From positions 1-53,141 of the IMG/VR virus record IMGVR_UViG_3300028590_000320: DNA of 53,141 nucleotides, one strand, 5' to 3'. Source of the stretch: a virus. This document shows positions 1 through 53,141 of this stretch, one piece after another. Positions within the stretch are counted from its first letter, which is position 1, and the number at the start of each line of letters is the position of its first letter. A program made the translations under genes and the position numbers. The notes under the pieces are model-generated. The model did no database searches. It was not told where the DNA came from and saw nothing but the letters and a program-made list of their open reading frames with translations.

Positions 1-1
1 C

Positions 2-670
2 TGGGACGGCAGCCAGGAGCAGTACCTCAAGCGCGCGCAGGAGATCGCCGCGCTCGGCTGCGTCTGCCTGACCTTCGACCTGCGCGGCCATGCGCGCCAT
101 GAAGGGCTGCGCCAGCAGGTGACGCGCGAAGACAACCTGCGCGACGTGCTCGCCGCCTACGACGCGCTGGTGGGCCACCCGACCGTCGACCCCGCAGCCG
201 TCGCCATCGTCGGCAGCAGCTACGGCGGCTACCTGGCCGCGCTCGTCAGTGCGATGCGGCCCGTGCGCTGGCTCGCGCTGCGCGCGCCCGCGCTGTACCG
301 CGACGGCGAGTGGGACACGCCCAAGGGCCTGCTGAGCCGCTCCGACCTCGTGGCCTACCGCCGCACGCTCGTCGGGCCCGACGACAACCGCGCGCTCGCG
401 GCCTGCGCGGCCTTCACCGGCGACGTGCTCATCGTCGAATCGGAAGACGACCAGACCGTGCCGCACCCCGTCATCGAGAACTACCTCGCCGCCTTCAAGC
501 GCGTGCGCTCGGCGACCTACCGCACCTTGTCCGGCGCGGACCACGCGCTGTCGCGCCTGGAATCGCGCCAGGCCTATGGCGCGCTGCTCGTGTCGTGGAT
601 CACCGAGATGACGCTGGGCGCCAAGGCGACGTCGACGCTCACCAGGCCGGTGACGAGCGGCTCGGCCTGA
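2..670 (+). CDS. Alpha/beta hydrolase, 5' end cut by the window
   Basis: The frame is open from the window edge, so the start lies upstream. The fold is that of serine alpha/beta hydrolases (dienelactone hydrolase or prolyl oligopeptidase-like). The nucleophile elbow GSSYGG is near base 215, an acidic residue lies in ESEDDQT, and the histidine lies in GADHAL near the C-terminus, giving a full Ser-Asp-His triad. The segment before the elbow, FDLRGHARH, is a typical oxyanion-side strand. The substrate cannot be told. This is host chromosome outside the prophage. Codon use is strongly GC-rich, as in the next two genes. Confidence 0.85.
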   Translation, partial: WDGSQEQYLKRAQEIAALGCVCLTFDLRGHARHEGLRQQVTREDNLRDVLAAYDALVGHPTVDPAAVAIVGSSYGGYLAALVSAMRPVRWLALRAPALYRDGEWDTPKGLLSRSDLVAYRRTLVGPDDNRALAACAAFTGDVLIVESEDDQTVPHPVIENYLAAFKRVRSATYRTLSGADHALSRLESRQAYGALLVSWITEMTLGAKATSTLTRPVTSGSA

Positions 671-782
671 GGCACGCGCCGAGGCTGTAGGCCGCTTCCT
701 TCCCGAACATGCGCGCCAGTCCATCACCACGCGTCGCGTCGCGCGCGCCGAATCCTGACCCCATGGTGACGGAGACAAAGAG

Positions 783-1058
783 ATGGACTTCGAAGGCATC
801 TACTGCTTCGATACGGCCACGGTGCGTTTCGCCGTGTACCCCGACGGTCCCGACGGCGCGCGCGTGCTGGCGCAGATTTCGCAAGACGTGCTGCACGATG
901 CGCTCGGCGCGAAGGAAATCGGCGAGCACACGCTGCATGCCTGCAAGCGGCATTTCGACGTGATCTCGGCGGCGGCGGTGGCGCGCTTCCGGGCCGATCC
1001 GCACGGGCCCATCGTGCTGGCCTGCGGCGATTTCGCACGGATGCGTGCACCGCGCTGA
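783..1058 (+). CDS. DUF1488-like small protein
   Basis: A 91-residue protein that starts six bases after a GGAGAC-type ribosome binding site. It begins MDFEGIYCFD and has the DUF1488 pattern: an early aromatic strand, then a helix containing DVLHDALGA, then a helix around HFDVISAAAVARF, ending in a short beta strand. The function of the family is unknown; it is common as single genes in Burkholderiales. It is a host gene with no visible operon partner. The family call rests on pattern memory and is moderate. Confidence 0.6.
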   Translation: MDFEGIYCFDTATVRFAVYPDGPDGARVLAQISQDVLHDALGAKEIGEHTLHACKRHFDVISAAAVARFRADPHGPIVLACGDFARMRAPR

Positions 1059-1210
1059 GACGCGGGTGGCGAGGCGCTGTCGGGCGAAAGTTCTCGCACG
1101 GCGCTCGCACCGTGCGACCTGTCGATTTGGTTACAAAAGCAACCTATCCGGGCTGCATTTTCGAGGGCGCAACGACCTAGACTGCGCCTCGTTTCCTCAG
1201 GAGCCTTCCC

Positions 1211-1435
1211 ATGCCCATGGACTTTCTGGAGCGCATCGAAGACGCGTCGTTCCCGATGGCGGTCCGCGACGAAGCCGACATCCACTGCGCGACCATGCTG
1301 GTCGCCGCGCACCTCATCGAAGCCGTGCTGCCACCGGCCGCCAGCGGCACGGGCCCGCGCGTCGCCGTCGTCCTGCTCATCACGCCGCAAGGGCGTGCGG
1401 CGCTGCGGCTGCGAAGGGATGCGCTGCAGACCTGA
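1211..1435 (+). CDS. Small hypothetical protein
   Basis: 74 residues, preceded by an AGGAG element seven to eleven bases before the ATG. The protein has a helix-rich middle (ATMLVAAHLIEAVLPPA) and a basic C-terminus (RLRRDALQT). I recognise no domain. It is the last host gene before the tRNA-Gly locus. A second ATG two codons in (MDFLER) could also be the start. Confidence 0.5.
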   Translation: MPMDFLERIEDASFPMAVRDEADIHCATMLVAAHLIEAVLPPAASGTGPRVAVVLLITPQGRAALRLRRDALQT

Positions 1436-1464
1436 GCGTGCGCCGTGTGCGAGTGAACTGACGT

Positions 1465-1470
1465 TAGAAT
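1465..1470 (+). promoter_or_regulatory. Probable -10 box of the native tRNA-Gly promoter
   Basis: TAGAAT differs from TATAAT at one base and lies 12 bases before the tRNA 5' end, the normal distance for a tRNA promoter. No good -35 is visible at 17 bases. Because the prophage sits inside the tRNA, this host promoter now reads into the phage left end rather than into an intact tRNA. Confidence 0.4.
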
Positions 1471-1481
1471 CCGCGCCTGCT

Positions 1482-1514
1482 GCGGGTGTAGTTCAATGGT
1501 AGAACCTCGCCCTC
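1482..1514 (+). pseudogene. attL: truncated 5' half of tRNA-Gly
   Basis: The first 33 bases of a tRNA-Gly: acceptor strand GCGGGTG, D arm with AATGGTA loop, and the start of the anticodon arm TCGCC-CTC. What follows (AAGCGAAA) does not complete the anticodon stem, so the tRNA stops here. The same 33 bases recur at 53109-53141. The break falls in the anticodon loop, a common integrase crossover point. The stem sequence TCGCC suggests the CCC isoacceptor; the anticodon itself is not in the window. Confidence 0.9.
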
Positions 1515-1515
1515 A

Positions 1516-1538
1516 AGCGAAAACACTGCAGTTTCGCT
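1516..1538. repeat. Inverted repeat beside the attL core
   Basis: AGCGAAA at 1516-1522 pairs with TTTCGCT at 1532-1538 around a nine-base loop. It starts two bases after the att core. A different hairpin lies eight bases outside the core at the other end (53079-53101). It may be a core-proximal integrase or excisionase site. Confidence 0.55.
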
Positions 1539-1539
1539 G

Positions 1540-1561
1540 AAACCTACGCCAAAACCTACGC
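1540..1561 (+). repeat. Left copy of the 22-base phage-end repeat (arm-type site)
   Basis: Two tandem AAACCTACGC-type units, identical over 22 bases to 52957-52978 near the right end. Same orientation, one copy inside each end of the prophage, close to the att core. That is the arrangement of arm-type integrase binding sites. The role is inferred; the repeat is directly seen. Confidence 0.7.
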
Positions 1562-1579
1562 CTGGAGCGTCACGTCGAA

Positions 1580-1879
1580 TCAAGCGGCTGTCGGCGTTCC
1601 AGCCCGGCCATAGCCGCAATTCTCCGGCGGCAGGTGGTCCGACAGGGGGCGTTCGCGGCCCCACACTTCCAGTTCTTCGACAAGCCAGGCGGTGCGGCCC
1701 TTGCTCACCTTTCGAGGCTTTGGAAGTTCGCCGCGCGCGACCAGGTTGTCCAGCGTGCTCTCCGAGATGGCCAGGAAGGCTGCCGCATCGGGGCGAGCCA
1801 GGTAGAGGGGGCGGATGTGGACGATCGGTGCTGCCGCGGGCTTCTTGGCCTTGGCCGGTGCTTCGGTGCTTGCGCTCAT
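1580..1879 (-). CDS. AlpA/excisionase-like DNA-binding protein
   Basis: 99 residues. After a low-complexity Ala/Pro/Lys N-terminus, residues 25 to 77 form a MerR-like winged helix as in AlpA and phage excisionases (YLARPDAAAFLAIS, then STLDNLVARGELP, then the wing and VEELEVW). It is the last gene of the leftward operon and ends 65 bases from the attL core, next to the arm repeat. This position supports a role as the recombination directionality factor. Its start overlaps the stop of the preceding gene in an ATGA arrangement. Confidence 0.65.
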   Translation of the reverse strand: MSASTEAPAKAKKPAAAPIVHIRPLYLARPDAAAFLAISESTLDNLVARGELPKPRKVSKGRTAWLVEELEVWGRERPLSDHLPPENCGYGRAGTPTAA

Positions 1880-2205
1880 CCCATTTCTCCCCCATCGCGA
1901 GCCCGCCCGATCTCGGCGGCGGCTCTGGTGATTGCGCGGCGAGTGGCGGCGAGCGGGTCAAGGTGGTGGCTCGCGGCACGCTCATGCATGTCCAGTTCCA
2001 CGAGCAGCTTGTCGAGATCGAAAAGCTCCAGCTTCACCGCCAGCCGTAGCGCGTCGCCGTCGTCCTCTAGCGTATTCCAGTAGTTGCCAATGGTGGGCGA
2101 CCAATATCGGCGAGGAACCGTCTCTTCAGGGCTGTCGCCAGTCCATTCGGCCAACTCGATCCCCGCAGCCTTCGCAGCCGCCTCAAGAAGTTCGCGATCC
2201 GTCAT
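1876..2205 (-). CDS. Conserved phage protein, paralogue of the gene at 28268
   Basis: 109 residues. The start is placed at MTDRELLEAAAKAAG because the paralogue at 28268-28579 on the other strand has the same opening motif a few residues in; the longer frame upstream overlaps its neighbour. Shared features are DRxLLxAAAKAAG, a W-N-x-L-x-DDGDALRLAVKL block, and an ATRxAIxRAAA C-terminus. No catalytic signature is visible and the function is unknown. Overlaps both neighbours by four bases. Confidence 0.7.
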   Translation of the reverse strand: MTDRELLEAAAKAAGIELAEWTGDSPEETVPRRYWSPTIGNYWNTLEDDGDALRLAVKLELFDLDKLLVELDMHERAASHHLDPLAATRRAITRAAAEIGRARDGGEMG

Positions 2206-2477
2206 CCCGCCACCCCATCCTCTCGCGCCCTGATTGCAGCGGCACAGTAGTTCCAGTTTGACTTGAGGGATTCGCACAGCTTGGCGCACTCTTCGCGCTC
2301 CTGCTTTGCGGCGCGCTCTGTGGCGGCGTCGAACATCGCGCGCATCTGGGCGGCGGTGTAGAGCTTGGCGTGCGTTGGGATGTAGCCGCCACTCAGCACG
2401 ACCAGAAAGCCGTCTGCATCGACGGTAGCCACTGGTTCCGGCAACAGCGCCTCAAACTCATCGCGAATGGTGCTCAT
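2202..2477 (-). CDS. Hypothetical early phage protein
   Basis: 91 residues, tightly coupled by four-base overlaps on both sides. The N-terminal half holds a short beta region (VATVDADGFLVVLSGG), and the C-terminal half is a charged helix (AQMRAMFDAATERAAKQEREECAKL) like the small accessory proteins common in leftward operons. I cannot assign a function. Confidence 0.6.
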   Translation of the reverse strand: MSTIRDEFEALLPEPVATVDADGFLVVLSGGYIPTHAKLYTAAQMRAMFDAATERAAKQEREECAKLCESLKSNWNYCAAAIRAREDGVAG

Positions 2478-2962
2478 GAGGGCTCCTTCAGGGCGGCGTC
2501 CCAGCGCTCTTGCATGAGCTTCAGGCAGTAGCAGTCTTCAGCCGATAGTGGTTGGCCCTCGCGCCGAGCCATGTTGAAGGCCCAGTTTGATAGCAACAGG
2601 CCAGCGTTGTAGAGTCGCGCCGTTCCGCCCCTCAGCCGCTCGATCTCCGCGTCACGGGCCTTGAGGGCGGATTCGGCGTCGGAGAGATGGCAGTGCACGT
2701 ATGCAGGTCGATCCGGGGCGGTGTCGCGCCACAGGGCCATTTCATGCGGCAGGCCTGCAGCTCGCGATTGGATGCCTTCCAGTGCTGCCAACATCCACAC
2801 GGGCGTCCTCTTCATCGCACGTAGTCGTGTAAGCGCTGTCACCACGTTTGCAGTGATGCCTACCGCCTTGGCCTGATGAAGATTTCGGCGAGAGTATTCG
2901 TTCTCGACGATTGCCACCACCTCCAGGCTCTCGGGCAGCTTCACTTCTGTTTGGTCTGCCAT
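2474..2962 (-). CDS. Hypothetical early phage protein
   Basis: 162 residues from MADQTEVKLPE. I chose this start rather than a longer one because it overlaps the previous stop by exactly one base and removes an Arg-rich, non-conserved stretch. A central segment (DAESALKARDAEIERLRG) looks like a short coiled coil, followed by a Trp-containing helix. Function unknown. Confidence 0.6.
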   Translation of the reverse strand: MADQTEVKLPESLEVVAIVENEYSRRNLHQAKAVGITANVVTALTRLRAMKRTPVWMLAALEGIQSRAAGLPHEMALWRDTAPDRPAYVHCHLSDAESALKARDAEIERLRGGTARLYNAGLLLSNWAFNMARREGQPLSAEDCYCLKLMQERWDAALKEPS

Positions 2963-3249
2963 CACTCGCCTCCAATCCCGCCAGCAGGAGCGATGCCGTG
3001 GGCTTCTTTCGCTGCCTTGGAGGCTGCTCGCCACGCGGCAACACGCCGAAATGCGCCATCTACCGCAGACTTGGCCTCAGCCTCGAAGCCGAACAGCGCG
3101 AGGACGCGCGCCAACTCTTCAATGCTGCCGATCAAGGCCGCTTGCGGCGTGGGCGCTCGATTGCTGCCGAAGCCGACCTCACTGCGGTAGCCGTCGCTGC
3201 TGCTGTACTTGATCTGCACCGACGTGGATTTGAGGGTTGGATCAGCCAT
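2962..3249 (-). CDS. Hypothetical early phage protein
   Basis: 95 residues beginning MADPTLKSTSVQ. A GAGGGGG ribosome binding site precedes this ATG, which decides the start. The protein ends in an Ala-rich helix (AAWRAASKAAKEAHG) and a Gly-rich tail. It overlaps the next gene upstream by eight bases. No known domain. Confidence 0.6.
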   Translation of the reverse strand: MADPTLKSTSVQIKYSSSDGYRSEVGFGSNRAPTPQAALIGSIEELARVLALFGFEAEAKSAVDGAFRRVAAWRAASKAAKEAHGIAPAGGIGGE

Positions 3250-3802
3250 GGTTGTCCCCCTCGGAAGGGCTCGCGCCCTTGAGTGCGGCGAGTTCGGCAT
3301 CGCGAATGTTGTCCGCGACCCATGCACGCATGTGCTTCCAGCGTAGGTGTTCCGCGTCGGCCTTGACAACACAAACATCCCGCTTGTGTCGTTCGCTGCG
3401 CCAGAATCGGTCGAAGAAGTCACCGCGCATCGGCCCGCAGATTTCGACGCGCACGTATTCCAAGTCGCTGAACGTCTCGTCGTTCTCCCACATGATTTCC
3501 TGGGCGATCTTGGCGTTCACACCGAGGCTTCCGGCGATGGCGTCGTAGTCGTCGATGTCCATCCTTCCGAGGTCGAGGCCGCGCGCTTTCCCGATCACGC
3601 CGAGAGTGCAAAGGCAGCCGTCTCCCGTCTCCAACTCCCCTGCGACGAGGGCCTTTTCGGGCATCGCATCGAGCGCCGCAGCGAGTTCTCGCAGGAACGC
3701 TTGCCCGCGCTTCCCGTTGATGGCGCTCTTGACTGCGCCACGCCACCGGCCATGTGCCAGCGGATCGTCACCGTCGTCTTCGATAAGTCCACTGCGGCTC
3801 AT
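3242..3802 (-). CDS. Conserved phage protein of unknown function
   Basis: 186 residues from MSRSGLIEDDGDD. A longer reading is rejected because its first 79 residues are Arg/Pro-rich antisense noise of the neighbouring gene. The segment FLRELAAALDAMPEK followed by GDGCLCTLGVIGKARG recurs, as I recall, in many phage hypothetical proteins. The C-terminal part has a Trp/Arg-rich stretch (FFDRFWRSERHKRD). No catalytic motif is recognised. Confidence 0.65.
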   Translation of the reverse strand: MSRSGLIEDDGDDPLAHGRWRGAVKSAINGKRGQAFLRELAAALDAMPEKALVAGELETGDGCLCTLGVIGKARGLDLGRMDIDDYDAIAGSLGVNAKIAQEIMWENDETFSDLEYVRVEICGPMRGDFFDRFWRSERHKRDVCVVKADAEHLRWKHMRAWVADNIRDAELAALKGASPSEGDNHG

Positions 3803-4065
3803 GCTGTTTCTCCCTTCGCATCTCCCGCCACTGCCTGAGTGGGGGCGGCGTAGGCGTCTTCGGCAGTTGGGTTGCGTCCGTGCTTGTTCGCGAACTTCCA
3901 CTGCCACTCGACGAACGGCTCGCGTCCTGCCGCCTGCTGTGCTCCTGCCTGCACGGGCGCGGGCTGGGCGAGGGCGGCGTTCCAGACTTCCTCCTGGCTG
4001 GGCGTGCGGTTGTGCGCCTCGCAGAAGGTGAAGTACCAATCGCTGAATTTCTGATCAGAAGCCAT
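3799..4065 (-). CDS. Small phage protein with two similar W/F motifs
   Basis: 88 residues. Two related segments are visible: FSDWYFTFCEAHNRTPSQEEVW and, after a Gln/Ala linker, VEWQWKFANKHGRNPTAEDAY. Each is aromatic-rich, then a helix, then RxPxxEDxx. This looks like an internal duplication of a small helical unit. It overlaps the next downstream gene by four bases. Function unknown. Confidence 0.6.
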   Translation of the reverse strand: MASDQKFSDWYFTFCEAHNRTPSQEEVWNAALAQPAPVQAGAQQAAGREPFVEWQWKFANKHGRNPTAEDAYAAPTQAVAGDAKGETA

Positions 4066-5026
4066 TGAACTCTCCCAGCGCCTCGAAGGCAGCGCGCGTC
4101 ATGCGTTTGAACGTCAGTTCGTAGGTGTGCTGCTCGTCGTCCGTGCCGAACATGTCTGCAAGGGCGTTCGCTTCGACGGTCAGCGTGGTTCCGTTCAGCG
4201 TGATGCACGCCACCAGCAGGTCGTCGTCGGGGCTCACCCCCGCGCTCGGTGCGGCCGGTGTCGCTGCGGTGGGTGCGGCATACAGCGGCATGGTGAACTT
4301 GCCCGCTGCGGTCTTGCGGAGTGGGAGGTATACGCCGCCTTCGCTGTCTTCGGGCCGGTCTTGCAGCGCGTTCGCCTGTTCAGCACTGGCAAAAAACATC
4401 GGCTGCGCTGCCGCTGGTGCTGCCTCGGGTGAAGCGGTGATGGCAGTGCCGAAGACCTGTTCAACGCTCACGCCGCCGATCTCGAACTCGATGTGCCATT
4501 CGCCTTCGCCACGCCAGTCGCGGCCCTCGATCTCTTCCATGATGGCCGGCAGGGTCGGCGTGCCGTCGTAGTCGGTCGCGTCTTCCTCGCCGAGCCACTC
4601 ACGGACCATGAAGCGGCGCACACCATCCCAGTCCGCGACCAGCTCGGCACTGGGGAGATCGGTCTCTCCCCATGCACGGCAGAGATAGCCGATGAAGTTT
4701 TCCGCCACTATCTGCTCGGGCGCTACGGGGGAGGTGAGGGCGAGGCGGTTCACGATGAAGATGGCGAGGTCTTCCCCGCGCACGCACAACGTGGACGGAT
4801 GCTCGGGGTCGGCCGGCTCGGATTCGGCCACGTCTCGCACGATCAGCGCGGCCACCTCTTCCGACTCTGCCGTATCTGCCTGGGGTTGGGCGGTGGCGGT
4901 GAGGGCGGACACATCGACAGGCCCGACACGGTGCCATGCTGGGTCGCCGATGGTGAAAGCAGGCGAGCCAGTGCCCACGGCATAGCGGCCATCGTCGTGC
5001 TCGAACAGGGTTGCTTCATTGGCCAT
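4055..5026 (-). CDS. Hypothetical early phage protein, multi-part
   Basis: 323 residues from MANEATLFEHDDGRYA. The middle part is acidic (GEEDATDYDGTPTLP) and the C-terminal part contains a Gly/Ala/Pro linker before a compact end (LVACITLNGTTLTVEANALA). It looks like several short domains joined by linkers, as in accessory proteins of Burkholderiales phages. No enzyme motif is recognised. The start overlaps the stop of the DUF551-like gene by eleven bases. Confidence 0.6.
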   Translation of the reverse strand: MANEATLFEHDDGRYAVGTGSPAFTIGDPAWHRVGPVDVSALTATAQPQADTAESEEVAALIVRDVAESEPADPEHPSTLCVRGEDLAIFIVNRLALTSPVAPEQIVAENFIGYLCRAWGETDLPSAELVADWDGVRRFMVREWLGEEDATDYDGTPTLPAIMEEIEGRDWRGEGEWHIEFEIGGVSVEQVFGTAITASPEAAPAAAQPMFFASAEQANALQDRPEDSEGGVYLPLRKTAAGKFTMPLYAAPTAATPAAPSAGVSPDDDLLVACITLNGTTLTVEANALADMFGTDDEQHTYELTFKRMTRAAFEALGEFNGF

Positions 5027-5465
5027 GGCTCTGTCCTTCGGTCTGGGTGGTCGGGATCGCGGCGACTCGCATGAAGTGCGTGTAGGGCGCCTCGTTGCTC
5101 GGGCCTCGACTGCCGGGCGGAGCGCACATGTCGAAGTGCTCCACGTTGTTGGAGTGCTGCTGCCAAACGCCGTCTTCCAGGTAGTCGAAGTCGTGGCGCT
5201 CTGGGTGCTCGGTGTCTTCGGGGTCGAGCCAGCCGACCACGAGGAGAACTCCTTCAGGAGCGTCCGAGATTGGCCTCCATCCATCGCTTTGAGGGGCGGC
5301 GGAAAGAGCAATGCGGACCTTCTCGATTCCGTTCTGGCGATGCTGCTCAAGCGCCAACATGTAGCCGTTAGGCACACGACCGTCGTAGCTGAACGTGCTG
5401 TTGGCGTGATGCTCCACGGTGTCGTAAATACGAGCTTCGAGCGCTCTGCTGTCTGTGGGGGGCAT
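5016..5465 (-). CDS. DUF551-like phage protein
   Basis: 149 residues. The centre carries DGWRPISDAPEGVLLVVGW, the hallmark of DUF551, a small domain common in phage early operons (usually written W-x-P-I-x-x-A-P). The N-terminal 50 residues form a separate helical part. Function of the family is unknown. The next gene upstream ends eight bases away. Confidence 0.7.
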   Translation of the reverse strand: MPPTDSRALEARIYDTVEHHANSTFSYDGRVPNGYMLALEQHRQNGIEKVRIALSAAPQSDGWRPISDAPEGVLLVVGWLDPEDTEHPERHDFDYLEDGVWQQHSNNVEHFDMCAPPGSRGPSNEAPYTHFMRVAAIPTTQTEGQSHGQ

Positions 5466-5473
5466 GGTGGGCC

Positions 5474-6139
5474 TCAGGCAGCTTGAAGAAGTTCGGCGAC
5501 CGAATGCGAGCGGTCGAACTCAGCGATCACCTCGGCCATGTAGGCGCGGGCGTGCATCACCTTCTGGAACATCGCGGCTTCCTTGTCCAGGTCGCGCGTG
5601 ACGGTCCATGAGGTCAAGCGCATGTTCTCGGGGATGTGCCCGACGACGTGCATGGCCAGCGGCTCGAAGCCGATCAGCTTCTCGGGCGTGTCGACGAGGC
5701 AGTAGTCCACCTCCCACTCGTCGGCGTTCCAGAGCGCCATGTAGCCGCGCATCTGCCACTCATAGAGCTTGTCCTCGCAGTCCACGGTGGCGATCGGGAA
5801 GGTCGCGATAGACCACGACGATTTCGTGTCATGACCACGGCGCGCCGGCGCATCGAACAGGTCGCACTCGCCGGTCAGGAAGTCATTCGAGCGGCGTTCG
5901 GTGTTCTTCGTCAGCGACAGGCCGCGGACACGATTCAGCAGGTCGATGGAGTCCTGCTCAACCAGGATGCCCTTTTCCATCTGCTTGCTCGACACCTCAA
6001 AGTCGACGCCGAAGATCTCCTGCGCGGCGAGCTCGCGAATATAAGTTTTCGCGCCGACAGAAAGAGGCCCCTCCTTCTGCGTCTTGGGCTCGGTCATCAG
6101 CTTGCCGATGGAAGAGCAGCGGAATTTGATGTCACGCAT
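5474..6139 (-). CDS. PD-(D/E)XK exonuclease (YqaJ-like viral recombinase)
   Basis: 221 residues from MRDIKFRCSS. A conserved Glu lies in ILVEQDSIDLL, followed by TGECDLFD, then DTKSSW as the (D)-x-K active-site strand, and finally a YEWQMRGYMALW motif like the QxxxY helix of Cas4/YqaJ nucleases. Such enzymes resect double-stranded DNA ends for single-strand annealing, like lambda Exo. It lies directly downstream of the Erf gene, with a shared eight-base overlap, which supports a two-component recombination module. Confidence 0.8.
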   Translation of the reverse strand: MRDIKFRCSSIGKLMTEPKTQKEGPLSVGAKTYIRELAAQEIFGVDFEVSSKQMEKGILVEQDSIDLLNRVRGLSLTKNTERRSNDFLTGECDLFDAPARRGHDTKSSWSIATFPIATVDCEDKLYEWQMRGYMALWNADEWEVDYCLVDTPEKLIGFEPLAMHVVGHIPENMRLTSWTVTRDLDKEAAMFQKVMHARAYMAEVIAEFDRSHSVAELLQAA

Positions 6140-6953
6140 GGACAGCCTCCAGTTGCACAGCACGCGCCTTGACTGCCACCGCAAATGCGGAGTACCCGGC
6201 AGAGTCCTTCGTCACCTGGAAGTCTTTCGTTCCGTCGCGACGAACGTCCTGCAGGTCGCGCGCCGTTTCCGCCAGCGCTACCTTCTCCTTCCAGTACGCA
6301 ATCCGCTTTTCTTCTTCGCTCGCGCCGCCCTTGCGCATCTTGGCTTCGTCGTCCTCGCCGCCGGTCGCGGTGCCCGTGATGGCAAGCAAAGACTGGCGCT
6401 TGAGGTAGCTGGCCGTCGTCTGCATGTTCTGCGTCGGGGTGTTGACGCTCAGGTCGCCGGGAGGCCCTTCGAGCTCCAGGCATTCGGCGTGGCCCTTGCG
6501 GTGCTCGAGGTGGCACGTCACCCACACCCAGCCGACATCGCTCTCGACGCCCTCGGTCATCATTCGGCGAAGGCCGAACTTCTGGTCGTGGCGGAACGAG
6601 AACCCGTGGCGCGACAGCGCAGGAGACAGTCGGCGGCAAACCTCGTCGTACTCGGCCTGGTCGAACGAGCCGCCGCGGCCCCGGTCCACATGCTTCGTCT
6701 TCGGGATGATGACGTTCTCGCCACGGAAGGCGGCGAAGTCAGCCCGGAAGATCTCGCGGGCCTCGTCGGCCTTCATCTCGCGATGAATCGCCATCATCTC
6801 TCGCACGTCCGCAAGGCTCGCCCCTTGGCGCTGGGCGGCGAGCATCATCGACATGGGCGAGTTGTCGGCCAGAGCGACTGCATGCTGCTGCGGAGCCTCT
6901 TGAAGCTGCGCGGGCTCCAGTTCAAGGATGGCGACTTCGGTATCGGTGTTCAT
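6132..6953 (-). CDS. erf: Erf-family single-strand annealing protein
   Basis: 273 residues from MNTDTEVAILE. The Erf core spans about residues 60 to 190 and ends in the diagnostic stretch TTASYLKRQSLLAITG followed by TGGEDDE, matching the (Y/A)-x-x-R-x-x-L-x-x-x-L-G-I then DDD/DDE pattern of Erf proteins. Role: anneals homologous single strands made by the adjacent exonuclease to circularise or repair phage DNA. The C-terminal 80 residues are variable, with an Arg/Glu-rich linker. The start is set by the ATG four bases inside the preceding stop. Confidence 0.88.
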   Translation of the reverse strand: MNTDTEVAILELEPAQLQEAPQQHAVALADNSPMSMMLAAQRQGASLADVREMMAIHREMKADEAREIFRADFAAFRGENVIIPKTKHVDRGRGGSFDQAEYDEVCRRLSPALSRHGFSFRHDQKFGLRRMMTEGVESDVGWVWVTCHLEHRKGHAECLELEGPPGDLSVNTPTQNMQTTASYLKRQSLLAITGTATGGEDDEAKMRKGGASEEEKRIAYWKEKVALAETARDLQDVRRDGTKDFQVTKDSAGYSAFAVAVKARAVQLEAVHA

Positions 6954-7255
6954 GCGTACTCCCGGGATTTGATGTAATGCTGGATGCGGGCCTCGTCGGC
7001 TTCGCCACGCATGTATTCGGTGTGCTCGATCAGCGCCAGTTCTTCGATGCGTCGGCACTGCTGAGCGGACAGCAGGTCGAGGAGGTCGGTCCCGTTCAGG
7101 TAGGCGGCGCAGAGGCTGACCGAATCGGGGTAGTGCGGCTCGTTCCATCCGTCGCCTTCAGCGGGGCTGTATTCGAGGTGGCAGACGATGGGCTCGTCGA
7201 GCACGCTCCACGAGTACTCGAACTGACCTTGCGGCAGGGCGGGCGCGGTGCTCAT
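6950..7255 (-). CDS. Hypothetical early phage protein
   Basis: 101 residues from MSTAPALPQGQ. The longer frame is rejected because its upstream Cys/Arg-rich part overlaps the coiled-coil gene. The protein opens with FEYSWSVLDEPIVCHLEYSP and ends with a helix and HYIKSREYA. No domain is recognised. Position between the coiled-coil and Erf genes suggests the recombination module. Confidence 0.6.
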   Translation of the reverse strand: MSTAPALPQGQFEYSWSVLDEPIVCHLEYSPAEGDGWNEPHYPDSVSLCAAYLNGTDLLDLLSAQQCRRIEELALIEHTEYMRGEADEARIQHYIKSREYA

Positions 7256-8493
7256 GCAATGCTCCCGACAGCCTCGACAGTTGCGATTGCCGTGCGGACG
7301 ATGCGGCGCTCGGCATCGGCAGGCATGTCCTTGCACTCGTTATCGAGGAAGGGGAGGACCGTCCCTTTGAGAACGTCGAGCATCATGGGGCCGTGGCGCT
7401 GCGCGGAGGCCAACTGCGCGGCGATCTTTGCCGCTCTCCGCGCTTCGGCTTGCGCCTTGGCGCGCGCCTCCTCTGCGAGACGTTGTTCTTCGGCACGACG
7501 GACAGCGGCCTCGTCATCCAGGCGCTTGCGCTCAGCAGCGGCTGCGGCGTCGGCAGCTTCCTGCTCGGCCTTGCGAATGGCTGCGGCCTTGGCTTCCTCG
7601 GCCTCGCGCGCGGCGCGCTGCTCAGCTTCCAGTGCGGCCCGGGCGTCGGCGATACGCTTGTCTTCGGCGGCGCGCACCTCGCGGGCCAGCCGGTCTTCTT
7701 CGTCGCGGCGGGCGCGGTCGGCGTCCTCGCGCTTCTTGGCTTCAGCGCGGGCAGCGGCTTGCTCCTTCTCGAAGGCGGCGCGCTCGGCGGCCAGCTTCTC
7801 GGCCTGGGCCTTCTGCTCTGCAGCGATGCGCTCACGCTCAGCGGCGTCGCGCTTCTCCTGCTCGGCACGGAGGCGTGCCAGTTCTTCGCGCTCGGCGGCC
7901 AGGCGCTGCTCTTCGGCCTCACGCTCCTGCGCTGCATCCAGCAGGTCATCCATGCGTTCCAGCGTCTGGGCCTTCGCCTGCGCTGCTTCACCGGCACGAT
8001 CCCCGAAAGCATCCAGCGATACCTCGACGGCCCGCAGGTTGTCGATAGAGACTTGAATGCCTGCCGCCTTGACGTTGGCAGGGATGACCGCGAAGGCCCG
8101 GATGCCGTCGATGCGCACCTGGATGGCGGCAGCCTCCTTGCGGGCGGCCTCTTCGCGCGCCTCCTTCTCGGCTGCCTTGCGCGCCTCCTCGGCCTTGATC
8201 TGCGCGTCGATGGGCTGCTCAAGCTCCAGCAGCTCGGCGGTCAGCGCCTTGGCCTCAGCGTCGATCAGCCGCGAGCGCTCCAGTGCCGGCGCCTTGAGCT
8301 CGACGCGCTTGGCCTCCAGTGCCGTGCGCAGGCTGCGGACCTCGGCGCGGTCCTTCTTGGCAATGTCCATGCCTTTGCCGGTGGACAGGTCATAGACCAC
8401 GTCAGCCATGCGGGCGCGCAGGTCTGCCAGTGCGGCAGCCGTCGGGGAGTATTCGGCGATGGCCAGAGTCGGCCGCTCAAGAACTTCGGTCAT
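7252..8493 (-). CDS. Long coiled-coil phage protein next to the recombination module
   Basis: 413 residues from MTEVLERPTLAIA. Residues 60 to 95 and 175 to 370 are nearly continuous charged coiled coil rich in Ala, Glu, Arg and Lys (repeats such as AEEQRLAAEREELARLRAE). A compact globular end follows (MLDVLKGTVLPFLDNECKD). Similar coiled-coil proteins sit beside Erf or RecT genes in many phages. They may bind ssDNA ends or inhibit host nucleases, but this is inference. The start is decided by the ATG three bases after the stop of a small GTG-start gene. Confidence 0.7.
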   Translation of the reverse strand: MTEVLERPTLAIAEYSPTAAALADLRARMADVVYDLSTGKGMDIAKKDRAEVRSLRTALEAKRVELKAPALERSRLIDAEAKALTAELLELEQPIDAQIKAEEARKAAEKEAREEAARKEAAAIQVRIDGIRAFAVIPANVKAAGIQVSIDNLRAVEVSLDAFGDRAGEAAQAKAQTLERMDDLLDAAQEREAEEQRLAAEREELARLRAEQEKRDAAERERIAAEQKAQAEKLAAERAAFEKEQAAARAEAKKREDADRARRDEEDRLAREVRAAEDKRIADARAALEAEQRAAREAEEAKAAAIRKAEQEAADAAAAAERKRLDDEAAVRRAEEQRLAEEARAKAQAEARRAAKIAAQLASAQRHGPMMLDVLKGTVLPFLDNECKDMPADAERRIVRTAIATVEAVGSIA

Positions 8494-8495
8494 GT

Positions 8496-8648
8496 TCAAC
8501 CTCTGATGAAATGAATAGCCGCGGCAGCAATGCAAGACACGGCAAAGATGGCAGCAGCAAGGCCGCTGATAGCGGTGGAAAGGGGAGTGCGGGGCAGCTC
8601 GTCGGCTGCGTCGGCGGAGTCGCCGATGGGGCTGTGGAGAACGTTCAC
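8496..8648 (-). CDS. Small single-pass membrane protein, GTG start
   Basis: 50 residues starting with GTG after a good AAGGAG site (start codon read on the minus strand at 8648-8646). It has a polar, acidic N-terminus (GDSADAADEL) and one membrane segment at residues 24 to 46 (ending AAIHFIRG). It exactly fills the space between two genes: its start lies just past the upstream stop and its stop lies two bases before the next ATG. Function unknown. Small membrane proteins here can act in superinfection exclusion or lysis timing. Confidence 0.6.
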   Translation of the reverse strand: MNVLHSPIGDSADAADELPRTPLSTAISGLAAAIFAVSCIAAAAIHFIRG

Positions 8649-8650
8649 GG

Positions 8651-8884
8651 TCACTCCTTGTTCGCCGCGATGGCGGTGGTTTGGGGCGCCGCCTGAGGCG
8701 CGGTAGGCGCGTCATCGAACTTGATGACGACGAAGAGGGCGATCACGAACGCGATGTAGAGCGCGAAGTCGGCAGCAGTGGGGCCGTCGCGGTCGTCGGG
8801 CATGGGGACGATCACGCACTGGCTCGAGCGGTTGTAGGGGCCGAAGGCCTCATCCGTCGTGCGGGGGTAGCGGCGCGTGTTCAT
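8651..8884 (-). CDS. Small single-pass membrane protein
   Basis: 77 residues. A soluble N-terminus (TTDEAFGPYNRSSQ) is followed by one membrane helix (FALYIAFVIALFVVIKF, about residues 40 to 57) and a short Ala/Pro/Gln tail. Its start overlaps the preceding stop by four bases. Next to another small membrane protein; the pair may work together. Function unknown. Confidence 0.65.
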   Translation of the reverse strand: MNTRRYPRTTDEAFGPYNRSSQCVIVPMPDDRDGPTAADFALYIAFVIALFVVIKFDDAPTAPQAAPQTTAIAANKE

Positions 8885-9255
8885 GCGGCCTCCGTCTCTG
8901 GAAGCGCGAACTCGTGGCGGTAGCCCTTGAGCATCCGCTTGAACGCCGCAGACGAGATCACGCGCAGCTTGTCTTTGCCGAACGCGCCGCCATCCGGATC
9001 GATGAAGCTGCGCAGGTAGAAAGTGTGCTCCGGGTACTTGCCAGGCCTGAAGCGGCCGACAACATGCAAGACCATCTTTCCCATGCCGTCGGCTTGGTAC
9101 TCGCTGTCATACCCTTCGTCATCAGCCGTTTCGAGGCGAGTGCCTGGGAGCCACGTGGGCAACTCGGTGACGCCTTGCTCGTCGTAGGCCGCGAAGGTGC
9201 CGCGCACGAAGGGGAAGGCAACCTCATGCGTCTCCATGATTCGGTTGTCCTTCAT
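8881..9255 (-). CDS. Hypothetical early phage protein
   Basis: 124 residues, coupled to both neighbours by ATGA overlaps. The sequence mixes beta segments (MVLHVVGRFRPGKYPEHTFYL) with a C-terminal basic helix (AAFKRMLKGYRHEF). A second in-frame start (METHEVAF) lies six codons in. No known domain. Confidence 0.6.
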   Translation of the reverse strand: MKDNRIMETHEVAFPFVRGTFAAYDEQGVTELPTWLPGTRLETADDEGYDSEYQADGMGKMVLHVVGRFRPGKYPEHTFYLRSFIDPDGGAFGKDKLRVISSAAFKRMLKGYRHEFALPETEAA

Positions 9256-9857
9256 GCCGCCACCTCTTCAGTCTGTTCGGCCTTGGAGGCCTGCAGGCAT
9301 TGGAGCGCCTCGCGCACCGCAGTGACGATCCGGTCGAGGTAGACGTACTCCGGGTTCGGCTCCGCAGCGCGTCCGTCGATGTAGTGGAACCACTCCTCGC
9401 CGAAGATCGACGTGAGCAAGGTGGACTGGCTCCAGCAGGACATCGGGTCTTCGAGGTAGGCAAGGTCGCCCACGTCGTTGAACAGCTCGCGCGCCGCGTC
9501 CTTTTCGAGTCCGCCCAAGTCGAGCCATGCCGGCGTCGCGCTCCTGCGGCGTTCGCAGATCGTCTTCTCGGCAAGCTTGACTAGCGCATCTGCGCTGTAC
9601 CGTGTGCGCTCGAGTTGTTGGCCGTAGGCGAGGTTGTCGATCAGGTAGCCGTTGTTGCACCCAACGAAGAACTGAGCGATGGTCTGCGACCCCATGCCGC
9701 CCCAGTAGGAGGCCCATGCTTTGCCCCAGCACTCGATGGTGATGCGCCCCTTGCCGGGCTCGATGTCATCGAGCGTGACGCGAATCGGGTCGAGGCTGTG
9801 AGACGCCTCAATGCCCGTGATGCGCACGATGGTGACCGTGCCGGTTTCGATCTTCAC
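9252..9857 (-). CDS. Conserved phage protein of unknown function
   Basis: 201 residues. The N-terminal 75 residues (LDPIRVTLDDIEPGKGR, then ITIECWGKAWASYWGGMG, then FFVGCNNGYLIDNL) match a family I recall from leftward operons of several enterobacterial and Burkholderia phages. The family has a distinctive WG-x-AW and CN-x-YL pattern. The C-terminal part is helical and acidic. Function unknown. Confidence 0.7.
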   Translation of the reverse strand: MKIETGTVTIVRITGIEASHSLDPIRVTLDDIEPGKGRITIECWGKAWASYWGGMGSQTIAQFFVGCNNGYLIDNLAYGQQLERTRYSADALVKLAEKTICERRRSATPAWLDLGGLEKDAARELFNDVGDLAYLEDPMSCWSQSTLLTSIFGEEWFHYIDGRAAEPNPEYVYLDRIVTAVREALQCLQASKAEQTEEVAA

Positions 9858-10045
9858 AGCACACCTCGCGAGCGCTGCACTTCTTCGCTGTGCGCAAAGT
9901 GGACCGTCAGCCCATCCCAGTCGTTGGAGTTCTTCTTGGCGTTCACCGCACGGTCACGAGCCAAGAGTTCGGCTTCGGTGGGTACGAGCTCAAGATCGAC
10001 GACAGGCACGGCCGCACGACGGATGCCCGAGAAGTTCGGCGCCAT
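9854..10045 (-). CDS. Small early phage protein
   Basis: 63 residues from MAPNFSGIRRA. The ATG overlaps the stop of the upstream gene by one base, so this start is preferred to a longer one. The sequence has a central basic/Asn-rich part (AVNAKKNSNDWDGL). Function unknown. Confidence 0.55.
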   Translation of the reverse strand: MAPNFSGIRRAAVPVVDLELVPTEAELLARDRAVNAKKNSNDWDGLTVHFAHSEEVQRSRGVL

Positions 10046-10191
10046 CACGACAGCACCTCGAGCGACAGTTCGTCGCCAGCCAGGCATTCCGCGACGAAGG
10101 CCTTCGCAGCCTCGTCATCCGGATGCTCGGTAACGATGACTTCGCACTCTTCCTGGAAGAGCTGCGAGTCAATCAGCAGCAGAGAGTCCAT
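10045..10191 (-). CDS. First gene of the leftward early operon, small acidic protein
   Basis: 48 residues from MDSLLLIDSQLFQ, preceded by TTGGAG. A longer in-frame start would lie inside the operator region and is rejected. The protein is very acidic (EECEVIVTEHPDDEAA). As the first gene after PL it occupies the place of lambda N or a regulatory peptide, but the acidic composition argues against an N-like RNA-binding protein. Confidence 0.55.
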   Translation of the reverse strand: MDSLLLIDSQLFQEECEVIVTEHPDDEAAKAFVAECLAGDELSLEVLS

Positions 10192-10233
10192 GTTCTTCAC
10201 TCCAAGAGGCAGCGGGGTGCTGCGTTGGGATGA

Positions 10234-10263
10234 ATTATGCAAACAAGTTTGCAAGCAACGCAA
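10234..10263 (-). promoter_or_regulatory. PL-type promoter of the leftward operon
   Basis: Read on the minus strand: TTGCGT (10263-10258), an 18-base spacer, then CATAAT (10239-10234). The spacer contains the operator at 10239-10252. The start of transcription would fall near 10227, about 35 bases before the first small gene. This mirrors lambda PL/OL. Confidence 0.65.
10239..10252. promoter_or_regulatory. Operator OL, proximal copy
   Basis: GCAAACAAGTTTGC, a perfect dyad of GCAAAC around two central bases. It overlaps the PL spacer. The same 14-bp motif occurs at 10273, 13345, 13371 and 13395, and among the places I noticed only next to the repressor and early promoters. Confidence 0.8.
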
Positions 10264-10272
10264 GAGGTTTCC

Positions 10273-10286
10273 GCAAAATAGTTTGC
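10273..10286. promoter_or_regulatory. Operator OL, distal copy
   Basis: GCAAAATAGTTTGC, one mismatch from a perfect dyad. It lies 34 bases from the first OL site, upstream of PL. Bound CI or Cro dimers at the two sites could contact each other or loop to the OR sites about 3 kb away. Confidence 0.75.
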
Positions 10287-10382
10287 TCACATGGTCGCTG
10301 ATTTATGACCGCACGGTCAGTAGCAGTGAATCGTGAAAAAGTGCCACTAGAGCGCGCAGGCCTTGTCGGCATACTCGCTGCC

Positions 10383-10907
10383 ATGCCAAGCGTCTACCTA
10401 GCCGGTCCCGATGTTTTCCGCCCCGATGCGGTCGAGCATCTGCAGCGGCTTGCCCGCGTCGCAGAGGCCTTTGGCCTGGAGGGGTTGGTGCCGATCGATG
10501 GCACAGCGGCTGGCGCCCAGACGGCGCAAAGCATCTACGACGCGAACCTTGCGCTGCTGCGGCGCGCTGATAGTGTCGCGGCGAACCTCATGCCGTTCCG
10601 CGGCACTGAACCCGACTCGGGCACCGTCTTCGAAGTAGGCGCAGCCGTGATGTTGGGCTTGCCCGTGGTTGCGTACGGGGTGGGGAAGGGCGACTACCTG
10701 CGCAAGGTCCGTCGACAGGTGCCAACTGAGCCTGATATGGCGGGCGTGCTGCGCGACATGGGCGGAATGGCCATTGAGGACTTCGGCCTCGGGCTGAATC
10801 TCATGCTGGCCTGCTCAGTTGAGTTTGAAGACTCAGCAGAAGAGGCGCTCAAAGCGCTGTCGATCCGACTGGGCGCTCGGCCGCCCTTTGCGGCCGGGGC
10901 GTTTTGA
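10383..10907 (+). CDS. Nucleoside 2-deoxyribosyltransferase-like protein
   Basis: 174 residues from MPSVYLAGPDVF. It has the NDT signature: N-terminal VYLAGPDVF strand and loop, a VPIDG turn, SIYDANLALLRRAD, and the catalytic region EPDSGTVFEVGAAVMLG in which the Glu is the expected nucleophile. NDTs swap bases between deoxynucleosides or hydrolyse them. In a phage this could tune nucleotide pools or, by fold kinship to TIR-like hydrolases, act on nucleotide signals; that is inference. It lies between PL and cI, a lysogen-expressed interval. No strong ribosome binding site is visible. Confidence 0.8.
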   Translation: MPSVYLAGPDVFRPDAVEHLQRLARVAEAFGLEGLVPIDGTAAGAQTAQSIYDANLALLRRADSVAANLMPFRGTEPDSGTVFEVGAAVMLGLPVVAYGVGKGDYLRKVRRQVPTEPDMAGVLRDMGGMAIEDFGLGLNLMLACSVEFEDSAEEALKALSIRLGARPPFAAGAF

Positions 10908-11208
10908 GCAGGGCCTTCTCGATCATTGATTCACACTTGGTCATGCCTGCTGCGGGATAGCAGCCACTCTTGAACGCCTCGTAGGAATCCAGTGCTGAAC
11001 GAGCCGCCAACCAAGCCTCCTTCTTCTCTCGACCCAGCTCTGCGCATTCCCATAGTTCGGGCACCTCCGCAGCATCACATTTCACTCGGGCTGCCTGAAT
11101 GTAACGCGCCACAACGGAAGCGCCGAAATCTGGCTCTTCGTTGTTGAGCTGATCGCACCCAGCACTCAGCACAGCCAAAAACACAAAAAAACCCGCACCG
11201 ATCTTCAT
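10849..11208 (-). CDS. Small lipoprotein
   Basis: 119 residues. The N-terminus is a classical lipoprotein signal: MKIG, a hydrophobic run, then lipobox LSAGC with Cys18 followed by Asp-Gln. Asp at +2 would favour inner-membrane retention by the E. coli rule. The mature part has four more cysteines. The 3' end overlaps the NDT gene tail by 59 bases on the opposite strand. Lipoproteins expressed from the immunity region are often superinfection-exclusion factors; this is a hypothesis here. Confidence 0.65.
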   Translation of the reverse strand: MKIGAGFFVFLAVLSAGCDQLNNEEPDFGASVVARYIQAARVKCDAAEVPELWECAELGREKKEAWLAARSALDSYEAFKSGCYPAAGMTKCESMIEKALLKTPRPQRAAERPVGSTAL

Positions 11209-11258
11209 GCTGTAAGGCTAGCAGTTTGGCAGCGAATCATGGGCGTTATCCTTCGTGT

Positions 11259-11831
11259 ATGGCTCTACCGAACTTGAAAAAACTGCGCACCGATCGACTG
11301 CTTTCTCAGATTCAACTTGGTGAAGCTATTGGCATTTCCTCGCGCACGCTCATGCGATGGGAGGCGGGCCAAGGCGAACCTGGAGCGTCTGAGCTGCTGC
11401 AGATTGCCCGCTTCTTTCAAGTGAGCATTGACCAGCTGGTCGGCGATCTTCTTCCGCCCGAATCGACCGGGGGGTTGCCCAGGGTCGCTGACCTTTCGGG
11501 TCGTCCACTCGACTATTGGGTGGCCCGCACGCGAGGCATACCCGCCGAGATGCTGGAAGATGGCCCGGTTGTGTACGTGCCAGGCGAAGGGCAGGTGCCA
11601 GTACCCGCCTACAGCACTGACCCCTCCCATGCCAATCCGATCATGGAGAGCATGGGAATGCACCTATGCCCTGCGTCATCAGGGGCGACGTTTGATGGCG
11701 AAGTGAAACAGCAGCCCGGCTGGATTGCCCGCTGCGCAGAGAGTTCGAGGGCGGCCTGGGGACGAACGATGCTCGAAGCAGGAATGCGGGCCTACCTGCT
11801 CTTCGAGATCGGCGATCAGGTGCTGACGTGA
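11259..11831 (+). CDS. XRE-type HTH fused to a DUF2591 (NinX-like) domain
   Basis: 190 residues from MALPNLKKLRTD. Residues 5 to 60 are a Cro/C1-type helix-turn-helix (LSQIQLGEAIGIS, then RTLMRWEAGQGEP). Residues 80 to 188 match DUF2591: LSGRPLDYWVAR, YSTDPSHANPIME, GWIARC and GRTMLEAGMRAYLLFEIGDQV. DUF2591 alone is the usual phage form (lambda NinX), and a separate DUF2591 gene lies at 48827-49138. The fusion suggests DNA-targeted regulation. The gene follows no close upstream gene on its strand. Confidence 0.75.
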   Translation: MALPNLKKLRTDRLLSQIQLGEAIGISSRTLMRWEAGQGEPGASELLQIARFFQVSIDQLVGDLLPPESTGGLPRVADLSGRPLDYWVARTRGIPAEMLEDGPVVYVPGEGQVPVPAYSTDPSHANPIMESMGMHLCPASSGATFDGEVKQQPGWIARCAESSRAAWGRTMLEAGMRAYLLFEIGDQVLT

Positions 11832-11973
11832 TGGGTCACAATGGCCGCGCAATCTGACAAATTTGTTCACTAAAAACACAATTTGTCTCAATTGGCTGGA
11901 GGAATTGCATCGGACTTTGGGGTTTTCACCCATAAAAGCAATCCCTTAGTTCTCAAATTTCGTCGCCATGCGC

Positions 11974-11991
11974 TTGGCACACGTCCTGCGG
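11974..11991 (+). promoter_or_regulatory. Sigma-54 promoter of the pilin gene
   Basis: TTGGCACACGTCCTGCGG fits the sigma-54 consensus: TGGCAC at -24 and TGC at -12, with GG and GC ten bases apart. Transcription would start near 12003, giving a leader of about 48 bases with an AGGA ribosome site before the pilin ATG. Type IV pilin genes in proteobacteria are typically sigma-54 dependent, which supports the call. Confidence 0.75.
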
Positions 11992-12050
11992 TTACGTAAG
12001 CGCTCCGGGAGAAAGTCTCCTGGCGAAACTCAACCCAACCGAGGATTTTC

Positions 12051-12530
12051 ATGAACCATCGCACTCTCGCTCGCCGCGCTCAAGCTGGCTTTACCCTCAT
12101 CGAATTGATGATCGTTGTTGCGATCATCGGCATCTTGGCTGCAATCGCGATTCCGCAGTACTCGGACTACACATCGCGCACGCGCGCAGCTGGCGCTGCG
12201 GCTGAAATGACGGCCTTCAAGCAGGCTTTCGCAGTTTGCATGTCCGAACAAGGCAATGTGCTCGCCAACTGCGTCACGCTTGGCTCCAATGGAATCCCCA
12301 ATACGCCAACCGCGACGACCAAGAACGTCACGGCGGCAGTCACGATCACCGCTGCTACCGGCGCGATCAACACCACCACGGGTGCTACCGATGCTGGCGG
12401 CGTGGCATTGACCTACATTCTGACCCCGACCATTCCCGCCGCCGGCCAGCCCACCATGGTCTTCACGCAATCTGGCACGGTTTGCAATGCGTCGCGAGGC
12501 CTGAAGCCCGGCCAAGGTGACTGCCCGTAA
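12051..12530 (+). CDS. pilA: Type IV major pilin carried by the prophage
   Basis: 159 residues. A 13-residue basic leader ends in Gly13, then Phe14 and [19 protein letters not shown], the prepilin peptidase site with Glu5 of the mature protein. This is followed by the amphipathic alpha helix and the standard [10 protein letters not shown]. Cysteines at 145 and 158 would close the C-terminal disulfide loop. It would be processed by PilD and assembled into type IV pili. The gene is a self-contained unit with a sigma-54 promoter and its own terminator, placed between early cargo and cI. It is close to full length for a betaproteobacterial PilA and shows no damage. Confidence 0.92.
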
Positions 12531-12551
12531 TTTCAGTGTTGACTGAATCGA

Positions 12552-12574
12552 AGCCGCCTTCGGGCGGCTTTTTT
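12552..12574 (+). terminator. Rho-independent terminator of the pilin gene
   Basis: Stem AGCCGCC/GGCGGCT with loop TTCG and a run of six T. It lies 22 bases after the pilin stop and 12 bases before the convergent end of cI. The T run is only on the plus strand. Confidence 0.9.
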
Positions 12575-12585
12575 GCGTCTGGCGG

Positions 12586-13344
12586 TTAGACCTGCTCGCT
12601 ACGCCAGACGGTCAGCACCTTGCCGAACACCTCGAAGTCCATCTTCGGAGTGATCTCGAAGGGGTCGTAGTCCTTATTGAAGGACTTCGCGCGTAGCACC
12701 AGGCCGTTTTCCGTGGGTATGCGCTGCAGCTGCTTGATGAAGCCGTGGTTCCCGACGCGGAAGAAGTACACGCCGTCGCCGCCGCTTTCCACGTCCGTGA
12801 CGCCCCTGTCGAGCAGCAGCGGGTCGCCAGGGTTGTACTTCGGCTTCATTGAGGGGCCGAAGCCCGTCACGATGCACAGGTTTGCGCGCCCCGTGTGGTG
12901 CTGCACATTGAGTCGGAGCCATTCCGGGTCTACGCGCCAACTCTTGATCAGCCCTGGCGGCTGCTCCTCCAGCACTAGGCCGCCATTTCCCATTGCTCCA
13001 GCAGCGTCGTACTGGGCGATCAGAAAGTCCTTTGGATCTTCTTTGGGCTCCGTCGCCACGACGAAAGCGCCCGGTGCAGCCCCGGGCACGAACGCGCCCG
13101 CCTTGAGCGTCTCGACATTTGTCCCCATGGCTGCGGCGAGCGCGGCGATGTACCTGGGCGTCCGAATGTCCTTCTTCAGAAGATTCTCGATGTCCTGCCT
13201 CTTGCAGAGACTGTCCGCTTCGATGCCCGCGCCGCTTTGAACTATGGAGACGGCGGCGGCCAGGTCGGCAACCGTGAACGGCTCGCTCGCCTCATCGCTT
13301 CGCCATGAGAGGTATTCGGTGACCTGCTGAGCAAGCGTTTTCAT
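12586..13344 (-). CDS. cI: CI-type repressor with S24 autoprotease domain
   Basis: 252 residues from MKTLAQQVTEYL. The N-terminal 85 residues form a helical DNA-binding domain (KDIRTPRYIAALAAAMGT). The C-terminal half is a LexA/CI peptidase: Ser165 in GFGPSMKPKYNPGDP and Lys204 in GFIKQLQRI, the catalytic pair for RecA-stimulated self-cleavage. Role: maintains lysogeny by binding the GCAAA-N4-TTTGC operators. The start codon touches operator 13345-13358, so the gene is probably autoregulated and has little or no leader. The ribosome site is weak. Confidence 0.9.
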   Translation of the reverse strand: MKTLAQQVTEYLSWRSDEASEPFTVADLAAAVSIVQSGAGIEADSLCKRQDIENLLKKDIRTPRYIAALAAAMGTNVETLKAGAFVPGAAPGAFVVATEPKEDPKDFLIAQYDAAGAMGNGGLVLEEQPPGLIKSWRVDPEWLRLNVQHHTGRANLCIVTGFGPSMKPKYNPGDPLLLDRGVTDVESGGDGVYFFRVGNHGFIKQLQRIPTENGLVLRAKSFNKDYDPFEITPKMDFEVFGKVLTVWRSEQV

Positions 13345-13358
13345 GCAAAGGATTTTGC
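13345..13358. promoter_or_regulatory. Operator OR3-like, at the cI start
   Basis: GCAAAGGATTTTGC, immediately before the cI ATG on the minus strand. Occupancy would block cI transcription or translation initiation, as OR3 does for PRM. Confidence 0.75.
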
Positions 13359-13364
13359 ATCCTC

Positions 13365-13392
13365 TTGACTGCAAAGAAGTTTGCGCGATAAA
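13365..13392 (+). promoter_or_regulatory. PR-type promoter for cro and the rightward operon
   Basis: TTGACT (13365-13370), a 16-base spacer and GATAAA (13387-13392). The middle operator lies exactly in the spacer, and a third operator covers the start point. The start of transcription would be near 13399, giving a leader of about 24 bases before cro. Confidence 0.75.
13371..13384. promoter_or_regulatory. Operator OR2-like, in the PR spacer
   Basis: GCAAAGAAGTTTGC, a near-perfect dyad, 26 bases from the OR3-like site. It lies between the -35 and -10 of PR, so binding must repress rightward transcription. Confidence 0.8.
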
Positions 13393-13394
13393 CT

Positions 13395-13408
13395 GCAAAC
13401 TACTTTGC
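13395..13408. promoter_or_regulatory. Operator OR1-like, over the PR start point
   Basis: GCAAACTACTTTGC, 24 bases from the middle site. Regular spacing of the three sites puts them on nearly the same helix face, as needed for cooperative binding. Confidence 0.78.
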
Positions 13409-13422
13409 TTTTGAGGTGTTTT

Positions 13423-13692
13423 ATGCAGCAGCCGACTGGTATCGAGCTCGCGGTCACGATGAAAGGCAGCCCCGCCAAATTGGCCGAGGCGGTGGGGAAC
13501 GGAGTTCTGAGGCAACACGTCGAGTACTGGCTGAAGGCTGGAATCGTTTCAGCGGATCAGGCGCCGTACGTCTCTGCAGCGACGGGGATCCCCATCGAAA
13601 AGCTGAACAGCAAGGTGAACTGGGCTCTCGCTCGAAAGATTCGCGCCAAGGCCTCCGCCGAACCCAAGGCCGCCATCGGGGAGGGCGCCTAA
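13423..13692 (+). CDS. cro: Cro / YdaS-type repressor
   Basis: 89 residues from MQQPTGIELAV, with TGAGG before the ATG. The sequence GSPAKLAEAVGNG then RQHVEYWLKAG then GIPIEKL matches the YdaS/Cro helix-turn-helix family. It is the first gene from PR and divergent from cI, the expected place for Cro. It would bind the same operators and favour the lytic route. The C-terminal 15 residues are an Ala/Lys-rich tail. Confidence 0.85.
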   Translation: MQQPTGIELAVTMKGSPAKLAEAVGNGVLRQHVEYWLKAGIVSADQAPYVSAATGIPIEKLNSKVNWALARKIRAKASAEPKAAIGEGA

Positions 13693-13695
13693 GCC

Positions 13696-13794
13696 ATGGC
13701 CTCCATCCCCATGTGGCTCCAGATTCCGTTCGTGCTCATCGGGGCGGCCGCGCTCTCTGGCGCTGTTCTCGCGCTGCTTGCGAAAGAGGTCTGA
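13696..13794 (+). CDS. Very small membrane peptide
   Basis: 32 residues beginning MASIPMWLQIPF. Almost the whole peptide is one membrane helix ending in LLAKEV. It starts three bases after the cro stop and ends one base before the next ATG, so it fits the operon exactly. The function is unknown; it could be a regulator of a host membrane protein. Confidence rests on packing, not on a family. Confidence 0.45.
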   Translation: MASIPMWLQIPFVLIGAAALSGAVLALLAKEV

Positions 13795-13795
13795 C

Positions 13796-14080
13796 ATGCA
13801 TCAGCCCTCAACCCTCATCGCCCAGTTGCGCACCGCGCTTGGCTTCGAACGCGAGCCAGTGGATCTTGATGACGGCGGCCTCGCCTTCATCGGATTCGTG
13901 CGTTTCGCGTGTGGCGATTCCGATGAAGCCCACGCCCTGCAAGCGTGCTGGTTCAACGCGAGCGGAAACGCTCCACGTCACGACACGCCCGCCACTTCTG
14001 CGGAGTGTGGCCAGTACATCGATTGGCTGATTCAGACCCATTGGGGCGAGGCGGGCGTTTCGGCCGCCACGGTTCACTGA
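13796..14080 (+). CDS. Hypothetical early phage protein
   Basis: 94 residues from MHQPSTLIAQLRTAL. The middle (GGLAFIGFVRFACGDSDEAHALQACWFN) alternates strand-like and helix segments. Function unknown. It starts one base after the small membrane peptide. Confidence 0.6.
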   Translation: MHQPSTLIAQLRTALGFEREPVDLDDGGLAFIGFVRFACGDSDEAHALQACWFNASGNAPRHDTPATSAECGQYIDWLIQTHWGEAGVSAATVH

Positions 14081-14111
14081 GCTAGCAGCCATCACCTCCA
14101 CGAGCGAAGCC

Positions 14112-14228
14112 ATGAGCACGTCTGCATCTACCTCTACCGGTGTCGCTGACCAGTGCGCTTTGCTGATTTGTTTCGTTTGCATGCACGCAGTCTCGGATTT
14201 CTCGCTGCGCTGCAACACATCCATCTGA
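14112..14228 (+). CDS. Possible small peptide before cII
   Basis: 38 residues, MSTSASTSTG followed by a hydrophobic Cys-rich segment (CALLICFVCMHAV). It fills most of the 161-base gap before cII, which otherwise shows no gene. There is no strong ribosome site, so this is only a candidate. Confidence 0.2.
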   Translation: MSTSASTSTGVADQCALLICFVCMHAVSDFSLRCNTSI

Positions 14229-14241
14229 GGACCGACCGGAT

Positions 14242-14730
14242 ATGAACACCGCTGACGCACTGAAGCTGATGGTCAAGACTTTTCCCGGTGGCGTCGACAC
14301 CGTGGCCGGCCGCATCGGTAAGAACTCCGAGACGCTGCGCAAGGAGCTGTCGGGCGCTGACCCGAAGTTCAAGCTGGGCGAGGGCACTGCCCAGCTGATC
14401 TCTGACCTGTGCGTCGAGAGCAAGTCGCCGAACTGCATGGCTTACGTCAACGCCGTGAACGCCAGCAGCGGCGGTTTCGTACGCCTGCCCGTGCTGGATG
14501 CGCCGCCGCCGATGAACCTGCACAAGGGCCTCGCAGAAATCGTGCAGGAGATGTCGCACGTCGTTACCGCAGTGACCGAGAGCGACGCCGACGACGTGAT
14601 CTCGGACAACGACCTGCAGCGCAGCCTGCGCGAGATGGAAGAGGCCCGCAGCGCGATCCAGGCGCTCGAGCAGGCCGTGCGCAGCAAGCATGCTGCTGGC
14701 AAGCGCAACCACCTGAGGGCTGCGGCATGA
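14242..14730 (+). CDS. cII: CII-family phage regulator
   Basis: 162 residues. The opening MNTADALKLMVKTFPGG, then VDTVAGRIGKNSETLRKELSG and the following helix match the phage CII/CP76 regulatory family. It is expected to activate lysogeny promoters such as that of cI or the integrase. The C-terminal half is acidic and helical. It is preceded by TGAGGA. It overlaps the next gene in an ATGA arrangement. Confidence 0.82.
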   Translation: MNTADALKLMVKTFPGGVDTVAGRIGKNSETLRKELSGADPKFKLGEGTAQLISDLCVESKSPNCMAYVNAVNASSGGFVRLPVLDAPPPMNLHKGLAEIVQEMSHVVTAVTESDADDVISDNDLQRSLREMEEARSAIQALEQAVRSKHAAGKRNHLRAAA

Positions 14731-15035
14731 GCGCACTCACAGCCACGCCCGCAGCCGAGAAGGCCGAGATTGACCTCGAAACGATCGACACCCAGGTCTT
14801 GATCGACGAACTCGAAGCGCGCGGCCACGACGTCGACAACGAGCCGGACCTTGATAGCTATAGCGACGAAGACCTCGTCACCGAGCTTCAAGAGCGCGGA
14901 ATGGGCGACGCGCCGCACGGCACCCGCCAATCCATCGTCGAGATGTACGAGGCCTTCTACCTCGGCAAGAACGAAACCGCGATCGCCATTGCGCGTCGCA
15001 TTGCGCAGGACACCACTGGAAGGACTTTGCCATGA
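14727..15035 (+). CDS. Hypothetical early phage protein
   Basis: 102 residues from MSALTATPAAEK. Two similar helical units, DTQVLIDELEARGHDV and DEDLVTELQERGMGD, suggest a short internal repeat of about 30 residues. The C-terminal helix ends in basic residues. Overlaps of four bases on both sides. Function unknown. Confidence 0.6.
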   Translation: MSALTATPAAEKAEIDLETIDTQVLIDELEARGHDVDNEPDLDSYSDEDLVTELQERGMGDAPHGTRQSIVEMYEAFYLGKNETAIAIARRIAQDTTGRTLP

Positions 15036-15406
15036 CCGCCATCGCATTCGTCAACATCCACGGCCAAGCCGTCGACACCACCAAGCGCGTACCGCTGCCG
15101 AAGCGCACATCCGACGGCCTGGGCGAGTTCCACAAGGGCTGGGCCGTTGAAGGCGTTCCGCCCGGCGCTCTGGAGGGGGCCAAGAAGATTCACGAGAGCG
15201 AGCGCGCCATCGCCATCCGCGAGAACGCCACGCGCATCCCGGATGAATGGAATGACCTGACCTGGCTGCAGACCAAGGCCAAGCTCAAGCGCGTCCGCAC
15301 CAAGCCCTACGAAGTGCCTGAAGCTGCGGCTGCCTGCAAGGAGCTCGCCGAGAAGGCCGGCTGGCTGCAGGTTCGCGTGCGGGCACTGTCGAAGGGTTCG
15401 GCATGA
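15032..15406 (+). CDS. Hypothetical early phage protein
   Basis: 124 residues, coupled by ATGA overlaps to both neighbours. It is Lys- and Arg-rich overall, with ERAIAIRENATRIPDEW then WLQTKAKLKRVRTKPYE, which could bind nucleic acid. No family is recognised. Confidence 0.55.
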   Translation: MTAIAFVNIHGQAVDTTKRVPLPKRTSDGLGEFHKGWAVEGVPPGALEGAKKIHESERAIAIRENATRIPDEWNDLTWLQTKAKLKRVRTKPYEVPEAAAACKELAEKAGWLQVRVRALSKGSA

Positions 15407-15639
15407 ACACCTCCATCACCGACGCCATGGTCAAAGACATGGACGAAGTCGCAGAGTTCGCCCACTCCAAGTCGGCTTTCAACTTCCCACCCTCAGGCAT
15501 CAAGCACGAGCGCGCTCCCAAGGTTGTCCGCATCAAGGGCCTGCAGTCGATCCACCGCCACGGCATCCCCATCACCGGCCGCGTGCAGGGTGAGGCGGAC
15601 ACGCACCGCCGTGACGCCATTCGCCGAGGGGGTATCTAG
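15403..15639 (+). CDS. Small early phage protein
   Basis: 78 residues. The acidic N-terminus (DAMVKDMDEVAEF) is followed by a basic C-terminus (RRDAIRRGGI). Function unknown. It ends three bases before the next ATG. Confidence 0.55.
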   Translation: MNTSITDAMVKDMDEVAEFAHSKSAFNFPPSGIKHERAPKVVRIKGLQSIHRHGIPITGRVQGEADTHRRDAIRRGGI

Positions 15640-15641
15640 CC

Positions 15642-15944
15642 ATGCAACACGCCATCGGCTTCACGGGGGCGCCAAAGGCGCGCCGCCGCGATCCCATCAC
15701 GAGCCATCTGGCGGCCGAGCAAGCCGCAGAGATGGCGCAGCGTCACCATGCCCTCATCCTCGCCGTTCTGCGCGAGCACGGTCCGTTGGGCAAGGACGGC
15801 ATCGCCTCCCGCCTGCGCGGCCTTGATGGCGTGGCGGTGTGCCGCCGGCTGACCGAGCTGCAGCGCCTGGGCGAGATCGTCGAGACGGGCAAGCTGGTGA
15901 AGAGTAGTTCCGGCCGCGCCGAGCGCGAGTGGAGGGCGGTGTAG
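15642..15944 (+). CDS. Winged-helix DNA-binding protein
   Basis: 100 residues. From residue 35 a winged helix is visible: ALILAVLREHGPLGKDGIA, then RLRGLDGVAVCRRLTELQRLG, then the wing and basic tail. The N-terminus carries DPITSHLAAEQAAEM, a motif seen in many phage early helix-turn-helix proteins. It directly precedes the replication genes and may regulate them. Confidence 0.65.
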   Translation: MQHAIGFTGAPKARRRDPITSHLAAEQAAEMAQRHHALILAVLREHGPLGKDGIASRLRGLDGVAVCRRLTELQRLGEIVETGKLVKSSSGRAEREWRAV

Positions 15945-16738
15945 TGGCCGGCGACTGGATCAAGATGCGCTCCGACCTTCGCAGACACCCGAAGGTTGTC
16001 CGCATGGCGTCCGCACTGGATGCGGACAAATTCCGCGTGATCGGCGGACTGCATGCGGTCTGGAGCCTGTTCGACGAGCAGACAGAAGACGGCTTGCTTG
16101 AGGGATATAGCCCGAAAGCGCTGGACGACGAGATCGCGTGGCCTGGATTCGCAGACGCGATGCAGGCCATCGGCTGGCTCGAATACGACGAGGAGTACGG
16201 CCTCTTCGCGCCTGAGTTCGACGAGCACAACGGGCAATCCGCCAAGCGTAGAGCGCAGGAGACCAAGCGCAAGCGCAAGGAGCGCGCTGAGGACAAGGAC
16301 GCGCAGGAAGACGGACATTCGTCCGCATCCGATGCGGACAAGAAGCGGACGAAAAGCGGTCTAGATAAGAGAGAAGAGTCTTCTTCACTACGTTCAGAAG
16401 ACACTGCGGAATTCGAGCTCGCGTGGCAGGCGTATCCGAAGCGCCCGGGTGCGTCGAAGGCTGGATCGCTGAAGGCATGGCGAGCGCGCCGGAAGGCCGG
16501 CGCCACCGCTGCCGAGATGCTGGCAGGTGCACAGCGCTATGCCGCGTTCTGCGCTGCATCGGCCACAGAGCCGCGATTCATAAAGCAGCCCGCGACCTTC
16601 TTCGGTCCTGACGAGCACTTTCGCTCGGACTGGACCTTCACGCCGCCAGCGTTTCGCGCGACTGGCTCGCAGCCTAAGCACGCGGGCGCCGCCGCAGCGA
16701 TCTTCGACATGGACCCCCAAGGAGTGATCAATGCTTAA
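15944..16738 (+). CDS. Replication initiation protein, O-like
   Basis: 264 residues from a GTG that overlaps the previous stop (TAGTG), with GGAGGG upstream. It opens VAGDWIKMRSDLRRHPKVV and includes a helix-turn region (GLHAVWSLFDEQTEDGLL), a charged linker rich in Lys, Asp and Glu, and a C-terminal domain (FELAWQAYPKRPGASK) of the kind found in phage replication proteins. The place directly before a P-like loader supports an O role. Possible origin repeats were not identified inside the gene. Confidence 0.7.
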   Translation: MAGDWIKMRSDLRRHPKVVRMASALDADKFRVIGGLHAVWSLFDEQTEDGLLEGYSPKALDDEIAWPGFADAMQAIGWLEYDEEYGLFAPEFDEHNGQSAKRRAQETKRKRKERAEDKDAQEDGHSSASDADKKRTKSGLDKREESSSLRSEDTAEFELAWQAYPKRPGASKAGSLKAWRARRKAGATAAEMLAGAQRYAAFCAASATEPRFIKQPATFFGPDEHFRSDWTFTPPAFRATGSQPKHAGAAAAIFDMDPQGVINA

Positions 16739-17300
16739 GCCCGTCGTGGTCAATGCGGATGACTTCCGCAAAGCCCAGCCTTCCGCAGACGAGACCGTCG
16801 TCAACAACGTGTTCAAGGTGCTGCACGGCTACTACGGCAACCTGTTCCTGAACAAGTACGCCTCTGGCGTGTTGGACGGCAAGGGCCGGGACATGGGCGT
16901 CGCCAGCGCGCGCTCGGTGTGGGCGCACAAGCTGCGGGCGTTCGACGAAGCGACCGTCGTGACCGCGCTTGAGCAGTGCCAGGACAGGCATCCAGAGTTC
17001 CCGCCCGGCCTGCCGCAGTTCGTCGCGATGTGCGCCAACGCGGCCCCGCGTGCGACATACCAACATTCCAATGCCATCGAGATGAGCGGCGCGCTGCGCA
17101 GCCAGTACGCCCGGCAGGCGCGCGCCATCGTCGAGAAGCACGAAGCGAAGGCGGAGCGACGCAGAAGCGGCTACGTCCCGCTTCCGCCAACCCTCGACGG
17201 GCTGAAGCAGGCGATCGCAGCAGCGGTCGGTGAGGCCGGAGGTGATGAGGCTGCCGAGCTGCTTCGCCTTGACCGCATGTTCGAAAGGGCTGCCGCATGA
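16731..17300 (+). CDS. Replication protein P-like helicase loader
   Basis: 189 residues. The core VFKVLHGYYGNLFLNKYASG, then VWAHKLRAFDEATVVTALEQC and HPEFPPGLPQFVAMC fits the lambda P family. P proteins bring host DnaB helicase to the origin complex. It overlaps the O-like gene by eight bases. The C-terminal part is shorter than in lambda P. Confidence 0.75.
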   Translation: MLKPVVVNADDFRKAQPSADETVVNNVFKVLHGYYGNLFLNKYASGVLDGKGRDMGVASARSVWAHKLRAFDEATVVTALEQCQDRHPEFPPGLPQFVAMCANAAPRATYQHSNAIEMSGALRSQYARQARAIVEKHEAKAERRRSGYVPLPPTLDGLKQAIAAAVGEAGGDEAAELLRLDRMFERAAA

Positions 17301-17512
17301 TCCGCGCCCGCGAATCCCTCGACCGCTGGGCCCATGCCGCGCACGACGTGCTCGACCAAGCGCAGCACGACCCCATGGTGCCAGGACACCAGATCAGCTG
17401 GGCCTTGGCCTACCTCGGAGATCGCGCAGGCAATGCCAAGGTGCCGAGTGACATCCGCGCTGGCTACGACACAACAGGCGCGCGCGTGTTCGCGCTGGGA
17501 GCAACTCGATGA
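17297..17512 (+). CDS. Small hypothetical protein
   Basis: 71 residues, overlapping both neighbours by four bases. It has DRWAHAAHDVLDQAQHD then a short strand-like end (GARVFALGATR). No family is recognised. Confidence 0.5.
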   Translation: MIRARESLDRWAHAAHDVLDQAQHDPMVPGHQISWALAYLGDRAGNAKVPSDIRAGYDTTGARVFALGATR

Positions 17513-17949
17513 ACTACCACCCCTGGCCCGGCATTGGTCTTTCCGAGACGCCTATCGACTGGGCGAAGGAGTTCGGCTCGGCCGCACTGAGCGCCAAGAG
17601 CACGGCGAACGTCGAGCGCCGTCGGAAGGCGGGCGTCGACCACAGCACCTTCCGCGGCATGAGCATGAAGTCGGACGAATCCGGCCTGCGCGGCGCGCCG
17701 AAGACCATGCGCGGCAGACGAAACGCGGCGACGGGGTTTGGCAATGCCGTCCGGCCTGAAAGCAACAGCGGCCGCATCCGCGCGGCGCTGGCCCACGGCC
17801 CGATGAGCCGTGCACAGATCTGCGCCGCCACTGGCGTCAAGCCGTCGCACATCACTGCCTACCTGAAGAACGACATCCTCCAGGGCCGCATTGTGAAGAT
17901 CGCGAAGCAGGGCGAGTACCAGAAGTTTGCGCTGGCGGAGGCGGCATGA
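17509..17949 (+). CDS. Phage protein with C-terminal winged helix
   Basis: 146 residues. Residues 1 to 75 look disordered and basic. Residues 82 to 142 form a winged helix: GRIRAALAHGPMSRAQICA, TGVKPSHITAYLKN, then a wing (GRIVKIAKQGEYQKF). Probably a DNA-binding protein of the ninR-like block. Confidence 0.6.
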   Translation: MNYHPWPGIGLSETPIDWAKEFGSAALSAKSTANVERRRKAGVDHSTFRGMSMKSDESGLRGAPKTMRGRRNAATGFGNAVRPESNSGRIRAALAHGPMSRAQICAATGVKPSHITAYLKNDILQGRIVKIAKQGEYQKFALAEAA

Positions 17950-18323
17950 AAAGCGTCCTGCGCATGCGCCACTACTGCGACTTCTGCAAGAAGTCGACGG
18001 GCACCAAGGCATCCATGGAGAGGCACGAGAAGGGCTGTACCGCGAATCCCGGCCGCGTTTGCGGGATGTGCTCCTTCGCTGACCTTGAGCAGCAACCGTT
18101 CGCTGATCTGGTGAAGGCAAACACGTTCGAAGGTTTTGAGGCTCTGAAGAAACTGGCTCAAGGCTGCCCAGCTTGCATTCTTGCTGCCGAACGCGCGACC
18201 GACTGGGAGCATGTGCCAAACGACCGGCCGCATTCCAACAGTGAATGGACATTCAAGACTGCTGCCAAAGCTTGGCTTGAAGAGCACCGCCCCGAACCCG
18301 AGTACGGAGGGTACTGCGGATGA
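17946..18323 (+). CDS. Zinc-finger protein
   Basis: 125 residues. The N-terminus has a C2H2-like unit, YCDFCKKSTGTKASMERHEKGC, followed by CGMC and CPAC pairs. The C-terminal part ends in PEPEYGGYCG. Several zinc sites suggest nucleic-acid or protein binding. It is part of a run of small zinc proteins before NinB. Confidence 0.65.
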   Translation: MKSVLRMRHYCDFCKKSTGTKASMERHEKGCTANPGRVCGMCSFADLEQQPFADLVKANTFEGFEALKKLAQGCPACILAAERATDWEHVPNDRPHSNSEWTFKTAAKAWLEEHRPEPEYGGYCG

Positions 18324-18511
18324 ACTGCCTCAACTGCTCCCATTGGGACCTCAAACACTCGACCCTGCGCGCGCACGGCTACGGCCTGTGCAAGGCGCTG
18401 GCGCCCGCGCAGCCCGGCCGCACGTTCTCCGCCGGCAATGCATGCCGCTTCGGCAAGTTCGCCCAGGCGTCGGCCGAAACAGTGGCGCGGCGAGAAAAGG
18501 TGATCGGATGA
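18320..18511 (+). CDS. Small zinc-ribbon protein
   Basis: 63 residues with CLNCSHWDLK, then GLCKAL and GNACRFGKF, four to five cysteines in the spacing of a compact zinc-binding fold. Similar small proteins precede NinB in several phages. Function unknown. Confidence 0.6.
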   Translation: MNCLNCSHWDLKHSTLRAHGYGLCKALAPAQPGRTFSAGNACRFGKFAQASAETVARREKVIG

Positions 18512-18978
18512 CCGCAGTAGCCCTCATCAACCCGCAGCAGGCGCACAGCGCCATGACCGCCATGTTTCGGGACACCATCAAGCCAGGAACGATGGCGGGC
18601 CAACGCTTTCGCCTGGTGCTCAAACAAGAAACCCGCAGGGAAGGGCAGAACGCCCACTTCCACGCGATCATCGGCGACATCGCTAAGCAGGACCAACTGC
18701 ACGGCAAGAAGCTCGACGCCGAGAGCTGGAAGCGCCTGCTGATCGACGCCTTCAAGCACGATACGCGCGACGATCCGGACCTTTCGGTCGAGTGGGACAA
18801 GTTCGGCGAGTTGCAGTTGCTGCCGGCGCTGAACCACACGGGCTTCGTGGCTGTGGGCGAGCAGTCGCGCACGTTCACTGTCCGGCTGGCTGCCGCGTTC
18901 ATCGAGTGGCTGAACGCTTACGCCGCCGAGCGCGGCATCACGCTGCACACGCCGAAGTCGTGGGGTGATGCGCCATGA
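18508..18978 (+). CDS. ninB: NinB recombination protein
   Basis: 156 residues from MTAVALINPQQA. The NinB/Orf family core is clear: RFRLVLKQETRREGQNAHF, IIGDIAKQ, ESWKRLLIDAF and a C-terminal helix (AAAFIEWLNAYAAERGI). NinB is a RecFOR-like mediator that binds single strands and promotes strand exchange. It stands four positions before NinG, a lambda-like pairing. Confidence 0.88.
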   Translation: MTAVALINPQQAHSAMTAMFRDTIKPGTMAGQRFRLVLKQETRREGQNAHFHAIIGDIAKQDQLHGKKLDAESWKRLLIDAFKHDTRDDPDLSVEWDKFGELQLLPALNHTGFVAVGEQSRTFTVRLAAAFIEWLNAYAAERGITLHTPKSWGDAP

Positions 18979-19181
18979 AGCCCGGCGACCGTCTTCACGA
19001 CAACGACCCGCGCATGAAGCCGCGCGTGCTCACCATCGTGGGCAACGGGCTCATGACGGAGCGCGGATTGACGAGCGTGCGCGCCAAGGATCGCGGCGGT
19101 CGCACGTTCTCCATCGCGGTGAAGCGCATTCACATCGACGGCAAGCCGCGGCGCGGTGGCTTCGATCTGGAGGTGGTGTGA
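18975..19181 (+). CDS. Small basic protein between ninB and ninG
   Basis: 68 residues, rich in Arg and Lys (MKPRVLTIVGNGLMTERG, then VRAKDRGGRTFSIAVKRIH). The strand-rich pattern resembles a small OB or SH3-like fold. Function unknown. Confidence 0.5.
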   Translation: MKPGDRLHDNDPRMKPRVLTIVGNGLMTERGLTSVRAKDRGGRTFSIAVKRIHIDGKPRRGGFDLEVV

Positions 19182-19774
19182 TGCTGTCCTCCACCCTCAA
19201 GCCCAAGCGCTGCGGCTTCTGCCACAGCACCTTCATGCCCGCGCGCCCGATGCAGGCCGTCTGCAGCCCGGTCTGCGCGCGCCGCCAGGTCGCAGAGAAG
19301 CGCGTGGAGGAGCGCGCCCAGATCGTGACCCGCAGGGAGGCGCTCAAGACGCTTCCGGTGCTGAAGGCGGAAGCGCAGAAGGCGTTCAACGCCTGGGTGC
19401 GGGCCCGTGACGCAGCGCTGCCGTGCATCTCGTGTGGCGCTCCGCCGCCGGACCTGTCGCAACTGCACGCCGGCCGCGATGCTGGCCACTACCGCAGCGT
19501 TGGCAGTGCCGCGCACCTGCGCTACCACGAGGACAACGTGCATGCCCAGTGCGTCCACTGCAACCAGTTCCGCAGCGGGAACGCCGTCGACTACCGCATT
19601 GGTCTGACCGCCCGCATTGGCGTCTCGCGCGTCGAGGCCCTCGAAGCTGACAACCAGGTCCGCAAGTTCACCGCTGACGAGATCCGGGCCATCCGCACCG
19701 AATACAAGGCGCGCCTCAAGGCGCGCCTCAAGGCGCTGAACACCACGCCCAAGGGGCAGAAAGACCAACCATGA
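19181..19774 (+). CDS. ninG: NinG (Rap) recombination endonuclease
   Basis: 197 residues from MLSSTLKPKRCGFC. It has an N-terminal zinc finger (CGFCHSTF, then CSPVCARR), a long charged helix, and the HNH-like core with CISCGAP, HAGRDAGHYRSVGS, LRYHEDNVHAQC and CNQFRSGN. NinG resolves recombination intermediates and Holliday junctions. The ATG overlaps the previous stop by one base. Confidence 0.92.
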   Translation: MLSSTLKPKRCGFCHSTFMPARPMQAVCSPVCARRQVAEKRVEERAQIVTRREALKTLPVLKAEAQKAFNAWVRARDAALPCISCGAPPPDLSQLHAGRDAGHYRSVGSAAHLRYHEDNVHAQCVHCNQFRSGNAVDYRIGLTARIGVSRVEALEADNQVRKFTADEIRAIRTEYKARLKARLKALNTTPKGQKDQP

Positions 19775-20034
19775 AGACGTTCTGGCTTACAAAGTACGCC
19801 CTTTCTACCGGTATCGAGAAGGTCACGACCTCTGGTGCCAATACCGAGAAGGGCAGCCACGTTCGAGTCTCTGGTCGTGCATGGGGCCTGTACAAGGTTG
19901 GCACCGATCTGCAATCCACGCGCGAAGAGGCGGTAGCAGTCGCCGAGCAGATGCGCCAGAAGAAGGTCGCGAGCGTCAAGAAGCAGCTCGCCAAGCTGGA
20001 GAAGATGAACTTCGCAGAAGGCGGTGCGGCATGA
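19771..20034 (+). CDS. Hypothetical phage protein
   Basis: 87 residues. The N-terminal half is strand-like (FWLTKYALSTGIEKVTTSG), and the rest is a Lys-rich helix (KKVASVKKQLAKLEKM). Overlaps both neighbours. Families with this start (FW-x-TKYALS-x-GI) are frequent in phages, but no function is known to me. Confidence 0.6.
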   Translation: MKTFWLTKYALSTGIEKVTTSGANTEKGSHVRVSGRAWGLYKVGTDLQSTREEAVAVAEQMRQKKVASVKKQLAKLEKMNFAEGGAA

Positions 20035-20267
20035 AGCGCGCACTGCTCTACATCCTGCTGGAGTTCATCGACCCGAGGCGCCTGATTCGCCGGCCGGCGG
20101 CTGCACGGGAAAAGCTCCAGTGGCCGGCGATCGACCCCTCCTTGTTGCCTGAAAAGGTGAAAAAGCTACGACCACTTCCCGCAGATGGTGACGGAATCTA
20201 TTGGCGCAGGAATGCCAACGGCTCTATGACTGCATCGAATCACCCGTTCACCAAGGAATGCGCGTGA
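20031..20267 (+). CDS. Small hypothetical protein
   Basis: 78 residues from MKRALLYILLEF. The first 15 residues are hydrophobic but too short for a sure membrane helix. The rest is basic (RRLIRRPAAAREKL). Function unknown. Confidence 0.5.
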   Translation: MKRALLYILLEFIDPRRLIRRPAAAREKLQWPAIDPSLLPEKVKKLRPLPADGDGIYWRRNANGSMTASNHPFTKECA

Positions 20268-20470
20268 GCACTCGCACCATCATCGAGATCAACCATGACT
20301 TCCTGAACAGGTTGACGCAGGACCCGGCGCACATGCTGGCCGTGCTGAACGCGCTGAAGTCGTCGTTCATCACCGGCATGCTTAATCACGGCCCAGTGGA
20401 GCAGGGCGGCGGCATCACCGTGCTCGCGCAGCGCCACCACAGCGAAACGCTGAAGCTGGAGGTCAAGTGA
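20264..20470 (+). CDS. Small hypothetical protein, GTG start
   Basis: 68 residues from a GTG preceded by AAGGAA and overlapping the previous stop (GTGA). It contains IIEINHDFLNRLTQD and an amphipathic second half. I chose this start because it is the only one with a good ribosome site. Function unknown. Confidence 0.55.
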   Translation: MSTRTIIEINHDFLNRLTQDPAHMLAVLNALKSSFITGMLNHGPVEQGGGITVLAQRHHSETLKLEVK

Positions 20471-20712
20471 GCCAGGCGATCGAGCTGCCTTCCGCCGAGC
20501 GCGTGACGCTGACCGGGCATTCCGCCGCAGGAGCGTGGCGGCTTGAGTTCTGTGGCATCGCGCCAGCAGTGCTCGCTGCGGCAGTCGATCTTCTGCAAGG
20601 CACACGCCGTTCTCACGCCATCGTCGTCACCAAACACCCCACCTCCGCCACCGTCGAGCCTATTGCGGTGGTGGACTTTTACGAAAAGGAAGACTCAGAT
20701 GTTCAACGATGA
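20467..20712 (+). CDS. Small hypothetical protein
   Basis: 81 residues from a GTG that again overlaps the preceding stop. The sequence alternates strands (RVTLTGHSAAGAWRLEF) and one helix (APAVLAAAVDLLQG). Function unknown. It overlaps the Q-like gene by 14 bases. Confidence 0.55.
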   Translation: MSQAIELPSAERVTLTGHSAAGAWRLEFCGIAPAVLAAAVDLLQGTRRSHAIVVTKHPTSATVEPIAVVDFYEKEDSDVQR

Positions 20713-21517
20713 AAAGCGCGGCGTAGAAGAGGCCTACACCTCGGCCTCGACAAGCTCCAACCTGCGAGTGGAGGCCGACCGGCCCGGTGACGCAGACGTG
20801 ATCATCGCGGCGGGATGGAACCAGAGCCGCATCGGTGCCGCGCTGCTGCGCTTGCACACGGAGTTCGATGCCAGCGAACGGCTGAGGCTAGCGACGGCCG
20901 ATCAATTCCTGCCGGCAGGGAAGACCTCGAAAGAGCAGCGCACAGCCGCCGCCACACAGGCGTTTGCCTTCAACTTGCACGAGACGGGCCTCCTGCTGGG
21001 CAAGCTGAAGTCCCTCCCGGACGTTCGCGCCCAGGCAATGATTCAGGCGATGAAGTGGGGATTCGGCCGGCCTCAAGACCCCGTGACGTGCTCCGAGCGA
21101 ACGGAGGCCCGCGAGCACGACGCGGCGCTCCTGAAGCGTCTGAGGGAGGAGGTGGCGAAGGCCGGCGATGACGAGCGCGCGCTAGCAATGGCCAATGCAA
21201 CCCTGGTCATCACCTCGGAGGAGGTTGAGGGTCGCCGCAAGGTGGAAGAGGAAGAAGACGTTGCCCGCTGCGGTGAGAAGGTGGCCTCGGTCATCCGCTG
21301 GTGGCTTTCGCAGCGCTGCCCCGCCTGCTCGGGAACGAAGTTCCAGGTCGTCGAAGGGACGAACCGGCATGGCGCAAAGATCTGCCGCCCGTGCGGCGGC
21401 ACCGGCCTTCGGGAGGTGCCGCACCAGCAGCAGGGCCGACGCCTGGCGTGCTGGTTCGACCAGTGCGTGGAGCGGGCTAGGGCGTCAATTGGGCGGAGGC
21501 TTCGGTCAGTTGACTAG
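20699..21517 (+). CDS. Antitermination protein Q-like, zinc-finger type
   Basis: 272 residues from MFNDEKRGVEEAYT. The C-terminal part has a DnaJ-like zinc ribbon: CPACSGTKF then CRPCGGTG, as in phage Q proteins that bind the late promoter and RNA polymerase. Before it lies a helical domain with VIRWWLSQRC. It is the last gene of the early rightward operon, where Q is expected. Its 3' end meets the cyclase gene head-on with a four-base overlap. Confidence 0.72.
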   Translation: MFNDEKRGVEEAYTSASTSSNLRVEADRPGDADVIIAAGWNQSRIGAALLRLHTEFDASERLRLATADQFLPAGKTSKEQRTAAATQAFAFNLHETGLLLGKLKSLPDVRAQAMIQAMKWGFGRPQDPVTCSERTEAREHDAALLKRLREEVAKAGDDERALAMANATLVITSEEVEGRRKVEEEEDVARCGEKVASVIRWWLSQRCPACSGTKFQVVEGTNRHGAKICRPCGGTGLREVPHQQQGRRLACWFDQCVERARASIGRRLRSVD

Positions 21518-22209
21518 TCAACTCTGTATGTCCATGCCGAGCAATAGATACGCGCATTATTCATCGCGGTCCAGCTTCGAGCCTCCCACATGGGCGCACC
21601 GTTCGAGAATTTGACATCAGCAATCATGGAGTCGTATACGGTCTGGGTGATCCAAAGAGGTTTTTCACCCAAATTTGTAAGTTTGGCTGCATGATTTGCT
21701 GCCTGTCCAACCCAGACGATGTCGTTATAGCCACGGACCCCAATTCGAGCCGCCATAAGTGGGCTGGCATCGACTCCGACTACGTGGTTTAGAGTGAATT
21801 CTGTAGTTGGGTATTGTCTTTTTATTGCTGGGCGGATGATATTCACGACAGCCCAGTTGATCTGCATTGCAGATCTCACCGCATTCGTATTTTTTGTGCT
21901 TCCCATGAAAATCGCCATGATGCGATCTCCATCGTAGGCAGTAATAGTGCCGTCATTTGACTTTATTATCCTGGCTGCACAGCGTAGGTAGGTTTTGTAA
22001 ACTTCGGCGCTAAACGACCATTTGTATCCATCCACCATCTTTGTGGAGCCGTTCATGTCTGCATAAAGAACCACAGCAATTTCAAGTTCTTTAGCATGAT
22101 TGCTTAGTCGGAGATCAGCGGCATCGGGGACGCTCGTTGTTTTAACTGTTTCCCACGCCTCCGAGAAAATTTCGGCCACTTCGACTTCGAGATCTTGTTT
22201 TAGCGGCAT
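21514..22209 (-). CDS. pycC: Pycsar nucleotide cyclase (class III cyclase fold)
   Basis: 231 residues. Class III cyclase motifs are intact: Asp51 in VVLYADMNGSTKM and Asp95 in YDGDRIMAIF for the two metals, and NDIVWVGQAANHAAKL with Asn172 and Lys176 in the transition-state helix. PycC enzymes make cCMP or cUMP after phage infection. The gene is paired with a PycTM-like effector seven bases upstream in the same operon, which is the defining Pycsar layout. The product nucleotide cannot be read from sequence. The DNA is AT-richer than its surroundings (24 of 60 bases GC at 21781-21840). Confidence 0.88.
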   Translation of the reverse strand: MPLKQDLEVEVAEIFSEAWETVKTTSVPDAADLRLSNHAKELEIAVVLYADMNGSTKMVDGYKWSFSAEVYKTYLRCAARIIKSNDGTITAYDGDRIMAIFMGSTKNTNAVRSAMQINWAVVNIIRPAIKRQYPTTEFTLNHVVGVDASPLMAARIGVRGYNDIVWVGQAANHAAKLTNLGEKPLWITQTVYDSMIADVKFSNGAPMWEARSWTAMNNARIYCSAWTYRVD

Positions 22210-22215
22210 ATTAGA

Positions 22216-22710
22216 CTACGGCTTAATAAACATGATGATGGAAACAATCCAGGGGCTAGCGGCCGCAAAAGAAAAGCGAATGCTGAGGCCAACCCATTTG
22301 TATTTGGCGGCGGCAATTTCGGCGTTTCTGTGAATCTGTGCTGTCCAGTCTTTGAGCAATTCCTCTGCGCTTGCGTGTGAGAATTGGGACTGAAATTCAG
22401 GAAGGCTGAGCTCCTGAATTCTGCCAAAGAACAATAGTGAGCTTATAGGGCCTCCGATGCGAGGCTTCAATGCAATGGCGGCGCAAACCAAAGCGGCCAC
22501 TGTTCCCACCGCTGCGAATCCGGCAAAAAAATATGCCCAGGCCGTGCGCGTGGAGGCATCGGAGGCGCCGTAGGCGGCTGCCAAGCCTGCAAGCAATCCG
22601 GTGTCAATGGCAACCACTGCTCCGACTTTCACTTCAGCGGCGGCAATCCAGGCCAAATGGCGCTCGAGCACCCATTGAGCGGTCGCCAGTCGATCAGACA
22701 CGTCATTCAT
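22216..22710 (-). CDS. pycTM: Pycsar membrane effector (PycTM, DUF5706)
   Basis: 164 residues from MNDVSDRLATAQ. The N-terminal motif WVLERHLAWIAAAEVKVG leads into a first membrane helix (26-46), then a second (58-81), then the conserved GGPISSLLFFGRIQEL loop, the EELLKDWTAQIHRNAEIAAAKY segment, and a last membrane helix (141-162). This is the domain order of Pycsar transmembrane effectors, which damage the inner membrane on binding a cyclic pyrimidine. A longer upstream frame is rejected: it runs through structured RNA sequence and lacks a ribosome site. Transcribed with the cyclase, antisense to the phage late direction. Confidence 0.88.
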   Translation of the reverse strand: MNDVSDRLATAQWVLERHLAWIAAAEVKVGAVVAIDTGLLAGLAAAYGASDASTRTAWAYFFAGFAAVGTVAALVCAAIALKPRIGGPISSLLFFGRIQELSLPEFQSQFSHASAEELLKDWTAQIHRNAEIAAAKYKWVGLSIRFSFAAASPWIVSIIMFIKP

Positions 22711-22779
22711 CGCGTTTGAAAAAATTTGGTTACAACATTGTCCCACCGCATCTGATTTCTGGCATCCCCCACGTTGGGG

Positions 22780-22808
22780 TTTCCAGAAAAAGAGAAGTGC
22801 TGCATAAT
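22780..22808 (+). promoter_or_regulatory. Candidate late promoter (PR'-like)
   Basis: TTTCCA (22780-22785), a 17-base spacer and CATAAT (22803-22808, five of six to consensus). It points toward the late genes and is followed by hairpins and a terminator, as in lambda PR'-tR'. The Q-like gene is upstream, separated only by the antisense Pycsar pair. Confidence 0.5.
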
Positions 22809-22823
22809 TTGCACCGAGTTCGC

Positions 22824-22911
22824 GCGTACTGCTGAGTACGCTGCCCTCAACTCTTTGCTGAACACCTGCCGCCGCTCCGGCGACGGCCGCCACCCTCGAC
22901 GGGGAAGGTGT
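22824..22911 (+). ncRNA. Structured leader RNA before the late terminator
   Basis: A perfect 7-bp hairpin, GCGTACT/AGTACGC with loop GCTG, at 22824-22841, then a closing stem ACACCT (22862-22867) with AGGTGT (22906-22911) that encloses two GC-rich hairpins. A terminator follows. No reading frame with a ribosome site fits here. It could be a pause or antitermination leader read by the Q-like protein, or an independent small RNA. Confidence 0.4.
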
Positions 22912-22923
22912 CTCCAAAATTCA

Positions 22924-22950
22924 AAGCCGCCCACTGAGGCGGCTTTTTCG
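22924..22950 (+). terminator. Strong rho-independent terminator (tR'-like)
   Basis: Stem AGCCGCC/GGCGGCT with loop CACTGA followed by TTTTT. It ends the leader transcript, and late expression would need antitermination through it. Confidence 0.88.
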
Positions 22951-22955
22951 TTTCC

Positions 22956-23031
22956 GCATTCCAGCGCGCGGGCCGCGTCGCCAGCCTTCCAAGCTGTGCA
23001 GAGAAGGGTTCGATTCCCTCGGGATGCTCCA
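22956..23031 (+). tRNA. tRNA-Gly(UCC)-like gene, degenerate
   Basis: Exactly 76 bases with encoded CCA. The acceptor GCATTCC/GGGATGC gives seven pairs with one wobble. The anticodon loop CTTCCAA carries UCC with U33, and U73 fits Gly identity. The T loop TTCGATT is canonical. Defects: an anticodon stem mismatch (C22981-T22997), a T stem mismatch (A23004-C23020), no T8, and a very GC-rich D arm without the usual A14. It may be a decayed or highly diverged phage tRNA. No reading frame competes. Confidence 0.45.
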
Positions 23032-23037
23032 AGTCAG

Positions 23038-23065
23038 GCAGGTTCAATTCCTGCTCGCTGGCCGA
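23038..23065 (+). pseudogene. Isolated tRNA 3' half (T arm and acceptor strand)
   Basis: A perfect T arm, GCAGG-TTCAATT-CCTGC, followed by a seven-base acceptor strand and a CGA in place of CCA. There is no matching D and anticodon half upstream, since only six bases separate it from the preceding tRNA. It is probably a remnant of a tRNA array. Confidence 0.5.
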
Positions 23066-23079
23066 GATCTGGTGAAGGA

Positions 23080-23107
23080 CGGGGTTCGAATCCCCGGCGG
23101 GGCGCAA
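23080..23107 (+). pseudogene. Second isolated tRNA 3' half
   Basis: A perfect T arm, CGGGG-TTCGAAT-CCCCG with the consensus loop, followed by GCGGGGC and GCA. The 5' half is missing. The T loops of this array lie 34 and 42 bases apart, too close for full tRNAs. The GCGGGGC strand can instead fold on itself with the next bases through a GCAA tetraloop. Confidence 0.5.
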
Positions 23108-23384
23108 GCCCTTCGCGACGCTGTCCGGGTAGACAGGGGCACAAGCCAGCCGGGGGAAGGGCTCCCGGCGCCAATTTCGCGGTCAAGCGCTCGCGCGCAG
23201 GGTTGAGAGTTCCCGGCCGCCGCAACCACTTTCGGCGACAGCCGGCTGGAAGATGTCGAAGCGCCTGCTCAACAGCCAGCGCCGGGCCAAGTCTGGCCCG
23301 CAGGACCAAGCTCCAGCCGCCGCCCGTTTACGGCCAGACGCGAACCCGCTTATCAAGGGCGCGCGAGGCTCAGGGATTCCGAAT
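23108..23384. other. Gene-free GC-rich structured stretch
   Basis: No convincing gene is seen. Several strong hairpins are present: CTGTC/GACAG at 23121-23136, GCCGGG/CCCGGC at 23149-23169, and a 7-bp stem CGGGCCA/TGGCCCG at 23283-23300. A tRNA-end-like ACCA occurs at 23225-23228. It could be further decay of the tRNA array or a structured RNA. Confidence 0.35.
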
Positions 23385-23591
23385 TCAACCGCCGTCGCTG
23401 GGGCGCTTCCAGCCGTTCTCGTCAGCCTCCCAGTCAATCAGCACGCTGCGCAGTTGCCGCACTGCCTCCGTGAGTTGGACAACGGCCGATCGCGCCTCCT
23501 GATCCTGAATACTCACGGACGAGGCCATGGCCGCATCAAGTGCCACATCGGCCTTGAGGAAGCGCGGGTCGGAGATGGCTGATTTCTTCAT
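23385..23591 (-). CDS. Small hypothetical protein, antisense before the terminase
   Basis: 68 residues from MKKSAISDPRFLK. Helical, with EARSAVVQLTEAVRQLRSVL and an aromatic, basic end (WEADENGWKRPSDGG). A longer frame exists, but its upstream part overlaps the terminator region. The start has a loose GAAAGG upstream. No family recognised. Confidence 0.45.
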   Translation of the reverse strand: MKKSAISDPRFLKADVALDAAMASSVSIQDQEARSAVVQLTEAVRQLRSVLIDWEADENGWKRPSDGG

Positions 23592-23697
23592 CGCTGGCAG
23601 AGCCTTTCGTTGGTGGAATCTCATCATAGGCAGATGCGGCTCCCGTTGATGGGCAATATTGAAAATCAGTTGTCTCCTGGCTGACCGCCAGCCCTTC

Positions 23698-23737
23698 GCC
23701 CGCATCAGCCGCCACGAGTGGTTCGGGCTTTTTCTTT
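23698..23737 (+). terminator. Possible rho-independent terminator
   Basis: GCCCG (23698-23702) pairs with CGGGC (23724-23728) around an inner CCA/TGG hairpin, followed by TTTTTCTTT. It lies in the 308-base gap between the small antisense gene and the small terminase; apart from it I see nothing in that gap. Confidence 0.45.
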
Positions 23738-23899
23738 CGGCCCCGCTCATCCCGGCAACGTGAGCCGGCGCCACACGGGTAAATGTGGCGGTTCTCCGGC
23801 GAATGCGGTCCCGCTCAATCACGAGTGCCGCGAACAGCCATCACCCCAGCGCCTCACGGCGTAAGTGCTCATGGGGCGTCGAATTCGAAAGGCCCCGCT

Positions 23900-24469
23900 A
23901 TGGGACGACCATCCAAACTCAGCGAGGCCAAGTGGGAGCAGATCAAGAAACGGCTCCTGGCAGGCGAGAAAGCTGCAGACCTCGCAAGAGAGTTTGGAGT
24001 ATCGAAATCAGCGATCAGCAGCCGAGTTTCGAAACGAATCGAAACTGTTCGGGAAGTCGCGCACAAGATCGTTGAGACCGAGTCTGCCATTCGGGAACTG
24101 AGCATCGCGGACCAGATTTCAGCCGTTTCGCTGGCTGACCAACTGCGGGCGATTTCTGGACACCTGGCGGGTGCTGCCAACTTCGGCGCGGCCACCGCGC
24201 ATCGGCTTTCGGGCATCGCCCACGCCAAGGTGCAGGAGATCGATGACGCGGCGCCACTGAACGCGGAAAGCATCGAATCGCTCAAGGGCGTGTCGGTGCT
24301 CACCGAGATGGCGAATAAGGCCAGCGTCATCGGCCTGAACCTACTGAGCGCAAACAAAGAGATGACGAAGTCCTCGCTTGAGGACGCGCCGGTCCTGCCG
24401 GTTCGGATCGTTGTACAGGTCGAAGATGCAAGTCAACCCGAGCCCGCGGCTAAACAAGCCGCAGGCTGA
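23900..24469 (+). CDS. Terminase small subunit
   Basis: 189 residues from MGRPSKLSEAKWEQ, the ATG with GAAAGG upstream. The N-terminus is a helix-turn-helix of the resolvase kind (LLAGEKAADLAREFGVSKSAIS), which recognises the packaging site. The remainder is helical and probably oligomerises. It overlaps the large subunit by 44 bases, which couples their expression. Confidence 0.85.
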   Translation: MGRPSKLSEAKWEQIKKRLLAGEKAADLAREFGVSKSAISSRVSKRIETVREVAHKIVETESAIRELSIADQISAVSLADQLRAISGHLAGAANFGAATAHRLSGIAHAKVQEIDDAAPLNAESIESLKGVSVLTEMANKASVIGLNLLSANKEMTKSSLEDAPVLPVRIVVQVEDASQPEPAAKQAAG

Positions 24470-25715
24470 GTTCATCGCCCTTGACCGCAAGTTCCGGGCG
24501 TTCGTCGCGGGCTTCGGCAGCGGGAAGACATGGGTAGGGAGCGCGGCCTTGTGTCAGCACGCGTGGGAGTGGCCCAAGGTCAACAGCGGCTACTTCGCCC
24601 CGACCTATGCCCAGATCCGGGACATCTTCTACCCGACGATTGAAGAGGTCGCCGAGCAGTGGGGCCTGACGACAGACATCCACGAGACGAACAAGGAGGT
24701 TCACCTCTACTCGGGTGGCCAGTACCGCAGCACGATCCTCTGCCGGTCGATGGAGAAGCCTGGCGACATCGTCGGCTTCAAGATCGGCAAGGCGCTGATC
24801 GACGAGCTTGACGTGATGAAGGCGCACAAGGCAGCGATCGCCTGGCGCAAGATCATCGCGCGGATGCGCTACAAGATGGACGGCCTGAAGAACGGCATCG
24901 ATGTGACGACGACGCCCGAAGGCTTCAAGTTCGTCTATCAGCAATTCGTCAAGGCAGTGCGCGAGAACCCCGAGTTGTCGAAGCTGTACGGCCTGGTGCA
25001 GGCAAGCACCTATGACAACGCGAAGAACCTGCCGGATGACTACATCTCGTCGCTGCGCTCGAGCTATCCGCCGCAGCTGATCGAAGCCTACATCCGCGGG
25101 CAGTTCACGAACTTGGCAAGCGGCAGCGTCTACCCAAACTTTGACCGGGAGTTGAACCACACCCCTGAGCGCATCAAGGAAGGCGAGGCCCTGCACATAG
25201 GTATGGACTTCAACGTCCTGAACATGACTGCGGCGGTCAGCGTGATCCGCGACGGCATGCCACTGACGCTGGAAGAGCTCACAAAGGTGCGCGACACCCC
25301 GGCGATGGCCCGGTTACTGAAGACCCGCTACCTGGACAAGAAGCATGCCGTGGTGGTCTATCCAGACGCCAGCGGCGGCAACACCAGCAGCAAGAACGCC
25401 AGCGAGTCGGACCTGAGCATCCTGAAAGAGGCCGGCTTCACGATCAGCGTGAACCCCTCGAATCCGGCCGTGAAAGACCGGGTCAATGCGGTGAACGCGA
25501 TCACCCTGAACGCAGTCGGCGAGCGCCGATGGAAGATCAATACCGATGCCTGCCCCGTCCTGACCGAGTCTCAGGAGCAGCAGGCCTACGACAACAACGG
25601 TGAGCCGGACAAGTCGACCGGGCACGACCACGCAAATGATGCTGTTGGCTACTTCTTGGTGAGGCGTTGGCCCATCGTGAAGAAGACCATCTCCGCCACA
25701 CCGTTCCGAATGTAA
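24426..25715 (+). CDS. Terminase large subunit
   Basis: 429 residues from MQVNPSPRLNKPQ. Walker A is GFGSGKT (residues 29-35), and a Walker B-like acidic pair lies in ALIDELDVM. The nuclease half has conserved Asp in MDFNVLNM, YPDASGG and HDHANDAVGYF. This enzyme pumps DNA into the procapsid and cuts it at maturation. The length is normal for the family. Confidence 0.93.
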   Translation: MQVNPSPRLNKPQAEFIALDRKFRAFVAGFGSGKTWVGSAALCQHAWEWPKVNSGYFAPTYAQIRDIFYPTIEEVAEQWGLTTDIHETNKEVHLYSGGQYRSTILCRSMEKPGDIVGFKIGKALIDELDVMKAHKAAIAWRKIIARMRYKMDGLKNGIDVTTTPEGFKFVYQQFVKAVRENPELSKLYGLVQASTYDNAKNLPDDYISSLRSSYPPQLIEAYIRGQFTNLASGSVYPNFDRELNHTPERIKEGEALHIGMDFNVLNMTAAVSVIRDGMPLTLEELTKVRDTPAMARLLKTRYLDKKHAVVVYPDASGGNTSSKNASESDLSILKEAGFTISVNPSNPAVKDRVNAVNAITLNAVGERRWKINTDACPVLTESQEQQAYDNNGEPDKSTGHDHANDAVGYFLVRRWPIVKKTISATPFRM

Positions 25716-25717
25716 AC

Positions 25718-27142
25718 ATGGCCCTTGACGTCAACCAACAATCGCCGGAAGTCGCAGCGATGGCCACGCAATGGCCTGTCGCCGAGGCGTTGCTGGGTGG
25801 GACGCCGACCATGCGCGCCGCGGGCAAGAATTTTCTCCCGATGGAGACGCGCGAGGCCGCGGCAGACTACGAATATCGCCTGAGCGTCGCCACGCTGTTC
25901 CCGGCCTTCCGCCGCACCATCACTGTGATGGCCGGCAAGCCCTTCAGCAAGCCGCTCACGTTCGGCGAAGACGTGCCGGAGACGATCAAGGGCCTGTGCG
26001 ACGACTGCGACCTCGAAGGCCGCAACCTGCACACGTTCATGGCCGAGCTCATGCAGAAAGTCCTGGCCTTCGGTCTGGAAGGCGTGCTCGTGGACTACCC
26101 GGTGACCGCCGGCCAGGTCCGCACGCTGGCCGACGAAAAGGCCATCGGGGCCCGCCCGTACCTGGTGCCAATCAAGCACAGCCAGATCCTGGGCTGGAAA
26201 ACGCGCAAGGTGAACGGCGTCACGAAGCTGGCGCAACTGCGCATCGCCGAGGTGAAGGAGGTCGAAGACGGCCCCTTTGGCGTGAAGTGCGTCAAGCGCG
26301 TGCGCGTGCTGGCGCCGGGCTCGTTCGAAGTCTGGGAAGAGACCGAAAAGAAGGAGTGGATTCTGGTCGAGGGCGGCCTCACCACCCTGGACGACATCCC
26401 GTTCGTGCCCTTCTACGGCGCGCGCCTGGCCTTCATGTGCGGCGTCTCGCCGCTGCTGGACCTCGCGTACCAGAACGTCAAGCACTGGCAGCAGCAGAGC
26501 GACCAGGACGACAGTGCCCGCTTCGCGCGCAAGCGCCTGCTGGTGTTCTCAGGCATCACGGAAGACAGCGAAATCATCGCGTCATCGCATTACTCGGTGA
26601 AGCTGCCGCAGGGTGCGACGGCCACGGTGGTGCAAGGCTCGGCAGAGAGTGTGACCGTCGGCCGCACGGAGCTCGACGCGCTCGAGGCCCAGATGATCAC
26701 CACCGGCGCCGAGCTGCTGGTCGTGAAGCCTGGAGAGCAGAAGTCGGCGACCCAATCGAACAACGACGCAGAGGGCAACAAGTCCGACCTGCAGCGCATC
26801 AGTGAGAACTTCGCGGATTCGATCGATCAGTGCCTCCAGTTCATGGCGGAATGGCTGAAAGAGCCTACGGGCGGCCACGTGACCCTGTTCTCGGACTACG
26901 GCGCTGGCTCACTGTCGGATGCGTCGGCACAGTTGATCATCAGCATGCAGCAGGGCGGCTTGATCACGAAGGAAACGGCGATTCGTGAGCAGCAACGCCG
27001 CGGCACCCTGTCCCCCGACATCGATCCCGAAGCCGAGCTCGACGCGGTGGCCGAGGAGGGGCCGAAACTGGGCGAGATCACCGACGAGGACATCGACCCG
27101 CTGACCGGCCTTCCGAGAAAGCCTGAACCGGCCGCTGGCTGA
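25718..27142 (+). CDS. Portal protein (DUF4055 family)
   Basis: 474 residues from MALDVNQQSPEVA. It has the DUF4055 pattern: a MRAAGKNFLPME start, TLFPAFRRTITVMAGKPF, LVDYPVT and LTTLDDIPFVPFYG, with a helical C-terminus. The portal dodecamer sits at one capsid vertex and guides DNA. The call follows the order terminase-portal-Mu F, and its end overlaps the next start by one base. Confidence 0.88.
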   Translation: MALDVNQQSPEVAAMATQWPVAEALLGGTPTMRAAGKNFLPMETREAAADYEYRLSVATLFPAFRRTITVMAGKPFSKPLTFGEDVPETIKGLCDDCDLEGRNLHTFMAELMQKVLAFGLEGVLVDYPVTAGQVRTLADEKAIGARPYLVPIKHSQILGWKTRKVNGVTKLAQLRIAEVKEVEDGPFGVKCVKRVRVLAPGSFEVWEETEKKEWILVEGGLTTLDDIPFVPFYGARLAFMCGVSPLLDLAYQNVKHWQQQSDQDDSARFARKRLLVFSGITEDSEIIASSHYSVKLPQGATATVVQGSAESVTVGRTELDALEAQMITTGAELLVVKPGEQKSATQSNNDAEGNKSDLQRISENFADSIDQCLQFMAEWLKEPTGGHVTLFSDYGAGSLSDASAQLIISMQQGGLITKETAIREQQRRGTLSPDIDPEAELDAVAEEGPKLGEITDEDIDPLTGLPRKPEPAAG

Positions 27143-28254
27143 TGGCCACGGTCAACGAGAAGCTGCTGGATGCAGAGACCGACCACGCGGTCAACCTGCA
27201 GCAGTACAGCGCCGGGGTTGTGCAGCGCATCATTGCGATCCTGAACCGGGCCGACGCGCGGCTCGCAGCGGCCTTGATGGAGGCACTGGAGAGGGTGGAC
27301 GCAACGACGTTCACGATCGAGCGCTTGGAGGCGATGCTGGGTGCGGTGCGGTCCCTGAATCAGGAGGCCTACGACGCCATCGGGCGCGCGCTGCCGGAAG
27401 AAATGGCGGTACTGGCGACCTACGAAGCGGGCTACCAGTTCGACCTGTTCGCCAAGACGATCCCCGCCGGAGTGCAGGCAGTCGTTCCAGTGCAGGCGAT
27501 CAGCGTCGAGCAGGCCTACGCGGCGGCGATGAGTCGGCCCTTCCAGGGGCGCCTCCTGCGCTCCTGGGCGGCGGCGGTCGAGCCGACCCGCATGGCGCAG
27601 ATCCGGAACGCGGTGCGCGACGGCTACCTGCAGGGCAAGACCAATGACCAGATCATCCGTGACATCCGGGGCACGAAGGCAAAGGGCTATGAAGACGGCA
27701 TCCTGAACCGGGGTCGCATCGAGGTCGAGGCCGTTGTCCGGACAGCGGTGGCGCATACAGCGGCCATGGCCCGCGAGGAGTTCTACAAGGCAAACACCGA
27801 GTTGATCGCGGCCCTGAAGTGGGTGTCGACGCTGGACCTGCGCACGAGCGCGATGTGCCGCATCCGCGACGGGAAGAAGTACACGACGGACCACAAGCCT
27901 GTCGGGCACTCGGTGCCGTGGCTGCAGGGGCCGGGCCGGCTCCACTGGCGGTGCCGCTCAAGCAGCGCGCCGATAACGAAGTCATTCCGCGAACTCGGCA
28001 TCGACATCGACGAGTTGGCGCCGGCAGAGCGTGCCAGCATGGACGGCCAGGTGCCGGCGGAGATGAGCTACGGCGAGTGGCTGCAGAAGCAATCGGCCAA
28101 GCGTCAGGATGAGGTTGTCGGGCCGGTGCGTGGCAGGCTCATGAGAGAGGGGCGGGTTCCCTTCGACCAGTTCTACAACGCTCGGGGCGAGTGGATTGAC
28201 CTGGATGTGTTGCGCGCTCGGGATGCCGAGGCTTTCAAGAAGGCTGGCTTGTAG
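27142..28254 (+). CDS. Minor head protein, Mu F / SPP1 gp7-like
   Basis: 370 residues. The middle carries the morphogenesis domain: VRTAVAHTAAMAREEFYKAN, then ALKWVSTLDLRTSAMCRIRDG and GRLHWRCRSS, with the Cys and His-Trp-x-Cys motif of the Mu F family. It acts in capsid assembly and may enter the host with DNA. It lies directly behind the portal, as in many siphoviruses. Confidence 0.88.
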   Translation: MATVNEKLLDAETDHAVNLQQYSAGVVQRIIAILNRADARLAAALMEALERVDATTFTIERLEAMLGAVRSLNQEAYDAIGRALPEEMAVLATYEAGYQFDLFAKTIPAGVQAVVPVQAISVEQAYAAAMSRPFQGRLLRSWAAAVEPTRMAQIRNAVRDGYLQGKTNDQIIRDIRGTKAKGYEDGILNRGRIEVEAVVRTAVAHTAAMAREEFYKANTELIAALKWVSTLDLRTSAMCRIRDGKKYTTDHKPVGHSVPWLQGPGRLHWRCRSSSAPITKSFRELGIDIDELAPAERASMDGQVPAEMSYGEWLQKQSAKRQDEVVGPVRGRLMREGRVPFDQFYNARGEWIDLDVLRARDAEAFKKAGL

Positions 28255-28267
28255 GCAAAATGGCGGC

Positions 28268-28579
28268 ATGACTGAAACACAGGTGACTGACCGGAAACTG
28301 CTCAAGGCTGCCGCGAAGGCGGCGGGGATGATTCCGCCGCCTGCCGGCATGGAGGAAGGCGGCGCCGGGCCTATGAGCAAAGGCGGCCTGGTCTTTTCGG
28401 GCAACGGCGAGTGCATTGACTGGAACCCGCTGACCGACGACGGCGACGCGCTACGGTTGGCGGTGAAGCTGCACTTGCACAAGGCAATTGCTGAAGCGCA
28501 CCGGCTCGTATCGAACGAACTGGACTTCTACGCCACCACCCGGCTCGCCATCGTCCGTGCCGCTGCCGCGTTGGCATAG
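28268..28579 (+). CDS. Conserved phage protein, paralogue of the gene at 1876
   Basis: 103 residues from MTETQVTDRKLLKAAAK. It shares with the leftward gene at 1876-2205 the DRxLLxAAAKAAG start, WNPLTDDGDALRLAVKL and an ATRLAIVRAAAAL end. Here it lies between head genes, on the opposite strand and in a late operon, so one copy was moved or acquired separately. Function unknown. Confidence 0.72.
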   Translation: MTETQVTDRKLLKAAAKAAGMIPPPAGMEEGGAGPMSKGGLVFSGNGECIDWNPLTDDGDALRLAVKLHLHKAIAEAHRLVSNELDFYATTRLAIVRAAAALA

Positions 28580-28580
28580 C

Positions 28581-28817
28581 GTGCCAACCCTGAAGCTCGT
28601 CCCTCCCGTCGAACCCTCTCCAGTCGAGAAGGTCCGCCAGCGCGTGCGTGCGATGCCGAAGCCGGCCGCCGTGCTGCAGTGCAACCGCTGCGGTGGCCGG
28701 GAGATGATCGAGACGAAGACTGGCATGCTGTTCAAGGACGGCAAGGCCAGCGGAGGCACAAAGCAGATCGTCTGCGTGACTTGCCTGATGAAGGGCGAAA
28801 GGGTGGTGGTCGCATGA
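28581..28817 (+). CDS. Small zinc-ribbon protein, GTG start
   Basis: 78 residues. Two CxxC pairs, CNRCGGREM and CVTCLMKG, form a zinc ribbon with a short basic tail. The start is a GTG one base after the preceding stop; a longer frame upstream is only the antisense-like overlap. Phages often carry such small ribbons; the role is unknown. Confidence 0.6.
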   Translation: MPTLKLVPPVEPSPVEKVRQRVRAMPKPAAVLQCNRCGGREMIETKTGMLFKDGKASGGTKQIVCVTCLMKGERVVVA

Positions 28818-28963
28818 TCGGTGTTTTTGGAGCGCAAACAGGTGCCGCGATCCGACGATTCTTCGACGGGAGCGTCCCGCTGTGGTTGTATGCCACCCTC
28901 GCCGTGGCAATGATCATCTGCGCCGTCCTGGCGTACCGAGACTGGCGAAACCGCCGCTACTGA
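28814..28963 (+). CDS. Small membrane protein
   Basis: 49 residues. After a short polar part there is one membrane helix (LWLYATLAVAMIICAVLAY), then DWRNRRY, so the basic end probably stays in the cytoplasm. The ATGA overlap with the zinc-ribbon gene supports a real gene. Function unknown. Confidence 0.55.
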   Translation: MIGVFGAQTGAAIRRFFDGSVPLWLYATLAVAMIICAVLAYRDWRNRRY

Positions 28964-28987
28964 ACACCGGCCGCAAGGCCCAAAACA

Positions 28988-29020
28988 ACCCGCCCCGGGC
29001 AGCCGCGGCGGGTTTTCTTT
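28988..29020 (+). terminator. First of two tandem terminators
   Basis: Stem ACCCGCC (28988-28994) with GGCGGGT (29007-29013), then TTTTCTTTTT. It separates the packaging and portal block from the scaffold and coat block. Confidence 0.8.
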
Positions 29021-29026
29021 TTCCCA

Positions 29027-29058
29027 AGCCGTTGTGCGCAAGCCCAGCGGCTTTTTTC
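29027..29058 (+). terminator. Second tandem terminator
   Basis: AGCCG (29027-29031) pairs with CGGCT (29048-29052) around a larger loop, followed by TTTTTT. Two terminators in a row suggest strong insulation unless antiterminated. Confidence 0.65.
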
Positions 29059-29147
29059 ATGCCTCAAACGCGGATGCGGAGTAGGGCGCTTCGGGCCGGA
29101 TGGCTCACCGCACACGGTTGGATGACCGTGAAGAAAGTACCTCAACC

Positions 29148-29927
29148 ATGCCATTCAAATACGACGCAGACGGCAACATCGTCATTCAGGAAGTCAACGG
29201 CCAGAAGCTGCCCGTGTTCGTGCACGCAGACGGCAAAGAAGCTCCCTTCGATGGCGACGGAACTGTCTCCACGATCAGCCGCCTCAACGGCGAAGCCCGC
29301 ACCCACCGGGAGGCCAAGGAGGCTGCAGAGCTTGCTCTGAAGCCGTTCAAGGACGCCGGCATCACGGATGCGGCTGCAGCCGTGAATGCGTTGAAGACCG
29401 TGAAGAACCTCGACGACAAGAAGCTGGTGGATGCCGGCGAAGTCGAGAAGATTCGCCAGGCGGCGATCGATTCGGTCCGTGCCGAGTACGAGCCCTTCAA
29501 GACCAAGGCGACTGAACTGGAGCAGCAGCTCTATGGCGAGAAGATCGGCGGCGCCTTCGCGCGCTCGAAGTTCATCGCCGAAAAGATCGCCGTTCCCGCC
29601 GACATGGTGCAAGCCGCGTTCGGCAGTCGGTTCAAGGTCGATGGTGGCAAGACGGTTGCGCTGGACCTCAACGGCCAGCCGATCTTCAGCCGCACGCGTC
29701 ATGGCGAGCCTGCCGACTTCGAAGAAGCCCTCGAGATCATGGTGGATGCCTACCCGCACAAGGCAAGCATCCTCAAGGGATCGGGCGCATCGGGCGGCGG
29801 CGCAGGCGGCAATGGTGGGGGCGGCTCTGGCGGCAAGAAGACCATCACCCGTGAGCAATTCGGAAAACTGGACCCCGCAGCGCAAGCCGCAGCGGCCCGG
29901 GATGCGAACACTGTCATCACGGAATAA
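29148..29927 (+). CDS. Scaffold-like protein (DUF6651 type)
   Basis: 259 residues from MPFKYDADGNIVI. Very helical and charged centre (REAKEAAELALKPFKDAGI), with a C-terminal Gly-rich linker (SGGGAGGNGGGGSGGKK) before a short acidic helix. The domain order resembles scaffold proteins that guide coat assembly and then leave. It stands directly before the coat protein. Confidence 0.7.
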   Translation: MPFKYDADGNIVIQEVNGQKLPVFVHADGKEAPFDGDGTVSTISRLNGEARTHREAKEAAELALKPFKDAGITDAAAAVNALKTVKNLDDKKLVDAGEVEKIRQAAIDSVRAEYEPFKTKATELEQQLYGEKIGGAFARSKFIAEKIAVPADMVQAAFGSRFKVDGGKTVALDLNGQPIFSRTRHGEPADFEEALEIMVDAYPHKASILKGSGASGGGAGGNGGGGSGGKKTITREQFGKLDPAAQAAAARDANTVITE

Positions 29928-29947
29928 GCGATTTCCAAGCAACCCCG

Positions 29948-29970
29948 GGCCGCCATGAGCGGCCTTTTTT
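29948..29970 (+). terminator. Terminator between scaffold and coat
   Basis: GGCCGC/GCGGCC with loop CATGA, then TTTTTT. It may reduce read-through or be overcome by late antitermination; coat would need more, not less, expression than scaffold. Confidence 0.8.
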
Positions 29971-29989
29971 CATTTCTGAAAGTCCAATC

Positions 29990-31300
29990 ATGACCAAGCT
30001 CTTCCCCAAGCTGCGCCTCTCGGCGCTCGTCGTCGCGGCAATCGCCGTCGCGGCTTACCCCGTGGCCACCGTCGCCGCGGCTGCCGGCCGTGTCTACGGC
30101 TACCTGTCGGGCCTGACGCTGCCGCAGCCCGGCGCGGTCCTCGGCTCGAACACGCTGACGGGCCTGATCCCGACCATCTACAACGCGCTGGACGTCGTCT
30201 CGCGCGAGCTGGTGGGCTTCATCCCTGCCGTGTCCTCGGACATGACCTACGACCGCGCGGCCGTCGGCCAGACGGTGCGCTCGCCCGTTGCGCCCGCCGC
30301 CACCGCTGCTGACATCACGCCTGCCGTGACGCCGCCGAACGACGGCGACCAAGTGATCGGTTCGACCGACATGACGATCACCAAGGCTCGCCGCGTCCCG
30401 ATCCGCTGGAACGGCGAAGAAAAGCGCGGACTCGACAACAACGGCGCCAGCTTCAACGTCATCCTGCGCGATCAGTTCGCGCAGGGCATGCGCACGCTGG
30501 TGAACGAGGTTGAGTCCGACCTGGCCGGCCTGCACATCTACGCATCGCGCGCCTACGGCACGCCGGGCACTACGCCGTTTGCGACGAACCTGTCCGACAC
30601 GGCGCAGATGCGCAAGATCCTGGCGGACAACGGCGCGCCCATGGGCGACCTGCAGACCGTGATCGACACCTCGGCCGGCGCTTCGATGCGCACGCTGACG
30701 CAGCTGTCCAAGGCCAACGAAGCGGACGACACGTCGCTTCTGCGCCGCGGCGTGCTGCTCGACGTGCACGGCTTCGCCATCCGCGAGTCGGCTGGCGTGA
30801 AGCAGGGTGTCGTCGTGGGGACTGGTGCCAGCGCGACGACCAACGCCGCGGGCTACGCCATCGGCGCCACAGTCATCACCCTGGCCTCGGCTGGCACCGG
30901 CACGGTCATCGCGGGCGATGTGATCACCTTTGCCGGCGATGCGAACAAGTACCTGGTTGCCTCCGGCGACGCGGACGTTTCGAACGGCGGCACCATCACG
31001 CTGGCTGCGCCCGGCCTGCGCAAGGCGATTCCCGCCTCGGCGACTGCGATCACCGTCTCGGCCGCTGCGACCCGCAACATGAGCTTCGCGCGCTCCGCGA
31101 TCGCTCTCGCCACCCGCGCGCCGGCACTGCCGCCGCAAGGTGACAGCGCTGTCGACCGCCAGATCATCACCGACCCGGTGAGCGGCCTGTCGTTCGAAGT
31201 GTCGATGTACGCCCAGTACCGCCAGATGCAGTATGAAATCGCCCTGGCCTGGGGCGTCGCCGCGGTGAAGAAAGAGCACATCGCTCTGCTGCTCGGCTAA
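29990..31300 (+). CDS. Major coat protein, P22 gp5-like
   Basis: 436 residues. From residue 55 it matches P22-type coats: LIPTIYNALDVVSRELVGFIPAV, VGQTVRSPVAP, VPIRWNGEE and FEVSMYAQYRQMQYEIALAWG near the end. The first 33 residues are unexpected: two basic residues, a long hydrophobic Ala/Val stretch and AAAA, like a secretion signal. The start has no strong ribosome site, but no better start is seen. An insertion-like Gly/Ala-rich part lies at about 285 to 355. Confidence 0.85.
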   Translation: MTKLFPKLRLSALVVAAIAVAAYPVATVAAAAGRVYGYLSGLTLPQPGAVLGSNTLTGLIPTIYNALDVVSRELVGFIPAVSSDMTYDRAAVGQTVRSPVAPAATAADITPAVTPPNDGDQVIGSTDMTITKARRVPIRWNGEEKRGLDNNGASFNVILRDQFAQGMRTLVNEVESDLAGLHIYASRAYGTPGTTPFATNLSDTAQMRKILADNGAPMGDLQTVIDTSAGASMRTLTQLSKANEADDTSLLRRGVLLDVHGFAIRESAGVKQGVVVGTGASATTNAAGYAIGATVITLASAGTGTVIAGDVITFAGDANKYLVASGDADVSNGGTITLAAPGLRKAIPASATAITVSAAATRNMSFARSAIALATRAPALPPQGDSAVDRQIITDPVSGLSFEVSMYAQYRQMQYEIALAWGVAAVKKEHIALLLG

Positions 31301-31356
31301 TCCGAGCCGCCCGGGGCTTCGGCCTCGGGCTCGTCCCACAACTTCGGAGAAGCGCC

Positions 31357-31596
31357 ATGAAGACCATCAAGATCAAGCCGTCGCACGAGAGCCAAGGCGA
31401 CCACGTCCTCATCAACGAGGCCGACTTCAACCCCGACCTGCACGAACTGCTCGACGGCGCGCCGGCTGCGGACGAACCCAAATCGATGACCGCCGCCGAG
31501 CTCAAGGAAGCGCTGACCGCCAAGGGCATCGAGTTCCGCGGCAACGCCAGCAAGGCCGACCTTCAAGCGCTGCTCGACGGCGCGCCGGCTGCCTGA
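31357..31596 (+). CDS. Small HeH/LEM-type protein
   Basis: 79 residues. The second half, MTAAELKEALTAKGIEFRG followed by SKADLQALLDG, is a HeH/LEM helix-extended-helix unit found near phage head genes. DLHELLDGAPAADE and the end QALLDGAPAA repeat each other, also at DNA level (31447-31469 and 31570-31592, 23 identical bases). It may be a connector or DNA-binding decoration protein. Confidence 0.65.
   Translation: MKTIKIKPSHESQGDHVLINEADFNPDLHELLDGAPAADEPKSMTAAELKEALTAKGIEFRGNASKADLQALLDGAPAA
31447..31469 (+). repeat. 23-base direct repeat, first copy
   Basis: Identical to 31570-31592, both in frame in the HeH gene and both encoding LLDGAPAA. Probably a short internal duplication, 123 bases apart. 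Confidence 0.75.
31570..31592 (+). repeat. 23-base direct repeat, second copy
   Basis: Second copy of the repeat at 31447-31469, ending at the stop of the HeH gene. Confidence 0.75.
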
Positions 31597-31659
31597 GCCC
31601 CGCTCGCGAAGCGTCTATTGGGTGCTTCCCAAGACTGACTCTCCCTCGAAAGGCCTCCT

Positions 31660-32238
31660 ATGCCACTCGTCAATTCCGGCTATCGCTTGGGCCAAGGCGG
31701 CTACTACAAGGACTCGGACGGCTCGGGCCCCTACGCAATCGACTCTGCTGGCGTCGCCACCCTGATCGGAAGCGGCGGCGGTGCCGGCGGTTCGGTCACT
31801 GTCACGAACTTCCCGGCGACGCAGCCGGTGTCCGCCGCGGCTCTGCCACTGCCCACAGGCGCAGCCACATCGGCGGCCCAGACGACGGGTAACAACTCGC
31901 TCTCGAGCATCGACGGCAAGCTGCCCGCGCAATCCACCGGCGCTGTACCCGTCGAGACGATCAAGCAGGTCCTCGTGGCCCGGCAACTTGCTGTTGCAGC
32001 ATCGAGCGGGGCCAGCGCCAACACCGCGCTGACCACAACCTGCCGCCGCATCAGCATCTACGCCCGCGGCGCCGACGTACGCTATGCCATTGGCTCCAGC
32101 GGCCAGACAGCGAGCGCCACCAGCCACTTCATCGCGGCCGGCGAGCGCCTAGACCTCGCAGTCCCTGCGACGCCGAACATCGCAGTTCTCGGCGCCACAC
32201 CGACCACCGGCACCCTGGAAGTCTCGGAGCTTTCGTGA
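31660..32238 (+). CDS. Phage structural protein, possible head decoration
   Basis: 192 residues. Low-complexity Gly/Ala/Ser/Thr throughout with VTNFPATQPVSAAALPLP, a pattern I recall from head or fibre-like decoration proteins of siphoviruses. The C-terminus is beta-rich (VRYAIGSSGQTASATSHFI). The exact role is uncertain. It lies between the coat and connector genes. Confidence 0.6.
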   Translation: MPLVNSGYRLGQGGYYKDSDGSGPYAIDSAGVATLIGSGGGAGGSVTVTNFPATQPVSAAALPLPTGAATSAAQTTGNNSLSSIDGKLPAQSTGAVPVETIKQVLVARQLAVAASSGASANTALTTTCRRISIYARGADVRYAIGSSGQTASATSHFIAAGERLDLAVPATPNIAVLGATPTTGTLEVSELS

Positions 32239-33029
32239 GGCAGCGCGCAACACGCATGGGCGGGAACAGGGCGCCGGCCGCACTCGCCGCTCGCGTGGCC
32301 GCGCTCATGGCGTCGTTCTCGGGGCCGAAGCTGTGGCTCGACCCGTCTGATGTGTCCACGATGCAGCAAGACAGTGCGGGCACCACGCCCGTTGCGTCGG
32401 CAGGCGACCCCATCGGTCGCATCATGGACAAGAGTGGTGCGGCGAACCACGCTACACAGGCGACGACCACCAGCCGGCCGCTGTGGCAGACGACCTACGC
32501 GGCGTTCGACGGCACGGATGACTCGTGGGCAACGGCGAGCATCGACTTCTCCAGCACGGACAAGGTGACTGTCGTTGCGGGGATCAGAAAGCTGAGCGAT
32601 GCCGCTGCTGGCGTCGTAGCAGAGTTGAGTGCTAGCGCTGCGGCGAATGCCGGATCGTTTGCAATTTATGCGCCTCCGGGTGCGACAGCTTCAGTTGGCT
32701 CCGCGTCCCGGGGCTCTACAACAACCGTAAATGCACTCACATCGACGACCTTCCCAGCGCCCCTAAGCGCCGTTCTCGCAGCGATTGGAGACATCGCGGG
32801 GCCGTCAATCTTGACTCGCGTCAATGGAGCACAGGCGGCTCAATCGGCCACCTCTCAGGGCGGAGGGAACTATGGAATCTACCCTCTGTTCGTGGGTCGC
32901 CGCAACAGTGCCAGCGTCCCCTTCAACGGCAACCTCTACGGCCTGATCATCATCGGCCGGCTGCTCTCGCCCGACGAGCTGTGGGTCTGCGAGCGGTACA
33001 TGGCCCAGCAGGCGGGGATTTCGATATGA
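32235..33029 (+). CDS. Phage structural protein, LamG/concanavalin-like
   Basis: 264 residues from a GTG overlapping the previous stop. The pattern LWLDPSDVSTMQQDSAG, RIMDKSGAANHATQ, then FAIYAPPG and GNLYGLIIIGRLLSPDEL is that of a laminin-G-like beta sandwich found on virions, which can bind sugars. A surface role is likely. Start at the GTG; an internal ATG at the eighth codon is possible. Confidence 0.65.
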   Translation: MRQRATRMGGNRAPAALAARVAALMASFSGPKLWLDPSDVSTMQQDSAGTTPVASAGDPIGRIMDKSGAANHATQATTTSRPLWQTTYAAFDGTDDSWATASIDFSSTDKVTVVAGIRKLSDAAAGVVAELSASAAANAGSFAIYAPPGATASVGSASRGSTTTVNALTSTTFPAPLSAVLAAIGDIAGPSILTRVNGAQAAQSATSQGGGNYGIYPLFVGRRNSASVPFNGNLYGLIIIGRLLSPDELWVCERYMAQQAGISI

Positions 33030-33373
33030 CCTATGTCCATCGCTGCCTGATCGTTCCTGCGGCGCTTGCTCCCCAGGCGCGCAACCTGTGCGAGAAGCTC
33101 GCCGGTCCGCCTGGCGCCGGGATGTTCGTGATGGGACTGTCCGCCACAGGTGCCTCGCCCGCCACGCACTACGTCTCGAGCGGAAAGATCGAGGACACGT
33201 TCGCTGCCGTGATGGCTGACCCCGCTGTCATGGTCGCTGCGTGCCTGAAGGCGGGAATCGTGGTCTCGCTGGCCGCGTGCCAGGCACTGCTTTCGGGGAG
33301 CGATGTGAGCGCCGAAATGCCGTTCGTCGCAATGTCTCGCCTCGGCTTGAAGCTGGTCCAGGAGCCCGCATGA
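33026..33373 (+). CDS. Small phage structural or accessory protein
   Basis: 115 residues from MTYVHRCLIVPAAL. It has GMFVMGLSATGASPATHYVSSG and a Cys-containing second half. This protein often follows the LamG-like gene in such phages, but I know no function. Overlaps both neighbours by four bases. Confidence 0.55.
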   Translation: MTYVHRCLIVPAALAPQARNLCEKLAGPPGAGMFVMGLSATGASPATHYVSSGKIEDTFAAVMADPAVMVAACLKAGIVVSLAACQALLSGSDVSAEMPFVAMSRLGLKLVQEPA

Positions 33374-33861
33374 CCCTGATCATCCCTCCCGCCACCAACG
33401 CGAACTCTCTGTGCTCGGTCGCGGATGCCAACGCCTACCATGCCGCGCGCAAGAACGCCGCATGGGCGTCTCTGGCGAACGACGACAAGGAGGCGAACCT
33501 CATCAAGGCGACCGACTACCTCGGCCAGGTCTACGGGCAGCGCTGGAAGGGCGTCCGCACCTCGTCGCTGCAGACGCTGGACTGGCCGCGCTACGACGTG
33601 TGCGCCAACGGTTATCCGGTGGCGAGTGACATCGTGCCGGTGGCCGTGGCCAATGCCTGCGCCGAAATGGCGCTGCGGGCGATCACCAGCCCGAGCCTGG
33701 CGCCAGACGTCTCGCGGCTGAAGAAGCGGGTGAAGGTTGGCCCCATCGAGACCGAGTACGTGGATGGCAGCACCGGTCAGACCCGGTATACGGCCGTCGA
33801 CAACATGCTGGCCGCCTACCTGAGCTCGAGCGGCTCGATGATCAAGATGGTGCGCGCGTGA
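33370..33861 (+). CDS. Head-tail connector, annotated family DnaT-like
   Basis: 163 residues from MTLIIPPATNANS. It has SVADANAYHAARKNAAWASL, then ATDYLGQVYGQRWKGVR, LDWPRYDV and VANACAEMALRA, the layout of the DnaT-like/gp6-type adaptor that joins portal and neck. Despite the family label, a replication role is not expected here. Confidence 0.75.
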   Translation: MTLIIPPATNANSLCSVADANAYHAARKNAAWASLANDDKEANLIKATDYLGQVYGQRWKGVRTSSLQTLDWPRYDVCANGYPVASDIVPVAVANACAEMALRAITSPSLAPDVSRLKKRVKVGPIETEYVDGSTGQTRYTAVDNMLAAYLSSSGSMIKMVRA

Positions 33862-34226
33862 TGGCCTTCTACGATGAGATGGCGGCCATCGCCGACGAAC
33901 TGCTGATCGAGTACGGCGCGCCCGCGCTGCTGACGCGCGTGACGCCCGGCGGCTACGACCCGGACACCGGCACGACGACACCTGACGTCACAACCACATG
34001 GGATGGCACGGGCGCCAAGTTCGACTATGAGCAAGATGACATCGACGGCACGAAGATTCGCCAGGGAGACCAGCGTGTCTACATGAGCGTGGCGGGTGTG
34101 GTGAACCCCCAGACGGGCGACACCCTGACGATCGATGGCGTCGTCCTGAATGTCGTCATCTCGCGCGCGCTGAAGCCGGCATCTACGGCCGTCCTCTACG
34201 ACGTGCAGGTCCGCGGAGTGATCTGA
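33861..34226 (+). CDS. Head closure / neck protein
   Basis: 121 residues from MAFYDEMAAIADELL. The strand-rich second half (VYMSVAGVVNPQTGDTLTIDG then LNVVISRALKPAS) resembles the SPP1 gp16-like stopper family. The position after the adaptor and before the gp10-like gene agrees. Confidence 0.7.
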   Translation: MAFYDEMAAIADELLIEYGAPALLTRVTPGGYDPDTGTTTPDVTTTWDGTGAKFDYEQDDIDGTKIRQGDQRVYMSVAGVVNPQTGDTLTIDGVVLNVVISRALKPASTAVLYDVQVRGVI

Positions 34227-34630
34227 TGGGTCAGTTCGTCCTGCAGTTGTCGGAGTTCGCAAAGAAGGCCGGCCAGAACGCTGACCTCGTGATCAAGAAG
34301 GTTGCCATCGACATCTTGGCGCGCGTGATCCAGCGCTCGCCCGTCGACACCGGCCGGTTCCGCGGCAACTGGCAGCTGACAGTGGGCTCGCCGTCATCCG
34401 GCACCCGCCAGGCCGCTGACAAGAGCGGCGCGACCACCGTGGAAGCCGGCTCGAAGGTCATCGCGAAGTTCGAGGCAGGGCCGGACATCTTCATCGTGAA
34501 CAACTTGCCCTATGGGCCGCGCCTGGAGTACGAGGGCTGGTCGAAGCAGGCTCCTGCAGGCATGGTTCGCGTGACGGTGTCTGAATTCGAAGGCCTCATC
34601 GCCAAGGCGATCGGAGAGTCCAAGACATGA
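34226..34630 (+). CDS. HK97 gp10-like neck protein
   Basis: 134 residues. The motif IQRSPVDTGRFRGNW then NNLPYGPRLEYEGWSKQAP is the diagnostic HK97 gp10 pattern (SPVDTGxLRxxW and YxxxxEYGxS). It acts in head-tail joining. Overlaps with both neighbours. Confidence 0.85.
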   Translation: MGQFVLQLSEFAKKAGQNADLVIKKVAIDILARVIQRSPVDTGRFRGNWQLTVGSPSSGTRQAADKSGATTVEAGSKVIAKFEAGPDIFIVNNLPYGPRLEYEGWSKQAPAGMVRVTVSEFEGLIAKAIGESKT

Positions 34631-35043
34631 GCGAACAGTTGATCCGCAGCCTGTACGAGGGGCGCCTGAAGGCGTGGGCGGCCGCGCGCGCGCCATCGCT
34701 GCCCGTGGCGTGGGAGAACGTCTCCTTTACCCCGCCGACGGGCGCCTACCTGCGGGCCTTTCTGCTGCCAGGCGACACCAGGAGCAGAGACCTGTACGGC
34801 GACAACCGACACCGCGTAGGCGTCTTCCAGGTGAATCTGGTGTGCCCCGCCGGCAACGGCCCCGGCGTGGCCGGAGGCATTGCGGCAGAGCTCGAAGCTC
34901 TGTTTCCCATGAACCTGATCCTCGCCAGTGGCGCCTTCACGGTCACGCAGGTCACACCGCTGCGCACCCGCGCTGCACTGACCGACGACCGCTACACGGT
35001 CCCGGTGGACTTCCAGTACCGCTCGGACACCTACCCGACCTGA
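34627..35043 (+). CDS. Tail terminator protein (DUF4128-like)
   Basis: 138 residues. FTPPTGAYLRAFLLPGDTRS, HRVGVFQVNLVCPAGNG and PMNLILASGAF match the DUF4128 tail-end protein that stops tube growth. The end sits 75 bases before the tail tube gene, after which a terminator is placed. Confidence 0.75.
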   Translation: MSEQLIRSLYEGRLKAWAAARAPSLPVAWENVSFTPPTGAYLRAFLLPGDTRSRDLYGDNRHRVGVFQVNLVCPAGNGPGVAGGIAAELEALFPMNLILASGAFTVTQVTPLRTRAALTDDRYTVPVDFQYRSDTYPT

Positions 35044-35078
35044 TTTCTCTCCCGCCCTTTCGTGGGCTTCTGCAACCT

Positions 35079-35105
35079 GGCCGCCATTGAGCGGCCTTTT
35101 TCTTT
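35079..35105 (+). terminator. Terminator before the tail tube gene
   Basis: GGCCGC/GCGGCC with loop CATTGA, then TTTTTCTTTT. Same stem as the terminator at 29948. Confidence 0.8.
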
Positions 35106-35124
35106 TCCGAAAGGGCCACAAGCC

Positions 35125-35769
35125 ATGTCCTCGCTTTTCCCCAACAAGACGGTCTTCTCGATCAGCACTAGCTTCGAGGCCGCAAAAACCATCTCCGGCA
35201 TCACCAACGCCAATCCGGGCGTCGCCACATCGACTGGTCATGCTTACAGTGACGGCGACATCCTGCTGCTCGGATCGGGCTGGACCTCTCTCAACGACGC
35301 TCCGGTGCGCGTGGACGATTCGGCGGCGAACACCTTCGCGCTCGAGGGCTTCGACACTTCGAACGTCACTCGTTTTCCGACTGGCGCTGGCGCTGGCACC
35401 TCGAAAAAGGTCTTGACCTGGGCCGCCATGTCCCAGGTGCTCGAACCCTCGACCACCGGCGGCGAACAGCAGTACTACCAGTGGGTGTACTTGGACGACG
35501 GCATCCAGCGCCAGCGCCCGACGTTCAAGAACGCACGAAGCATGACCGTTCCAATGGACTACGACGCCTCGCTGCCGTGGTACGACGCTCTCAAGCAGGC
35601 GGACCTGGATGGTGAGACGCGTGTTCTGCGCGCCGCGCTGCCCAACGGAAAGTTCTTCTACTGGTCCGTGATCGTCGCGTTCGACGGCGAACCGACGTTC
35701 AACGCAAACCAGAACATGCAAGTCACGGCGTCGTTTGCGCTGGCCAATCCCACCAGCACGAAGTACTGA
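35125..35769 (+). CDS. Major tail tube protein
   Basis: 214 residues from MSSLFPNKTVFSIST. An N-terminal beta hairpin is followed by DGDILLLGSGW, NTFALEGFDTSNVTRFP and a C-terminal FDGEPTFNANQNMQVTASFAL. This is the tail tube pattern of long-tailed phages. High expression is expected. The protein precedes the tail chaperone pair. Confidence 0.85.
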   Translation: MSSLFPNKTVFSISTSFEAAKTISGITNANPGVATSTGHAYSDGDILLLGSGWTSLNDAPVRVDDSAANTFALEGFDTSNVTRFPTGAGAGTSKKVLTWAAMSQVLEPSTTGGEQQYYQWVYLDDGIQRQRPTFKNARSMTVPMDYDASLPWYDALKQADLDGETRVLRAALPNGKFFYWSVIVAFDGEPTFNANQNMQVTASFALANPTSTKY

Positions 35770-35774
35770 TCCAC

Positions 35775-36119
35775 ATGTTCAAGCTCAAAGCAGATCCGAC
35801 CTTCGTCGCCAAGGTCGAACTCCCGGTTTCTGGCCGGAAATCCGTGAAGGTCGCCCTGATCTTCAAGCACCGAACCAAGGACGAACTGAACGAGTGGCTG
35901 AAGGGCAGCAAGACCCGCAGCGACGAAGACACGTTCATGGAAATGGTTGCCGGCTGGGTGTCCGACGAGGCCGAGGCGAAGTCGCATGAGGCGGAACCGT
36001 TCGCGGAAGAGTTCAGCCTCGAGAACGTCAAGGTGCTGCTCCAGCACCGCATCGGCGTAGCGCTGGCGTCGTATCAGGTCTACATCGACGAACTCACAAG
36101 GCATCGGGAAAAAAACTAG
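35775..36119 (+). CDS. Tail assembly chaperone G
   Basis: 114 residues. KADPTFVAKVELPVSGRKSVKV then IFKHRTKDELNEWLKG is the known chaperone N-terminal domain. It coats the tape measure protein during assembly. The stop lies right after a slippery A AAA AAC, so a part of the ribosomes shifts to -1 and continues into the next frame to make G-T. Confidence 0.85.
   Translation: MFKLKADPTFVAKVELPVSGRKSVKVALIFKHRTKDELNEWLKGSKTRSDEDTFMEMVAGWVSDEAEAKSHEAEPFAEEFSLENVKVLLQHRIGVALASYQVYIDELTRHREKN
36110..36116 (+). other. Programmed -1 frameshift site
   Basis: Slippery heptamer A AAA AAC in frame with G codons GAA AAA AAC TAG. In the -1 frame the reading continues without stop into the T part. A GC-rich stretch (GCCGGCGCC) directly behind can help stall. 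This matches lambda G/T-type frameshifting. Confidence 0.85.
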
Positions 36120-36433
36120 CCGGCGCCGCTCGTCACCTGTTCGACCCCCCGGACTGGGCGGCGAGATCGGCGCTGGGGTTGACCCCTGACGACTTCACTG
36201 ATGAAGACACCTACTGGGTATGGCCGGATAACTGGCTGGCCGTGACGGTGTTCTCTGTCATGCGCACGCAATGGCGCGCCGGAATGGGCGGGCTCTACGG
36301 CTTGGACTTGAACGTCCTGCCAGAGGTCTGGCGCCGGCTTCAGGTTCCGCCCGCGCAACGCAACGACGTCTTTGAGTCCCTCCTAGTTATGGAGGGCTCG
36401 GCCCTGAAGTTCATGCACACGAAGAAAGCCTAG
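36116..36433 (+). CDS. Tail assembly chaperone T part (DUF1799), read by -1 frameshift
   Basis: The frame begins inside the slippery site and reads LAGAARHLFDPPDWAARSAL, then TPDDFTDEDTYWVWPDNW, ending LKFMHTKKA. This is the DUF1799 domain. A TTG at 36179 could start a separate product, but no ribosome site is present; a G-T fusion is much more likely. The fused protein is about 220 residues. Confidence 0.8.
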   Translation, partial: LAGAARHLFDPPDWAARSALGLTPDDFTDEDTYWVWPDNWLAVTVFSVMRTQWRAGMGGLYGLDLNVLPEVWRRLQVPPAQRNDVFESLLVMEGSALKFMHTKKA

Positions 36434-36436
36434 ACC

Positions 36437-39400
36437 ATGGACTTTGCAACCCTTGGCATCAAGATCGACAGCAGCCAGGCGAAGAAAGCTTTCGAAGACC
36501 TGGAGAAGCTGGAGAGCGCGGGCAAGGGCGCCGAGAAGGCCGTCGAAGACGTCGGCAAGGCTGCGGACAAGGCAGCCGCAGGGCTGGAGAGCGCCGGAAA
36601 GGCGACCAAGGAGGCCGCATCTTCCGTCGACACCTACGCCCGAAAGGTCGATGGCCTGGCCAAGTCGCAGGTCGCTGCCGCCGCAGCCGCCAAGCAGGTC
36701 GAGATGTCGACCAAAGGCGTGGCCGCAGCCCAGGCCAGCATCGCCAAGGGCGGGCTCGATGCGGCCGAGATCAAGCGCGCCAGCACGGCGATCGACGAGC
36801 AGGTCAAGAAGCTCCAGTTGGTGGCCACCACCAACGGCATGTCAGCGCGCGAGTCGCGGCTCTATGAGTTGGCGGTGCAGGGCGCATCCAAGGCCCAACT
36901 CCAGGCGGCCGACTCTGCCATTCGAATGAATGAAGGCTACGAGCGCGGCATTGCCATCGGGCAGCGACTGCGTACCGGCATAACCGCGATCGCGGCAGCA
37001 GCAGCGACATTGGCTGCCGGAGCGTATGTCGCAACGAATCGAATCGCCGACAGCATCGCCAAGTACCAAGACCTTGCCGACAAGACTGGCGACACGGCCG
37101 AGAACATCGCATCTCTTCAACCGGCATCGGACCTCTCGAGCGTCTCACTAGACACCGTTTCGGCTGCGTCCATTCGCCTCACGGCGGCGCTCTCCAAGAC
37201 GGACGACGAGTCGAAACTGGTTGGCAAGGGCATCAAGGCTCTTGGGCTGAACTTCGATGAGTTCAAGAAGCTGGCCCCGGTCGAGCAGTTGGACGCGGTT
37301 GCCAAGGCCATGGCTGGCTTCAAGGACGGCTCGGAGAAGACGGCTGCCGCCGTCGCCATCTTCGGCAAGTCCGGTGCGGAGCTGTTGCCGTTCTTCAACG
37401 ACCTTGCCGACGCCGGCGAACGTCAGATCCGCCTGTCGGATGAGCAGATCAAGCGCGCGGACGACTACACGAAGGCCCAAGCGCGCCTGCGCAGCGAGAT
37501 CACGTCGGCGGCGCAGATCATCGTCGCAGAGTCGATCCCCGCGGTGGAAGCCCTGACGAAGGTGCTGAAGGACGCGCTGACTGGAACCAACGACCTGAGC
37601 CAGTCGGCGAGCGATCTGGGGAAGAACGGCTCGATCGCAGCATTCGCGGAGGATGCCGGGCGCGCGCTTGCCCGCATGATCGACTATGTTGCGCAGTCGA
37701 TTCGGGAGATCAAGGTCCTCACCGACTTCGTCGCCTCCAGTGCGCAGGCGCTGAAGGCCTATGGCTCCGGCGACTTCGCAGGCGGCCGAAAGGTAGGAGA
37801 GGATTTCCGCGCGCGCTACGGCCTGGACGAGTTCGGCAGCAAGGTGGCAAAGGGCTCAGGCGAATCGGCCGGCCGCACCTTCCTGCAGGCGTTCGATGAC
37901 ACCATCGCAGCCGGCAAGCGCAGGAGTTTTGCATCGACTGACCCGCGTCGGGTGGACCTCGGGAAAGACGGGAAACCGATCGATGGTCGCCCAGCCGTGG
38001 GAACAGTTGTCACGGATCGCGCGGGGAAGGGTGCCAAGAACGCTGGCGCACAGGAAGCCAAGGCGCAACTCGCCTTTGACCTGGACGACATCCGCAAGGC
38101 GCAGGATGCCTTGTCGAACACCATCGCCAACGGCGAGAAGCTGCTCGAGGCGCGCCGCTCGGCCAACCTGATCACGGAAGCCGAGTACTGGAAGCAGAAG
38201 CGGGTCTTCCTGCAGCAGAACGAGTCTGTGCAAGAGGCCGCGCTCGAGAAGGAGCTCGCGCGCCTGAACCAGGAGCGGCTGACCGGCAAGGAGAAGATCG
38301 ACAACGATCGCAAGATCCTTGACGCCCAGGCGAAGCTGGCCAAGGTGCGCGAGAACGCGGCGGCGAACCTCCAAATTCTCGGGATCAAGGAGGCCGACGC
38401 CCTCGACAAGATCAAGATCAAGTTCGAGGAAGCACAGAAGTCGGCGCAGCAATACGTCGACACGATAGCGCGCGCAAACCAGCGCGATCTCGACGGGATG
38501 GGACGAGGCGCCCAGCAGCGCGAGATCGGAACGCGCCGCAACCAGCGCGACGACCAGTTGCTCAACCGCAGCGATCAGCTTAGCTCGCAGCTGCGGGCCG
38601 GCCAGATCACCAAGGAGGAGTTCGACAAGTACCTCGCGATTGAGAAGGACGCGCACAGCCGCGCCCTAGCCGAGGACGAGAGCTATTGGACGAAGAAGCT
38701 GGAGCTCCAAAAGGACTGGCGCGTTGGCGCGAGCGAGGCGCTGCAGAACTACATCGACGATGTCGACAACGCCTCGAAGCGTGCCGAGAAGCTGATCACA
38801 GACGGGCTCGGCGGCCTGACTGACTCGATCACCGACGCACTCATGGGTGACGGCAAGGTGTCGTTCGAAGAGCTGGGCAAGACGATCAGCAAGCAGCTGC
38901 TCAAGGGCATCGTCGAGCAGCAGATCACCAAGCCGATCGCCGAATGGCTGCAAGGCAGCATCAAGGACCCAGAGTCGATCTTCGGGAAGATCTTCGGCGG
39001 CCTCACGAGCAACAAGGGGACTGGCGAGAGCTGGCTGGGCAGCTTGCTCGGCACTACGGCGGGCGGCGGTGCGTCTGCGGCGACTGGTGCCGCGTCCGCC
39101 AGTGCTGCCCAGGCATCGCTCGCCGTCAGTGCGACGGGCGCCACGAGCGCGATCACGGCGCTGGCGGCTGCTGCATCCGCCGCGGCTACGGCCATGGGTG
39201 GATCGAGCATTGGCGGCAGCCTGAGCGGGCTGGGCGGGCTGTTCTCTGGCGGCGGAGGCGGCAGCAGCGACCCGCTCGGCGCACTAATCGCCATGAACGG
39301 CTGGGACGAAGGCGGATTCACGGGCGCCGGCGGCAAGTACGAGCCGGCCGGCATCGTTCACCGCGGCGAGTACGTGGTGAACGCCGAGAACACCCGTCGC

Positions 39401-39619
39401 CTGGGCCTCTCGTTCCTGGAGCGCCTGAATCGCCGCGGCTATGCCGACGGCGGCTTCGTGGGCTCGGTGATGGGCGGCAGCCTGGCAGCACCGTCGTCGA
39501 GCTCCTCCATTTCGAACACGAACAACATCAACGTAGCGGGCGATATGACGCGAAGCACGGCGAACCAACTCGCCAACCGTCTCGACCGAGATCAACGCCG
39601 CGCCCGGAGACTCTTGTGA
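36437..39619 (+). CDS. Tape measure protein
   Basis: 1060 residues. Long coiled coil from residue 10, several hydrophobic stretches (around 175 to 200 and near 840 to 950, very Ala/Ser/Gly-rich), and a C-terminal [21 protein letters not shown], a known tape measure end. It sets tail length and is injected. At roughly 0.15 nm per residue the tail would be near 150 nm, a rough estimate. It starts three bases after the T stop. Confidence 0.93.
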
Positions 39620-40206
39620 CCTTCATTGACCAAAGACTGAGCAAGAGCGTCGAAGCCGGGTTCACTGGTGGGCCTGAGTGGAAGACCTTGATCGTCCCGA
39701 TGTCGAGCGGCCGTGAGGCCCGCCGCGGGCAGTGGTCGATGCCGCACTTCAAGTTTTCGGCCGACTACACAGTTCTCAATCCGCGCGAGCAAAACGACAT
39801 CCTGGCGGCGTTCATGGCCGCGCGCGGTCAGCTGCACAGCTTCCGGTTCAAGGACTGGAACGATTTCAAAGCCGCCAAGCAAGTTCTGGGAGTGGGCAAT
39901 GGGACGAGCAGCCCCATGCAACTCGTAAAGCACTACGAGTTCGGGCCGAGCTCGTACACACGCGTCATCGAGTTGCCGATCGCCGTCAGCGTGGCGGTGC
40001 AGGCGAATGGCGTGCCGGTTTCAGTATCTATCGATGAGGACACTGGACAAGTGACTCCGATGGCGAGTTGGCCGAGCGGCCAATCCATCACCGCAGACTT
40101 CGAGTTCGACGTGAGGGTGCGCTTCGCTGCGGATCACTTCCCTTTCACTCAGCACGCAAAGAGCGTTTCGCATGTGAGCATCGACCTGCTGGAGGTGATT
40201 GCATGA
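39616..40206 (+). CDS. Distal tail protein, DUF2460 family
   Basis: 196 residues from a GTG that overlaps the tape measure stop. It has [22 protein letters not shown], a [16 protein letters not shown] helix and [13 protein letters not shown], which is the DUF2460 pattern shared with gene transfer agents. It is a tail tip component. Confidence 0.82.
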
Positions 40207-41153
40207 GGTACGTCCCCCCCGCCTTGCAAGCGCACCTTGACGGTGACGCCACGACGATGGCGCTGATCATGCGCATCGACCCGGTTGCACCTGGGTTCCC
40301 ATCGGTGGGCTGCACGATGCTCGATCGGGACATCGTGTTCGATGACGGGATGGGCGAGCTGACCTACCGCGCGGCCATCGGTCTGACCCCCTCCACGCTG
40401 CAGGCCACCTCGAGCATGGGCGTGGACAACAGCGAGGGGCAGCACCTGATCCCGGAAGCCGATCTGGGGATCTCCGAGGAGGTCTTGAACTCGGGCGCGT
40501 ACGACTACGCGCGATACCGGATCTACTGGGTGAACTACATGGATCTTTCGATGGGGAAGATCGCCATTTCACGCGGCACCCTCGGGCAGATTCGCGTGGA
40601 AGACGGGTTGACGTTCTGGAGCGAAATCACGTCTTTGGCCAAAGTCCTGAAGACTCCGATCGTCAAAAGAAGCTCGCGCACATGCCGGGCCACGTTCGGC
40701 AGCCAGCCGCCCGGAACGCCCGGCGCCGAGATGACGGAGCGGCAACCCTGCGGTAAGGACATCAGCGACCTGTGGGTTGCCGCGGTGGTCTCAAGTGTTG
40801 GCTTCGAGACGAATCGCACTTTCACAGCATCAGGCCTAGGCGCAGCCGGGACTTTCGAGCCCGGGATGGTGAGGTGGTTGTCAGGGGCAAATTCCGGGCG
40901 CCAATACGAAGTCGAAGCCCAGGATGGCGCTGGAGAGGTTTCGCTTGGATTTGAAACCATGTTCCCCATCGAAGCGGGCGACACGTTCGAGATCCGCCCG
41001 GACTGCACGAAGTGGGCTTTCGAGGCCAATGGCTGCCAGGCGCACTTCGGCCCTACGTGGGTTCTGCACTACCGCGGTGAGCCGTACTTGAAGCCACAGG
41101 ACTCCGATTCGGCAGTGACGCCGGGTGCTGCAATCGGGAAGGGGTTGGGATGA
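40203..41153 (+). CDS. Tail tip protein, DUF2163 / BR0599 family
   Basis: 316 residues from [14 protein letters not shown]. It has VDNSEGQHLIPEADLGISEEV, YDYARYRIYWVNY and a Cys-rich second half with RPDCTKWAFEANGCQAHFG. This family follows DUF2460 in phages with GTA-like tail tips, then NlpC follows, as here. It is thought to be a hub component. Confidence 0.82.
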   Translation: MRYVPPALQAHLDGDATTMALIMRIDPVAPGFPSVGCTMLDRDIVFDDGMGELTYRAAIGLTPSTLQATSSMGVDNSEGQHLIPEADLGISEEVLNSGAYDYARYRIYWVNYMDLSMGKIAISRGTLGQIRVEDGLTFWSEITSLAKVLKTPIVKRSSRTCRATFGSQPPGTPGAEMTERQPCGKDISDLWVAAVVSSVGFETNRTFTASGLGAAGTFEPGMVRWLSGANSGRQYEVEAQDGAGEVSLGFETMFPIEAGDTFEIRPDCTKWAFEANGCQAHFGPTWVLHYRGEPYLKPQDSDSAVTPGAAIGKGLG

Positions 41154-41626
41154 GCCTATTAGTCAAACATGCGCGCTCATTCATTGGCGTGCCGTTCAAG
41201 CACAGGGGGCGTGACCGCCGAGGCCTTGATTGCGCTGGGCTTGTGTGGTGCGCCTATGCCGAAGCCGGCGTCGTCATGCCGGACCTACGGCGCTACGGGC
41301 GGGAGCCACACAAGGACGGAATGATGCGGGTCGCTCGAGAGGCACTTGGGCCTGCCTTGTGGGAGGGGGCGCTCGGACAGGTCGCCCCTCGTTCGCTTCT
41401 TCGAAAAGGGGATGTGGTGGTGATCCGGTTCGACGTTGAGCCGCATCACATGGGCATCCTCGGAGAGGACTTGATCCACGGGCTTTCTCTGATTCACTCC
41501 AACGGCATGCGTGGCCTTCTCTCGGCCGATGGTCGGCGATTCGAGAAGGTCGGACGGGTGATGGAGCACGGCCTCGATGACGTCCACCTGAAGATGATCT
41601 GCGCAGTTTTCCGGAGGCCAATCTAA
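41150..41626 (+). CDS. NlpC/P60-type tail peptidase
   Basis: 158 residues. The catalytic Cys is in RRGLDCAGLVWCAY, with His in HHMGILGED and a further polar residue in LIHSNG. Such tail peptidases cut peptidoglycan stems during DNA entry. Overlap with the preceding gene is four bases. Confidence 0.88.
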   Translation: MSLLVKHARSFIGVPFKHRGRDRRGLDCAGLVWCAYAEAGVVMPDLRRYGREPHKDGMMRVAREALGPALWEGALGQVAPRSLLRKGDVVVIRFDVEPHHMGILGEDLIHGLSLIHSNGMRGLLSADGRRFEKVGRVMEHGLDDVHLKMICAVFRRPI

Positions 41627-44424
41627 TGGCGCGTCAGGTACTCCCCATCTTGGGCGGGCTGGTTGGCTCGTATTTCGGCTATCCACAGCTCGGCTTTGTG
41701 ATCGGCGGCGTCCTTGGACAGCTCGCAGACCCTCAGGTTGGGAAGGGCCCCGCTCTTGGCGAACTGCAGGCCCAAACCTCGAATGAAGGCAGCCCGCGGG
41801 CGATCATCTACGGGACTGCGACGTGCACTGGCTATGTCATTGCGTTCGGTCCCGCTCAAAAGACGACAGAGGTTGTCGAGGGAGAGAAGGGTGCGCCGAA
41901 GTCGGAGCAGGAAGTCGTCTATCGCAGCTATGCGGTCGCCATCTGCGAGGGACCCATTCATGGGCTGCTTCGCGTCTGGGAGAACGACAAGCTCGTTTTT
42001 GATGTGCGACCTGGTTCGTTGATGCTGGCCGAGTCCATTCAATGGTCGACAAACAAGTTCTTGCATTTGGGCGACGAGGATCAGCTCCCCAACATCTTCA
42101 TGGAACAGACGATCTCCGGCGTGGGGACGACGCCTGCATATCGCGGAACCGCCTACATGTACTTCAACTTGGAGGACGTGACGGATACCCGTGGAGCAAT
42201 CAAGCAGTACCGATGGGAAGTGGCAAATAGCGTCGCGGAAGTAGCGCTGACCAAGTATCCGAGTGACACGGCTGTTGGGGCGACTTCGACTGGCAGTGCC
42301 TTTCCGCCTGGCACCTTGAACCACTTTGTTCAGCCCATCGGCTTCGCGGTTATCCGTCCACTCATGAAGGCGCAAGCAAGTCGCGCACTGACCCCAGCTC
42401 TCACGCCCCCGATCAGGATCATCGTTTCGCTTAACGAATACGACCTGCCGATACTAGATACAGGGTGGTTCGGTGATCCTTCGGTTCAGGCGGAGTTGGA
42501 TCTACTACTGGAGGATCAGGGGCGTGAAGACTTGAAAGGCCCTATTGGTTCTGGGAGAGCCTGGGAGAACGCATTCCACCTCTCCGAATTTCCAACCTCG
42601 GGAGACGCAGGAAGGATCGACATCTATCGCGCTCAAACAACATCTTCTCCTCCGAGCGGGAACTACTCAGTTTCAATTCTCAGGCCCGACCCGCTCGCAG
42701 CTCCGCCAGAGTACACATTCCATCCGACTGTCGAGGGCGTAGGCATCGAGCCAGACCAGTCGATGTTCGCGGCCGAATGGGGTCCGGATGAAGTGCTGGT
42801 CGTGGGCGGGCCAGATGCCGCGGTTCCCCTTGGGGACATCGTGGCAGACCTGTGTGATCGCAGTTCGTTGGTCGAAGGAGATGACTTCGATGTGTCTGAA
42901 CTCGACGATCTTGTGATGGGGCTGACCCTCACCGGAGACTACACGGCCGGCGACGCGATCAACACGCTCCGTTCGTGCTACTTTTTCGACAAGGCGGAGC
43001 CGGGCGACAAGATTTACTTTCCCAAGAGAGGGAAGCCCGTGGTGACGACCGTGGCCATCGAGGATCTGGTGGACGTGCCGGACCTTTCCAAGCGAGAGCA
43101 GGTGGCCGAGGTGCCCAAGAAGATGCACCTGATGTATCAGCACCCGACGGCAGGGTATGCGCCCGTGAAGGCCACTTACGAGCGAAGCAGCGTCGATGTG
43201 CAGTCGGTCGTGGAAAGCACTACTCAAGTGCCGGTGGTTCTCAATGAGAACCAAGCCCGGCAGATGGTGCACAAGCAGATGAAGGTGACCACTGCCGATG
43301 CCCAAGGAGAAATCAAGCTCACTTTGCCTGACAGGTTCATCCGTCTCATCCCGAGCGACAGCATCGGCCTATCGCTGCGGGGGCAGGTTCGAAGACTGCG
43401 CATCGAAGAGAGTGAGTGGTCCGATGGCGTCCTGTCGAAAACCCTTCGCCTGGACCGACAAAGCGCATATACGTCGGCACTTACAGGCATCGCGATCCCT
43501 GAGCCAGAACTTCCTCCGCCAACCATAGTCGGCGACACATCGTTTGTCTTCGCCGACGTGCCAAGTCGAAGCGACACGGAGGATGATTTGCACTATCTGG
43601 TTGCAGGCGCAGGCGCGCTGCCTGGGTGGTATGGGTGGCTTCTTCAGCGAAGCACTGACGGTGGCGCCAACTATGCAGGTGTCGATCAATTCAGCAGGGC
43701 AGACGTCGTCGGGTACTTGTTGGACGCGGTTTCTGTCGCCTCGGAGCACTACACGGACACGACCAACAGCGTGAGGGTTCAACTCCACAACGCCAACCAC
43801 GCGCTCGAGGATCTCGCGGAGGTTCAGTTCCTGTCCGAAGGCGGTGCATTTTTGCTCCAGAAGGATGACGGCAGCTATGAAGTGCTGCAGTACCGAGATG
43901 CCCTTGATGAAGGGGATGGGGTATTCGTGCTCAGTCATCTGCACCGGGGTCGACTGAATTCCGGCGCTGCCGAGCACTCTGTTGGGGCGCAGTTCGTTCT
44001 GTTGTCGAGCGCGCACCACATCCCCGCGCAGTCCGCCTGGATCGGACAAGCGCTGACCCATCGTCCAGTGAGTTTTGGTCAGTCCCCGGAGTTGGCTGCG
44101 CCTCAGACCGACACGTACGTGGGGAGGTCTCAGTTGGAGTGGCCAGTGGCCGATCTGACTCTGGGCCGCGATGGATCTGACGTGATCTCTGGGGCCTGGG
44201 TGCCGCGCCATCGGTTTGGGACTGACGACGCGCCAGTGGCTTCGATCAACTTTCAGGGTTACCGCGTGACTCTTGATGACGGCGTGCTTCCCGCCATCAC
44301 TCTCGATACCCCGACGCCGGGCTTCACCTATGACGCCAGTGCGCTCGGTGCGCCGCTGGCGGTGAGCGTGCAGGCGGTGAACCGCATTACGGGCCCGGGC
44401 CCTTCAACAACGGAATCCATCTAA
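41626..44424 (+). CDS. Central tail tip protein, J-like / GTA host-specificity
   Basis: 932 residues. The N-terminus has a glycine-rich hydrophobic part (LGGLVGSYFGYPQLGF), and then ALGELQAQTSNEGSPRAIIYG, a typical opening of phage tail J / GTA TIM-barrel proteins. A long middle with beta repeats and a C-terminal fibronectin-like end (VSVQAVNRITGPGPS) follow. It forms the tail tip and contacts receptors. The starting ATG overlaps the NlpC stop. Confidence 0.88.
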   Translation: MARQVLPILGGLVGSYFGYPQLGFVIGGVLGQLADPQVGKGPALGELQAQTSNEGSPRAIIYGTATCTGYVIAFGPAQKTTEVVEGEKGAPKSEQEVVYRSYAVAICEGPIHGLLRVWENDKLVFDVRPGSLMLAESIQWSTNKFLHLGDEDQLPNIFMEQTISGVGTTPAYRGTAYMYFNLEDVTDTRGAIKQYRWEVANSVAEVALTKYPSDTAVGATSTGSAFPPGTLNHFVQPIGFAVIRPLMKAQASRALTPALTPPIRIIVSLNEYDLPILDTGWFGDPSVQAELDLLLEDQGREDLKGPIGSGRAWENAFHLSEFPTSGDAGRIDIYRAQTTSSPPSGNYSVSILRPDPLAAPPEYTFHPTVEGVGIEPDQSMFAAEWGPDEVLVVGGPDAAVPLGDIVADLCDRSSLVEGDDFDVSELDDLVMGLTLTGDYTAGDAINTLRSCYFFDKAEPGDKIYFPKRGKPVVTTVAIEDLVDVPDLSKREQVAEVPKKMHLMYQHPTAGYAPVKATYERSSVDVQSVVESTTQVPVVLNENQARQMVHKQMKVTTADAQGEIKLTLPDRFIRLIPSDSIGLSLRGQVRRLRIEESEWSDGVLSKTLRLDRQSAYTSALTGIAIPEPELPPPTIVGDTSFVFADVPSRSDTEDDLHYLVAGAGALPGWYGWLLQRSTDGGANYAGVDQFSRADVVGYLLDAVSVASEHYTDTTNSVRVQLHNANHALEDLAEVQFLSEGGAFLLQKDDGSYEVLQYRDALDEGDGVFVLSHLHRGRLNSGAAEHSVGAQFVLLSSAHHIPAQSAWIGQALTHRPVSFGQSPELAAPQTDTYVGRSQLEWPVADLTLGRDGSDVISGAWVPRHRFGTDDAPVASINFQGYRVTLDDGVLPAITLDTPTPGFTYDASALGAPLAVSVQAVNRITGPGPSTTESI

Positions 44425-46151
44425 TGGCCAGCACCCCAATCATCCCCTTTGCGAAATGGCTTTCTGGCACGAACCAGAACAGCATTCCTGCTAACGACAA
44501 CAGCCTGCGGAATCAGATCCTCAATGGAAACGTGATCAGCCAGGCCGTCACGGCCCAGCCGGCAAGTCCGGCAGAGGGGGACATCTACATCATTGCAGCC
44601 ACACACACTGGCGCGCAGTGGTCTACGTTCACGCCGAAAGATCTGGCGATCTTCAGTGGTGGCACATGGTATGCCTTCACCCCGGTAGAGGGGGTAGTGG
44701 TCAACCTGGCTGGAAGTCTCTACAAGTACGCCTCGAGCGCATGGGCTGTGATCGGCGGCGGTTCTGGATCTGCAGCTGGGTCCGACAAGCAGATTCAATA
44801 CAACAACGGCGGTGCGTTTGGTGCTGAAGCTGGGTTCGAGTACGACCAAGCCACGAACACGCTGACCGTGGCCAAGGTCAACGAGTCGCAGGGCTCGAGC
44901 ATTGCCAGTGCCACTACGACCGACATAGGCGCAGCCACTGGCAACTACGCCCATATCACCGGCACGACAACGATCACAGGGCTCGGCACTGTCGCCGCCG
45001 GCGCTCGACGGTTGGTGGTCTTCGATGGGGCACTCACGCTCACACACAACGCGACGAGCCTGATTCTTCCGACCTCCGCCAACATCACGACTGCTGCGGG
45101 CGATGCCGCAATTTGCGTCTCAGAGGGGGCTGGCAATTGGCGCATCACTCATTACCAGAGAAAGGATGGCACGCCGCTGGCTGGCGGTGGTGGCGGTCTG
45201 TCCAACTGGACAGAAAGTGTCAACACGTCGGCGCCAAACGCAACAGTTCCTGCGGTCCGATTCTTGGCCGCCAACGCTGCAACAAACGTGGATGCAGTGA
45301 TTGCCCCAAAGGGAGCTGGCGCCCTGCTCGCGCAGTCGCCAGACAACACGGCGACAGGTGGCAACAAGCGTGGCGCTCGATCTGTCGATTGGCAGATGAG
45401 CCGCAGCACCAATACTGGCGTGGCTTCGGGTGCTGATTCTGTAGTCTCGGGAGGATCTGGAAATTCTGCGCAGGCCCAGTACGACGCTGTTGCTGGTGGG
45501 ATCGGAAATGCCGCGGCAGGGGGATCCTCGGCAATCGGTGGCGGCTCCGGGAACTCTGTCGCCAGTCAATACGGGTCTGTTGCGGGGGGCAATACAAACA
45601 CGATCTCCGGGGGCGCCACTGGCGGCGCAATCACTGGCGGCGCAAACAACCTAGTAAGCGGCGCTTATGGCACGGCGGGGGGGCAGTACTCGACAACCCG
45701 CGGGGTCTATGGGGTACGGGCGTATGCATCAACGCGCTTCTCTGCACAGGGGGACGCGCAGGTACGCGATTTCACGGTGATGGCGTCCACCACGAACGCA
45801 ACGCCAGGCACCGCTTCCGCCGACCTGGCTGCTGCCGGGGCGATGAATCAGATCAGTCTTCCAAACGATTCCACGATCGCATTCCGCGCGCTGGTCGTTG
45901 CGCGAAACAGCGCAAACGGCGATTCAGCCAGTTGGACTGTCATCGGTCTTGCTAAGCGCGTGAGCGGGGTCGTAACACTGGTTGGCACGCCAACTGTCAC
46001 CTTGGCGTTCAACGACTCTGGTGCTGCGTCGTGGGCGTTGGCAGTCACGGCTGACAACACCAACAAGGTTGTTTCCTTTGGCGTGACTGGCGTGGCCGCG
46101 ACCAACATCAAGTGGGTGGTTCGAGGAGAGACCGTCGAAGTTGTTGGCTAG
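44424..46151 (+). CDS. Tail fibre with DUF2793 and YadA-like head repeats
   Basis: 575 residues. Residues 35 to 110 fit the DUF2793 domain (AQPASPAEGDIYIIA, then WYAFTPVEGVVV). Residues about 335 to 415 have repeats such as VSGGSGNSA, VAGGIGNAA, IGGGSGNSV and VAGGNTNTI of about 14 residues, like YadA head repeats that trimerise. The C-terminal part may bind the receptor. It is expected to decide host range, and the reading frame is intact. Confidence 0.82.
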   Translation: MASTPIIPFAKWLSGTNQNSIPANDNSLRNQILNGNVISQAVTAQPASPAEGDIYIIAATHTGAQWSTFTPKDLAIFSGGTWYAFTPVEGVVVNLAGSLYKYASSAWAVIGGGSGSAAGSDKQIQYNNGGAFGAEAGFEYDQATNTLTVAKVNESQGSSIASATTTDIGAATGNYAHITGTTTITGLGTVAAGARRLVVFDGALTLTHNATSLILPTSANITTAAGDAAICVSEGAGNWRITHYQRKDGTPLAGGGGGLSNWTESVNTSAPNATVPAVRFLAANAATNVDAVIAPKGAGALLAQSPDNTATGGNKRGARSVDWQMSRSTNTGVASGADSVVSGGSGNSAQAQYDAVAGGIGNAAAGGSSAIGGGSGNSVASQYGSVAGGNTNTISGGATGGAITGGANNLVSGAYGTAGGQYSTTRGVYGVRAYASTRFSAQGDAQVRDFTVMASTTNATPGTASADLAAAGAMNQISLPNDSTIAFRALVVARNSANGDSASWTVIGLAKRVSGVVTLVGTPTVTLAFNDSGAASWALAVTADNTNKVVSFGVTGVAATNIKWVVRGETVEVVG

Positions 46152-46174
46152 TCATGCCGAACATCCATCCACCA

Positions 46175-46196
46175 ACCCGCTTCGGCGGGTTTTTCT
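46175..46196 (+). terminator. Terminator after the tail fibre gene
   Basis: ACCCGC/GCGGGT with loop TTCG, then TTTTTC. It splits the tail and lysis genes. Confidence 0.85.
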
Positions 46197-46216
46197 TTGC
46201 TCGAAGGAAACAGACG

Positions 46217-46489
46217 ATGAAGAACGAAGCTGTCGAAGCTGCAACCGCAGCCGTGGCGTCGAAGTCCACCTACGCCGGGGCTGGCTCAATGATCGTGGGC
46301 TGGATGCTGTCCAACGAGTTCACCGTGGTGGTGGGCATCGTGGTTGCCGTAGCCGGCCTGGCCGTGAACTGGTTCTACAAGGCAAAGGCGAACAAGCGGG
46401 CCGAGGTGCTGTTTCAGGCTCGACTGGAGCGCATCAAGAAGGGCTTGCCGAGCGGCACCGATATGGCTGCGCTCGGGGAGGACGACTGA
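46217..46489 (+). CDS. Holin, HP1 family
   Basis: 90 residues from MKNEAVEAATAAV. It has STYAGAGSMIVGWMLSNE then VVGIVVAVAGLAVNWFYKAK, one to two membrane segments and a basic tail, which is the HP1/PF16080 holin pattern. It forms the membrane lesion at lysis. Overlaps the endolysin start by one base. Confidence 0.85.
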   Translation: MKNEAVEAATAAVASKSTYAGAGSMIVGWMLSNEFTVVVGIVVAVAGLAVNWFYKAKANKRAEVLFQARLERIKKGLPSGTDMAALGEDD

Positions 46490-47040
46490 TGAAGGGCGTG
46501 CGCATCGCGGTTGCCGCGCTCACTCTCTCGGCCGCGGGCTTCGCTGCCTGGGTGCAGCACGAGGGCTCCGGGCCTGTCGTCGTCCGGGCGGATGGTGTTG
46601 AGGTGCTGAAGCCCTACGTTCCAACGCAGGGCGACGTACCCACCATCGGGCATGGGTCGACCCGCTACGAGGATGGTACGCGCGTGAGGCTCTCAGACGC
46701 GCCCATTACCCGCCGACGTGCCGAAGAGCTTGCGCGCAACCTGAACCGCGCGGAAGAGCGGCGCTTCGCAGCCACGCTGCCCGGGGTGGATCTGACGCAG
46801 GAGGAATTCGACCTCTACATGGATTTCGTCGGGCAGTACGGCATGCCGAACTGGGCTGGCTCGACCATGCGCCGCGAGCTTCTGGCCGGCCGGCCGCGTG
46901 CCGCGTGCGATGCGCTCTTGCGCTACCGCTTCCAGGCCGGTCGCGACTGTGCGCTGTCGCAGAACTGGGGGCCGAAGGGCTGCAAGGGCGTATGGCGGCG
47001 TCAGCAGGCCCGGCACAGTACCTGCGTGGCCGCTCAATAG
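46489..47040 (+). CDS. SAR endolysin, lysozyme GH24 family
   Basis: 183 residues. The N-terminus is a signal-anchor-release segment, Ala/Leu-rich (IAVAALTLSAAGFAAWV), followed by the catalytic Glu in QHEGSG, and Asp and Thr in GDVPTIGHG. It cuts peptidoglycan glycan strands. A SAR enzyme needs only a pinholin or slow membrane depolarisation; together with the HP1 holin this is a common set. Confidence 0.88.
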   Translation: MKGVRIAVAALTLSAAGFAAWVQHEGSGPVVVRADGVEVLKPYVPTQGDVPTIGHGSTRYEDGTRVRLSDAPITRRRAEELARNLNRAEERRFAATLPGVDLTQEEFDLYMDFVGQYGMPNWAGSTMRRELLAGRPRAACDALLRYRFQAGRDCALSQNWGPKGCKGVWRRQQARHSTCVAAQ

Positions 47041-47048
47041 GAGGGTGC

Positions 47049-47588
47049 ATGCTGCCCGACCTCAAGACCCCGCTGCTCTGGGTGCTCGGCCTGGGGCTCG
47101 TGGCGGCGCTCGCCACGGCCGGCATCGAGCGCACGCGCGCGGCGGGCGCCCGCGCCGACCTGGCCGCGGAGAAGCGCAGTCGAGCCGAAGAGAACACCGC
47201 CCGCGTGCTGGCTGCGCTGGCCGACCTGCAGCGCACTGTCACGCTGATGGCGACACACGCCAAGTCCCAGAAGGAGAACGTCGATGCATACGAAACGCGC
47301 CTTGCGGCGCTTGCCGGCCGTGGCCACGCTGTTGCTGCTGAACTTGGCCGGGTGCGCGAGCAATACCGCACCTTCGCCGCCCGTGATCGCGAGCAGGCCG
47401 TCAGCGACCCCGCTGCCTGCCAGCGTGTTGCAGATCGATCCGCAGTCCTCGCAGCCATGGCTGCACGAAGTCGAGAGCTTCTTGAGCGAGGCCGACTCAT
47501 TGTTGAGGGGCGAGACAACGAAGTGCAGCTTCTGCTCGGCACCGTGAAGAACGACCGGGTGCTGCTGGCGCCTACAAGCCTTTATTAA
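47049..47588 (+). CDS. Rz: Rz-like inner-membrane spanin
   Basis: 179 residues from MLPDLKTPLLWVLG. One N-terminal membrane helix (LWVLGLGLVAALATAG) is followed by an extended charged helix (AEKRSRAEENTARVLAAL). It spans the periplasm and pairs with Rz1. It starts eight bases after the endolysin stop. Its 3' end overlaps the convergent RelA/SpoT gene by 17 bases. Confidence 0.82.
   Translation: MLPDLKTPLLWVLGLGLVAALATAGIERTRAAGARADLAAEKRSRAEENTARVLAALADLQRTVTLMATHAKSQKENVDAYETRLAALAGRGHAVAAELGRVREQYRTFAARDREQAVSDPAACQRVADRSAVLAAMAARSRELLERGRLIVEGRDNEVQLLLGTVKNDRVLLAPTSLY
47284..47547 (+). CDS. Rz1: Rz1-like outer-membrane spanin lipoprotein, nested in Rz
   Basis: 87 residues in the +1 frame inside Rz. 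Basic start MHTKRALRR, a hydrophobic run and lipobox NLAGC with Cys24, then Pro-rich NTAPSPPVIASRPS. It is the usual Rz1 form and anchors to the outer membrane, where it binds Rz to fuse the membranes. Confidence 0.82.
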   Translation: MHTKRALRRLPAVATLLLLNLAGCASNTAPSPPVIASRPSATPLPASVLQIDPQSSQPWLHEVESFLSEADSLLRGETTKCSFCSAP

Positions 47589-48630
47589 GGATAGACCCCA
47601 GTTCGTTTAAAAACGAAGTAGTGTCTAGGAAGTAATTAGGGTAGGCGCGCTTTAAGTTTTGGATCGAGTCAACAGAAACCAGAACTGCTTCTGCACCCGG
47701 GCTATCGGCAATTCTCTCTTCTTGGATTAAGTAGGCATGCGATGCCTCTTCCAGCTTGCTTCTCGGGAATCCCTTGAAAATCATGGTTCCTTTCCCCGGT
47801 TCTAGAACCAGAAGAAAGTAATGGTGATTTTGTTGGTCGCCCTCCTGAGTAACTTCAATAGCATGTTGATACATTGAGAGTGCGTTTTGCACATTCAATA
47901 CCTTCTCAATGTCTCGTATTTCTTTTGCCAATCGACCCGCATCTTGAGGTGTGTCTGGAACTAGCGAAGCGCATTTCTCTTTAATAGCGAATGCGCTACC
48001 CATCAGAGAGAAAAAGCGCAGCCACTGCTCCTCCCCCAGGCTTGATTTCAGGGCTTGGCTTAGGAATGTTCCAACTGTTTCGACTGCAGTTGCCCAAGTA
48101 TGTTGGAGCTTCGTGCGGAGCTGCATCTCCACAAACAAGCCGTTATAGATCGATGGCCCCTCTCGGTCACTGAAGTATCTATACACAAGGTGGATGCCTC
48201 GATACCCTGATGATTTAGGGTTCGCAATGTAATCATCAATATCGTCCAGCTTGTGCTTTAAATCTGATTCCTCATAGGTCTCCGCGAGCATCTCTACATT
48301 TTTCACGGTATTTAGGATTACTCGGCAGCCGCCTATGTCCTGCATCTGGGACATGCGCATCGCAGGAAAGCGAGCCAGTTTTGCTTCGATAGAGGTCATG
48401 CGCTTGATGCGCTGTGCCACCAGCCGATGTGGATCGATCGCCAGCGCCTTTTTTCTAAGTGTGACCTGAAAGGTGTTGAGCGGAAAATTGTGGGAGGCCC
48501 GCCAGTTATTAACCGTGTTCATGGCCTGCCAGTATTCCGGCGTTGTTGCGTCTCCAACTAGCAACTGCCTCGCGGCGCGGTCAACTGCACCCTTTGAATA
48601 CTGAGGCTTCACCCACTCAAGACTGCTCAT
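47572..48630 (-). CDS. RelA/SpoT-type nucleotide synthetase, possible phage-defence toxin
   Basis: 352 residues. Synthetase motifs are intact: RIKRMTSIEAK (Arg74, Lys76, Ser80, Lys84), DIGGCRVI with Asp98, NPKSSGYRGIH with Tyr143, and VEMQLRT with Glu168. There is no HD hydrolase domain. Such enzymes make (p)ppGpp, (p)ppApp or, in toxSAS proteins, pyrophosphorylate tRNA ends. A C-terminal part of about 120 residues may sense or restrain it. The gene is antisense after the lysis cassette, AT-rich (21 of 60 bases GC at 47581-47640), and without clear antitoxin gene. Activity and substrate cannot be read. Confidence 0.85.
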   Translation of the reverse strand: MSSLEWVKPQYSKGAVDRAARQLLVGDATTPEYWQAMNTVNNWRASHNFPLNTFQVTLRKKALAIDPHRLVAQRIKRMTSIEAKLARFPAMRMSQMQDIGGCRVILNTVKNVEMLAETYEESDLKHKLDDIDDYIANPKSSGYRGIHLVYRYFSDREGPSIYNGLFVEMQLRTKLQHTWATAVETVGTFLSQALKSSLGEEQWLRFFSLMGSAFAIKEKCASLVPDTPQDAGRLAKEIRDIEKVLNVQNALSMYQHAIEVTQEGDQQNHHYFLLVLEPGKGTMIFKGFPRSKLEEASHAYLIQEERIADSPGAEAVLVSVDSIQNLKRAYPNYFLDTTSFLNELGSILNKGL

Positions 48631-48654
48631 AAATGTCCGGAGATTCTGGTTAAA

Positions 48655-48692
48655 AAAATACCGCCGCGGCCGAAGAGGCCGGGCGGTTGATA
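48655..48692 (-). terminator. Terminator between the SOS operon and the RelA/SpoT gene
   Basis: Read on the minus strand, ACCGCC-CGGCC / GGCCG-CGGCGGT with a TCTTC loop, then ATTTTTTT. It lies 25 bases before the synthetase start, which leaves very little room for a promoter between. It ends the leftward operon or acts as an attenuator for the synthetase gene. Confidence 0.75.
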
Positions 48693-48826
48693 TTGATTCG
48701 CCGGGTTTTCACCGGCGTCCGATGGCGGACCATCTGATAGCAGTATATAGGTCCTGCAACACTGCGTGCTGGGGGTTTCCCGATAAATCGGCGCCTAGTT
48801 GAATGGCGGGCGTGACATCAGTCGGA

Positions 48827-49138
48827 TCAAGCTGATGGAATGTCTGAAACTTCGTTCCCAAACCGCGCCGCCACGATAGCCCTGCCCACCGCGATGCGCG
48901 GATTCGGTCCTTCCTGCCACGGCCCGCGGCCTTCCGGCAGCCGCCCACCGGGCCGGCCCACGACGATGGAGCACCACTGGTAGCCCTTGCCTGGCATGGG
49001 TGCAACATGGATCGCCTCGCGCTCGAGCAGCTGGTCGAAGCCTGGCCAGGAGGTGGTGTACGCCGTGCCGGCTTCTTCGCCCAGCGCCTTCGCGATCCAG
49101 GCGTGCAGGGCGGCGCCGGCCAGCTCCGAGGTCTTCAT
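48827..49138 (-). CDS. DUF2591 (NinX-like) protein
   Basis: 103 residues. LAGAALHAWIAKALG, then WPGFDQLLEREAIHVAP, YQWCSIVVG and RIAVGRAIVAARFGNEV follow the DUF2591 pattern as in lambda NinX. The other DUF2591 domain is in the HTH fusion at 11259. Function unknown. Last gene of the leftward operon behind the LexA box. Confidence 0.72.
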   Translation of the reverse strand: MKTSELAGAALHAWIAKALGEEAGTAYTTSWPGFDQLLEREAIHVAPMPGKGYQWCSIVVGRPGGRLPEGRGPWQEGPNPRIAVGRAIVAARFGNEVSDIPSA

Positions 49139-49392
49139 TCCTCGGTTGAGACGAGCGACACCTCGGTGCCGTCGGCGGCGATCATGACGCCCGGCGTGCT
49201 GTCGGAAACTTCTATGCGCACGCCCATGTGCTCGAATCCATCGATGTTGGGGCCGCCGATGCCCTTCTTTCGCGTCTCCACGTAAACCGTGTGCTGCTCA
49301 GGCGTGAGGATGAATTTCTGGGGGTAGGCGTTGCCGTTCGCGCGCCAGTGCGCGATCAGCTTTTCGGTCATTGGGAGATAGAGGCTTTGCAT
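49135..49392 (-). CDS. Hypothetical phage protein
   Basis: 85 residues. Opening YLPMTEKLIAHWRANGNAYP, then a strand-rich part (HMGVRIEVSDSTPGVMIAAD). ATGA overlap with the next gene. I recall no function for it, although proteins opening QSLYLPMT occur in phages. Confidence 0.55.
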   Translation of the reverse strand: MQSLYLPMTEKLIAHWRANGNAYPQKFILTPEQHTVYVETRKKGIGGPNIDGFEHMGVRIEVSDSTPGVMIAADGTEVSLVSTEE

Positions 49393-49397
49393 GGTGA

Positions 49398-49613
49398 TCA
49401 GCCGCGCAGGATCTCGACAGGGCCGACGCCGCTGTAGACCGTCTCTCCGGTTTTCAGGTTGGTCACGACCCAGTGCTCGCCGGCCGCGCCGGGGGTGACT
49501 GTGTAGTCGCCGAGGGAGAGGGGAAGAGGGTGGTCGTCGCGCGCGGCGCCGTCGTACCAGACGGGCGTGCGCAGGATCGTGGTGGCTTCGGAGAAAAAGT
49601 CAGTCTGGCTCAT
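49398..49613 (-). CDS. Hypothetical phage protein
   Basis: 71 residues from MSQTDFFSEATTILR. Strand-rich second half (YTVTPGAAGEHWVVTNLKTG). The longer frame has Arg/Pro-rich noise, so the ATG at 49613 is used. Function unknown. Confidence 0.5.
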   Translation of the reverse strand: MSQTDFFSEATTILRTPVWYDGAARDDHPLPLSLGDYTVTPGAAGEHWVVTNLKTGETVYSGVGPVEILRG

Positions 49614-49677
49614 GATCGAATTGTCGCTGTCGGCCCGCGGCGGCCCGGCGATACCACCCTGAGGTGGTATTTCGCGT

Positions 49678-49992
49678 TTACTGCCTGTGGGTGGTATCTG
49701 GCGCCGGGTCCGATTCGTCGTCAAGCTGCCTGCTCTTCGCCCCGATGCCTGACACCAGCCGGGCCGCATAGGCCTCTTCCTCGGGAGTCCTGCTTGCACG
49801 TCGTTGGTATGGCGAGTCCGCGGTGATCTGGCTCTCTCCGCTAAATCTCACCTCACGAGTGGACATGATGGGCTGGGCGCCAGGGTAGCGCTCAGCGGCA
49901 TCCTCGATCGTCATCTTCCATGTCGACGGCCCGCCCTTCTTCCGCCAGATGTCCGGCGGAAGCATGAAGGCGAAGTACTCGACTTCTTTCAT
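49678..49992 (-). CDS. Hypothetical phage protein
   Basis: 104 residues from MKEVEYFAFMLPPDIW. It has KGGPSTWKMTIEDAAERYPGA and a basic Ser/Arg-rich end. The leftward operon spacing is only two bases from the preceding gene. Function unknown. Confidence 0.55.
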   Translation of the reverse strand: MKEVEYFAFMLPPDIWRKKGGPSTWKMTIEDAAERYPGAQPIMSTREVRFSGESQITADSPYQRRASRTPEEEAYAARLVSGIGAKSRQLDDESDPAPDTTHRQ

Positions 49993-49994
49993 GG

Positions 49995-50408
49995 TCAGAA
50001 CGGCAGAGGTCCATAGATTGCGCGGAGGTGGTGGCCGGCCGTGGCGCGAGCGGGATCTCCGTAGCCGTCGCCGACCTTGGCGCACAGCCCCACGATGTCG
50101 TAGGCGTAGTCGAGCATTCGCTGGTCGAGCTTGTCGCCTGGCTTGATCAGGCCCTTCTCGGCGGCCAGGGCCGTGAAGATGCTGACCGGGTCGCGCACCC
50201 AGTTGAGGTGGCGCTCGCCAGCTTCCTTGTGGTGGCGGCGGGCGTACTTCGCGGGATCGGTCTTGCCATGCAGGGGAAATGCTGCCTGGCCATCCTCGAA
50301 CAGCTGTTCGTGGTCGGCCTTTCCGTCGGAAATGGCGAACCACTCTTTGATGAAGGCGGCGATCCACTGCTCCTCGGTGAGGGGAATGAGGGAGGGGAGT
50401 TTGGGCAT
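49995..50408 (-). CDS. Hypothetical protein, first gene of the leftward SOS operon
   Basis: 137 residues from MPKLPSLIPLTEEQW. It has AAFIKEWFAISDGKADHEQLF and NWVRDPVSIFTALAAEKG with a helical C-terminus. The start lies 16 bases from the LexA box at 50424-50443, so expression should rise with DNA damage. No family is recognised. Confidence 0.6.
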   Translation of the reverse strand: MPKLPSLIPLTEEQWIAAFIKEWFAISDGKADHEQLFEDGQAAFPLHGKTDPAKYARRHHKEAGERHLNWVRDPVSIFTALAAEKGLIKPGDKLDQRMLDYAYDIVGLCAKVGDGYGDPARATAGHHLRAIYGPLPF

Positions 50409-50423
50409 TTCGATCTCCAAAAT

Positions 50424-50443
50424 ACTGTATGGATAAACAGTAT
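50424..50443. promoter_or_regulatory. LexA (SOS) box between divergent genes
   Basis: TACTGTATGGATAAACAGTA: CTGT-N8-ACAG with the TA flanks of the E. coli consensus; only central bases differ. It lies between the leftward gene ending its start at 50408 and the rightward SRAP gene at 50495, so it can control both. Confidence 0.85.
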
Positions 50444-50494
50444 CTTCCTGCCCATGGCGCGCCGTCAACAGGCATCCGAGCGCAGAATGAGGCC

Positions 50495-51202
50495 ATGTGT
50501 ACACGTTACATTTCACCCGAAGTGCGTGAGATCGAGGCCTTCTGGAAGATCGACCGCACGTCCAACCAGCGCAAGGACTGGGAGGCGCTGCTCACGGTAT
50601 TCCCGCTCTCACCGGCCATGTTCATCCGCCGCGCCGACGCGGTCGACTACGCGCGCGAGCTGGTGACCGGGCAGTGGGGAATGATTCCGCCCTGGTCGAC
50701 TTCGAACATTCCGGCGACGAAGCCGAAGAAGGGCGAGGAGAAGGGCAAGCGCCTGAGCACGGTCAACGCGCGCACCGAGGGCATGGAGAGGTCTCCGACC
50801 TACAAGAACGCCTGGGCCCGCGGCAAGCGCTGCATCATCCCGGCCGCCAGCTACGACGAACCGAATTGGGAGACGGGCAAGAACGTCTGGTGGCGCTTTC
50901 GCCGCGCCGACGGGGCGCCTTGGGGCTTGGCCGGCCTGTGGGACGCCTGGACCGACCTGAAGACGGGCGAGGTCTGGGAGAGCTACACCATGCTGACGAT
51001 GAACGCCGACGGGCACCCGCTGATGGGCCGAATGCACAAGCCTGATCCGAAGCTGCCGCCCGACCAGCAGGACAAGCGCACTGTGATCCCGCTCGAGGTG
51101 CACGACTTCGACCGCTGGCTGACCTGCACGGTCGAAGAGGCGAGGGAGATGCTGAAGGTGCCGCCGGTCGAGTTGTTCGACGCGGATCCGGTCGAGTCCT
51201 GA
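50495..51202 (+). CDS. SRAP-domain protein (YedK/HMCES-like)
   Basis: 235 residues. Cys2 directly follows the start Met (MCTRY), which is the crosslinking residue for abasic sites. Others are TVNARTEGM, CIIPAASYDEPNW with the conserved Glu, and GRMHKPDP with His. SRAP proteins protect abasic sites in ssDNA during replication. An SOS box lies upstream, which fits a damage role during prophage induction. The length and motifs are complete. Confidence 0.9.
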   Translation: MCTRYISPEVREIEAFWKIDRTSNQRKDWEALLTVFPLSPAMFIRRADAVDYARELVTGQWGMIPPWSTSNIPATKPKKGEEKGKRLSTVNARTEGMERSPTYKNAWARGKRCIIPAASYDEPNWETGKNVWWRFRRADGAPWGLAGLWDAWTDLKTGEVWESYTMLTMNADGHPLMGRMHKPDPKLPPDQQDKRTVIPLEVHDFDRWLTCTVEEAREMLKVPPVELFDADPVES

Positions 51203-51203
51203 G

Positions 51204-51530
51204 CTACCAGCGCTGCCGCCACGGGCCTGGACAGCGGGACCTCCACGGGCCGGACGACTTCAGGTGCAGCGCCTGGGCGCGGGCCGCGTGCTGCAGCTCC
51301 ACGAACTCCGCCGGCTCGAACATCAGGACGACGTAGGCGATCTGCGCCATCTGCCTCGGTTCGACGTTGAGCGCGAGCGGATAGATCGCTTGGCAGATCT
51401 CGTTGAGCCAGTGGCCGTCGACCTCGCCCGAGCACTGATCGTGCAGCTCTTCCTTGAATTCGTACCACCAAGCCTCCCGGTCAGTCAGGGCGCGGCCTCC
51501 GATCACGATGGGGCTGGCGGGCTTCCACAT
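51204..51530 (-). CDS. Hypothetical protein beside SRAP
   Basis: 108 residues, convergent with SRAP (one base gap). The start MWKPASPIVIGGRALTDRE is followed by EAWWYEFKEELHDQCSG and an Arg/Trp-rich end. No family is recognised. It is transcribed in the same direction as the integrase, and lies 40 bases downstream of it. Confidence 0.5.
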   Translation of the reverse strand: MWKPASPIVIGGRALTDREAWWYEFKEELHDQCSGEVDGHWLNEICQAIYPLALNVEPRQMAQIAYVVLMFEPAEFVELQHAARAQALHLKSSGPWRSRCPGPWRQRW

Positions 51531-51570
51531 GGGCGGATGCTACTTCGGGCCCGCCGTCGCTGCCAGTGCC

Positions 51571-52884
51571 TCAGGTCGACCGGCTGGCCGCCCGAGACTT
51601 CGCTTCACGCGCCAGTTTCTCGAGGTGCTTCGAAAGCACTGTGAGCCATCGTCGGCGCTCGACGTCGTAGGTGTGCGAGTTGTACGTGACTTCGATCACC
51701 GGTGGCATGTGGCCCAGCAGGGCCTCGCCGATTTCCTTCGGACAACCCAGGGCCGCCAGCATGGTCCGGCTCGTGCGGCGCAGGTTGTGCGGCGTCCAGT
51801 GGGTCACCGGGAGAACGAGCCCTTCGCTCGCGCGCCGTCGGACCTTCTCCGAGTACGGCTGCAGCCCGTAGATGTAGGTCGAGAAGTCGTGCTGCGTGTA
51901 CTGCTCGCCACGAGCATCCTCGAACAGCCAGCCGGACTTGCCGACGTTCTCCAGCCGGCGCTGCACGATCTTCAGCGCGCGGCCGACCAGCGGCACCCGC
52001 AAGTCGACCGCATCGGCGAATCGCTCGTTCTTCGTCATCTCCCTCGGCACCGTCCACCACCAGCCGTCTTGTTCGTCGGTGATGTACTCGGGCCGCATGG
52101 ACAGGATCTCGGAGCCGCGAGTACAAGTCCAGAGGTAGACCTGCAACGTGTCCTGGCCAAGCTCGTGCATGTTCGGGAGCCAGGCCAAGAGGTCACCGAC
52201 TTGCTCGCCCTGGAGCAGGGGGCGCTGCTGGCCCTGATGCTCGCCGCCGATGATCTTTCCCTTGCTTTTCAGCTTGCCCTTTTGAACCATGAGCCACCAG
52301 TTCGGTGTGTCTTGGTCGAGGCGGCCCGCGTCGAGAGCTCGAGCCCATGCGGCCCCAAGCATGGAGCGTAGCTTTTGGGCGGCGGTCGGCGTAGCTTTTC
52401 GGGTTTCGAGGATGTCGAAACAGGTTGAACGGCTCACAGAAGCGGCTGCCGAATCGGCGAAATCTGGCTCTTCGTCCATCAGCCGCTCCAGCGCGCGGCG
52501 CGCGGCTGTGGCGCCAGCTTCGTCTCGTTCCTGCAGGATGTGGCCGGTGATGTAGTCGGCGACCACCTTGCGCACCGTAAGCACTTCGGTCGTCGGGGCC
52601 GGCGAAGCCACTGCTTTGCGCTTTCGGCGCTGGTGCTCTTTCGGGTCTATTCCTTCGGCACGCAGCTTGCGCAGTGCATCCCAGGCCGCGGCCGCCTCGG
52701 GCGCCTTCATGGATGGATAAGCGCCGATGGACGTCTGCTTCATGAGTCCGCTGGCCGGCGACTTGTAGCGATAGGTCCACGTCTGCTTCGATGCCGACGC
52801 CACGAGGCGCAGCCCCTCGCAGCCATCAACCACAAGGTGTTCGCCAGGCTTGAGCAGCTTGGCGGCGCGGACGTCGAAGAACAT
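51571..52884 (-). CDS. int: Tyrosine-recombinase integrase
   Basis: 437 residues from MFFDVRAAKLLKPG. N-terminal arm-binding DUF4102 domain, then a core-binding domain, then the catalytic part: Arg256 in CTRGSEIL, His366-x-x-Arg369 in PHNLRR, His392 in LLGHMPP and the tyrosine at Tyr401 (VTYNSHTY; Tyr406 is the alternative). It integrates the phage into the tRNA-Gly anticodon loop. A longer start at 52932 is possible, but GGGAG sits well before 52884. Confidence 0.92.
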   Translation of the reverse strand: MFFDVRAAKLLKPGEHLVVDGCEGLRLVASASKQTWTYRYKSPASGLMKQTSIGAYPSMKAPEAAAAWDALRKLRAEGIDPKEHQRRKRKAVASPAPTTEVLTVRKVVADYITGHILQERDEAGATAARRALERLMDEEPDFADSAAASVSRSTCFDILETRKATPTAAQKLRSMLGAAWARALDAGRLDQDTPNWWLMVQKGKLKSKGKIIGGEHQGQQRPLLQGEQVGDLLAWLPNMHELGQDTLQVYLWTCTRGSEILSMRPEYITDEQDGWWWTVPREMTKNERFADAVDLRVPLVGRALKIVQRRLENVGKSGWLFEDARGEQYTQHDFSTYIYGLQPYSEKVRRRASEGLVLPVTHWTPHNLRRTSRTMLAALGCPKEIGEALLGHMPPVIEVTYNSHTYDVERRRWLTVLSKHLEKLAREAKSRAASRST

Positions 52885-52956
52885 GGACCTATACTCCCGG
52901 GTGTCGTCGTGGCGTAGGAATGCCCACGGCATGTGGGCCCGGCGTAGATTCCTCAA

Positions 52957-52978
52957 AAACCTACGCCAAAACCTACGC
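52957..52978 (+). repeat. Right copy of the 22-base phage-end repeat (arm-type site)
   Basis: Identical over 22 bases to 1540-1561. A further single inverted unit GGCGTAG lies at 52941-52947. It lies between the integrase gene and attR, where arm sites are expected. Apart from it and the hairpin at 53079, the 224 bases between int and the attR core show no gene. Confidence 0.7.
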
Positions 52979-53078
52979 TAAGGAGCAAAGTGTATAGGGG
53001 TGAGGCTGGGCTGATTTGGGAAGTCCAGACGATGCCGAAAGGCTAGTTTCCCTCTGTAGATCAAGCACTTAGGACAAA

Positions 53079-53101
53079 AACTCGTTAGAAATCAACGAGT
53101 T
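53079..53101. repeat. Inverted repeat beside the attR core
   Basis: AACTCGTT (53079-53086) and AACGAGTT (53094-53101), eight perfect pairs around a seven-base loop. It ends eight bases before the core. It may be a terminator-less hairpin used by integrase or excisionase, or part of the phage-supplied tRNA promoter. Confidence 0.6.
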
Positions 53102-53108
53102 GCGATAA

Positions 53109-53141
53109 GCGGGTGTAGTTCAATGGTAGAACCTCGCCCTC
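53109..53141 (+). tRNA. attR: 5' half of the restored tRNA-Gly, window ends in it
   Basis: Identical to 1482-1514. Here the 33 bases are presumably followed, outside the window, by the tRNA 3' half, so that this copy is the functional gene with phage-derived 5' half. The isotype is Gly from the body sequence; the CCC anticodon is an inference from the TCGCC stem. Confidence 0.85.

Follow-up and report, generated by a model that had tools for sequence, protein, structure and literature searches.

The stretch analyzed here (the window) is a virus record of 53,141 bases, and all coordinates given without a locus prefix (L009, L011 and others, for related loci) are positions in this window. The region under study carries the following features:

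22923-22946, plus strand: intrinsic-terminator-like hairpin upstream of the tRNA-Gly gene; weak, since 2.2 such sites are expected by chance in the region
22956-23031, plus strand: tRNA-Gly(UCC) with encoded CCA, called by ARAGORN; a neighbour of the double-T-arm RNA that lies outside its family
23030-23144, plus strand: core of the double-T-arm RNA; 89.2 bits with covariance model R1, whose 67 training rows include the window, and an independent BLAST match to Pseudomonas phage Touem01

On the opposite strand, a complete Pycsar anti-phage pair at 21514-22917 (cyclase PycC, 21514-22209; effector PycTM, 22216-22917) directly adjoins the tRNA-Gly and the double-T-arm RNA.

The tRNA-Gly gene and the T-arm motifs

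A reading made earlier from the letters of the window alone (the sequence-only reading) had proposed a tRNA-Gly with anticodon UCC and encoded CCA, and ARAGORN found this gene at 22956-23031. The cloverleaf, the anticodon and the encoded CCA are all present according to ARAGORN and homology. By BLAST, the gene shares 84-87% identity over 56-59 bases with tRNA-Gly genes of Aeromonas and Klebsiella phages, and its short, non-standard D arm resembles that of the Aeromonas gene. A tRNA-Gly likewise adjoins the element in the close relative L009. Because of the match to phage tRNA-Gly genes, we read it as an intact, genuine phage-type tRNA and no remnant, contrary to the proposal that it was part of a degenerate array. 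No Rfam tRNA hit reached the gathering threshold in the window, this gene included.

Copies of the strict T-arm motif GGTTCRANNCC begin at positions 23007, 23041 and 23083, in agreement with the 34- and 42-base spacings already described. Five copies occur in the whole window, where 1.1 would be expected, and three of them fall within 87 bases. A second ARAGORN call, tRNA-Leu(CAA) at 23014-23105, was held to be spurious because it overlaps the tRNA-Gly and uses T arm A of the neighbouring RNA as its anticodon arm. Similar overlapping calls were obtained in other members of the family, as tRNA-Ser (L086, L129) or tRNA-Tyr (L126).

The second and third arms had each been taken for the 3' half of a separate tRNA, acceptor strand included. 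This view had to be abandoned since the spacer is conserved together with both arms and 97 loci share the unit: 23030-23144 is one copy of a conserved structured phage RNA, not two tRNA halves. The suggestion of tRNA-like RNAs with another job came close, although there is a single RNA with two T arms and not two RNAs. Its parts in the window are as follows:

23038-23054, plus strand: T arm A, GCAGG TTCAATT CCTGC, seen in the sequence; covarying stem, with CG/GC/UA/AU at two of five pairs
23055-23059, plus strand: linker TCGCT (TCGNT in the family); TCG invariant in 97/97 members, its G having been left free in one scan
23060-23063, plus strand: P1 5' strand GGCC; long-range covariation, with six 5' types in the family
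23064-23066, plus strand: GAG between the P1 5' strand and the D-loop-like segment
23067-23076, plus strand: D-loop-like segment ATCTGGTGAA, with GGT; GG invariant in 67/67 members of alignment A4
23080-23096, plus strand: T arm C, CGGGG TTCGAAT CCCCG; changes on both sides at all five stem pairs in the family
23099-23112, plus strand: hairpin D with a GCAA (GNRA) tetraloop
23121-23136, plus strand: hairpin E, CTGTC CGGGTA GACAG, with GG in the loop
23138-23141, plus strand: P1 3' strand GGCA; three of four pairs form in the window, and the same GGCA is found in L078 and L009
23149-23169, plus strand: optional hairpin F, GCCGGG...CCCGGC, from folding

The single P1 mismatch in the window is G23060/A23141. 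Within the core, the T arms stand alone, with no acceptor pairing or strand, no anticodon arm and no CCA, and the features of a tRNA (RF00005) are therefore missing. The element measures approximately 115-150 bases. Using a strict rule, the loop of hairpin D was GNRA in 26 of 64 members, with TTCG or CTTG in several others, and an extra small GNRA hairpin was seen 5' of T arm A in 15 of 64. Hairpin E was found in 60/64 members, and 53 of these 60 loops contained GG. On the 3' side of P1, some members have either hairpin F (of the TGACAGCCGGGAAAGACCGGCA type) or an intrinsic terminator; an F-like hairpin was present there in 26/64 members and absent from many.

A phage RNA family supported by covariation

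A BLAST search matched Pseudomonas phage Touem01 to window positions 23035-23094 (60 bases, E 9e-7), a stretch that includes T arm A and the spacer and runs through most of T arm C. A decaying array would not have kept this spacer, and its retention in Touem01 speaks against decay. A pattern built from the shared stretch was found in six viral contigs, and a looser pattern in 88 stretches, of which 84 loci, including the window, were kept when a paired T stem was required. The final set contains 97 non-redundant loci, nearly all from viral contigs, and the named carriers are Pseudomonas phage Touem01, Ruegeria phage RpAliso, Xylophilus phage Lumi and phage ct7L0027. A related pattern matched 41 times across approximately 85,000 prokaryote genomes, with only three clear members, suggesting that the element belongs mainly to phages. 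No pattern match was obtained in plasmids and E. coli genomes. A search of 199 Pseudomonas and 250 Burkholderiales genomes with the RNA model also returned nothing; since 14-18 candidates were scored per genome, this search was given no weight. All 42 records tested had one strong copy each. The core is incomplete in a few loci, T arm C being missing in L074 and L103 and the P1 partner in L161, and the RNA is absent from the syntenic relatives phiPSA1, AUS531phi and pAEv1818.

With 67 aligned sequences, the covariation score was 0.469, compared to 0.123 +/- 0.011 for shuffled alignments and 0.05-0.105 when the partners were slid; 93.8% of cells were paired, and 9 of 14 pairs showed changes on both sides. 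RNAalifold recovered T stem A, T stem C and P1 unprompted. Since the P1 5' strand had been largely predetermined by the first patterns, two scans were run with the P1 positions free. They uncovered GGTC/GACC, GATC/GATC, TGCC/GGCA and GGCT/AGCC in place of the GGCC or GACC 5' strands, and 20 of the 22 non-redundant cases had the predicted 3' strand downstream, where other loci set the expectation at 30%. Overall, the P1 strands match in 87/97 non-redundant members, compared to 47 +/- 4 after shuffling (maximum 62, 2000 shuffles). P1 is thus confirmed prospectively, and T stem A, T stem C and this long-range helix are all supported by covariation.

Conservation across the members further shows canonical T-loop sequences (TTCRANN), an invariant GG located 3' of the P1 5' strand and a GG in the loop of hairpin E. 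Most members were selected by patterns that made no demand on T arm C, the GG or hairpin E, and the conservation of these parts is therefore independent support. After the window copy, the next best R1 score in the 20-26 kb stretch was 10.8 bits, and members outside the training set (L060, L083, L066, L124) scored 50-63 bits. The minimum free energy of the window copy was no lower than that of shuffled sequences (z 0.27), and the corresponding fold lacked P1. A CTCG/CGAG mini-hairpin was also considered and then dropped, since TCG is constant while the C of CGAG varies along with P1: in L187, P1 is GGCT/AGCC and TCG is unchanged.

We are almost certain that the double-T-arm RNA family is real. 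The sequence-only reading had offered, as one of two possibilities, an array shrunk by recombination between T arms, and the canonical T arms as well as the true tRNA-Gly alongside would suit such an origin. However, the same 115-base unit recurs with compensatory changes in 97 non-redundant loci of unrelated phages, and tRNAs were seen near the element in the window, L009, L011, L060, L085 and L102, most members having none alongside. A decayed array has next to no probability in light of these data.

Genomic context and comparison with known RNAs

We searched for genes associated with the element, and no protein cluster within 5 kb recurred in more than 4 of 71 loci, leaving no recurring partner gene. 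The same result, together with a distance of 24 kb, leaves unsupported the link previously drawn with a RelA/SpoT enzyme, although the gene itself is real (47572-48630, minus strand; PF04607, E 3.5e-17). Its product is possibly an accessory toxin or alarmone enzyme, and an integrase is encoded nearby at 51571-52956. Promoter-like sites were found upstream of the element in 6/68 cases versus 2.6 after shuffling. As this is no clear enrichment, the RNA may derive from the 3' ends of operons.

For 42 of 55 loci, tiling of open reading frames placed a co-oriented gene upstream, whose end often lay 15-70 bases 5' of T arm A; the downstream gene was co-oriented in 23 of 55. This tiling is rough, the annotated downstream gene of Touem01 having been misplaced, and we therefore relied on three HMM-verified genes that converge on the element just downstream: TerL (L068), a tail protein (L135) and a virion RNA polymerase (L088). 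They exclude a leader role at those loci and, along with the 23/55 co-orientation, led us to reject a leader of the downstream gene as the general role. A cis-acting mRNA element could also be an antitermination signal of the downstream operon or a 3' end structure shielding the upstream mRNA from exonucleases. The frequent co-oriented upstream gene makes a 3' UTR position common, as this explanation would require, but the preceding gene varies between phages. In 7 of the 28 records where TerL was found, it is encoded on the same strand no more than 3.3 kb downstream, which could mean a cis role for some members. Taken together, a cis-acting element is possible but doubtful.

The cis explanation also draws on hairpin F (TGACAGCCGGGAAAGACCGGCA), which occurs alone in L149 2501-2524 (mEp390), L150 2501-2525 (Medea1) and L139 3001-3028 (BUCT709), between the repressor region and the early genes, although it is missing from many members of the family. 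The head of early operons is where nut or put sites would lie, and the lone hairpin resembles nut- or put-like antitermination signals; BUCT709 has further GGGAAAGACC copies. Long noncoding leader segments are shared by L149 2530-2780 (mEp390) and L139 2680-2850 (BUCT709). They contain AGCGCR...GGAGTGCGCT hairpins together with a GTACCAGA...GCTGTGTGTAGTCTTGGC stretch and are possibly another structured leader RNA. In Medea1 (L150 2250-2390), a GCATCGGAGTGTGAT...ATCACACCCCGATGC stem surrounds an anticodon-arm-like hairpin, and the same GCATCGGAGTGTGAT stretch is found downstream of the element in L100. The put RNA of HK022, which can occupy the head of an operon (PMC9378689), is an antiterminator RNA made up of two stem-loops in approximately 70 bases. 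It is a structured phage RNA like the element, but the latter often has no co-oriented downstream gene, and the convergent genes at three loci argue against a similar role.

In the window and several relatives, the element lies 1-3 kb before TerL, and a terminase link appeared strong at first since terminase was commonly downstream. Whole-record distances weakened it: in 21 of 28 records TerL was either distant or encoded on the opposite strand, it converges on the element in L068, and the RNA is absent from phages with a related TerL. Unlike phi29-type packaging RNA, the element thus has no obligate motor link, TerL being close in only 7/28 records, and we consider a packaging RNA or a cos/pac element tied to terminase very unlikely.

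RNAs that mimic tRNAs are known, including Y RNA, tmRNA and viral tRNA-like ends. The element resembles YrlA (RF02553), a tRNA-like noncoding RNA, in that a canonical T arm precedes a D-like part, here the D-loop-like GG. In the Rfam consensus of YrlA, the tRNA-like domain runs from T arm to closed acceptor hairpin to D arm, whereas the element has no acceptor hairpin and carries a second T arm and the long-range P1. The YrlA model hit neither the window copy of the element nor those of eight loci, and a TROVE/Ro60 gene was found in 0 of 50 records while the control genome was positive. A divergent bacterial Y RNA with a Ro60/Rsr partner is therefore already disfavored, and improbable. Permuted tmRNA (RF04321) has the same order of T arm and D-like GG segment, but the element has neither CCA nor a tag reading frame, and no tmRNA model hit it above cut-off in the window and eight loci. 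In L010 and L011, the two RNAs occupy separate loci.

The permuted tmRNA genes themselves (L011 1715-1936; L010 7266-7553, minus strand; 129 and 106 bits, respectively) lie no more than a few hundred bases from the double-T-arm RNA. Two circularly permuted tRNA-like units were also observed in RpAliso (L011 2062-2127 and 2208-2283), each ordered as T arm, acceptor 3' strand with CCA, short loop, acceptor 5' strand and D arm. Their YrlA matches are below cut-off; both permuted tRNAs and Y-RNA-like RNAs are possible identities. The noncoding region L011 1770-2660 contains a repeat, GCGCATG..(A)GGGCAT.CTTCTAT, every few hundred bases.

Interlocked double T-loop modules occur in the T-box stem I, RNase P and the L1 stalk. 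Like the element, they bring two T-loop motifs into one RNA; the T arms of the element differ in being full 5-bp arms with TTCRANN loops, accompanied by GG segments. GOLLD and ROOL are structured phage RNAs of unknown function, often near tRNAs, and many GOLLD RNAs exceed 800 bases (PMC12286853). An RNA scaffold or RNA-only assembly of this style would share the niche of the element, which is phage-encoded, sometimes near tRNAs and without a protein partner gene. Yet the element is T-loop based and, at approximately 115-150 bases, far smaller than GOLLD, and the GOLLD and ROOL models of Rfam gave no match in the window or in eight loci; we regard this alternative as unlikely. More generally, no Rfam (15) family matches the element in the window or in these eight loci, and no description of such a layout was found in open-licence PMC papers, although an earlier listing in large candidate sets is possible. 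As we found no RNA with this layout, the family appears to be previously undescribed and is widespread in phages.

A possible tRNA mimic

Found once per phage, absent in syntenic relatives, without a partner gene and occasionally followed by a convergent gene, the element fits an accessory, probably trans-acting RNA. Our leading explanation, to which we assign a probability of about 50%, is an undescribed phage RNA family that acts in trans as a tRNA mimic. The trans-acting mechanism that we propose for it may well be correct, without quite being probable. The RNA would arise within, or by processing of, the transcript of the preceding gene. Each T loop would dock onto a GG segment, reproducing the contact between the T and D loops at the tRNA elbow; both parts, the T loops and the D-loop-like GG, are conserved when compared at the sequence level. 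The resulting RNA would be compact, present one or two elbow-like faces and lack both an anticodon and a charged end. In trans, such an RNA could bind a host tRNA-handling factor, one that recognizes tRNA elbows or T arms, as a decoy or a recruiter; with no partner gene on the phage side, the partner is presumably a host factor. Examples would be enzymes that modify the T arm, RNase P and defence enzymes attacking tRNAs. More tentatively, the element might represent a new class of phage RNA, with two tRNA-elbow faces in one small molecule, by which many proteobacterial phages would tie up or divert a tRNA-binding enzyme of the host, possibly one with a role in anti-phage defence.

These results add a widespread phage RNA family that is missing from Rfam 15 and whose members are read by tRNA finders as broken or false tRNAs. 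The conservation, in unrelated phages, of a tRNA-shaped RNA with no coding or charging ability and no partner gene suggests a common host target in tRNA biology, and its strictly conserved core offers direct handles for mutants and pull-downs toward that target.
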